A stretch of 35,189 nucleotides of DNA, from assembly GCA_012522345.1 (NCBI GenBank), contig JAAYKO010000002.1, positions 1 through 35,189 of the forward strand. The letters are read 5' to 3'. The notes beneath the pieces were generated by a model, which saw only the letters and a program-made list of their open reading frames with translations, was not told the origin of the DNA and searched no databases. The stretch is from Acholeplasmataceae bacterium (GTDB taxonomy: Bacteria > Bacillota_I > Bacilli_A > Acholeplasmatales > UBA5453). Both the position numbers and the translations under genes were made by a program. Of the stretch, positions 1-35,189 are shown piece after piece; the stretch's first letter is position 1; every line of letters begins with the position of its first letter.

Positions 1-1
1 A

Positions 2-490
2 ACAATAACCTTTACACAAATGGTGTTTTTTGTATCATCAACTATTTTCTTATATATAGTTACATCGATTATATCAGTAGCTTTATTCTATATTTCACCA
101 CCAACATTAACGCCAGTTACAGTAGGAACACTATTATTATTTAACCTTGGATCATTTTTAACGACAATGACACTAGGAAGCATTATTTATTTAACATCAT
201 GTATCTTCAATAGATCCAGACATGCTATGTCAACTGGTGGAGGATTTGCTGTATTAACCTTAGTTTTTACAATACTAGGAATGTTCGCAAGTGAATCAAC
301 TCCAGCAATGATGAGAATGGAAGCATTAGATTTATTTAATAGTGTATCATTAGTTACATTATTTGATATTAGTTCTATTGTTGATGGAACAAGTGCATAC
401 CTTTGGAAGTTTGGAATTCTAATAGCAATCACTATTATATCATTTATTATAGGAATAACAGTTTTTAACAAGAAGGATTTGCCACTATAA
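2..490 (+). CDS. ABC-2 type transporter permease, C-terminal part (cut by window edge)
   Basis: The reading frame is open to the left edge, so the ATG at position 20 is probably internal and only the C-terminal part of the gene is in the window. The visible part has about four hydrophobic segments (roughly residues 5-30, 38-60, 75-95 and 130-150) and ends in FNKKDLPL, a tail typical of permease subunits of Bacillota ABC-2 exporters. Such a permease would work in the membrane with a separate ATP-binding subunit, expected to the left of the window. No clear terminator follows the stop. The substrate cannot be inferred. The family call rests on topology and the C-terminal motif only. Confidence 0.6.
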   Translation, partial: TITFTQMVFFVSSTIFLYIVTSIISVALFYISPPTLTPVTVGTLLLFNLGSFLTTMTLGSIIYLTSCIFNRSRHAMSTGGGFAVLTLVFTILGMFASESTPAMMRMEALDLFNSVSLVTLFDISSIVDGTSAYLWKFGILIAITIISFIIGITVFNKKDLPL

Positions 491-685
491 AAACTGATTT
501 AACAAAGCCATCAAATTTATAGATAGGTAAATTTTATAAGGACATAGAAAAAACATATAGGTGTGCTGTTGTATCAAAAATGGTATCAAACATATATTCA
601 ATGAGTTCGGATAGGCTACAATAAGTTGGACAGATTTAGAATAGACATGTTAAAATTATGACTAATAAAGAAAGAAGGTAATAAC

Positions 686-973
686 ATGGCTAAAGGAACT
701 AGATACACCGATGAGTTTAAAAGACAAATCGTAAATTTATATGACAGTGGAAGATCAGCCTATAAACTAGCTAAAGAATTTGATATATCAGCACCCAGCG
801 TGTATAAGTGGGTTAAAGAATCAAAGACTACAGGCTCATTTAAAACAGTTGACAACTTAACTGAAGAACAAAAGGAATTAATTAGATTACGAAAGAAAAA
901 TGCTGAGCTTGAAATGGAAAACGATATCTTAAAGCAAGCTGCGCTGATTATGGGGCGAAAATCAAAATCATAA
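686..973 (+). CDS. IS3-family transposase OrfA (HTH DNA-binding subunit)
   Basis: This 95-residue protein binds the ends of its insertion sequence. The N-terminal half is a helix-turn-helix of the transposase-8 type (YTDEFKRQIVNLYDSGRS, then SAPSVYKWVKE). The C-terminal part is a coiled coil with a leucine-zipper-like pattern (LIRLRKKNAELEMENDIL), used in this family for OrfA/OrfAB multimerisation. The length is usual for the family. A good ribosome site (GAAGGT, about 675-680) precedes the ATG. orfB is in the -1 frame, and that frame is open from 913, so the end of orfA overlaps it by about 60 bases. This fits programmed -1 frameshifting to make the OrfAB transposase. Confidence 0.88.
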   Translation: MAKGTRYTDEFKRQIVNLYDSGRSAYKLAKEFDISAPSVYKWVKESKTTGSFKTVDNLTEEQKELIRLRKKNAELEMENDILKQAALIMGRKSKS

Positions 974-1005
974 GTCGCAATTCAAATAAATATCCAATCA
1001 ATAAA

Positions 1006-1806
1006 ATGTGCAAACTATTAAAAATCCCTAGATCAAATTATTATTACGAAATAAATAAGACATCAAAACCACAGAAATATGGTTTTGATAAAGAGATAAT
1101 CAAAATCTTTAAAGAGTCCAAGTATCATTATGGCACTAGGAAGATCAAAAAGGAATTATACAAACTAGGTATCATTATATCAAGGCGATTAATTGGCCGT
1201 GTAATGAAGAGAAATGGTTTAGTTAGCACTTATACTATTAAACAATACAAAGTTCATAAAAATGAAGTAAACAAATCAAACATTGGTAATGAACTCGATA
1301 GAAACTTTGATAATGATATATTACACGATGTAATAGTCAGCGATTTAACTTATGTAAATGTTTCAGGCAAATGGCATTACTTATGCTTATTAATTGATAT
1401 CTTTAATCGCGAAATAATTGGCTATAGTATTGGTGCTAAAAAGACAGCTGAATTAGTAATTGAAGCATTTATGAGTTCAAGTGTAAATCTAACTAACATC
1501 AGATTATTTCACACAGATAGAGGCAAAGAATTTGATAATAAATTTATCGATAAGCTACTGCAGATCTATAATATTAATAGGTCATTATCAAATCCAGGAA
1601 CACCATATGACAATGCAGTAGCCGAAGCAACTTATAAAATATTTAAAACTGAGTTTTTAAACAAAAGGTTTTATTCAATTGAACAATTAAAAATGGAAAC
1701 ATTCGAATATGTTAACTGGTACAATAATAAACGAATCCATGGTAGTTTGAATTATATGACACCAGTTGAATATAGATTAAATACTCTCTATTCTAATATT
1801 GTCTAA
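1006..1806 (+). CDS. IS3-family transposase OrfB (DDE integrase domain)
   Basis: This is the catalytic part of the IS3 transposase, which cuts and joins DNA ends. An HTH_21 segment lies near residues 30-70 (YHYGTRKIKKEL). An rve/DDE core follows, with its three acidic residues visible in VSDLTY (D), FHTDRGKEF (D) and NAVAEATYKIFKTE (E). The core ends with the usual NWYNNKRIHGSLNYMTPVEY block. The coordinates give the first ATG, but the same frame is open upstream to 913 and encodes a family-like peptide. The protein is therefore probably made as an OrfA-OrfB fusion by -1 slippage, perhaps at one of the A-runs at 958-961 or 964-967. No frameshift or stop damages the domain. Confidence 0.88.
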   Translation: MCKLLKIPRSNYYYEINKTSKPQKYGFDKEIIKIFKESKYHYGTRKIKKELYKLGIIISRRLIGRVMKRNGLVSTYTIKQYKVHKNEVNKSNIGNELDRNFDNDILHDVIVSDLTYVNVSGKWHYLCLLIDIFNREIIGYSIGAKKTAELVIEAFMSSSVNLTNIRLFHTDRGKEFDNKFIDKLLQIYNINRSLSNPGTPYDNAVAEATYKIFKTEFLNKRFYSIEQLKMETFEYVNWYNNKRIHGSLNYMTPVEYRLNTLYSNIV

Positions 1807-1839
1807 GAAAGTGTTGACAATCCAAAACGAGGGTCAAAG

Positions 1840-2595
1840 ATGAAGGAAAAAATAAGCAATTTAAGATGTTTAGGTGGTTATGTTAATAAAGATGGCAAAA
1901 AAGTTAAAAATAATCTTCTTTATAGAAGTGGAAATTTAAATATTGATAACGAAAAATTAAATGATGTTTTAAATTCTTTAAGAATTAAGACAGTTTATGA
2001 CTTAAGAAGTAGCGCTGAGATTAAAAAAGAACCGTATATAATACCGAATAATATTATATATAAAAATTATCCAGTTTTAGCTTCATTGGATTGTTTTTTC
2101 AAAGACTTAAATTTTGATTTATCTAGTGGTAAACAAGCATTTAATTTATTAAATGATAATAGTTTTATGGTAGATATTAATAGAGAAATGGCTTCAAACT
2201 CAACAATGTTTGGTGATGTTATAAAAGATATTATTAAATTAAACGGAAAGCCTATTTTATTTCATTGTTCAGCCGGTAAAGATAGAACAGGAATACTATC
2301 AGCTTTATTATTATTATGCTTAGATGTTAGTTATGAGGAAATTATGAAAGATTACTTACTTTCTAACGATTATTTGAAAGATAATATTGAATTAAAATTT
2401 GATAAATTTAAAAATATGAATTTAAGAGAAGAAGATATTAATAAAGTTAAAGATATGCTAATTGTTAAAGAAGAATATTTAAATGGGTTTTTAAACATTG
2501 TAAAGGAATATGATTCATTTGAAATATATGCAAAAGAAAAGCTTAACTTAAGTAATAATGATTTAAAAAGTTTAAAAGAATTGTTTTTAAAGTGA
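1840..2595 (+). CDS. Tyrosine-protein phosphatase (Y_phosphatase3 / LipA-like)
   Basis: A 251-residue cytoplasmic protein with the Cys-phosphatase P-loop HCSAGKDRTG; the nucleophile is Cys143 and the phosphate-binding Arg is Arg149. The N-terminal NLRCLGGYVNKDGKKV and YRSGNL blocks and the general-acid region before the P-loop are typical of bacterial Y_phosphatase3 proteins related to Listeria LipA and mycobacterial PtpB. These act on phosphotyrosine and sometimes phosphoinositide or Ser/Thr phosphates; the substrate here is unknown. The start has a GAGGG ribosome site at 1829-1833. The IS end lies only 20 bases upstream, so the native promoter has probably been displaced. The reading frame is intact. 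Confidence 0.85.
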   Translation: MKEKISNLRCLGGYVNKDGKKVKNNLLYRSGNLNIDNEKLNDVLNSLRIKTVYDLRSSAEIKKEPYIIPNNIIYKNYPVLASLDCFFKDLNFDLSSGKQAFNLLNDNSFMVDINREMASNSTMFGDVIKDIIKLNGKPILFHCSAGKDRTGILSALLLLCLDVSYEEIMKDYLLSNDYLKDNIELKFDKFKNMNLREEDINKVKDMLIVKEEYLNGFLNIVKEYDSFEIYAKEKLNLSNNDLKSLKELFLK

Positions 2596-2845
2596 TGCTA
2601 TAACACTATATCAATTTGATACATTAATTTTTAATAAGGGGTAATAGTTCGTTTTTTAATTTTATAAAATAAACATGTTACATAGCCAATAATATGTGTG
2701 CATGGCCGTCTGTTTAACGAACGAGTATAGTTTCTTAATAAGGTTTAACTAACTATACCAATTTAGAAGGTGTAAAAGAGAAGATAAAAACTTAAAATAA
2801 AGTTAATTTGTGGCCCATTAGGTCTACAACAAAGTGTACGATTTA

Positions 2846-2854
2846 TGATATAAT
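2846..2854 (+). promoter_or_regulatory. Extended -10 promoter element
   Basis: TG-A-TATAAT forms an extended -10 box, with TG at 2846-2847 and TATAAT at 2849-2854. There is no good -35. The expected start near 2861 lies only about 30 bases before the terminator hairpin at 2893. The 16-mer CGATTTATGATATAAT is identical to the promoter at 15485-15500. Confidence 0.5.
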
Positions 2855-2892
2855 TGCTTACGATGGAATACTAGGCTTTTAATTAAATGCAG

Positions 2893-2923
2893 AAAACGAC
2901 CCTGAAAAAACGGTCGTTTTTTT
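2893..2923 (+). terminator. Intrinsic terminator or attenuator before the 77-aa gene
   Basis: AAAACGACC (2893-2901) pairs with GGTCGTTTT (2912-2920) around a 10-base loop and runs into seven T. It lies between the promoter at 2846-2854 and the next start codon, so it could act as an attenuator. Confidence 0.7.
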
Positions 2924-2952
2924 GCTTGTAATGAAAGAAAGGATGATTTATT

Positions 2953-3186
2953 ATGAACGACAACAATGAATTAATAATTGAAGACATTTTTATACTTACT
3001 ATGAAAGGTTTAAAAAAGCTTGAAGAGAACCCTTTATGGTTTTACAATATTCTTTTTAAGGGAACATTCAAAAGAAGTTTGTTTGTGACAGCTGATGAGG
3101 TAAGTTACGGTTATTTAATTTACTCAAATAAAAGTAATGGCGAAAACGAAATTGTAATTTTATCAAAAGAAGGACTTATAGAGTAA
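2953..3186 (+). CDS. Hypothetical small protein of the mobile element
   Basis: A 77-residue protein that I do not recognise. It is acidic at the N-terminus and has mixed helix and strand character (for example GLKKLEENPLWFYNILFKG, then a C-terminal IVILSKEG stretch), with no membrane segment and no cysteine motif. A clear ribosome site (AAAGGATGA, about 2937-2945) precedes the ATG, so translation is plausible. It sits between two similar terminator hairpins and upstream of the RepA-like ATPase gene, which suggests an accessory role in the mobile element. No function can be assigned. Confidence 0.55.
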   Translation: MNDNNELIIEDIFILTMKGLKKLEENPLWFYNILFKGTFKRSLFVTADEVSYGYLIYSNKSNGENEIVILSKEGLIE

Positions 3187-3254
3187 ATATTTAAAAAGCT
3201 TAGTTCCATCAACTATAATTCTTATATATAATTTAATAACATAATAATTCAATT

Positions 3255-3289
3255 AACGACTGGTTAGAATATGACCAAGTCGTTTTTTT
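3255..3289 (+). terminator. Intrinsic terminator between the small gene and the ATPase gene
   Basis: AACGACTGGT (3255-3264) pairs with ACC-A-AGTCGTT (3274-3284) with a one-base bulge, followed by a run of T to 3289. The outer stem closely resembles the hairpin at 2893-2923, as if the two were copies of one control module. Confidence 0.7.
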
Positions 3290-3396
3290 ATAGATAAACA
3301 TAAAGAAATTAATAATAAAACCGGCAATTTATACTTCTACTTGCCATTAACCTTTGAGGGGATATATGTTCTCTAACAAAAAGGAGGAAAGAAAAA

Positions 3397-4509
3397 ATGG
3401 AAAACAAAATTAAATATGATTATTTTAAAGAGGAAGAATTAGATGAAGATGGATTACCACCAATTCTAACTTTAACTAAAGAATTGTTTGAAAACCCACC
3501 ACCATTAGCACCAGAATTAATTGAAGGAGTATTAAGGCAAGGACATAAGATGTTAATCTCTGGTGCATCTAAAGCAGGTAAGAGTTTCTTATTAATACAA
3601 CTTGCCATAGCGCTTGCTAAAGGATCTGAATGGTTAGGGTTTAAATGTAAGAAGTCAAGAGTTTTATATGTCAACTTAGAAATCGATAAAGCAAGTTTTT
3701 TTAATAGATTTGCTGTAGTCTTAAAAAGACTTGGATTAAAAACAACTAAAGAAGACTATTTGTATACTTGGAATCTAAGAGATAAAGCAAAGCCTCTTGA
3801 TAAACTATTGCCAACATTAATTAGAAGAGTTAAAAGTCATAGTTTCGATGCGGTTATTATAGATCCTATTTATAAAGTAATAACTGGAGATGAAAATAAA
3901 GCAACAGATATGGCAAGGTTTACTAACTTGTTCGATAAGCTTTGTATGGAAACAGGAGCAGCAGCAATATACGCTCACCATCACTCAAAGGGTGCACAAG
4001 GTTATAAAAGAGCAATGGACAGGGCTTCTGGTTCAGGAGTGTTCGCAAGAGATCCAGACTCACTCTTAGACATTATCGAACTTGTTTTAGAAGATAATTT
4101 TAAAGAGCAATATGTAGGTAATGAAAATATGACTGCATGGAGACTTGAAAGTAGTCTTAGAGAGTTTGCTAACATTGCGCCAGTTAACTTTTGGTTTGAC
4201 TATCCAATTCATATAGTAGACAAAGAGGGATTGTTAAAGAAGAATTATGCTACAGGAGATCCAAGAGCAAATCTACTATTAAGTGGTAAAAGAAAACAAA
4301 CACCAGAATCAAGAAAAGAAGAATTTGATGAAGCCTTTGATATTAATGTTGAAGAAGATGGAACTTGTAGAGTGGCTATAATGGCAGAATATTTAGGAGT
4401 TTCAGATAAAACCATTAAAAACAGAATAAAAGAATTCTCGGATGAATATGTAAATAAGCGTGGTGTTGTAACAAGAATAAGCGAAGTGGAAAATAAGTAT
4501 AAACAGTAA
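3397..4509 (+). CDS. RepA-like AAA ATPase (AAA_25 family) of a mobile element
   Basis: A 370-residue ATPase of the RecA-fold AAA_25/RepA helicase group, which in plasmids and integrative elements helps replicate or partition element DNA. Walker A is GASKAGKS (residues 56-63), Walker B is VIIDP (Asp156), and a His-rich sensor-like motif, YAHHHSKG, lies at residues 192-199. The C-terminal 50 residues contain a winged-helix-like segment (MAEYLGVSDKTIKNRIKEF) that may bind DNA. The ribosome site AAGGAGG at 3381-3387 is very strong. The following non-coding region is full of dyads, as expected next to an origin or transfer site. No relaxase, integrase or primase gene is present nearby, so the element looks like a remnant. 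Confidence 0.75.
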   Translation: MENKIKYDYFKEEELDEDGLPPILTLTKELFENPPPLAPELIEGVLRQGHKMLISGASKAGKSFLLIQLAIALAKGSEWLGFKCKKSRVLYVNLEIDKASFFNRFAVVLKRLGLKTTKEDYLYTWNLRDKAKPLDKLLPTLIRRVKSHSFDAVIIDPIYKVITGDENKATDMARFTNLFDKLCMETGAAAIYAHHHSKGAQGYKRAMDRASGSGVFARDPDSLLDIIELVLEDNFKEQYVGNENMTAWRLESSLREFANIAPVNFWFDYPIHIVDKEGLLKKNYATGDPRANLLLSGKRKQTPESRKEEFDEAFDINVEEDGTCRVAIMAEYLGVSDKTIKNRIKEFSDEYVNKRGVVTRISEVENKYKQ

Positions 4510-4531
4510 ATTTCCTTAAAAAAGGAGTGAA

Positions 4532-4600
4532 ATGGAATATAGGCAAATATCCCCTTTCTGCCTGCTGGCAAAAAAAGTGGAAAATAGGGCTTATATATAG
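4532..4600 (+). CDS. Possible 22-codon small ORF after the RepA-like gene
   Basis: The ATG at 4532 has a strong AAGGAG site at 4522-4527 and the frame ends with TAG at 4598-4600. The peptide begins MEYRQISPF and has no recognisable similarity. It may be a real small gene, the remnant of a longer gene, or chance. Its only support is the ribosome site and its position 22 bases after the ATPase stop codon. Confidence 0.25.
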   Translation: MEYRQISPFCLLAKKVENRAYI

Positions 4601-4620
4601 GAAGTAACTTCACTATACTA

Positions 4621-4675
4621 ATGCATCGTTTGTAGGATAGGGCTTTTGAGCCTGCCCTATCCCAAACAAATGCAT
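4621..4675. repeat. 55-bp interrupted palindrome
   Basis: The left arm (4621-4643: ATGCAT, c, GTTTG, ta, GGATAGGGC) and right arm (4654-4675: GCCCTATCC, c, AAAC, aa, ATGCAT) can form a long hairpin with a 10-base loop. Weaker symmetry extends outward to about 4609-4688. No T-run follows, so it is not a terminator. A role as origin, transfer or recombination site of the element is possible. Confidence 0.7.
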
Positions 4676-4825
4676 CAATAGTTATCACTACCTTTCTTCA
4701 ACTAAAAAACTAATCAACTGGTTAACTATTACAACTTTTGAAGGCTGTTTTACTAAAAAAACAAAAACAAGTTTTCATCACACATGTTCGTATAGGTGTG
4801 TAGGTGAAAGCAAAAAAAGAAGTAT

Positions 4826-4872
4826 CCCCCCTTATGTGATTTTAGAAGTCTCAAAGGGGACCGCAGGGGGGG
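4826..4872. other. GC-rich island with C6 and G7 runs
   Basis: In otherwise AT-rich DNA, CCCCCC (4826-4831) is followed by AGGGGACCGC and GGGGGGG (4866-4872). The runs can pair with each other at a distance of about 35 bases. The composition is unlike any other part of the window. It may be a transfer or replication initiation site, but no known consensus was matched with certainty. Confidence 0.45.
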
Positions 4873-4964
4873 CATTTAAAATACGCAGGGCACTATTTTT
4901 GAAAATATCAAATTTAGATTTTGAATATTGGACTATTTATAAGTGGCTATTAGTCTATTAAACA

Positions 4965-5044
4965 TATCAACGATTTAAACTCTTAATGTTTCAGTTTGTT
5001 TACAAGTTAACACTCATTTTAAATAAGTAAACAAATCGTTGATA
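4965..5044. repeat. Nested inverted repeats before the broken HTH gene
   Basis: The outer arms TATCAACGATTT (4965-4976) and AAATCGTTGATA (5033-5044) are perfect 12-mers. The inner arms TTTGTTTAC (4995-5003) and GTAAACAAA (5027-5035) are perfect 9-mers, and the right inner arm overlaps the right outer arm by three bases. The structure lies 32 bases before the HTH pseudogene start, so it could be an operator or an iteron-like binding site. Confidence 0.65.
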
Positions 5045-5075
5045 GTTTTAAATAGCAAAGAAAGAGGAATATTAA

Positions 5076-5273
5076 ATGGAAAGAGCAGTAATTAAATTAA
5101 AAAGAGAAGGATTTAGTTTTAAGAAGATATCTGATTAATTATCTATTCCAATTAGTAAAGTTAGAAAGATATGCAAAGAAGCAGAAGAAACTTTATTGTT
5201 TGGTGAATGTAAAAACTGTAAAACAGAAATAAAATCTGTAAAAGGTAAAAAGGCTAAAATTAAAACCATTTAA
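5076..5273 (+). pseudogene. Small HTH protein gene interrupted by in-frame TAA
   Basis: From the ATG at 5076 (ribosome site AAAGAGG, about 5060-5066) the frame encodes a 65-codon protein broken only by TAA at codon 21 (5136-5138). The surrounding peptide, with EGFSFKKISD before the stop and LSIPISKVRKICKEAEE after it, is a typical helix-turn-helix (GxSxxxIsxxLxIsxxxVrxic). The second half has a CxxC pair (GECKNCKT). Such small HTH proteins are common in Bacillota mobile elements. A single substitution (for example GAA or CAA to TAA) would explain the break. Its last codons run directly into the truncated channel fragment, which is in another frame. Confidence 0.6.
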
Positions 5274-5967
5274 AGAGGATAAAAATCTAGATGTCTATAT
5301 TATCGGAAGGAACAATAAACTAGCTTTTATATTAGAAGCTTTTCAAGAATATAAAACCATTTATCAAAATAAATTTAACGCTCAACATGTAAAGAGTGAA
5401 GGAATAAGCGATTTGTTGACAACGATAAATAATAATAAAAAAGAATCTACGATACTATTATTAAGTGATGAAAACCAAAAAATGGATGAGTTAGACTCAA
5501 ACGTAATAGACACATTAATATTTATAGAGTCTAATCTTACAAACAAATCAACAAATTTAATCGTTGAATTGCTTGATCCCAAGAACTATACAATTATTTC
5601 AAATTTTAATATTCGAAATACAATTATATCCAATAAAATTATTTCATTGCTTCTTTCAAAATTAGCTCTTTATCCTAAAACAGCTCCTTTTTATGAAGAT
5701 TTACTAACTATGACATTAAAAGAGGGCGATCAAAGAGATAGCGCACAAATTTTTATTAAAAAGGCTAGCGATATATTTATCTTTAAGGATAAATTAAGTT
5801 TTTCCTCAATTAAAGAATTTACCGTTTCATTTTACTACTCCAATAATAAAATATCGATGCCAATAGGCTTTGTTAAAAATGAAAAACTACAATTGTTTTA
5901 TGGTGATTTAACTAAAATATCTTTTACCATTGAAAAAGATGATTATATCATTTTAATTAACTTATAA
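5242..5967 (+). pseudogene. 5'-truncated CASTOR/POLLUX-like ion channel fragment (second RCK-like region)
   Basis: The frame is open from 5242 to the TAA at 5965-5967, but no ATG, GTG or TTG opens its first part; the first possible start (TTG at 5413) is well inside the conserved region. The peptide starts with DVYIIGRNNKLAFILEAF, matching the IIGWNxK nucleotide-fold start of the second regulatory domain in bacterial CASTOR/POLLUX homologues. It continues with VELLDPKNYTI and ISNKIISLLLSKLALYP, also typical of that family. The membrane segments and first RCK domain expected in a full-length protein of some 600 residues are absent. The fragment begins exactly where mobile-element DNA ends, so it is best read as a gene cut by insertion or deletion. 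The family call is from memory of motifs. Confidence 0.6.
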
Positions 5968-6043
5968 TCTATAAATATTTTTATTTAGGAAAAGAAGTAC
6001 TTTTTTGAGATTAGAAATTTATTATTTAAACGATAATACTTGT

Positions 6044-6072
6044 GACTTTAGTCGTAAGATAAGTCGTTTTTT
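6044..6072 (+). terminator. Weak intrinsic terminator after the channel fragment
   Basis: GACTT pairs with AAGTC over a 12-base loop and is followed by GTTTTTT. The stem is short (5 bp), so the call is weak. The 3' end (AAGTCGTTTTTT) resembles the hairpins at 2893 and 3255. Confidence 0.35.
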
Positions 6073-6123
6073 AGTTTTCAAAAAAGCAAATGACTTGTTT
6101 TCTTGTCATTTTGTAAAGTGTGC

Positions 6124-6152
6124 TTGACTATTTAACTGCTATTATCTAAAAT
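6124..6152 (+). promoter_or_regulatory. Sigma-A-type promoter of the membrane protein/XRE pair
   Basis: TTGACT (6124-6129), a 17-base spacer and TAAAAT (6147-6152) precede the GTG at 6173, with a GAGGTGAT ribosome site at 6162-6169. A 7-bp inverted repeat (AAATGAC at 6088-6094, GTCATTT at 6105-6111) lies just upstream of the -35 and may be an operator. Confidence 0.6.
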
Positions 6153-6172
6153 AAAGATGATGAGGTGATATT

Positions 6173-6478
6173 GTGGATAAAAATAAAGTTTTGGAAATTG
6201 AATCCCAAAAAAATAATGATGACTATGTTAGAGAGGTAAGAATTAAAGCGTCAGGTGTAGGCTTGGTGGTTGCTGTAATATTTATTGCTATATTTGCGAC
6301 AATAGACTTAATTACCGGAAAAAATATCGATCTTAGATCAATGATTATTTTATTTGGAGTTAATACATCTGTTAATTTATATATTTATATTAAAACAAAA
6401 GATAAATTGGTCCTTCTTGCAGCGATAATATGGGCAGTTAATATGACTATGTTTTTAATTCGATATATAGTGCTTTAG
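6173..6478 (+). CDS. Small membrane protein, DUF6442-like, paired with XRE regulator
   Basis: A 101-residue protein with a charged N-terminal stretch (about 28 residues) and three predicted membrane segments (about 30-50, 57-73 and 80-100). It begins at GTG, chosen because a GAGGTGAT site lies 3-10 bases upstream. Proteins of this size and topology (DUF6442-like) are commonly encoded next to a Cro/CI-type regulator in Bacillota; their role is unknown. The stop codon lies just before the start of the XRE gene, so the two are one transcription unit. The DUF name is given from memory and with caution. Confidence 0.55.
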   Translation: MDKNKVLEIESQKNNDDYVREVRIKASGVGLVVAVIFIAIFATIDLITGKNIDLRSMIILFGVNTSVNLYIYIKTKDKLVLLAAIIWAVNMTMFLIRYIVL

Positions 6479-6489
6479 AGTTGATGATT

Positions 6490-6708
6490 ATGAAACTAAA
6501 ATTCAAAAATAAAATAAGGGTAGCTAGAGCAGAAAGAGAAATAACTCAAGAAGAACTTGCTAAAATGGTTGGTGTTTCTAGACAAACTATTAGCGCAATA
6601 GAAAACGGGCAATTTAATCCAACAGCAAAACTTGCATTATTGCTTTGTTATGCCCTTGATAAAAAATTTGAAGAATTATTTTATTTTTCGGAAGAAAAAA
6701 TTAAATAA
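6490..6708 (+). CDS. XRE-family transcriptional regulator (YozG-like)
   Basis: A compact DNA-binding protein of about 72 residues consisting almost entirely of one HTH_3 domain: ITQEELAKMVGVSRQTISAI followed by ENGQFNPTAKLALLLCYALD. TTG 6481, ATG 6484 and ATG 6490 are all in frame. I prefer 6490 because the weak TAGAG site (6476-6480) is best spaced for it and the family usually begins MKxxIRxLR. It probably represses its own operon with the upstream membrane protein. The short inverted repeat at 6088-6111 is a candidate binding site. No effector domain is present. Confidence 0.85.
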   Translation: MKLKFKNKIRVARAEREITQEELAKMVGVSRQTISAIENGQFNPTAKLALLLCYALDKKFEELFYFSEEKIK

Positions 6709-6973
6709 ACAACAAAGGTAATTAAATGTTTCAAATTCAAAAAAAACCGCAAAATATAACTCTAGGAACAGAAATCCTGTAAATGAAAATAAAACAAATA
6801 CTATAATTCCGTTTTTCTTACTATGATTTAGCGATTATTTGGTTGAAGTGTTTACGCTATATAAGTAAGTCAATTAAAAATAGAACATTGACACGAAACT
6901 AGGTCAAGGTTTTTAAAGTTTATTTAACCAAAAACTGAAGGATGAAGTTAGTTTAAGAATGAGGATTAAAGTG

Positions 6974-7489
6974 GTGATTAAAATAAAAAAAGTGGTTATT
7001 ATTGGTTGTCCTGGTTCAGGGAAGAGTACATTTGCTCGCAAGTTAAGAGATGTTGCTAAATTACCTTTGTACTATTTAGATATGTTATGGCATAAAGCTG
7101 ACAAAACAACAATTTCAACTGTAAAATTTGATAATCAACTTAATCAAATACTTAGGCTAGATGAATGGATTATTGATGGGAATTACATTCGTACATTAGA
7201 AGTAAGATTAGAAAAGGCTGATACAGTATTTTTTTTAGATTATTCCTTTGAAGTATGCCTTGCTGGGGCTAAAGCTCGCATTGGGATGAAAAGAGTTGAT
7301 TTTCCCTGGCTAGAAACAGATTTTGATCAAGAATTTAAAAAACAAATAGAAAGCTGTTTCCAGGATCAAGTACCTAAAATAAATGAAATTCTTAACAAAT
7401 ATAAAAAAAAGAAAAACATTATTATTTTTAAGCATCGAGTTGAAGCTGAAAACTACATTAATTTTTTACTTAAAAAAGTCAACGGGTAA
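6974..7489 (+). CDS. P-loop kinase, FlaR/topology-modulation-like (adenylate-kinase fold)
   Basis: A small cytoplasmic protein with the P-loop GCPGSGKST near its start (Lys17), a LPLYYLDMLWHK motif typical of the FlaR/topology modulation group, and EWIIDGNY in the middle. These proteins are adenylate-kinase-like NTPases whose substrate is not established. The GTG at 6974 is preferred because GAGGA (6961-6965) lies 8 bases upstream; an ATG at 6959 would add five residues but lacks a well-placed ribosome site. The gene stands alone, with no terminator seen after it. It follows a 250-base gap in which I see nothing but weak hairpins. Confidence 0.75.
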   Translation: MIKIKKVVIIGCPGSGKSTFARKLRDVAKLPLYYLDMLWHKADKTTISTVKFDNQLNQILRLDEWIIDGNYIRTLEVRLEKADTVFFLDYSFEVCLAGAKARIGMKRVDFPWLETDFDQEFKKQIESCFQDQVPKINEILNKYKKKKNIIIFKHRVEAENYINFLLKKVNG

Positions 7490-7707
7490 TTCTGTAAAAC
7501 AACTATTTTATATGATCGGACAAAATGTGGATTATAAATTAATGAAAAATCCCTCTAACTGTGCAGGACAAAGGCATCACAATGCGAGGATAAGATTATT
7601 AAAAAGTTGTCTTTGAGTTCCTTAAATGGTTAAATTATTTTTCTAAGAAATAAGATATTTGGTGCAATTGCAGGTTGTGCTGTAAATAATGATGGGGTTT
7701 ATTTTCT

Positions 7708-7737
7708 TGGTTTTTCCCTGTATAATGGAAGTATAAT
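7708..7737 (+). promoter_or_regulatory. Promoter candidate for tryptophanase
   Basis: TTGGTT (7708-7713), an 18-base spacer and TATAAT (7732-7737) precede the GTG start by 18 bases. A second TATAAT at 7721-7726 is an alternative -10. The -35 is weak. No tnaC-like leader peptide with a regulatory Trp codon is visible here. Confidence 0.45.
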
Positions 7738-7755
7738 ATTTGAGGAGGAATAGAA

Positions 7756-9141
7756 GTGAAAAAATATGTTGCAGAACCTTATCGAATTAAAGTAATAGAA
7801 CCAATTAAAGAGACAACAAAAGAAGAAAGAATTGAACTTTTAAAGATTGCGGGATATAATCCTTTTTCTTTGAAAAGTGAAGATGTTTATATCGACCTAC
7901 TGTCAGATTCAGGGACAGGCGCAATGAGTCAAGAACAGTGGTCTCAAATCATGTTAGGTGATGAAGCTTATGCCGGAAGTCGTAGTTTTTATAAGCTTGA
8001 ATCTGTTGTGAAACAAATCACTGGTTACGAATATTTTATTCCTGCTCATCAAGGAAGAGGAGCTGAACATATTTGTTTAAAACCGTTAGTTGTTCATGAA
8101 GGGATGTATTTTATTTCGAACACCCATTTTGATACGACAAGAGCTCATGTTGAATTAGCGGGAGCTCGAGCTTTGGATTGTGTCATTTCTGAATGTTATG
8201 ATCTCGGCTTAGATTATCCCTTTAAAGGTAATGTTGATTTAGTTAAGCTAGAAAAACTAATCCAAGAAAAAGGAGCTAAAAACATTGCGGGTATTATTAT
8301 GACAATTACGAATAATAGTGCAGGCGGTCAACCGGTTAGTTATGAAAACATTTTAAAGGCAAGTCAAATTGCGAAAAAACATCAAATTAAATTTATTATT
8401 GATGGGGCAAGATACGCTGAAAATGCTTATTTTATTAAACAAAGAGAACCCGGCTTTGAAAACCATTCAATTAGGGAAATTGCTTATCAAACTTTTCAAT
8501 TAGCGGACATTTTTTTAATGAGTGCGAAAAAAGATGGGCTGGTCAATATCGGCGGAATTGTTGCGATTAAAGATGACAAATCACTTTATCGTAAATGTCA
8601 AGCGCGAGTAGTGCCTTACGAAGGTTTCCCAACCTATGGTGGAATGACTGGTCGTGACATGGAAGCGATGGCACAGGGCCTTCTTGAAGGATTAGATGAA
8701 CGTTATTTACGCCATCGCACAGACCAAATTAGATATTTAGGCGAGATGTTAAAAGAAGCTGGAATCCCTATTCAATACCCTGTTGGCGGCCACGCAGTCT
8801 TTGTTGATTGCGGTTCGATTGCTCCCCATATCCCATATGATCAATTTCCAGCACTTAGTGTGGCAAATGCGCTTTACATTGAGGGTGGTGTTCGTGGTGT
8901 TGAAGTTGGCTCTCTCCTCTTAGGTAGGGATCCTGATACTAAGCGTAATTTACAGAGCCCTGTAGAATTTTTAAGATTGACGATACCTAGAAGATTATAC
9001 ACTTATGAACATCTAAAAGCAGTTGGCGAAGCTTTAATTCGTGTATTTCAAAATCGCGAGCAACTAAAAGGTTATAAATTTGTTTATGAATCACCTATTT
9101 TAAGACACTTTACTTCGACATATAAACCAATTGATAGATAA
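7756..9141 (+). CDS. tnaA: Tryptophanase (tryptophan indole-lyase)
   Basis: A 461-residue PLP enzyme that splits L-tryptophan into indole, pyruvate and ammonia. It matches the beta-eliminating lyase family end to end: YIDLLSDSGTGAMS, GDEAYAGSRSFY, PTHQGRGAE-like AHQGRGAE, and the PLP lysine in MSAKKDG (Lys259). Residues that separate tryptophanase from tyrosine phenol-lyase favour tryptophanase: Asp126 in HFDTTRAH where TPL has Thr124, His451 in LRHFT where TPL has Phe448, and Val where TPL has its phenol-binding Arg381 (GVEVGSLLLGR). The GTG start has a GAGGAGG site (7742-7748). It is a single-gene unit closed by a terminator. The pyruvate can feed the PFOR at 31509. Confidence 0.93.
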   Translation: MKKYVAEPYRIKVIEPIKETTKEERIELLKIAGYNPFSLKSEDVYIDLLSDSGTGAMSQEQWSQIMLGDEAYAGSRSFYKLESVVKQITGYEYFIPAHQGRGAEHICLKPLVVHEGMYFISNTHFDTTRAHVELAGARALDCVISECYDLGLDYPFKGNVDLVKLEKLIQEKGAKNIAGIIMTITNNSAGGQPVSYENILKASQIAKKHQIKFIIDGARYAENAYFIKQREPGFENHSIREIAYQTFQLADIFLMSAKKDGLVNIGGIVAIKDDKSLYRKCQARVVPYEGFPTYGGMTGRDMEAMAQGLLEGLDERYLRHRTDQIRYLGEMLKEAGIPIQYPVGGHAVFVDCGSIAPHIPYDQFPALSVANALYIEGGVRGVEVGSLLLGRDPDTKRNLQSPVEFLRLTIPRRLYTYEHLKAVGEALIRVFQNREQLKGYKFVYESPILRHFTSTYKPIDR

Positions 9142-9173
9142 AGAGAATAAAATTGCCTTAAAATAAATAAGAT

Positions 9174-9236
9174 TGGCTTCCATTTATTAGAGAAGAAGTA
9201 ATCGATACCCAACTCTAAAAAAGGAAGCCATTTTTT
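9174..9236 (+). terminator. Intrinsic terminator after tnaA
   Basis: TGGCTTCC (9174-9181) pairs with GGAAGCCA (9223-9230) and is followed by six T. The inner arms TTAGAG (9187-9192) and CTCTAA (9213-9218) extend the hairpin inside the long loop. Confidence 0.75.
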
Positions 9237-9413
9237 ACGTGAAAAAAATCTAGCAATATTCTAAGAATTTTTGAAATCAAGAATACGACTAAACAAAGAA
9301 AACATTTAGTTGATTAGTTTTGCCTAAAAAGAATTTTCTCGCTTGACTTATAGCGTAACAATTTAGACCTTATATTATAAAAAAATTAAATAAAAAAATT
9401 ATTAATTAAAATC

Positions 9414-9427
9414 TGTAAGCGTTTTTA
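9414..9427 (+). promoter_or_regulatory. cre-like (CcpA) site before the proline operon
   Basis: TGTAAGCGTTTTTA fits most positions of the Bacillota cre consensus (TGWAARCGYTWNCW). It lies about 30 bases before the -10 element of the operon, a position where CcpA could repress or activate. Whether the organism has CcpA is not known from the window. Confidence 0.35.
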
Positions 9428-9455
9428 AAAAGACCTTCTTTATCGCCGTTCTTTA

Positions 9456-9464
9456 TGGTAAAAT
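9456..9464 (+). promoter_or_regulatory. Extended -10 promoter of the proline catabolic operon
   Basis: TG-G-TAAAAT at 9456-9464, about 30 bases before the first ATG at 9497, with a GGAGA ribosome site at 9478-9482. No strong -35 is present, as is usual for extended -10 promoters. Confidence 0.5.
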
Positions 9465-9496
9465 AGATGTAATTATGGAGAGAAAAAGGTAAAAAA

Positions 9497-9802
9497 ATGA
9501 GAATAACAAATCATCCAGTTTTAACTTTTCCAAAGAGAAAAGAAGTGGTTTTCTTTTTTGAGGGAAAAAAAATGATTGGTTATGAGGGAGATACCATTGC
9601 TTCCGCACTTCACAATCTAGGAATTTTAACTTTAAGTTTAAGCATTGAGAGAAAAAGACCTAGAGGTTTTTATTGTGCAATCGGATATTGTTCTTCTTGT
9701 AACATGACTGTTGATGGAAAACCAAATGTAAAAACTTGTATTACGGTCCTAAAAGAAAACATGAAGGTTGAAAGGCAAACAAATAAGGGGGTAATCAAAT
9801 AA
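9497..9802 (+). CDS. [2Fe-2S] subunit of proline dehydrogenase complex (HcnA/SoxA N-terminal type)
   Basis: A 101-residue plant-type ferredoxin-like subunit. The cluster ligands are Cys60, Cys65, Cys68 and Cys81 in CAIGYCSSC and NVKTC, the spacing of the N-terminal domain of sarcosine-oxidase alpha subunits and of HcnA. The EGDTIASALHNLGI stretch is the usual beta-grasp signature of this domain. It probably passes electrons from the flavin subunits to an acceptor. Its stop overlaps the next start by one base (TAATG), so it is translated with the FAD subunit. In many relatives this domain is fused to the alpha subunit; here it is a separate gene. The proline assignment rests on the RocA gene in the operon. 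Confidence 0.82.
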   Translation: MRITNHPVLTFPKRKEVVFFFEGKKMIGYEGDTIASALHNLGILTLSLSIERKRPRGFYCAIGYCSSCNMTVDGKPNVKTCITVLKENMKVERQTNKGVIK

Positions 9803-10893
9803 TGATTAAAAAGGATTTAATTATTATTGGTGGTGGACCTTCTGGTTTGTGTGCTGCAAAAGTCGCAGCAGAGGTGGGTGTTGATGTTTTGTTGGTGGAT
9901 AGAAGTTTTGAACTAGGAGGACAATTAGTAAAACAAACGCATAAGTTTTTTGGTTCAAAAAATCAATATGCTAAAATGCGCGGTTTTGATATTGCTAAAA
10001 AATTAATAAGTGATGTTGATGGTTTTCCAAATCTTGAAATCAAAACAAATACGACAGTAGTTGGTCTATATTCGGATTATGTTGTTACTACATTAGAAGA
10101 AGAAATTTATACTAAATATAAAGCAAAAGCAATAATTGTTGCAACAGGAGCAAGTGAAAAGTTTTTAGCATTTGAAAATAACGATTTGCCAGGTATTTAT
10201 GGTGCTGGAGCAGTTCAAACATTGATGAATCTTTATGGTGTAATACCTGGACAAGAGATAGTGATGATTGGCAGTGGAAATATTGGCTTAATAGTCTCTT
10301 ATCAGTTATTGCAAGCAGGAGTAAAAGTAAAGGCGATTGTCGAAGCAGCTAAAACAATCGGTGGCTACAAAGTGCATGCTTCAAAAATAAGACGTTTAGG
10401 AGTCCCAATTTTAACCTCTACAACAGTTAAAAGAGCAATTGGAACTGACAAAATTGAACAAGTTGAATTGGTTAAACTTGATCAGAATTGGCAGGAGATT
10501 GAAGGAACAAGTGAATTTATAAGTTTGGATGCACTATGTATTTCGGTTGGATTGTCACCAATGCATCAATTATTATCGATGGTTAATGCTAAAACAAAAT
10601 ATATTAATGAATTAGGTGGTTTTGTGCCGGTTGTTAATGAAAGATATGAATCAACAGTTAAAAATATTTTTGTCTGTGGTGATGCAGTTGGCATTGAAGA
10701 AGCATCATCAGCAATGATGGAAGGATATTTAACGGGTTTATATGCGGTAGAAGCTTTGAATAAAAATCATCCTGAACAGGAAAAACTATTAAAAGTATAT
10801 CAAGCAGAATTAGCGCTGTTAAGAGAAGGACCTTTTGGAATTAAAACTAAAGTTGGCCTAGAAAAATTAAGAGAGGAACTCAAAAATGCTTAA
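9802..10893 (+). CDS. FAD/NAD(P)-binding oxidoreductase, alpha-type subunit of proline dehydrogenase complex (HcnB-like)
   Basis: A 363-residue flavoprotein of the pyridine-nucleotide-disulfide oxidoreductase fold. The first dinucleotide site is IIGGGPSGLCAAK at the N-terminus, a second Rossmann motif GSGNIGLIVSYQL lies near residue 155, and the FAD-binding VCGDAVGI motif is near residue 293. This is the layout of HcnB and of the alpha subunit of multi-subunit amine or amino-acid dehydrogenases such as the archaeal four-subunit L-proline dehydrogenases. It follows the [2Fe-2S] gene with a one-base overlap and overlaps the next gene by eight bases. It could oxidise NADH or pass electrons to NAD. 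The substrate specificity sits in the beta subunit at 11636, not here. Confidence 0.82.
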   Translation: MIKKDLIIIGGGPSGLCAAKVAAEVGVDVLLVDRSFELGGQLVKQTHKFFGSKNQYAKMRGFDIAKKLISDVDGFPNLEIKTNTTVVGLYSDYVVTTLEEEIYTKYKAKAIIVATGASEKFLAFENNDLPGIYGAGAVQTLMNLYGVIPGQEIVMIGSGNIGLIVSYQLLQAGVKVKAIVEAAKTIGGYKVHASKIRRLGVPILTSTTVKRAIGTDKIEQVELVKLDQNWQEIEGTSEFISLDALCISVGLSPMHQLLSMVNAKTKYINELGGFVPVVNERYESTVKNIFVCGDAVGIEEASSAMMEGYLTGLYAVEALNKNHPEQEKLLKVYQAELALLREGPFGIKTKVGLEKLREELKNA

Positions 10894-11371
10894 CCAAACT
10901 GGAATTCCCACATTAGAACAAGTTTTATCACGTTTTCCAGAACGAAAAGAACTTGTTAAAGCAAAGGCGATAATCGAATGTTATGAAGATATTCCTTGTA
11001 ATCCTTGTGAGACAAGCTGTCCTGTAAATGCGATTTATATCGGAAAAAACATTAATAAACAACCAGTTTTAGATGTAGAGAAATGTATTGGTTGTGGTTT
11101 TTGTGTTGAAGCCTGTCCGGGATTAGCAATTATTCTAGCGCAAATAAAAGCAGAGAAGGCATTGTTTACGATTCCTTATGAATTTAGACCATTGCCAACA
11201 AAAGGTGAAATCTGGTTTGGAGTAGATCGAAGCGGAAAGGTTATTTGCGAGGTAAAAATAAAAAGAGTGGTTCTCGCAAAAAGGCAGGACCATACGGCAG
11301 TAGTTACTGTTTCTGTTCCGGCTGAATACTTATATCAATTTATTACGATTAGGGTGAAACAAAATGAATAA
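10886..11371 (+). CDS. 4Fe-4S ferredoxin-type subunit of proline dehydrogenase complex
   Basis: A 161-residue iron-sulfur protein. Cys38, Cys41 and Cys45 (PCNPCETSCP, with Cys32 nearby) and Cys67, Cys70, Cys73 and Cys77 (CIGCGFCVEACP) should hold one or two [4Fe-4S] clusters. The C-terminal 80 residues carry no cysteine and look like a small beta-rich domain of unknown role. The coding sequence overlaps both neighbours by eight bases, showing tight translational coupling. In archaeal four-subunit proline dehydrogenases a ferredoxin-like subunit occupies an equivalent place. It is probably an electron conduit between the flavin sites or to an external acceptor. Confidence 0.82.
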   Translation: MLNQTGIPTLEQVLSRFPERKELVKAKAIIECYEDIPCNPCETSCPVNAIYIGKNINKQPVLDVEKCIGCGFCVEACPGLAIILAQIKAEKALFTIPYEFRPLPTKGEIWFGVDRSGKVICEVKIKRVVLAKRQDHTAVVTVSVPAEYLYQFITIRVKQNE

Positions 11372-11639
11372 AAAGAATATCATAATTTGCCGCTGCGAAG
11401 ACATTTCCCTGCAACAAATCCATGAATTGCTTGAGCAAGGATATACTACTTTTGAAGATTTGAAACGCCTGCTTCGTGTTGGTATGGGACCGTGTCAAGC
11501 AAATACGTGTGGTCATTTAATCCAGCGGGAAATTGCTAAATATTTAGATAAAAACATTGAAGAAATTAAAGTCCATAAAACTAGACCGATGATTGTCGGT
11601 GTTCCCTTAAAAAGTATTGCAAAGGGGCAAAGTAAATGA
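11364..11639 (+). CDS. BFD-like [2Fe-2S] subunit of proline dehydrogenase complex
   Basis: A 91-residue protein of the Fer2_BFD family. Ligands are Cys9 and Cys11 (ICRCEDI) and Cys44 and Cys49 (GMGPCQANTCG), the C-x-C ... C-x4-C pattern of BFD domains in amino-acid dehydrogenases. In other genomes this domain is often the C-terminal part of the alpha subunit; here it is its own gene. It overlaps the gene before by eight bases and the gene after by four (ATGA). The probable role is electron transfer within the complex. The family assignment is firm; its place in a proline-oxidising complex is inferred from the operon. Confidence 0.85.
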   Translation: MNKKNIIICRCEDISLQQIHELLEQGYTTFEDLKRLLRVGMGPCQANTCGHLIQREIAKYLDKNIEEIKVHKTRPMIVGVPLKSIAKGQSK

Positions 11640-12781
11640 AAACGAATTTATTAATTATTGGAGCAGGTATTAGTGGTGTTAGCATCGCTTACAACTTAGC
11701 TAAAAAGGGTTTTAAAGGAATTCATGTAGTTGATAAAGGTTATTTTACTAATGGTGCTACAGGCAGATGTGGTGCTGGCGTTAGACAACAGTGGGCTACA
11801 GAGACAAACTGTCTTTTAGCAAAAGCGAGCATCGAGTTTTTTGAAAAAGCAAAAGAAATTTTAAATTACGACGGCGATTTAGAATTTAAACAAGAAGGAT
11901 ATTTAATTTTAGCGACAACGAAAGAAGAACACGACCAATTTACTAAAAATGTTAAGCTCCAAAATAAGCTAGGTATCCCTGCCAAACAATTAACTAAAGA
12001 AGAAGCTTTAAAGATTGTGCCGCATTTAAATCCTGACTCATTTTTAAGCGCGACATTTTGTCAAACAGATGGACATTTAAATCCTTTTAAAATGACCGAA
12101 GCATATTATTTAGCAGCTAAAAAATTAGGTGTGACATTCTCGTTTTTTGAAGAAGTTGTTGAGATAATTGTCAATAACAACAAAATCGAAAAAGTTGTTA
12201 CAACCAAAAAAACATATGAAACTAATAGAGTTATCAATGCTGCAGGAGGATATGCTCATGAAGTCGGAAAGCTAGCCGGAGTTGAGATTCCAGTATATTC
12301 AGAAAATCATGAAATCCTTGTAACAGAGCCTGTTGAGAAGATTCAAGGCCCAATGGTAATTTCTTTTTCAAAAAACATTTATTGTCAACAAGTGCCGCAC
12401 GGAGGCTTCATCATGGGAAGAAGCAATCCAGATGTGGAGCATAATCATGATGTAGAATCAACGTGGGATTTTTTAGATAAAATGGCGAAAACGGTCGTTG
12501 ATATTTTACCAGTAATTGGCAATTTGAGAGTCGTAAGACAGTGGGGTGGGTCATATAATATGTCACCTGATAGACAACCAATTTTAGGTGGAACTGACCA
12601 ATTAGAAGGATTTTACATGGCTTGTGGTTTTAGTGGACATGGGTTTATGTTGGCGCCGATTGTAGGGATTTTATTGAGTGAAATTGTTATGGGAGAAGAA
12701 ACATCGTTTGAGATGGCTGAATTATCGATTGATCGTTTTAAAGATAAAACTGAATTTGTAATTGAAAAGTCAGTAGTGTAG
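11636..12781 (+). CDS. FAD-dependent amino-acid dehydrogenase, beta (proline-oxidising) subunit, DAO family
   Basis: A 381-residue flavoprotein of the D-amino-acid oxidase/sarcosine oxidase beta fold. It has the FAD motif [15 protein letters not shown] at the N-terminus, the [11 protein letters not shown] segment near residue 45, and the C-terminal [14 protein letters not shown] block that closes over the flavin. This subunit should bind and oxidise the amino acid, most likely L-proline to pyrroline-5-carboxylate, because the next gene encodes the enzyme for the following step. Sarcosine, hydroxyproline or an opine cannot be excluded from the sequence alone. It starts inside the preceding stop (ATGA), and a strong AAGGAGGAG site for the next gene lies in the 14-base gap after it. 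Confidence 0.82.
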
Positions 12782-12795
12782 AAGGAGGAGAAAAC

Positions 12796-14352
12796 ATGGC
12801 AATCTACGATTATCAAATGGAACCATTTAGTGATTTAAGTTTAGAAAAAACTAAAAAAGCTTATTTAGCAGGCCTTAAAACAGTAAGAAATTATTTAGGG
12901 AAAGACTACAAATTAGTTATTGATGGCAAAAGAATTGAAACCAATAACAAAATGAAATCTTTAAATCCAGCTAACCACAAGGAAGTTATTGGAACAATCT
13001 CTCAAGCATCAATTGAGCATGCGGATTTGGCATTGAATGCCGCTTTAAAGGCCTTTGAAAAATGGCGTTTTGTCAGTCCCGAGATTAGAACCGATGTCTT
13101 ATTTAAAGCTGCAAGTATAATTCGCAAACGTAAATTTGAGTTTGCAGCTTTATTAACTTTAGAAGCTGGAAAACCGTGGGCTGAAGCAGATGCCGATGTC
13201 GCAGAGGCGATTGACTTTTTAGAATATTACGGCAGACAAATGTTAAAACTAGAAAAAATTGATGAAGCGGTTTTATCTCGAAGGCACATTGAAAGAAATG
13301 AATATAAATATATTCCGCTTGGAGTGGCAGCGGTTATTACACCATGGAATTTTCCTTTAGCTATTTTAGCAGGAATGTCAACTGCAGCGATAGTTAGTGG
13401 AAATACAGTTTTATTAAAACCAGCTTCAACAACTCAAGTTATCGCTTATAAATTTATCGAAGTTTTAGAGGAGGCGGGACTACCAAGTGGTGTGATTAAT
13501 TTTATACCTGGAAAAGGTAGTGAAATTGGTGATTATCTGGTCAATCATCCCAAAGTGAGATTTATCTCCTTTACAGGTTCTAAAGCGGTTGGAGTTAAGA
13601 TTTATGAACGAGCTGCGAAAGTACACCCCGGTCAATTATGGTTAAAGCGAGTAATCGCTGAAATGGGTGGAAAAGATACAATTATAGTTGATAAAGAAGC
13701 AGACTTGGATTTAGCTGCAGATGCAATTATTAAATCGGCATTTGGCTTTAGTGGCCAAAAATGTAGTGCTTGTTCAAGGGCTGTTATCCATGAAAATGTT
13801 TATGAAGAAGTTATTGAGAAGATGTTGGAAATGGTTAAAACCTTAAAGGTCGGGAATCCAGAAGATCCAGAAACTTTTGTCGGTCCAGTTAATGATATTA
13901 AGGCTTTTAATAAAATCACATCTTACTTTGATGTTGGAGCTAAAGAAGGCAAGTTAATCTATGGCGGAAAAGCAGATGCTAAAACAGGTTATTTTATTGA
14001 ACCAACAATTTATATTGATCTTAAACCTGATGCAAGATTAATGCAAGAAGAAATTTTTGGTCCAATTTTAGCTGTTTGCAAAGCAAAAAATTTTACTGAA
14101 GCTCTAGAAATTGCCAACAATACTGAATATGGATTGACAGGCGCCGTTATTTCAAATAATAGATTGAATTTAGAAAAAGCGAGAAAAGAATTTCATGTTG
14201 GCAATTTATATTTTAACCGTAAATGTACAGGCGCAATTGTTGGTTATCAACCTTTTGGCGGTTTTAACATGAGCGGAACAGATTCAAAAGCTGGGGGGCC
14301 GGATTACTTAATATTGCATCTACAAGGTAAAACTGTTTCAGAAGCACTTTAA
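12796..14352 (+). CDS. rocA: L-glutamate gamma-semialdehyde dehydrogenase (1-pyrroline-5-carboxylate dehydrogenase)
   Basis: A 518-residue aldehyde dehydrogenase that oxidises glutamate semialdehyde (from pyrroline-5-carboxylate) to glutamate with NAD. It follows Bacillus RocA closely over its whole length, including the N-terminal [29 protein letters not shown], the TPWNFPLA oxyanion region, Glu289 in AEMGGKD and the catalytic Cys323 in SGQKCSAC. The C-terminal [18 protein letters not shown] block is also RocA-like. An additional Cys two residues after the usual CSA (CSAC rather than CSAG) is a small oddity. It is the last gene of the six-gene operon and is followed by a terminator. Its presence is the main reason to read the operon as proline catabolism. 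Confidence 0.93.
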
Positions 14353-14376
14353 ATTAATTTAATTAAAAATAAAAGA

Positions 14377-14409
14377 AAGGTTTGATTGTGAAGTATCAAA
14401 CTTTTTTTT
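14377..14409 (+). terminator. Intrinsic terminator after rocA
   Basis: AAGGTTTGAT (14377-14386) pairs with ATCAAACTT (14395-14403), followed by a run of eight T (14402-14409). Confidence 0.75.
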
Positions 14410-14420
14410 GGGATAAAAGC

Positions 14421-14445
14421 AAAAAAACACCCTAAATAGAGTGTT
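14421..14445 (-). terminator. Intrinsic terminator after the D-aminopeptidase gene
   Basis: On the minus strand AACACTC pairs with GGGTGTT (one wobble) around a 6-base loop and ends in seven T. It faces the rocA terminator, so the two convergent units are separately closed. Confidence 0.7.
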
Positions 14446-14525
14446 AATTTTTAATAAGCATTAATAATAGCTATTCTTTAGCAGTCGTGCGATAGGGTAT
14501 TAAAAAATCTTTTAAAACTTTTAAA

Positions 14526-15323
14526 TTAAAGGACAAACTTAAACATGACTAAGGCTTGATAATAATCTGTTGTCGAATAGGTAACTGTAAAATCATCTTT
14601 TAATTTACAGCCAGGATAAAAAGAAGAACTATAGGCGTCGCCATGATATTTAAAATTAATTTCAATATTAAATTTTTCAGGCAAAGGATAAAACTTTAAA
14701 TTTAAATTTTCGCTTAAGGCTTTTTTAACTGTTTCTTCGATTGCCTTATTTGTAACATTTGGATGTTTTGAAACTGTAGCGTTATGAACTCCTATTTTTG
14801 TGGCAACCACATTAATGTTAGAGTTAACTTTTTGAACTGTTTTAGTTAAGGCTTCATCCCCACTTAAAAAAGCAATTGGAACACCTAAATATGATGCATA
14901 CATCCCATTAATTGTAAATTCACTTGCCAGTTCACCATTAATTTTAATATAATTTGTTCTTGTGTTCATGGTGTGGGATAAAGAGTTGCCACTAGAGCCA
15001 GCAGCGCTATGATACCCAATAAAAACAACCGCCGAAAAACTCTTATCAAGGCCTGCCATCATACTACCGGGTGAGCCTTCCCAGCCACGATGAAGTGTTA
15101 TTTCATCAGGCAGTAAAGTAATATCTAAATTTTTTGCTGTGTCATGTGCATCTTTGACAAAAACTTCCTTCGCTCCAGCTGCAAGTGCCCCCTTACATGC
15201 ATGTAAAACTTCCATGTTCATTTGATATTGGAAAGGTTTATAATGAGGACTAGAAACATTAGTTTCTGGCCAAGAATTGATAGAATTAACACCTTCAATA
15301 TCTGCACTTATAAAAATTTTCAT
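14526..15323 (-). CDS. M55 family D-aminopeptidase (DppA-like)
   Basis: A 265-residue zinc-dependent peptidase; the family releases D-amino acids such as D-Ala from short peptides, linking it to cell-wall peptide turnover. The metal ligands known for B. subtilis DppA are in place: Asp8 and Glu10 (SADIEG), His60 (KDAHD), His105 (GYHSAAG) and a Glu in INGELASEF. The nucleophile-region His117 (SLSHTMN) is also present. The length is normal. The minus-strand start has an AGGAGG site just upstream. No peptide transporter genes adjoin it, unlike the dpp operon of Bacillus, so it is a single gene. It is convergent with the proline operon. Confidence 0.9.
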   Translation of the reverse strand: MKIFISADIEGVNSINSWPETNVSSPHYKPFQYQMNMEVLHACKGALAAGAKEVFVKDAHDTAKNLDITLLPDEITLHRGWEGSPGSMMAGLDKSFSAVVFIGYHSAAGSSGNSLSHTMNTRTNYIKINGELASEFTINGMYASYLGVPIAFLSGDEALTKTVQKVNSNINVVATKIGVHNATVSKHPNVTNKAIEETVKKALSENLNLKFYPLPEKFNIEINFKYHGDAYSSSFYPGCKLKDDFTVTYSTTDYYQALVMFKFVL

Positions 15324-15355
15324 TTGAATCCTCCTAAAATTATCGTATTAACTAT

Positions 15356-15384
15356 ATTATAGGCAAAATATATTAATAAGCCAA
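15356..15384 (-). promoter_or_regulatory. Promoter of the D-aminopeptidase gene
   Basis: On the minus strand TTGGCT (15384-15379), a 17-base spacer and TATAAT (15361-15356) precede the start codon by about 32 bases. Confidence 0.6.
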
Positions 15385-15491
15385 GATGATTATAAAAAAA
15401 GAAAAATACTAAAAGATGGATTTATCTAAAAAAATGGCGAGATTTTTAATTTAAACATTAAAAAAAATGTTTGGGTTGAAAAAGCGATTTA

Positions 15492-15500
15492 TGATATAAT
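15492..15500 (+). promoter_or_regulatory. Extended -10 promoter of the 358-aa lipoprotein gene
   Basis: TG-A-TATAAT (TG 15492-15493, TATAAT 15495-15500) with a possible TTGGGT -35 at 18-base spacing, about 26 bases before the ATG. It shares a 16-mer with the promoter at 2846. Confidence 0.6.
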
Positions 15501-15526
15501 ATTAGTGAAACAAAAGTGGAATATTT

Positions 15527-16603
15527 ATGAAAAAGAGTTATTTATTTTTGTTGCTTATTGGGCTTATAACATTGAGCAGTTGCAAATTAAATCGTTACAG
15601 CAAGTTCAACGAACGACTTCAAACAATACCGCCTGAAGAAACAGGCTATATTTTTTTTACTCAAGATTCTATTATAGAAGATGAAACAAAACGTAGTTTG
15701 ACAAATTTGTTTGAAGATGCGCTTTTAGAAAAAGATATTGTCTACGATAGCCTCGGCTATAATTATTATGTAGTAGATACTTTTTTATGCGCCCAAGTTA
15801 ATTATCAATTTGACGCTAGCACCGGAACAAGTCATGAAGCTATTATTATTCTTAATTTTTTCACTTTTGAAATTCTTTTAGTTGATATTTTGCTCCCTAC
15901 CACCCATCCTGGCTATCGCTACATTCATATCGATGAATGGCAAAATATTTTATGCTATAACAGTCAGGATAACACCTTAAGCCATTATTTAATCGAGGGG
16001 GCAACAGTCAGAAAAGAAACATTTAATCGACCAGCAAAAGATGCGGTTTTACTTAGTACATTCTATCAAGGTAAATTTATCCGCTATGTTAATAATGGCG
16101 GACTATTGACAACGGTGGATATTTTTGATTACCTTAATAAAACAGAGTTTACAAATTATATTAATCTTGATAAAGTTTTCAATTATCCGCGGAGTAAATT
16201 AATTCAAGATGGAGAAATGACATATACTGTTGATTTTAATGAAGGATTTTTAATTTTAAATGAACAAGAGGAGGTTGTTTTTAAGGAGGACAAACTGACG
16301 TTATTTGATTCTTCAGCTATGGGTATAAAAATCAATGAAATTTTAAAAGATTTAAAACAAGAAGCAACACCCCGACTATTTTACTTTTATATTTTTGACA
16401 ACAACATTTACTTATTATATAAATATCAGCAAGGTTTTCTATTCAATAAAAACCTCTTTGGCGAGACACCATATCTGATTTTTAGATTTGATATAGCTGC
16501 ACAAACATTAAAATATCTCGGTCTAGAAGAGGATATTAAAGTAATTTACCGGAAGGCTAAAAAAGACATTCTGCCACATTTAGCATCTACAATAGTTGAT
16601 TAA
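15527..16603 (+). CDS. Hypothetical lipoprotein, 358 aa
   Basis: An exported protein with a lipoprotein signal peptide: positive N-terminus, hydrophobic core and lipobox LSSC with Cys19 as the lipidated residue. The mature part is rich in aromatic residues and short beta-like segments (for example YHLIEG-type and FLILNEQEEVVFKED repeats), which could form a beta-propeller-like fold, but I recognise no family. It is a single-gene unit with its own extended -10 promoter and a terminator immediately after. It probably sits on the outer face of the cytoplasmic membrane. No function is assigned. Confidence 0.75.
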   Translation: MKKSYLFLLLIGLITLSSCKLNRYSKFNERLQTIPPEETGYIFFTQDSIIEDETKRSLTNLFEDALLEKDIVYDSLGYNYYVVDTFLCAQVNYQFDASTGTSHEAIIILNFFTFEILLVDILLPTTHPGYRYIHIDEWQNILCYNSQDNTLSHYLIEGATVRKETFNRPAKDAVLLSTFYQGKFIRYVNNGGLLTTVDIFDYLNKTEFTNYINLDKVFNYPRSKLIQDGEMTYTVDFNEGFLILNEQEEVVFKEDKLTLFDSSAMGIKINEILKDLKQEATPRLFYFYIFDNNIYLLYKYQQGFLFNKNLFGETPYLIFRFDIAAQTLKYLGLEEDIKVIYRKAKKDILPHLASTIVD

Positions 16604-16625
16604 TTTATTAGTTAAAATAAGAAAT

Positions 16626-16657
16626 AAGTTAGAATCGTTTTGATTCCAACTTTTTTT
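16626..16657 (+). terminator. Intrinsic terminator after the 358-aa lipoprotein gene
   Basis: AAGTTAGAATC (16626-16636) pairs with GATTCCAACTT (16642-16652) with one mismatch and a 5-base loop, followed by seven T. Confidence 0.8.
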
Positions 16658-16754
16658 GTTGGTTTTGCTAGATTTAAAGACTCAAAGATAAGGGTGATTT
16701 GGCTAATTATTAAGGGTGAATTTTTCACACAATAAAGAGTAATAAGTGTTTTAA

Positions 16755-16790
16755 TTGTAAAGCGAAAATTGATTTGATAAAATCAGTTTT
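16755..16790 (+). promoter_or_regulatory. Promoter with overlapping dyad operator for the DUF1858/DUF438 operon
   Basis: TTGTAA (16755-16760), a 17-base spacer and TAAAAT (16778-16783, with an upstream TG) form the promoter. A dyad, AAAATTGATTT (16765-16775) and AAATCAGTTTT (16780-16790), matches at 10 of 11 positions and covers the spacer and -10. It is a strong operator candidate; the regulator is unknown. The spacing does not fit the FNR consensus. Confidence 0.6.
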
Positions 16791-16801
16791 GAGATGATAT
16801 T

Positions 16802-17029
16802 ATGGTAATTAATCTAAATGAGAAAGTTTATAATTTAGTTAAAGATAATGAAAAGTTAAAAGATCTTTTGTCTAAACTCGGCTTTAAAGAAATAGTTAAG
16901 CCCTTAATGTTAAAGACTGTAGGCAAAGTTATGACTTTGAAAGCTGGGGCTTCGATGAGAAAAATTGATTTATTAGATCTAATTGAGACGCTTGAAGAGA
17001 AAGGTTATAAAGTGGAGGGAAAAGAATGA
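16802..17029 (+). CDS. DUF1858 domain protein
   Basis: A 75-residue protein matching the DUF1858 family, with its LLSKLGFKEIVKPLMLKTVGK core and a C-terminal helix LLDLIETLEEKGYKVEG. In Bacillota this small domain is usually encoded beside, or fused to, DUF438/hemerythrin proteins, as here. Its stop overlaps the next start by four bases (ATGA), so the two proteins are probably made together and may act together. By association with hemerythrin and PAS domains it may belong to a redox, oxygen or nitric-oxide response, but its own biochemical role is unknown. Confidence 0.82.
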   Translation: MVINLNEKVYNLVKDNEKLKDLLSKLGFKEIVKPLMLKTVGKVMTLKAGASMRKIDLLDLIETLEEKGYKVEGKE

Positions 17030-18237
17030 GCGAATTAATTAATAATGTGTCTTTGAAAAGACAAAAAAAACTTAAAGAGATTATTTTAGGTTTACATAGA
17101 GGAGTTTCTTTAGAAGAAGCTAAAAAAGAATTTAAGGAACATTTTGAAGATGTTTCAACATATGAAATCTCACAAATCGAGCAAGCATTGATTAAAGATG
17201 GAATGAAAATCTCGGAGATTCAAAAGTTGTGTGATGTTCATGCAGCAGTTTTTGAAGGTTCGATTTCAGATATCCATAAACTATCCGATCATACTTCAAC
17301 GCCGGGTCATCCAGTTAAAGTATTTAAGGATGAAAACCAAAGAATAGTGAGATTGATTGAAGAAGAAATCGAGCCATATTTAGAAAAAACAGGTAGAACA
17401 GCTACTTTAATGTTACGAGTTGGTTATGATCGCTTAAAAGAAATTGATAAACATTACAAACGAAAAGAAATGTTAATGTTCCCAAAACTTGAAAAAGTTG
17501 GGATTACAGCCCCACCAAAAGTGATGTGGGGTGTTGATGATGAAATTAGAGATGAGATAAAAGTAATAATCGATTTGTTAAGCCAACCTAAATTTGATGA
17601 AAATAATGTTAAAGAGCTGATAAAGACTAATACGACCAAAATTAAAGATATGGTTTTTAAGGAAGATAATATTTTGTTGCCAATGTTATTAGATTATATG
17701 ACTTTTTTTGATTGGATTTTAGTCGATTCCTCTTCTTCAGAAATAGGTTATTTCTTGGAAGAGCCAAAAGAATCTTGGAAACAAGTAAAAGAAGCGGAAG
17801 AAGAGCCAGAAGAAAAAGAAATTAAAGCAGGTGAAGTAAAACTCGATGCGGGCAGCCTCTCTTTTGAACAAGTAAATCAAATCCTTAACACACTACCGCT
17901 TGATATGACTTTTGTCGATCACAATGGTCATGTAAAATATTTCACCCAAGGTAAAGAAAGAATCTTTGATCGGCCTAAAACAGTAATCGGAAGACATGTG
18001 ACCATGTGTCATCCGCCTGAGAGTGTTGATGTTGTTGAACGAATTATTGACTCGCTTCGTTCAGGTGAGAAAGATTACGAAGATTTTTGGATTCAATTTA
18101 AAAATATGTTTGTCTATATTAGATATTTTGCGGTGCGATCTAAAACAGGCGAATTTTTAGGAACTTTAGAGATTACTCAAGATATTAAGCCAATCCAAGA
18201 AATAACAGGAGAAAAACGTTTATTACGTGACAAGTAA
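17026..18237 (+). CDS. DUF438 - hemerythrin - PAS domain protein
   Basis: A 403-residue cytoplasmic protein with three parts. DUF438 covers about residues 10-75 (EIILGLHRGVSLEEAKKEF). A hemerythrin/HHE domain covers about 80-225, with His residues in HAAVFEGSI, HTSTPGHP and DKHYKRKEMLMFP that could bind a di-iron centre. After an acidic, Glu-rich linker (about 245-275), a PAS domain covers about 280-390 (LPLDMTFVDHNGHVKYF ... GTLEITQDI). This family is thought to sense oxygen, nitric oxide or redox state. No output domain (kinase, cyclase or DNA-binding) is fused, so the DUF1858 partner or an unlinked protein would take the signal. Confidence 0.88.
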   Translation: MSELINNVSLKRQKKLKEIILGLHRGVSLEEAKKEFKEHFEDVSTYEISQIEQALIKDGMKISEIQKLCDVHAAVFEGSISDIHKLSDHTSTPGHPVKVFKDENQRIVRLIEEEIEPYLEKTGRTATLMLRVGYDRLKEIDKHYKRKEMLMFPKLEKVGITAPPKVMWGVDDEIRDEIKVIIDLLSQPKFDENNVKELIKTNTTKIKDMVFKEDNILLPMLLDYMTFFDWILVDSSSSEIGYFLEEPKESWKQVKEAEEEPEEKEIKAGEVKLDAGSLSFEQVNQILNTLPLDMTFVDHNGHVKYFTQGKERIFDRPKTVIGRHVTMCHPPESVDVVERIIDSLRSGEKDYEDFWIQFKNMFVYIRYFAVRSKTGEFLGTLEITQDIKPIQEITGEKRLLRDK

Positions 18238-18246
18238 AAATTAATT

Positions 18247-18270
18247 GCAGTTAGAAAGTTGCCTTTTTTT
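18247..18270 (+). terminator. Weak intrinsic terminator before the small lipoprotein gene
   Basis: GCAGTT pairs with AGTTGC (two wobble pairs) around a 4-base loop, followed by CC and seven T. The descending arm AGTTGCC (18257-18263) can instead pair with GGCAACT (18297-18303), which contains part of the next ribosome site. Confidence 0.4.
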
Positions 18271-18303
18271 GTTATTCAGTTTATTATTAGTATGGAGGCA
18301 ACT

Positions 18304-18633
18304 ATGATAAAGAGATTATTAATAGGGTTTATTTTATTATTTTCTTTAGTTGGCTGTAAAAGCGAAGAAAGCTATAGCTATATCTCAGAAATAAAAATAA
18401 CAATTGATTTAGAAAACAATGAAGTTTTAAACTACTCAGAAGAGGTAGATGTTATTTTAGAAACTGATTATATCGATGTTACAGTTACTATTACAGCAAT
18501 CAAAGACTATTATTTTCTGAGGGAAATAAAACTTTACATCAATGATGAATTAATTGATTATAAGAAATATAGTTATGCACCTAAAGAAATTATTTATGTT
18601 TACGAAGAACCAAACTGGACCAAACCATATTAA
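18304..18633 (+). CDS. Small hypothetical lipoprotein, 109 aa
   Basis: A small exported lipoprotein. The ATG at 18304 is chosen because it follows GGAGG (18294-18298) and opens directly into a signal peptide whose lipobox is LVGC (Cys18); upstream in-frame ATG codons would put extra residues before it. The mature domain of about 90 residues has alternating strand-like segments (EIKITIDLE, DVTVTITAIK, REIKLYINDELI) suggestive of a single beta-sandwich of the immunoglobulin type. The family is not recognised. A terminator hairpin overlaps its last codons. Confidence 0.72.
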   Translation: MIKRLLIGFILLFSLVGCKSEESYSYISEIKITIDLENNEVLNYSEEVDVILETDYIDVTVTITAIKDYYFLREIKLYINDELIDYKKYSYAPKEIIYVYEEPNWTKPY

Positions 18634-18655
18634 AAAAATATTTTGGTCCTTTTTT
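18617..18655 (+). terminator. Intrinsic terminator overlapping the end of the small lipoprotein gene
   Basis: GGACCAAA plus ATATT (18617-18631, two-base bulge) pairs with AATATTTTGGTCC (18637-18649), followed by six T. The peptide gene starts only 29 bases later and no promoter is visible between, so this hairpin may control read-through. Confidence 0.75.
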
Positions 18656-18683
18656 ATGACAAAAAAGAAGGTAAGGTAAAAAA

Positions 18684-18815
18684 ATGACAAAAAAAAGCCA
18701 ATATGAAAAACCCAAAATTGAAATTATTCATTATGAAGATCAGATTAAAACCTTTAGTCAACAAACATCAATTAATATTGGTGAATGGTGGGATGACTTG
18801 TGGGGGAGTGAGTAG
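18684..18815 (+). CDS. Putative RiPP-like precursor peptide, 43 aa
   Basis: A 43-residue peptide with a GAAGGTAAGG ribosome site (18667-18676) and a clear stop at 18813-18815. The N-terminal half contains Y7-E-K-P10-K-I12, like the YxxPxL leader motif bound by RiPP recognition elements in lasso-peptide systems. The tail is short, Trp-rich and acidic (EWWDDLWGSE) with Ser42 next to last. It lies 24 bases before an HPr-kinase-like gene. In lasso clusters such kinases phosphorylate the C-terminal Ser of the precursor, so Ser42 is a plausible target. No cyclase, protease or radical-SAM gene is nearby. The RiPP role is inference, but the gene itself looks real. Confidence 0.6.
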   Translation: MTKKSQYEKPKIEIIHYEDQIKTFSQQTSINIGEWWDDLWGSE

Positions 18816-18839
18816 TTAATTTAAGAGGAGTTTAGTAAA

Positions 18840-19547
18840 ATGGCAAAATATAAGATTTGTGACTTAATCATTGAGATGAATCCGCTTTTTAATCCTTTGA
18901 AAACTCAAAGTGAGGCTTATTTAATTGCGGATGGATTTAATGTTGATCTTGATATTCCCAATCTTGAAAAACAAGTTAAACTATACCATGGAAAAAATCC
19001 TCAAATATCACTGGGAAATGCTGAATACCTTTTATATGGTTCCTATTTTTATACTCATCTAATCAATTTTCAAGGAATTTTACTACATGCTTCAGCTGTT
19101 GTTTATGAAAATCGAGCTTATTTGTTTTCAGCGCCAAGTGGTATCGGCAAATCTACACATACAGACTTATGGCTAAAAACATTTAAAGGAGCCTTTATTT
19201 TAAATGATGATAAACCAGCAATAAAACTATTTAATAATCAACTCTACGCTTATGGCACTCCATTTTCTGGTAAAACAGATTTAAATGTCAATGAAAAATA
19301 TCCAATTCAAGCTATCTGTTTTATTGAAAGAGCGGAAAACAATTGGATTAAAAAGATGTCTAAAAAAGGGGCTATAACTAATTTGTATGGCCAAACTGTT
19401 CGTTCGAAGGCGGAGGAAAGAGTTGATTTAATTTTTGAATTATTAGAAAAGATTATTGTCACAATCCCAATTTATCAGATGGGTCTAACTATTTCAAAAG
19501 AAGCAGTATTATTGGCCTATAATACAATGAGAGGCCAAAATAAATAA
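18840..19547 (+). CDS. HPr kinase/phosphorylase-like protein (candidate peptide kinase)
   Basis: A 235-residue kinase with the HprK/PEP-carboxykinase P-loop fold. ILLHASAVVYENRAYLFSAP leads into Walker A GIGKST (residues 101-106, Lys104), and LNDDKP (Asp123, Asp124) gives the second acidic motif. The N-terminal half lacks the HprK N-terminal domain, as in the HPr-kinase-like proteins of RiPP clusters (for example those that phosphorylate lasso precursors) and the ScmC type. It follows the 43-aa peptide gene with its own AAGAGGAG site (18823-18830). True HprK would be longer and stand in a different context. The next gene, an exoprotein, starts 53 bases later and could be co-transcribed. Confidence 0.78.
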   Translation: MAKYKICDLIIEMNPLFNPLKTQSEAYLIADGFNVDLDIPNLEKQVKLYHGKNPQISLGNAEYLLYGSYFYTHLINFQGILLHASAVVYENRAYLFSAPSGIGKSTHTDLWLKTFKGAFILNDDKPAIKLFNNQLYAYGTPFSGKTDLNVNEKYPIQAICFIERAENNWIKKMSKKGAITNLYGQTVRSKAEERVDLIFELLEKIIVTIPIYQMGLTISKEAVLLAYNTMRGQNK

Positions 19548-19600
19548 ACACTTAATTTGCTAAAACATTAGTAAAAAATTTAAGAAACACAGGAGATATA

Positions 19601-22600
19601 ATGAAAAAGACATTTATTTTAATTATAACTATTTTAAGTTTTGGGGTAACTTTTTTAAAAGTGAATAACGAGCAAATAATAGCTAGCGAATCTGAAAACC
19701 AGGCTCTTTTTAAAGCTGCTTGGGTATCGAGTGTAGTAGGTGAGGGAAATTATACTAGTGAAAATAATTTTAAAAACTCAATGAATTCGATTTTAGATAC
19801 ATTAGAATATTATGGTTATAACGCTTTAATTTTCCATGTTAGGACTCACAATAATGCACTTTATCCATCAGCATTAAACCCAAAAGCTAGTGTAATGTCA
19901 GGAATTAATTTTAACAGTTTTGATCCGCTTTCCTGGCTAATAGAAGCGACTCATCAAAGAGGAATTGAATTTCATGCTTGGCTTAATCCTTATCGCTTAG
20001 GTACTAATTATCTGGGGACAATGCCAACTGAAAATCCTGCCTCTAATCAAAATAATATTTTAAGCAAGAATGGAACTAGAATTTTAAATCCAGGACTTCC
20101 CAACGTTAGGCAATTTATATTTGATACAGTAAATGAAATCATTGAAAACTATGACGTTGACGCGATTCACTTTGATGATTATTTTTATATTGACCTAGGT
20201 GCTAATGGTAGCATAAGCGGTTCAAATACAATCTTAAATGAGCCCGATCAAAATACATTTATTCAATACAATAGTGGTTATAATACTTCTAGTGCGAGCG
20301 CTAAAGCAGATTGGCGACGAGAACAAGTAAATCTGCTTGTAGAAGGAGTTTATAATACAATTCAAGATTTTAATTCTGTAAACAACAAGCATGTTCAATT
20401 TGGAATATCACCAACAGGAATTTATAAAAACGGTAATGGGATTGTCAATTATGATTCAAATGGATTACCACTTACAACCGGTTCACAAACCGGAGGTCAA
20501 ACCCATTATTCGAGTTATCTTTTTGCAGATTCTCTAAAATGGATTGGTGAAGGCTGGTTAGACTATATTTTACCGCAGTCATATTGGGCTACAAATCATC
20601 CTGTAGCAGCTTATGGAAAAGTAATGGGATGGTGGGATAAAGTAGTTAAACATTTAAATGTTAATCTTTATTCTGGAATTGGTCTTTATATGAGTCTTAG
20701 TTCAACAACACACGCCTGGTATAGCGATGAGAATCAACTAAAAACTCAATTTGAAATGATTGAAGACTATGAAAATGTTTTAGGGTATAGTGTTTTTTCG
20801 TATAAACATGTTGAGATGGGAATAAACAGTTCAACATCATTGACTGGAAAGCAGATGAGTAAAGCTTATGACCAAAGGAGAAAGATGATAACCGTTTTGC
20901 CAGAATTAAAAAGCATGACTCCAATTTATTTACCAGAAGTTCAAAATGTTAGATTTGAGAATAATAAATTAAAATGGGATGCTTTAGACGGAACTAAATT
21001 TTACTATATCTACAAGTCTAGTAATCTTAGTTATTCGAATGATGAAATTGTTGGCGTTGTAAGCGGAAATGGAACTACAATAGAATACAGTATCGAACCT
21101 TCTAGCACCGAAGAATATGGAGTAAGAGCTTTGTCTTATACTAATCATTTAGGAGCAATCCCAACAAGCAATAATCAAATAAGAATGGTTGATGGCGCCT
21201 CGATTAGAACTGAAACTGAAAATGTTAGACAAGGTTTAAGGTTTTATGCAAATATCGATTCTAGTCTTTTAAATAATGAGTTTGGTTTTTATTTAATTTA
21301 CGGTAGAATAAATACTCAGACGCTAAGAAATGAGATCGTTAATCAAGGTAGCGAAAACCTAATTATTAACAATAAAAAGGTTTTTAGAAAAGCAATTTCT
21401 AATGTCAACCATAACAATCAGTTTAGCGTAGTATTAACCGGTATCCCAGAGATTGGATATTTGGATGAAATAACAGCAATCGCTTATGCTGTTGACAATG
21501 ATGAAAATATCATTCTTGCAGAAAATGCTCTTACGAGATCTGTTTTTGAAGTCGCAATTAATTCTTCTAAAGAAGGCGTTACAAATCATTCAATTGAACA
21601 AATTTTAATTTATTATACAACAAATAAAAAAAGGTTCTTTTTAAATATCTTTGATAAATATGAACTTACAAATAGTCTTTTTGAAAACAATCCCCAAATT
21701 ATCAAAGAAGATTTTATTAAAGACTGGAATGAATTTGCCCAAACCAATTTTGCTGATTTAGGGCAGGCCTCCTTTTTTAATAGTGCCAAAGAAGGGACAA
21801 CTGACAATTCAAATAATTCAGGAACAATTAAAGACATCTCAAATTTAAAAATATATCAGTTTTTTAATGGCAATTTCTATCAAGAAAAATGGGGCTGGAT
21901 TTTAGATTATTTACTGAGTGTTGATAATGTAGTTCACGTTACTAGACAAATAGAGGCGATTAAAGGAAATGGTCAAAATCAAGATTATCTTTTATATAAT
22001 GCTGAACATTTAAGTTATTCACTAGTAAATTTTTTTAAATTTGAACATCAAAGCGGTTACTACACAGCAATCGATTTTACCGAACGAAGCAAGTATCAAA
22101 CGCTTGCTCAGTTTAATGATAAAATCTATTTTAATTTAAACAATTATAATATCTATTCAATTGAACAAGAAATAACTTTACCTGCAATTGAAGAACAACC
22201 AGAAGTTGGTTATCAGTATCTTTATTATGATGGCAGCAATTATTATCATCCTAAAACACAATATTTAATAATGGGTAATTTAGAGTTTGAAATTAGACAA
22301 GTTGAAACAGAAAATAATATTACTTACCATCTTAACGGCGGCAATTTTGTTTATTCGAGTAAAGAGTTAATGGCTGAAGCCTTTTTAAAAGATTTTTATG
22401 ATTATTTAAAACCGAATGATAGTCTAAATGATTTTATGCACGGTGTTGATAAAACTAGCGGTTTTGATGGAACATGGCATGCGGTCTACCAAAATAAAAT
22501 TTATAATGGTTCGCAACCAATAGAAGTGGATGAAGCCTATTTTATTTCTACAGCTGATTATATGGAGAAATGGGCACCATTTTTTGTGATGATGAATAAT

Positions 22601-22933
22601 TTTGTCAACTACAACCCTGATCAAAATTTTTGGGGAAACACTTATGCTGGTTTGATTAGATTAAGACAATATATAGTGGGGATAAACCCAGGAGAAGCTG
22701 TTGGCATCACTCCATGGCCTGAAGCAGTGATGAATATGATGCCAACACCACTAATTGAGGCTGAACCAAAACTATTTTATGATTATTTTAGCGATTATTA
22801 TTTACCGCTACCTTATAAAGAGGGAGCAAGTTTTGCTGGCTGGTATGACAACTCAAACTTTAGCGGAGAAGCAATAACTGTAATAACTGCAGGTTCAACA
22901 GGCAATAAAACATATTACGCAAAATGGAATTAA
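19601..22933 (+). CDS. Secreted GHL10 (COG1649) glycosidase-like protein with split Listeria-Bacteroides repeat
   Basis: A 1110-residue exported protein with a signal peptide (about 30 residues). Residues 35-430 form the glycoside-hydrolase-like GHL10/YddW TIM barrel: ALIFHVRTHNNA, FHAWLNPYR (His125), DAIHFDDYFY (Asp192, Asp193), FGISPTGIYKNGNG and DYILPQSYW. An FN3-like segment follows (about 445-530), then a long region I do not recognise. At the C-terminus a beta-grasp repeat of the Flg_new/InlB type begins at YHLNGG (residue 909), is interrupted by about 160 residues and resumes at FAGWYDN (1078), ending YYAKWN. It probably acts on peptidoglycan or another glycan outside the cell. A paralogue follows. 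Confidence 0.82.
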   Translation: MKKTFILIITILSFGVTFLKVNNEQIIASESENQALFKAAWVSSVVGEGNYTSENNFKNSMNSILDTLEYYGYNALIFHVRTHNNALYPSALNPKASVMSGINFNSFDPLSWLIEATHQRGIEFHAWLNPYRLGTNYLGTMPTENPASNQNNILSKNGTRILNPGLPNVRQFIFDTVNEIIENYDVDAIHFDDYFYIDLGANGSISGSNTILNEPDQNTFIQYNSGYNTSSASAKADWRREQVNLLVEGVYNTIQDFNSVNNKHVQFGISPTGIYKNGNGIVNYDSNGLPLTTGSQTGGQTHYSSYLFADSLKWIGEGWLDYILPQSYWATNHPVAAYGKVMGWWDKVVKHLNVNLYSGIGLYMSLSSTTHAWYSDENQLKTQFEMIEDYENVLGYSVFSYKHVEMGINSSTSLTGKQMSKAYDQRRKMITVLPELKSMTPIYLPEVQNVRFENNKLKWDALDGTKFYYIYKSSNLSYSNDEIVGVVSGNGTTIEYSIEPSSTEEYGVRALSYTNHLGAIPTSNNQIRMVDGASIRTETENVRQGLRFYANIDSSLLNNEFGFYLIYGRINTQTLRNEIVNQGSENLIINNKKVFRKAISNVNHNNQFSVVLTGIPEIGYLDEITAIAYAVDNDENIILAENALTRSVFEVAINSSKEGVTNHSIEQILIYYTTNKKRFFLNIFDKYELTNSLFENNPQIIKEDFIKDWNEFAQTNFADLGQASFFNSAKEGTTDNSNNSGTIKDISNLKIYQFFNGNFYQEKWGWILDYLLSVDNVVHVTRQIEAIKGNGQNQDYLLYNAEHLSYSLVNFFKFEHQSGYYTAIDFTERSKYQTLAQFNDKIYFNLNNYNIYSIEQEITLPAIEEQPEVGYQYLYYDGSNYYHPKTQYLIMGNLEFEIRQVETENNITYHLNGGNFVYSSKELMAEAFLKDFYDYLKPNDSLNDFMHGVDKTSGFDGTWHAVYQNKIYNGSQPIEVDEAYFISTADYMEKWAPFFVMMNNFVNYNPDQNFWGNTYAGLIRLRQYIVGINPGEAVGITPWPEAVMNMMPTPLIEAEPKLFYDYFSDYYLPLPYKEGASFAGWYDNSNFSGEAITVITAGSTGNKTYYAKWN

Positions 22934-23003
22934 AACTAATTTAACAAAATGAAATAAAATTTTGTCAAGTGTTTTGTTGGTTTAAAAAAAGGAAGTGAAT
23001 AGA

Positions 23004-24491
23004 GTGAAAAAATGGAAGCTGACTTTAAAGATATTTATTATTTTGTTAACAGCTTTTTTGATAGTTGGTTGTGATAAAAAAGATCAATATGAAACCGAAA
23101 CTATTTTAGACCAAAGAGAGTTTAAAGCTGTCTGGATTTCTTCTTTTATCAATGAAGTCCCTTATGAAGACAAGGAACAATTTATAACTTATATGGAAGG
23201 TGTTTTTGAAGTGTTAGTTTATTATGGTATCAACGCTCTAATATTTCATGTAAGAACCCACAACAATGCCTTTTACCAATCAAATATAAATCCTCTGGCC
23301 AGTTGGTTTTCAACTGTTGATTTTGCTGAGTTTGATCCATTAGAATGGGTAATTGAAGAATCGCATAAAAGAGGAATTGAATTTCATGCTTGGCTTAATC
23401 CTTACCGAGTTGGAGAATATTATGTTGGTGATTATCCAAGCGAAAATCCAGCTTCTAATCCGAATAATATAATCGATGGAAAAATTCTAAATCCAGCTTT
23501 AGAAAATGTTAGACAACATCTTTATAATACTATAATTGAGCTAGTTGATAATTATGATGTTGACGCAATCCATTTTGATGATTATTTTTATATTCAAACT
23601 GATGCTAGTCCAACGAGCGCAAGTGCGCGAAGAGAAAATATAAACATTTTAATTGAAGGAATTCATAACTTATTAAAAGAATATAACAAAAACAACAATC
23701 GTTATATTCAATTTGGAATCTCACCAACTGGAATTTATAAAAATGGTAATGGTATTGTTAATTATGATCAGGATGGCAAACCTCTTACTACAGGTTCAGC
23801 AAACACGAGAGGTTTTGAGCATTATGGTAATTATTTGTATGCAGACACCGTAAAATGGATAAGTGAAGGCTGGCTTGATTATCTTATTCCACAAGTCTAT
23901 TGGGCGCGAGACACTAAGGCTGCACCTTTTGAAAGTGTGCTTTCATGGTGGGATAAAGTCGTTAAACATTTAGATATCAATCTTTATTCTGGAATTGGCG
24001 TTTACATGGCTGATGAAAATAGAGATGGGTGGGGTAGTAATACCTCAGAGTTGGATGAACAATTTAAGATTATTGAAAATAAACTTTCAAATGTTAAAGG
24101 CTATAGTATTTTTTCATATAAACATTTAAACAATGGCTACATTAATTCTAGTTTAAAAAGCGGTTATCAAATTAGAAAAGCATATCGAGATGAGATGAGA
24201 AGAAAAATAAAAGTCCCGCCAATCATCAGTTCGATGACACCAGTAATTTTGCCAGAAGTAAAAAATCTTGTTTTACAAGATGGATTTTTAAAGTGGGATG
24301 GAGTAAATGGAGCGAAGTTTTATTATATTTATGCTGCTGAAGCGTTGACTTATTCCAATAGCGAAATTGTTGCCGTTGTTTATTCAAAAGAAGCAACTGT
24401 TGAGTTTTTAATTGACAGTGAACTAGCCAATTTAGAATATGGAGTAAGAGCACTTTCTTATACAAATCATTTAAGTCCAATTTCGGATTAA
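23004..24491 (+). CDS. GHL10 (COG1649) glycosidase-like lipoprotein, tandem paralogue
   Basis: A lipoprotein of about 495 residues with lipobox IVGC (Cys23). It carries the same GHL10 barrel as its upstream neighbour, with matching FHAWLNPYR (His128) and AIHFDDYFY (Asp192, Asp193), plus the FN3-like segment ending LEYGVRALSYTNHLSPI, and then stops. It lacks the 600-residue extension and split repeat. The GTG at 23004 is chosen because AAGGAAGTG lies just upstream; an earlier GTG at 22995 overlaps that ribosome site. The pair arose by duplication, giving one membrane-anchored and one large secreted version. The substrate is unknown; bacterial relatives are linked to cell-wall glycans. Confidence 0.85.
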   Translation: MKKWKLTLKIFIILLTAFLIVGCDKKDQYETETILDQREFKAVWISSFINEVPYEDKEQFITYMEGVFEVLVYYGINALIFHVRTHNNAFYQSNINPLASWFSTVDFAEFDPLEWVIEESHKRGIEFHAWLNPYRVGEYYVGDYPSENPASNPNNIIDGKILNPALENVRQHLYNTIIELVDNYDVDAIHFDDYFYIQTDASPTSASARRENINILIEGIHNLLKEYNKNNNRYIQFGISPTGIYKNGNGIVNYDQDGKPLTTGSANTRGFEHYGNYLYADTVKWISEGWLDYLIPQVYWARDTKAAPFESVLSWWDKVVKHLDINLYSGIGVYMADENRDGWGSNTSELDEQFKIIENKLSNVKGYSIFSYKHLNNGYINSSLKSGYQIRKAYRDEMRRKIKVPPIISSMTPVILPEVKNLVLQDGFLKWDGVNGAKFYYIYAAEALTYSNSEIVAVVYSKEATVEFLIDSELANLEYGVRALSYTNHLSPISD

Positions 24492-24517
24492 TAGAATTTT
24501 TTTAAAAGTCACAAACA

Positions 24518-24573
24518 ACAAAGCTTCCTCTAGCTTAGAATGAAAATGTTCTCAAGTTAAAGGAAGTTTTTAT
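24518..24573 (+). terminator. Intrinsic terminator after the GHL10 genes
   Basis: AGCTTCCT near the left end pairs with AGGAAGTT on the right, with inner pairing of CTTAGAA and TTCTCAAG, followed by a T-run. It closes the peptide/kinase/GHL10 block before the MarR promoter. Confidence 0.65.
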
Positions 24574-24602
24574 TATTTTTGTTAAAATTAAGCTTTTTTA
24601 CT

Positions 24603-24643
24603 TTGACAAATAAAATAATTGTGCTAAAATAGTTAGGTAACTA
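24603..24643 (+). promoter_or_regulatory. Promoter and MarR operator candidate
   Basis: TTGACA (24603-24608), a 16-base spacer and TAAAAT (24625-24630) form a strong promoter. A perfect dyad, TAGTTA-GG-TAACTA (24630-24643), covers the transcription start, an ideal place for autorepression by the MarR protein encoded 20 bases later. Confidence 0.72.
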
Positions 24644-24662
24644 GGTAAAAAGGGGTAAGAAT

Positions 24663-25109
24663 ATGAAAAGAAAGCGAGTAGGTCAATCCTTGTTTGCAAT
24701 CGGCAATAAGCTGAGAAGAAACATCAATAAAGAACACCAAATCCATGGAATATCTGGCGGCCAATCTCGAGCCTTAAATTTTATTTATCGCATTGGCACC
24801 CATAAAGATGTTTTTCAAAAAGATATTGAAAGATTTTTATCAATTAGAAGTTCTTCTGCAACTGAACTAGTTAAAAGTTTAGTAAAAGAAGGCTTTATTA
24901 CTAAAGAAACGCTTAAGACAGACAAAAGAATGAAAAAATTAATTTTAACTGATAAAGGTATAGAAGTCGTTAAAAATACACATCAGATTTTAGATTCTAT
25001 AGAAGAGAGTTTGAAAAATGAAGTATCTAAAGAGACATTTGATCAGTTTATTGAAACACTTTCTATTTTCGAAAAAATTATTGATAGTAAGAGGATAACA
25101 GATGATTAA
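24663..25109 (+). CDS. MarR-family transcriptional regulator
   Basis: A 148-residue winged-helix repressor. The recognition-helix region reads DIERFLSIRSSSATELVKSL, and the wing reads KRMKKLILTDKGIEVV, both typical of MarR. Flanking helices (N-terminal about 1-30 and C-terminal about 115-145) would form the dimer. It is the first gene of a three-gene operon with an ABC exporter pair and overlaps the next gene by eight bases. By analogy with other MarR/exporter operons it probably represses the operon and releases it when a toxic compound binds. The dyad at 24630-24643 is the likely site. The ligand is unknown. Confidence 0.88.
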   Translation: MKRKRVGQSLFAIGNKLRRNINKEHQIHGISGGQSRALNFIYRIGTHKDVFQKDIERFLSIRSSSATELVKSLVKEGFITKETLKTDKRMKKLILTDKGIEVVKNTHQILDSIEESLKNEVSKETFDQFIETLSIFEKIIDSKRITDD

Positions 25110-26829
25110 GTTAGCAAAATATTTAAAAACTGAAAAATTAAAAACAATCGCAATTCCAATTTTTATTATTGTTGAAGTTATTGCCGAAGTTTTAATCCCT
25201 GTTTTTATTGGAAGACTAATTGACCAAGGAATTGAAGCGGGAAGAACAGATTTAATCTACCGATATGGAGCAATTATGGCAGGGCTTGCTGTAACAGCTT
25301 TATTTTTTGGCATATTCGCTTCGAGACTAGCAGCTAGTGTATCAACTGCTTTTGCGAGAAACTTACGACAAGCGCAATATGAAAATATTCAAACTTTCTC
25401 CTTTGAAAACATTGATAAATTTTCAACCTCAAGCTTAATAACAAGAATGACTTTAGATGTTTCAATGGTTCAAAACTCTTTTCGAATGTTGATTAGAATT
25501 GCTTTTAGGGCTCCGGGATTATTGGTTTTTTCAATTATTAGTTCATTTGTTGTAGCTGGAAAAATGGGCTTTATTTTTGTTTCGGTAATCCCTTTGTTGA
25601 GTTTTGGATTTTTTATTGTGATGCGGGGAGCACACAAACATTTCCGTCAAATGTTTAATAAAATAGATCATTTAAACTTAGTTATTCAAGAAGACTTATC
25701 AGGTATTAGAACAATCAAATCATACGTTAGAGAAGAACATGAAATTGCTAAATTTGATTATGCGGCAACTGAAGTCGCTCAAAATGCAATCAGGGCAGAG
25801 AAATGGATTATTTTTAATAATCCAATTTTACAATTTTCTGCTGGTCTTAGTTTCGCTTTAATCGGTTGGTTTGGATCCTACAACATGATTTATCACGGCT
25901 TTACAAAAGGACAATTTACTAATGTAATAACTTATGTTATGCAGGTTTTATTTAGTTTAATGATGATTTCAAACGTGTTTTTATTTTTTGTAATTTCAAA
26001 AGCGGCAGTTGATCGAATTACCGAAGTTTTAGATGAGAAGACAACTCTTGGTGAAAAAGAAGAGGCAATCGAGATTGTAAAAGATGGTTCAGTAGAATTT
26101 AGGAATGCTTGTTTTAAATATCAAGAGAGTGAATCGAAGATGGTCCTCAATAATATTAATTTAAAAATTCCTTCAGGAGCTTTTGTTGGAGTTTTTGGTG
26201 GAACTGGAACCGGTAAGACTTCACTTGTCCAACTTATTCCTCGCCTATATGATGTCAATAGAGGTCAGGTTTTAGTCGGTGGCGTTGATGTTAGAGATTA
26301 TAAAATAAACGCAGTAAGAGAAGCGGTTATGTTAGTATTACAAAAAAATGTGCTTTTTTCAGGAACGCTAAGAGATAATATTAAATACGGTAAAGCTGAT
26401 GCAACCGATGAAGAAATTATTGATGTTTTGAAAAAAGCACAGGCATATAATTTTGTCTCAAAATGGGAAAAAGGACTTGATACTTGGATTGAACAAGGTG
26501 GAGTCAATGTCTCTGGTGGTCAACGTCAAAGGCTAACTATTGCAAGAGCACTTATCGCTAATCCAAAAGTTTTAATTTTAGATGACTCAACAAGTGCAGT
26601 TGATACTAAAACTGATGCTTTAATTCGCGAGATGTTAAGAAATGAAAAACCTGAAATGACAAAAATTGTTGTTTCTCAGCGAATTGCTTCAATCGAAAAT
26701 GCAGATTTAATTGTAATTTTAGATGATGATGGTATTAATGCGATTGGAGACCATCAAAAGCTTTACAAAACTAATCAAATCTATCAAAGCGTTTATGATG
26801 CTCAAAAGAAGGGGGTCAACAACCAATGA
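25102..26829 (+). CDS. Heterodimeric ABC exporter subunit with degenerate ATP site
   Basis: A 575-residue ABC exporter half-transporter: six membrane helices (about residues 1-310) and a nucleotide-binding domain (about 335-565). Walker A is GGTGTGKTS (Lys372) and the signature is VSGGQ (471-474). The catalytic Glu after Walker B is replaced by Asp495 (LILDDS) and the H-loop His by Gln526 (VVSQR). These changes are the hallmark of the non-catalytic partner in heterodimeric exporters such as TM287/288 and BmrCD. Together with the next subunit it would have one active and one degenerate ATP site. It probably exports drugs, lipids or peptides. The start overlaps the marR end. Confidence 0.9.
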   Translation: MIKLAKYLKTEKLKTIAIPIFIIVEVIAEVLIPVFIGRLIDQGIEAGRTDLIYRYGAIMAGLAVTALFFGIFASRLAASVSTAFARNLRQAQYENIQTFSFENIDKFSTSSLITRMTLDVSMVQNSFRMLIRIAFRAPGLLVFSIISSFVVAGKMGFIFVSVIPLLSFGFFIVMRGAHKHFRQMFNKIDHLNLVIQEDLSGIRTIKSYVREEHEIAKFDYAATEVAQNAIRAEKWIIFNNPILQFSAGLSFALIGWFGSYNMIYHGFTKGQFTNVITYVMQVLFSLMMISNVFLFFVISKAAVDRITEVLDEKTTLGEKEEAIEIVKDGSVEFRNACFKYQESESKMVLNNINLKIPSGAFVGVFGGTGTGKTSLVQLIPRLYDVNRGQVLVGGVDVRDYKINAVREAVMLVLQKNVLFSGTLRDNIKYGKADATDEEIIDVLKKAQAYNFVSKWEKGLDTWIEQGGVNVSGGQRQRLTIARALIANPKVLILDDSTSAVDTKTDALIREMLRNEKPEMTKIVVSQRIASIENADLIVILDDDGINAIGDHQKLYKTNQIYQSVYDAQKKGVNNQ

Positions 26830-28697
26830 TGCGAAGAGGGATGCCTAAAGGAGCTCATTTTAAAGCTCGCAAAGGGACATTTTTAAGATTAGTCCGCTTT
26901 GTTTTAGAAAAACATAAAATTAGAATTATTATTGTCATTTTAGCGATGGCTCTTTCAACTTTGACTAATATTGGCGCAACTTCAATTATTCAGCAAATAG
27001 TTAAGGAAACAAGCGCGATGATAGAAATTGGCAGTACCGATTTTACGCCTATTATCAAACTAATAGCTGCAATGTCAGGTTTATATTTGTTAAGTATTTT
27101 ACTGACCTATCTCCATTTAAGAATTATGATTGATGTTGGTCAGGAATCTTTGCTTAGATTAAGAGAGACAATGTTTGTCCATATGACAAAGTTACCCATA
27201 AAATATTTTGACGAACATCAACATGGCGATTTGATGAGCGTTTTTACTAATGATGTCAATGCCACAAGACAGATGATTTCACAAAGTCTACCTCAACTAG
27301 CAATCGCGACATTTACTATTTTAGGATATTTAATTGCGATGTTTATCTTTTCTTATATTCTCTCATTTTTCATGATTGCAGTTGGAATTTTATTAATTTT
27401 TACAAGTAAAAAAGTGACATCTTCAACAAGAGTTCTTTATCGCCAACAACAAATGGCTTTAGGAAAAGTTAATGGTTATATTGAAGAGATGGTAGAAGGT
27501 CAAAAAGTTGTTAAAGTTTTCCGTTATGAACAACAAGCAGTTAAAAACTTTGAAAAATTAAATCATGATTTATTTATTCAAGCAGAAAAAGCAGGCAAAA
27601 AAATTGGTGTCTTAGTTCCTTTTACCATTAACATAGGTTACTTAGCTTATGTTGTAGTTGCAATTTTAGGAAGCTATTTAATTTCAATTAATCATATGAC
27701 TATTCCACAATTAATCGTCTTTTTGTTATTTACAAGAAGTTTTGTTGGCCCCTTTAACCGGCTTTCAAATCAAATGGATTTTATTGGGCTCGCTACTGCG
27801 GGGGCGGATAGAATCTTTAGAATTTTAGAAGAAGAAATTGAAACTGACCAAGGTCAATATGAATTAGTCGATGCCGAATACAAAGATGACAAACTTGTAA
27901 AAAGTGAAACTGAAACAGGCCTGTTAGCTTGGTATAATTCAGAAACAAATCATTTAGTTAAGTTGTGTGGAGATGTTAGGTTTGATAATGTCAGCTTTGG
28001 TTATCGCGAAAATGTTCCAGTCTTAAAAGATGTCTCCCTTTACGCCAAACCTAACCAAAAAATCGCCTTTGTAGGTGCTACTGGGGCAGGTAAAACAACT
28101 ATCGCAAATTTAATTAACCGCTTTTATGATATTAAAGAAGGCGAGATTAGTTTTGATGGAATAGACATTAAAGAGATTAAAAAACATGATTTAAGAAAAG
28201 TCATCGCAGTAGTTTTACAAGACACTAGTTTATTTACAACAACAGTTATGGAAAACATTCGTTACGGAAATTTGAACGCTACTGATGAAGATGTTTATCA
28301 GGCGGCCAAAAGAGCTAATGCTCATGAGTTTATTTTAAAATTGCCAGAAGGATATAACACAGTAATCGCTCATGACGGCGAAAATCTTTCCCAAGGTCAA
28401 CGTCAGCTTCTTTCAATCGCCAGAGCTGCAATTGCGGATGTTCCGGTCTTAATTTTAGATGAAGCAACCTCTTCAGTTGATACTCATACTGAAAAATTAA
28501 TTCAAGATGGGATGGATCAACTAATGAAGGGTAAAACAGTTTTTGTTATTGCGCACCGGCTCTCAACAATTCAAAACTCAAACGCAATAATTGTTTTAGA
28601 AAATGGAGAAATCATTGAACGTGGCGACCATGATGAGTTGATAGACTATCGCGGTAAATATTATCAACTCTATACAGGATTGTTTGAATTTGAATGA
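26826..28697 (+). CDS. Heterodimeric ABC exporter subunit with catalytic ATP site
   Basis: A 623-residue half-transporter, the partner of the preceding gene (ATGA overlap). After a basic N-terminal extension come six membrane helices and a nucleotide-binding domain with Walker A GATGAGKTT (Lys423), catalytic Glu546 (LILDEATSSVD) and His577 (IAHRLST). Its signature is LSQGQ (521-525) rather than LSGGQ, so the second, degenerate site combines this motif with the altered Walker B of the partner. A linker insert of about 40 residues before the nucleotide domain (around 345-385) is typical of the longer subunit of such pairs. The substrate is not evident; the MarR context suggests detoxification. 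Confidence 0.92.
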   Translation: MMRRGMPKGAHFKARKGTFLRLVRFVLEKHKIRIIIVILAMALSTLTNIGATSIIQQIVKETSAMIEIGSTDFTPIIKLIAAMSGLYLLSILLTYLHLRIMIDVGQESLLRLRETMFVHMTKLPIKYFDEHQHGDLMSVFTNDVNATRQMISQSLPQLAIATFTILGYLIAMFIFSYILSFFMIAVGILLIFTSKKVTSSTRVLYRQQQMALGKVNGYIEEMVEGQKVVKVFRYEQQAVKNFEKLNHDLFIQAEKAGKKIGVLVPFTINIGYLAYVVVAILGSYLISINHMTIPQLIVFLLFTRSFVGPFNRLSNQMDFIGLATAGADRIFRILEEEIETDQGQYELVDAEYKDDKLVKSETETGLLAWYNSETNHLVKLCGDVRFDNVSFGYRENVPVLKDVSLYAKPNQKIAFVGATGAGKTTIANLINRFYDIKEGEISFDGIDIKEIKKHDLRKVIAVVLQDTSLFTTTVMENIRYGNLNATDEDVYQAAKRANAHEFILKLPEGYNTVIAHDGENLSQGQRQLLSIARAAIADVPVLILDEATSSVDTHTEKLIQDGMDQLMKGKTVFVIAHRLSTIQNSNAIIVLENGEIIERGDHDELIDYRGKYYQLYTGLFEFE

Positions 28698-28722
28698 AGC
28701 ATTGTTCAAGCAATGCTTTTTT
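28697..28722 (+). terminator. Intrinsic terminator after the ABC exporter operon
   Basis: AAGCATTG (28697-28704) pairs perfectly with CAATGCTT (28711-28718) around a 6-base loop and runs into six T. It starts at the last base of the stop codon. Confidence 0.85.
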
Positions 28723-28833
28723 CATTTTTATAAATGAACAAAACAAATAACTGTTGATTTCTTTAAAATTAATATAAATAACTCAAGATATTTTATAAAT
28801 AAGGTTATATTTGTATAAAAATGATTTTTAAAA

Positions 28834-28842
28834 TGCTATAAT
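28834..28842 (+). promoter_or_regulatory. Extended -10 promoter of the metal ATPase gene
   Basis: TG-C-TATAAT at 28834-28842. Transcription would start near 28849, so the in-frame ATG at 28846 should lie outside the mRNA and the ATG at 28858 would have a leader of only about 9-10 bases. Confidence 0.5.
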
Positions 28843-28857
28843 GCGATGGGTGGAAAA

Positions 28858-30699
28858 ATGAAACATATAATAAAACAAATTACTTTTTTAGCTACAGCAA
28901 TAATTTTATTTATTGTTGGCATGATTTTACAAAATACAGAAGTTGAAAATATTTATTATTTAATTGTTTTTGGACTCTCTTTTATTATCGGTAGTTACCA
29001 GATACTTTTAGAAGGGGTTTCAGCGACAATTAAAAATAAAGCTTTAAATGTTGAACTATTGATGATTCTCGCTTCAATAGGGGCTTTTTTTATTGGTGAA
29101 TACCAAGAAGGAGCCATGTTAATTTTAATTTTTAGCCTTGCTCATATTTTAGAAGAGTATGCTACTTTAAAAAGCGAAAAATCATTTAAGAGTCTTCTAA
29201 AGATTGCTCCTGATGAAGCAACATTAGCGGAAGAAAATGATCGAGTTGTACCTGTTGGTGAACTTTTAATCGGCCAAATAATAAAAGTAAAAGTAGGAGA
29301 AAAAGTTCCTGTTGATGGAATTATTATTGAGGGTAGTACGGCAATTGATGAACAGATGATAACCGGTGAGTTTGTGCCGGCAAATAAAAGTGTGAGTGAC
29401 CATGTTTATGCAGGAACAATCAATATGAGTTCAACAATTTTAGTTAAAGTAGAAAAAGATCCGCAAGAGACTATAGCGCAAAAAATAATCGATTTTGTAA
29501 AAACTGCTCAAGAAGAAAAAACAGAGCGGCAAACAATTGTTGAAAAAATTGAAAAGTGGTATGTATATGGTGTTATATTATTGGCCTTGCTAGTTTTAAT
29601 AATTCCCCCACAATTTAAGATTTGGAGTTCTAGTACAGCTCTTAATAAAGCAATAATAGTGCTTGTGGTGGCATCACCCTGTGCTCTTGTAGCGTCGATT
29701 ACACCGGCGGTTTTAGCAAGTCTTTCTAGTAGCGCCAAACAAGGTATTTTAATTAAGGGTGGAAGACCGCTTGAAAGAGCGCGCACAATTGATACGGTTG
29801 TTTTTGACAAAACAGGAACAATTACTAAAGGCGTTGCTCAAGTTGTTGGTTATAAAACATATAATATTGCTGAAGATAGTTTTTTAAAAGCAGTAGTGTC
29901 AATTGAAAAACAATCCGCTCACCCACTTGCAAAAGCAATCGTTTCCCATTTTTCTAACGTTGAAACTGTTACAGTCCAAACTATTGAAAAAGCGGGCATA
30001 GGAATTGAAGGCGTTATTGGAGGAGAACACTATTTAGTTGGTAGATTTGATGCCGAGATGTGTGATTTATGTGCACTTGAATTGAAAGTTGCACAACAAT
30101 CTGGCTTGACTGTTGTCAATGTAGCAAGAAATAACAAAATAGTTGGCTTTATTGAACTAAAAGATACCATTCGCGAAGACGCACCAGCAGCGATAGAAAA
30201 GTTAAATAAAATGAATATTACGACCCATATGTTAACGGGTGATAATTACCAAATTGCTGAAAATGTTAAAAAAGAATTAAAAATTTCTTCTTTTAAAAGC
30301 GAATATTTTCCAGAAGAAAAAGTTGCAGAAATAAAACGATTAAAAGATAAAGGTAAACAAGTCGCGATGATTGGAGATGGGATTAATGATGCCCCTGCTC
30401 TTACAGCTAGTGATTTGGGGATTGCGATGGGTTCAGCGACAGATGTCAGCTTAGAAGTTGCTGATATTGTCTTTATCAATAATAAGATAAGCAGTATTTC
30501 CAAAGTAATAAATCTCTCAAAAAGAATGCACCGGATTGTAATTGAAAATATTGTTTTCTCAATAGCAATAGTCGCTTTTTTGTTATTTTATAATTTGCTT
30601 GGTAATATGAAAATTACATTAGGAGTGATCTTCCATGAAGGATCAACAATTTTAGTAATTTTAAATAGTTTAAGACTTCTAATTAGAAGAAAAGAATAA
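28858..30699 (+). CDS. P1B-4-type heavy-metal transporting ATPase
   Basis: A 613-residue P-type ATPase that pumps a transition metal out of the cytoplasm. The A-domain has ITGEF, the phosphorylated Asp317 is in DKTGT, the HP motif is SAHPLAK, and TGDN and GDGINDAPA complete the nucleotide and hinge motifs. The membrane metal site is Ser273-Pro274-Cys275 (SPC) and the last helices carry HEGST (His593), the pair that defines subgroup P1B-4 (Co, Fe(II) or Zn exporters such as CoaT/PfeT). There is no N-terminal metal-binding domain. An ATG at 28846 is also in frame, but the -10 element at 28837-28842 argues for 28858. It is followed closely by the 183-aa gene. Confidence 0.88.
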   Translation: MKHIIKQITFLATAIILFIVGMILQNTEVENIYYLIVFGLSFIIGSYQILLEGVSATIKNKALNVELLMILASIGAFFIGEYQEGAMLILIFSLAHILEEYATLKSEKSFKSLLKIAPDEATLAEENDRVVPVGELLIGQIIKVKVGEKVPVDGIIIEGSTAIDEQMITGEFVPANKSVSDHVYAGTINMSSTILVKVEKDPQETIAQKIIDFVKTAQEEKTERQTIVEKIEKWYVYGVILLALLVLIIPPQFKIWSSSTALNKAIIVLVVASPCALVASITPAVLASLSSSAKQGILIKGGRPLERARTIDTVVFDKTGTITKGVAQVVGYKTYNIAEDSFLKAVVSIEKQSAHPLAKAIVSHFSNVETVTVQTIEKAGIGIEGVIGGEHYLVGRFDAEMCDLCALELKVAQQSGLTVVNVARNNKIVGFIELKDTIREDAPAAIEKLNKMNITTHMLTGDNYQIAENVKKELKISSFKSEYFPEEKVAEIKRLKDKGKQVAMIGDGINDAPALTASDLGIAMGSATDVSLEVADIVFINNKISSISKVINLSKRMHRIVIENIVFSIAIVAFLLFYNLLGNMKITLGVIFHEGSTILVILNSLRLLIRRKE

Positions 30700-30723
30700 T
30701 CAGATGAAAAGTTTGGTGGTTTA

Positions 30724-31275
30724 ATGCGAAAAAGAAGTACAATCGTTTCTTTTGTTTTATTTGTAGTAATTTCACTTATCTTATTTTTTGTTGGCGAAAA
30801 AAAGGCGGCATTTGTTGCCGGTGGTTTTTCCTCTTTTTTGCTCGTTGCTCTTTTAGGCTTTTATTTAATTGATTTTCGTAATAAAAGAAAACTTGATCCA
30901 GATTATAAAGTCTTAAAAAAAGAACATTTGTTAGAAGCTTACGATAAGCTTGTCAAAGAATATGAAAATGAGAAACTTAAAGCTGTTTGTCTCGTCTATT
31001 TAAAACTCGCTCGTGAATATGACTTTGAAACAATAAAAAGTTTTTCCAAATTATTGTTGAAAGATTATAAAATTGATCCAGTTGGTTACGATGATGGATA
31101 TGTTGTTTTGTTTGCCAACATTCACGAACTGTTATTGCCGGAAATGATCAAACAATTAAGGATTAAGCTTCAACAATTAAATCTTGAAATTGAATTTAAA
31201 TATGGCTTTAGCTACTATACAAGCGGAAAAAATTATCAAATCATGTTAGAAGAAGCAAAAACTGTTTTAAAATAA
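30724..31275 (+). CDS. Hypothetical membrane protein with possible degenerate GGDEF-like domain
   Basis: A 183-residue protein with two membrane helices (about 7-25 and 29-50) and a cytoplasmic part. The segment VGYDDGYVVLF (about residue 120), followed by helices and FKYGFSYYTSGKNYQIMLEEAKTVL, has the order of a GGDEF fold (R.GGDEF.., then the SiGia.y..g......A...ly end), but the signature itself is lost. If so, it could not make cyclic di-GMP and might only bind a nucleotide or serve as scaffold. It starts 24 bases after the metal ATPase and probably shares its mRNA. This reading is a weak inference; otherwise the family is unrecognised. Confidence 0.6.
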   Translation: MRKRSTIVSFVLFVVISLILFFVGEKKAAFVAGGFSSFLLVALLGFYLIDFRNKRKLDPDYKVLKKEHLLEAYDKLVKEYENEKLKAVCLVYLKLAREYDFETIKSFSKLLLKDYKIDPVGYDDGYVVLFANIHELLLPEMIKQLRIKLQQLNLEIEFKYGFSYYTSGKNYQIMLEEAKTVLK

Positions 31276-31311
31276 GAGTTTTTTACTAAGAAATTTAAAA
31301 ACAAATTGTTG

Positions 31312-31359
31312 ACTCATAACCTTTTTTAAATTCAGGTCAAAAAGGTTGTGAGTTTTTTT
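31312..31359 (+). terminator. Strong intrinsic terminator before nifJ
   Basis: ACTCATAACCTTTTT (from 31312) pairs with AAAAAGGTTGTGAGT (31339-31353) with one wobble pair, followed by seven T (31353-31359). This 15-bp stem is the strongest terminator in the window. Confidence 0.88.
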
Positions 31360-31426
31360 GTTATTTTCGAATCCAAAACAGAAAATTTCTAAACTAGAAT
31401 AAATGATTTTTAAAGCCGATTTTATG

Positions 31427-31455
31427 TTGCATTTTACTTGACAATAAAGTATAAT
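31427..31455 (+). promoter_or_regulatory. Promoter of nifJ
   Basis: TTGCAT (31427-31432), a 17-base spacer and TATAAT (31450-31455) lie 54 bases before the ATG. An overlapping TTGACA at 31438-31443 could serve a second start but lacks a good -10. A strong AAGGAGG site precedes the gene. Confidence 0.6.
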
Positions 31456-31508
31456 CAACTATGGTATTAATTCTTTTAAAGACATTTTTTATTTAAGGAG
31501 GAAAAGAT

Positions 31509-34500
31509 ATGACAGAAAAGAAAAAAATAATCAGATCCATGGATGGAACAGAAGCGTGTGCGTATGCATCTTATGCGTTCACTGAAGTGGCTGGTATTTA
31601 TCCGATAACACCATCTTCACCAATTCCCCAATTTGTGGATGCTTGGGCGGCTCAAGGTAAAAAGAATTTATTTGGGATGCCAGTAAAAGTAGTGGAGATG
31701 CAGTCAGAAGCAGGCGCTGCTGGGATGGTTCATGGTTCGCTTCAAGCGGGACTTTTAACGACTACTTTCACCGCAAGCCAAGGATTATTATTGAAATTAC
31801 CAAATATGTATAAAATTGCTGGGCAACTACTGCCTGGTGTTATCCATATTGCTGCAAGAAGTATTGCTGCACAAGCATTATCAATTTTTGGTGACCATCA
31901 AGATGTTATGGCAGCGAGACAAACTGGATTTGCAATTTTAGCGAGCAACTCTGTACAAGAAGTTATGGATTTATCGGGTGTAGCTCATCTATCAGCGATT
32001 AAATCAAGCGTTCCTTTCATGCATTTCTTTGATGGCTTTAGAACTTCACATGAAGTTAATACTATTGAAGTTATTGACTATGAAGTGTTTGATCGCTTAT
32101 TAGATCGAGAAGCGATTCAAAAGTTTAGAGATAACGCCATGAATCCAGCTCATCCAAAAATTAGAGGAACTGCGCAAAATGATGATGTCTATTTCCAAAC
32201 AAAAATTTTACAAGCCTCTCATTATGATCAAGTGCCTGATATTGTCAATGAATATATGCAAGAAATCTCCAAAGAAACCGGCCGCAACTACGCTCCTTTT
32301 GTCTACTATGGCGATAAGGAAGCGACCGATGTTATTGTCGCGATGGGATCAGCTGTTGAAGCCGCCAAAGAGACAATTGATTATTTAAATCGGAAAGGTA
32401 AAAAAGTTGGAATTTTAGGAGTTCATTTATATCGACCATTTTCAAAGAATTATTTCCTAGAAGCAATGCCTGAAACAGTTAAGAGGATTGCAGTTTTAGA
32501 CCGAACTATTGAAACTGGTAGTTTAGGTGAGCCTCTCTATTTAGATGTAAAAGCGATTTATTATGATCGAGAGATAAAACCACTAATAATTGGGGGAATT
32601 TATGGACTCTCAAGTAAAGATACAACCCCAAGAATGATTAATGCTGTTTTTAATAATTTAGCTAATGAACAAAAAGATCGCTTTACAGTTGGAATTATCG
32701 ATGATGTCAGTCACACTTCTCTTGATATGAGCGAAGAAATTGATGTTACCGATAAAGAAACTACTGAAATTCTATTCTTTGGTTTAGGTGGCGATGGAAC
32801 AGTTGGTGCAACCCAAAATATCGTTAGAATTTTAGGAGATAACACAACTTTAAAAACTCAAGCTTATGCTTCATACGATTCGAAAAAAGCAGGCGGTATT
32901 ACAAGAATGCATGTTCGTTTTTCACCGCATGTGATTAGAGCGACTTACTTAGTTAATGAGCCTCATTTTGTAAGTTGTGCCAACGATGGCTATTTAACTA
33001 AACTAGAAATGTTAAAAGGGTTGAGAAAAGGTGGACGATTCCTCCTTAATACCCAAACACCAGCTGCTGAAATTGAAGAACTTTTGCCAAATAAAGTTAA
33101 ACGTCAATTAGCAGAAAAAGAAGCTGAATTTTATATTATTAACGCTGTTGATTTAGCATATGAAATTGGTCTTGGCAGAAGAATTAACACAATTATGCAA
33201 AGTGCTTTCTTTAAATTGAATGAACAGTTAATGCCTTATGACCGAGCTGTTGATTTGATGAAAGATTATGCGAAAACATCTTATGCAAGAGCAGGCGAAG
33301 CAATTATTAAACTTAATTATGACGCTATTGATGCTGGCGGGAAACATTTAGTAAAAATTGATGTTAAGCCAGAATGGAAGCTGTTAAAAGATGAAGCTGT
33401 CCAAGAAATTGCAGGAAAAACAGACTTTGTGAAAAAAGTTGCTGATGTTGTTAACCGATTAGAAGGTGACACACTACCAGTAAGTTCATTTTTAGGTTAT
33501 GAAGATGCTCATATGGAACTGGGAACAACTGCATTTGAAAAGCGCGGAATTGCAAACTTCGTTCCGGAGTGGGATGAGGAAAAATGTATTCAGTGCAACC
33601 TCTGTGTATTTGCCTGTCCCCACGCAGTAATTAGAGCGTTTTTAGCGGATGAAAGTGAAGTTGCTAATGCGCCTGAAGGTACAAAGTTTATCAATGCTCG
33701 CGGAAGAGATATCAATCAATATAAATATTCAATTCAAGTTTCAGCATTAGATTGTACAGAATGTGCAGTTTGTGTAGATGTCTGTCCAGCGCCAGGTAAA
33801 GCCTTAAAAATGGTTCCTATCGGCAGCGAGTTAAGCAAAAACTCCCAAGAGATTGCAGACTATTTCTTCAGTGAAGTTTCATATAAAGATGTTGGAATTA
33901 ATAATGTTAAAAATGTTAACTTTAATAAACCATTATTTGAATTCCATGGAGCTTGTGCGGGTTGCGGTGAGACACCATATATTAAAGCCGTAACTCAACT
34001 TTTCGGTAATCGCTTAATGATTGCTAACGCAACAGGATGTACATCAATTTATGGTGGTTCATTCCCATCAAGTCCTTATACAACATTACCTGATGGTAGC
34101 GGTCCAGCTTGGGCTAACTCGCTATTTGAAGATAATGCTGAGTTTGGCTTTGGGATGCGGATTGGTTATGAAACCGCAAGAGATAGAATCCAAACGATAT
34201 TTGCTGATTATTTAGAGGCAATGCCTGAGACTCTTCAAGAGTTGGCAAAAGAGTGGTTAGAATACCGCAATGATGGTCCAAAAACAATCGAATTAAAACC
34301 AAAATTAATTGTTGAACTTGAAAAAATTGATGCACCTTACGCCAAAGAATTATTAGGTTTAAAAGACTTCTTTGTTAAGATTAGCCAATGGGTTTTAGGT
34401 GGCGATGGTTGGGCTTATGATATCGGTTATGGTGGTATAGATCATGTAATTGCCAATAATGAGGACATCAATATTTTAATTCTTGATACTGAAGTTTATT

Positions 34501-35051
34501 CCAATACTGGAGGTCAGTCTAGTAAAGCTGCGCCTCAAGGTTCAATTGCCAAGTTTACTGCAGCAGGAAAACCAACCAAGAAAAAAGATCTCGCAGCTCT
34601 AGCGATGACTTATGAACATGTTTATGTTGCTCAAATATCTCATGGAGCTTCTCCGGCACAAGTGATAAGAGCGCTTAGAGAAGCCGAAAGCTATGATGGT
34701 CCTGCGGTTGTAATTGCTTATTCGCCATGTATTGAACACGGCATCAAAGGTGGCTTAACTAACTCGGCAAGTCAAGCAAAACTAGCGACAGAATGTGGCT
34801 ATTGGCCAACATTTAGATATGATCCAAGATTACTTAAAGAAGGTAAAAATCCACTTTCGATTGACTCAAGAGAACCAGTTTGGGACAAATATGAAGATTA
34901 TCTATTAAGTGAATCGCGTTATGCTCAGCTTGCAAGGGTAAATCCAGATCACGCTAAAGCATTACTAGAAGCAAACTTAAAAGATGCGAAAAATAGATGG
35001 AATTATTACCAAAGATTAAAAACAATGGATTATTCTAACTACGAAGTATAA
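31509..35051 (+). CDS. nifJ: Pyruvate:ferredoxin (flavodoxin) oxidoreductase
   Basis: A full-length, single-chain 1180-residue PFOR that oxidises pyruvate and CoA to acetyl-CoA and CO2, reducing ferredoxin. In order it has the pyruvate-binding alpha region (YPITPSSPIPQF, residues about 20-40), the C-terminal transketolase domain, the gamma domain (about 420-610), an EKR region, the ferredoxin domain with CIQCNLCVFACP (from Cys693) and CTECAVCVDVCP (from Cys749), and the TPP domain with CAGCG (from Cys816, third cluster) and GDGWAYDIG (from Gly965). It stands alone between two terminators. It marks an anaerobic, ferredoxin-based energy metabolism and can use pyruvate released by tryptophanase. 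Confidence 0.96.
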   Translation: MTEKKKIIRSMDGTEACAYASYAFTEVAGIYPITPSSPIPQFVDAWAAQGKKNLFGMPVKVVEMQSEAGAAGMVHGSLQAGLLTTTFTASQGLLLKLPNMYKIAGQLLPGVIHIAARSIAAQALSIFGDHQDVMAARQTGFAILASNSVQEVMDLSGVAHLSAIKSSVPFMHFFDGFRTSHEVNTIEVIDYEVFDRLLDREAIQKFRDNAMNPAHPKIRGTAQNDDVYFQTKILQASHYDQVPDIVNEYMQEISKETGRNYAPFVYYGDKEATDVIVAMGSAVEAAKETIDYLNRKGKKVGILGVHLYRPFSKNYFLEAMPETVKRIAVLDRTIETGSLGEPLYLDVKAIYYDREIKPLIIGGIYGLSSKDTTPRMINAVFNNLANEQKDRFTVGIIDDVSHTSLDMSEEIDVTDKETTEILFFGLGGDGTVGATQNIVRILGDNTTLKTQAYASYDSKKAGGITRMHVRFSPHVIRATYLVNEPHFVSCANDGYLTKLEMLKGLRKGGRFLLNTQTPAAEIEELLPNKVKRQLAEKEAEFYIINAVDLAYEIGLGRRINTIMQSAFFKLNEQLMPYDRAVDLMKDYAKTSYARAGEAIIKLNYDAIDAGGKHLVKIDVKPEWKLLKDEAVQEIAGKTDFVKKVADVVNRLEGDTLPVSSFLGYEDAHMELGTTAFEKRGIANFVPEWDEEKCIQCNLCVFACPHAVIRAFLADESEVANAPEGTKFINARGRDINQYKYSIQVSALDCTECAVCVDVCPAPGKALKMVPIGSELSKNSQEIADYFFSEVSYKDVGINNVKNVNFNKPLFEFHGACAGCGETPYIKAVTQLFGNRLMIANATGCTSIYGGSFPSSPYTTLPDGSGPAWANSLFEDNAEFGFGMRIGYETARDRIQTIFADYLEAMPETLQELAKEWLEYRNDGPKTIELKPKLIVELEKIDAPYAKELLGLKDFFVKISQWVLGGDGWAYDIGYGGIDHVIANNEDINILILDTEVYSNTGGQSSKAAPQGSIAKFTAAGKPTKKKDLAALAMTYEHVYVAQISHGASPAQVIRALREAESYDGPAVVIAYSPCIEHGIKGGLTNSASQAKLATECGYWPTFRYDPRLLKEGKNPLSIDSREPVWDKYEDYLLSESRYAQLARVNPDHAKALLEANLKDAKNRWNYYQRLKTMDYSNYEV

Positions 35052-35104
35052 TGGTAAAGATAAAAAAAGGGGCTGTAAAGAAATGAGAATTTAATTATTC
35101 TTGT

Positions 35105-35127
35105 GGACCTACATGGTCCCTTTTTTT
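35105..35127 (+). terminator. Intrinsic terminator after nifJ
   Basis: GGACC (35105-35109) pairs with GGTCC (35115-35119) around a 5-base loop and is followed by C and seven T. A wider pairing of AAAAAAAGGG (35062-35071) with CCCTTTTTTT (35118-35127) is also possible. Confidence 0.75.
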
Positions 35128-35189
35128 ATTTCTATAACCAATCATGTGGATAAATCACCGAAAAAGCCTATATTTAGGCATGTTTAAAG

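Follow-up and report, generated by a model that had tools for sequence, protein, structure and literature searches.

What does a gene for a peptide of only 43 residues do in front of a kinase gene? In the window, by which we mean the whole 35,189-nucleotide stretch of Acholeplasmataceae DNA that was analysed, a 43-residue ORF on the forward strand (18684-18815; MTKKSQYEKPKIEIIHYEDQIKTFSQQTSINIGEWWDDLWGSE) carries a Y7xxP10xI12 motif and a Trp-rich acidic tail, and a gap of 24 bp separates it from a 235-residue kinase ORF on the same strand (18840-19547). A preliminary description of this DNA gave the coordinates and length of the peptide, the motif, the tail and the gap exactly, and read the pair as a minimal two-gene RiPP-like system. 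The RiPP-like precursor with a YxxPx[I/L] leader is supported by the work reported here; the minimal system is not, the pair being better seen as half of a split one. Since the gene set matches that of the Linear Polyphosphorylated Peptides (LPP), a split LPP-type RiPP system is the reading that fits the pair best, and we consider it probable that the two genes are the precursor (LppA-like) and the kinase (LppK-like) of such a pathway divided over two loci.

Judged by its sequence relatives, the 43-residue ORF is more than a product of chance. In G011, a genome of another genus, a peptide (MEKQYEKPTIEIIVFEDEIETANEGSINVGEWWEE) that is 60% identical to the window peptide lies directly 5' of a kinase that is 57% identical to the window kinase, a conserved pair of the kind that the preliminary description had proposed to search for; an A. 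laidlawii-type orthologue of the window peptide reads MIKTVETKKRAYECPVIEVVKFEENVRTGSEGSANVSDWWFEV. With the window and G011 peptides left out, a profile still recovers the window ORF (E 0.0035, among 10,820 ORFs), as does one made from the peptides of Clostridia and other Bacilli alone (E 0.016); the match of the window leader to the family profile is one of the weaker ones. Using a seed profile of 21 peptides we obtained 41 small-ORF matches at E<0.01 in the fetched loci and 0 among shuffled ORFs, a count that is partly circular because the seeds were drawn from the same loci; the profile and its shuffled control replaced a loose Y..P pattern scan, which chance ORFs had swamped. No peptide model in Pfam or NCBIfam matches the window peptide. 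Amino-acid conservation is found at both of its ends, in the RRE-binding motif, the Ser that follows the leader and the Trp tail. The predicted RRE-binding motif Y7-E-K-P10-K-I12 (codons at 18702-18719, forward strand) has its like in the other Acholeplasmatales precursors and sits in a predicted leader that runs from M1 to about T23 (18684-18752, forward strand), the cleavage site being placed to within about 1 residue from the spacing in LppA. Trp is common in the ends of the relatives, as in the acidic tail GEWWDDLWGSE of the window peptide (codons 33-43, 18780-18812, forward strand), and falls within the last 9 residues in 26 of the 28 distinct Acholeplasmatales precursors.

The second gene of the pair encodes a predicted HprK-fold peptide kinase, LppK-like and of a short clade according to its fold model, alignment and tree. 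Its P-loop SAPSGIGKST (kinase residues 97-106; 19128-19157, forward strand) is mostly invariant in the kinase alignment, its Walker-B-like NDDKP (residues 122-126; 19203-19217, forward strand) is invariant in 31 kinases, and the catalytic core is invariant across the 31 aligned sequences. An AlphaFold2 model built on 31 relatives (mean pLDDT 94.6) matched HPr kinase/phosphorylases best in a fold search of the PDB (E 2e-6, probability 1.00), with L. casei HprK/P as the best single match and PEP carboxykinases next in rank, as this fold class predicts. It was the fold search that settled the class, a sequence search of the PDB with the kinase profile having returned P-loop noise only. No Pfam or NCBIfam model exceeded its cut-off for the window kinase; the ScmC/HprK-related models of NCBIfam matched it weakly and below cut-off, ScmC best (E 7.8e-7), and its 28.7 bits compare with the 125 bits of the ScmC equivalog. 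The HprK-like identity given in the preliminary description is therefore borne out by the predicted fold, with sub-threshold matches beside it. The fold and the P-loop/DD catalytic core are those of HprK/P, but identity to HprK/P is about 15%, and kinases of the window type sit in peptide gene clusters, often beside an RRE. The orthologue in the congener G001 is 55% identical.

The system with which the pair compares best is LPP, encoded by lppAKBSDN of Paenibacillus alginolyticus (Popov et al., Nat Commun 2026; PMC13381572). As reported there, the YxxP leader, whose motif LppA needs in order to be recognised, is bound by the RRE LppB; LppK adds several phosphates to Ser3 of the LppA core, the leader is cut by the SipW-like peptidase LppS, and LppN serves as NTP transferase and LppD as exporter. 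With LPP the window shares a precursor of 35-200 residues with a YxxPx[V/L/I] leader (here 43 residues and Y7EKPKI12), an HprK-like kinase gene beside it, recognised by fold and motifs, and a Ser at a distance of 18 residues from the leader Tyr. In the window itself, of which selected proteins were run against the family libraries, no maturation gene was recognised. The source genome (assembly of 1.34 Mb, 88.8% complete) has exactly one PqqD-type RRE over cut-off (PF05402, E 2.2e-14), on contig C2 and unlinked to the window pair, in the gene order kinase - RRE - SipW-like peptidase - NTP_transf_5. The nucleotidyltransferase, the counterpart of LppN, matches PF14907 (NTP_transf_5) at E 1.5e-40, the peptidase has weak TIGR02228/Peptidase_S24 matches below cut-off, and a second precursor (MKEKQIYQKPHLEIVEMNNEESFAAGSSLTGSSFWGTLGSEEIWGED) lies 6 kb further along; a profile search of the genome for precursors returned these two precursors, from the window and C2, and in addition a single weak match that falls within a long ORF. 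The C2 RRE is a discrete PqqD-like protein with equivalents of the Tyr/Pro-contacting LppB residues N33, D70 and F74, among them the Tyr-selecting Asp; Asn and Phe are present in 17 of 17 RREs and Asp in 16, with a correspondence drawn from motif spacing as LppB itself is outside the alignment. Likewise, the C2 peptidase is of the SipW-like SpI type, and the Ser/His/Asp triad of LppS, matched by motif, is kept in 15 of 15 peptidases. Maturation enzymes encoded elsewhere, which the preliminary description had allowed for, were thus found where a search of the genome for an RRE/PqqD protein and a dedicated protease had been suggested.

An exporter is less readily assigned. No MsbA-like exporter (LppD) adjoins the window pair or lies in the C2 cluster, and the search of the incomplete genome gave no specific LppD-type exporter, its best matches having 24-27% identity to generic ABC proteins. 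The window has an ABC pair of its own at 25102-28697, which was rejected as a candidate exporter since at 24-34% identity it looks generic. LppD-type exporters are present in the relatives L023, L024, L027, L029 and L146.

The window pair is part of a conserved type of locus. Its first gene encodes a small lipoprotein-like product (MIKRLLIGFILLFSLVGCKS..., 18304-18633, forward strand), G011 (L020), G013 (L142) and G014 (L144) likewise have a lipoprotein gene before the peptide, and the order lipoprotein - WW peptide - (exoprotein) - kinase - GHL10 recurs across Acholeplasmatales. Directly 5' of the locus in the window, at 16802-18237, are genes for a DUF1858 protein and a DUF438/hemerythrin/PAS protein, tied to it by position only. 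In the kinase tree the window kinase falls in a supported clade of six (96/87) together with those of G001, G011, G013, G014 and G017. A GHL10-like gene lies 3' of the kinase in all six, and a WW- or WF-tailed peptide is found in the kinase operon in five, the window included; the sixth contig ends upstream. The preliminary description had staked its reading on such a conserved small ORF beside the kinase orthologues. In the congener G001 the kinase of the GHL10 locus is the only kinase found and the RRE, peptidase and nucleotidyltransferase lie elsewhere; where a peptide would precede this kinase there is an exoprotein and the end of the contig, and as the order in G013, G014 and G017 puts the peptide upstream of the exoprotein, G001 is not counted against the pairing.

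Arrangements in the relatives bear on how the parts may work together. The operon of G011 holds peptide, kinase, PqqD gene (the RRE) and a signal-peptidase-like gene together. The GHL10 loci of G013, G014 and G017 have no RRE, and the single RRE of each of these genomes lies near a long kinase. G001, G013, G014 and G017 thus share the split of the window genome, so that the use of one RRE in trans would recur. In other relatives the kinase is fused, either to the PqqD-type RRE (L023:6293-7381, L024:6739-7830, L027:6150-7244 and L028:6385-7476, in genomes G004, G006, G007 and G008) or to the SipW-like peptidase (L142:7057-8166 and L144:7036-8139, in G013 and G014). Such fusions suggest, at the level of sequence, that kinase and RRE, and kinase and peptidase, work together, and with the splits they argue that the three may form one machine, acting in trans where needed. 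A long-clade kinase ORF in G011 (L030:5926-6786, contig C4) is broken by an in-frame TGA and is either a pseudogene or a sequencing error. Two further clusters (L035:4656-9423 and L036:6995-13006) hold two HprK-like kinases, an RRE, an NTP transferase, a SipW-like peptidase, a radical SAM protein with a weak SPASM match and a YxxP precursor whose core has Cys (...GIAESLLSGENLVCIEELE); their product is possibly a combined phospho- and radical-SAM-modified peptide.

From LPP as described, the window system also departs in several respects. The full leader consensus YxxPxVLxHQxIxFETxxS is not matched, only its YxxP part and the Ser spacing being in agreement: the window group has IEIxxF[ED]E..[IV]xT where LppA has VLxHQxIxFET. 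This departure is shared by the whole Acholeplasmatales/Clostridia group and therefore marks a subfamily. The core is about 20 residues with a Trp tail, compared with 45 residues in LPP, the genes are split over two loci with no LppD in either, fusions of the kinase with RRE or peptidase occur among the relatives, the lineage is Acholeplasmatales, and the genomic association is with exoproteins instead of capsule loci. The system of the window pair is best called a new subfamily.

Where the kinase would act on the peptide can be predicted from LppA. Ser42, named as the acceptor in the preliminary description, is a natural guess but the wrong one and is corrected here: its position is not conserved, most relatives have no C-terminal Ser, and the characterised relative is phosphorylated just after its leader. 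In LppA the cut falls after T-1, at 15 residues from the Tyr (PMC13381572), and it is this spacing that puts the predicted end of the window leader at about T23. Ser25 (18756-18758, forward strand) is 18 residues from Y7, the same distance as that of LppA Ser3 from its Tyr, and among 41 peptides a Ser lies at offset 19 from the leader Tyr in 29 and at offset 18 in 6. The G011 orthologue has Asn at the position of Ser25, so Ser29 (18768-18770, forward strand), which aligns with Ser26 of the G011 peptide, stays as second candidate. On these alignments and spacings, the acceptor is probably Ser25, with Ser29 as second choice.

The link to GHL10 exoproteins, in which the preliminary description had seen a hint of a cell-envelope role, proved to be real and conserved; the role itself is no more than a possibility. 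The window kinase is followed on the forward strand by a gene for a 1110-residue GHL10 (PF02638) secreted exoprotein, a conserved neighbour (19601-22933; Pfam E 2.4e-44), and a second for a 498-residue lipoprotein-like GHL10 exoprotein (22995-24491; Pfam E 3.8e-36). More widely, a gene for an exported protein lies directly 3' of the precursor, often overlapping it, for 21 of the 28 distinct Acholeplasmatales precursors, when coupling is defined as same strand, -90 to +60 bp and an exported protein of at least 150 residues, with signal peptides called by a simple hydropathy rule. The background in the same loci is 19 of 339 genes (5.6%), and the binomial p is about 4e-21 with loci treated as independent, though the genomes are related. 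Among the uncoupled precursors are cases of exoproteins truncated at locus ends (L129, L154) and a probable misassigned start codon (L027); the window and G011 peptides have the kinase next on their 3' side, not an exoprotein. In the wider set with Clostridia, an exported gene of at least 200 residues lies on one side of 27 of 41 peptides, and such genes make up 14% of all genes. Four precursors of G002 (L126, L132, L135, L139) have nearly the same core (SFFGTLGSEEIWGE) and different large exoprotein genes nearby, three directly 5' of the exoprotein gene and one with it 158 bp on; no kinase or RRE was found in G002. A shared N-terminal stretch of the type F.[FYW]W.VNG..R.DL is seen in the exoprotein at L003:14784-17987 and in those after the peptides in L023, L024, L026, L126 and L135, and some exoproteins of this type carry Endonuclease I and lamin-tail domains. 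The genomic association suggests that the peptides serve secreted proteins.

These data also bear on other explanations of the pair. The one that deserves most attention, unlikely as it is, takes the peptide as unprocessed: as a leader peptide or short upstream ORF it would regulate, through translational coupling, the expression of the genes behind it, and the kinase would serve the C2 precursor only. It would account for the way in which the peptide ORF of the relatives runs into, or right up to, the start codon of the exoprotein (21 of 28), but not for the conservation of both peptide ends, nor for the nearly identical cores that stand before different exoproteins in L126, L132, L135 and L139. 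We regard it as very unlikely that peptide and kinase suffice by themselves as a stand-alone phosphopeptide system, with no RRE and no removal of a leader: they are the only adjoining biosynthetic genes in the window, yet the genome has exactly one RRE over cut-off with an LPP-type peptidase beside it, the operon of G011 joins all four genes, and relatives fuse the kinase to the RRE or the peptidase.

A paeninodin-kind lasso peptide, threaded and phosphorylated on its C-terminal Ser, would share the HprK-like kinase, RRE and nucleotidyltransferase that form the tailoring set of paeninodin clusters, and its cyclase and B2 peptidase would have to be encoded elsewhere. Neither Transglut_core3 (B2) nor Asn_synthase (the cyclase) was found in the 88.8%-complete genome, whereas both models were positive in control genomes; the leader has Tyr (YxxP) where paeninodin leaders have Trp (WxxP), core positions 7-9 offer no acidic residue for a ring, and the C-terminal Ser is not conserved, all of which makes such a product highly improbable. 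The lack of a macrolactam cyclase acting on the precursor is again a property of LPP, and the phosphopeptide formed without macrocyclisation that the preliminary description had proposed agrees with the linear form demonstrated in that related system (PMC13381572). There is similarly little to recommend a radical-SAM-modified peptide of the SynChlorMet kind, in which an HprK-related kinase (ScmC) and a PqqD protein (ScmD) are accompanied by the radical SAM proteins ScmE/F. ScmC is the best, if sub-threshold, NCBIfam match of the kinase, and the relatives L035 and L036 have a radical SAM gene in their two-kinase clusters; but neither the neighbours of the window pair nor the C2 cluster showed a radical SAM gene, the L035 enzyme as query gave 0 matches in the genome (a weak negative, from a single query with no positive control), and the window core has no Cys.

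The reading of the pair as half of a split LPP-type pathway accommodates the gene content and its conservation, the predicted fold, the catalytic and binding residues and the locus architecture, all of which are observed. The chemistry that we infer for the source organism by homology would begin with the pairing of the YEKPKIEI leader with the single PqqD-type RRE from C2. The HprK-fold kinase would then add at least one phosphate to a Ser just after the leader, and the SipW-like Ser/His/Asp peptidase of C2 would cut the leader near K22/T23; RRE pairing, phosphorylation and leader cleavage have been shown in a relative (PMC13381572). The nucleotidyltransferase may add to the phosphate, and the linear core of about 20 residues, acidic and Trp-tailed, would after a presumed export act with or on co-encoded secreted proteins such as the GHL10 glycosidase-like exoproteins. 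It could also be that the window precursor duplicates the role of the one on C2, or that it goes unprocessed.

New with respect to LPP are the kinase-RRE and kinase-peptidase fusions, the near-universal C-terminal Trp and the coupling of precursor and exoprotein genes (21 of 28 against 5.6%). LPP was described in 2026 without a known function or an identified final product, and the main text of that paper notes capsule loci and mentions neither exoproteins nor Acholeplasma or Acholeplasmatales (PMC13381572). We tentatively propose, as a possibility that is well short of probable, that in Acholeplasmatales, and with the gene order reversed in Clostridia, each LPP-type phosphopeptide is the dedicated partner of a large secreted exoprotein: the precursor would be co-translated with its exoprotein, one shared set of kinase, RRE and peptidase would mature them all, and the Trp-tailed phosphopeptide would bind, anchor or control the exoprotein. 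If true, this would give the LPP family its first function. With its defined Trp-tailed core and its strong genomic link to secreted proteins, the split form of LPP found in Acholeplasmatales makes the question of what such phosphopeptides do a testable one.
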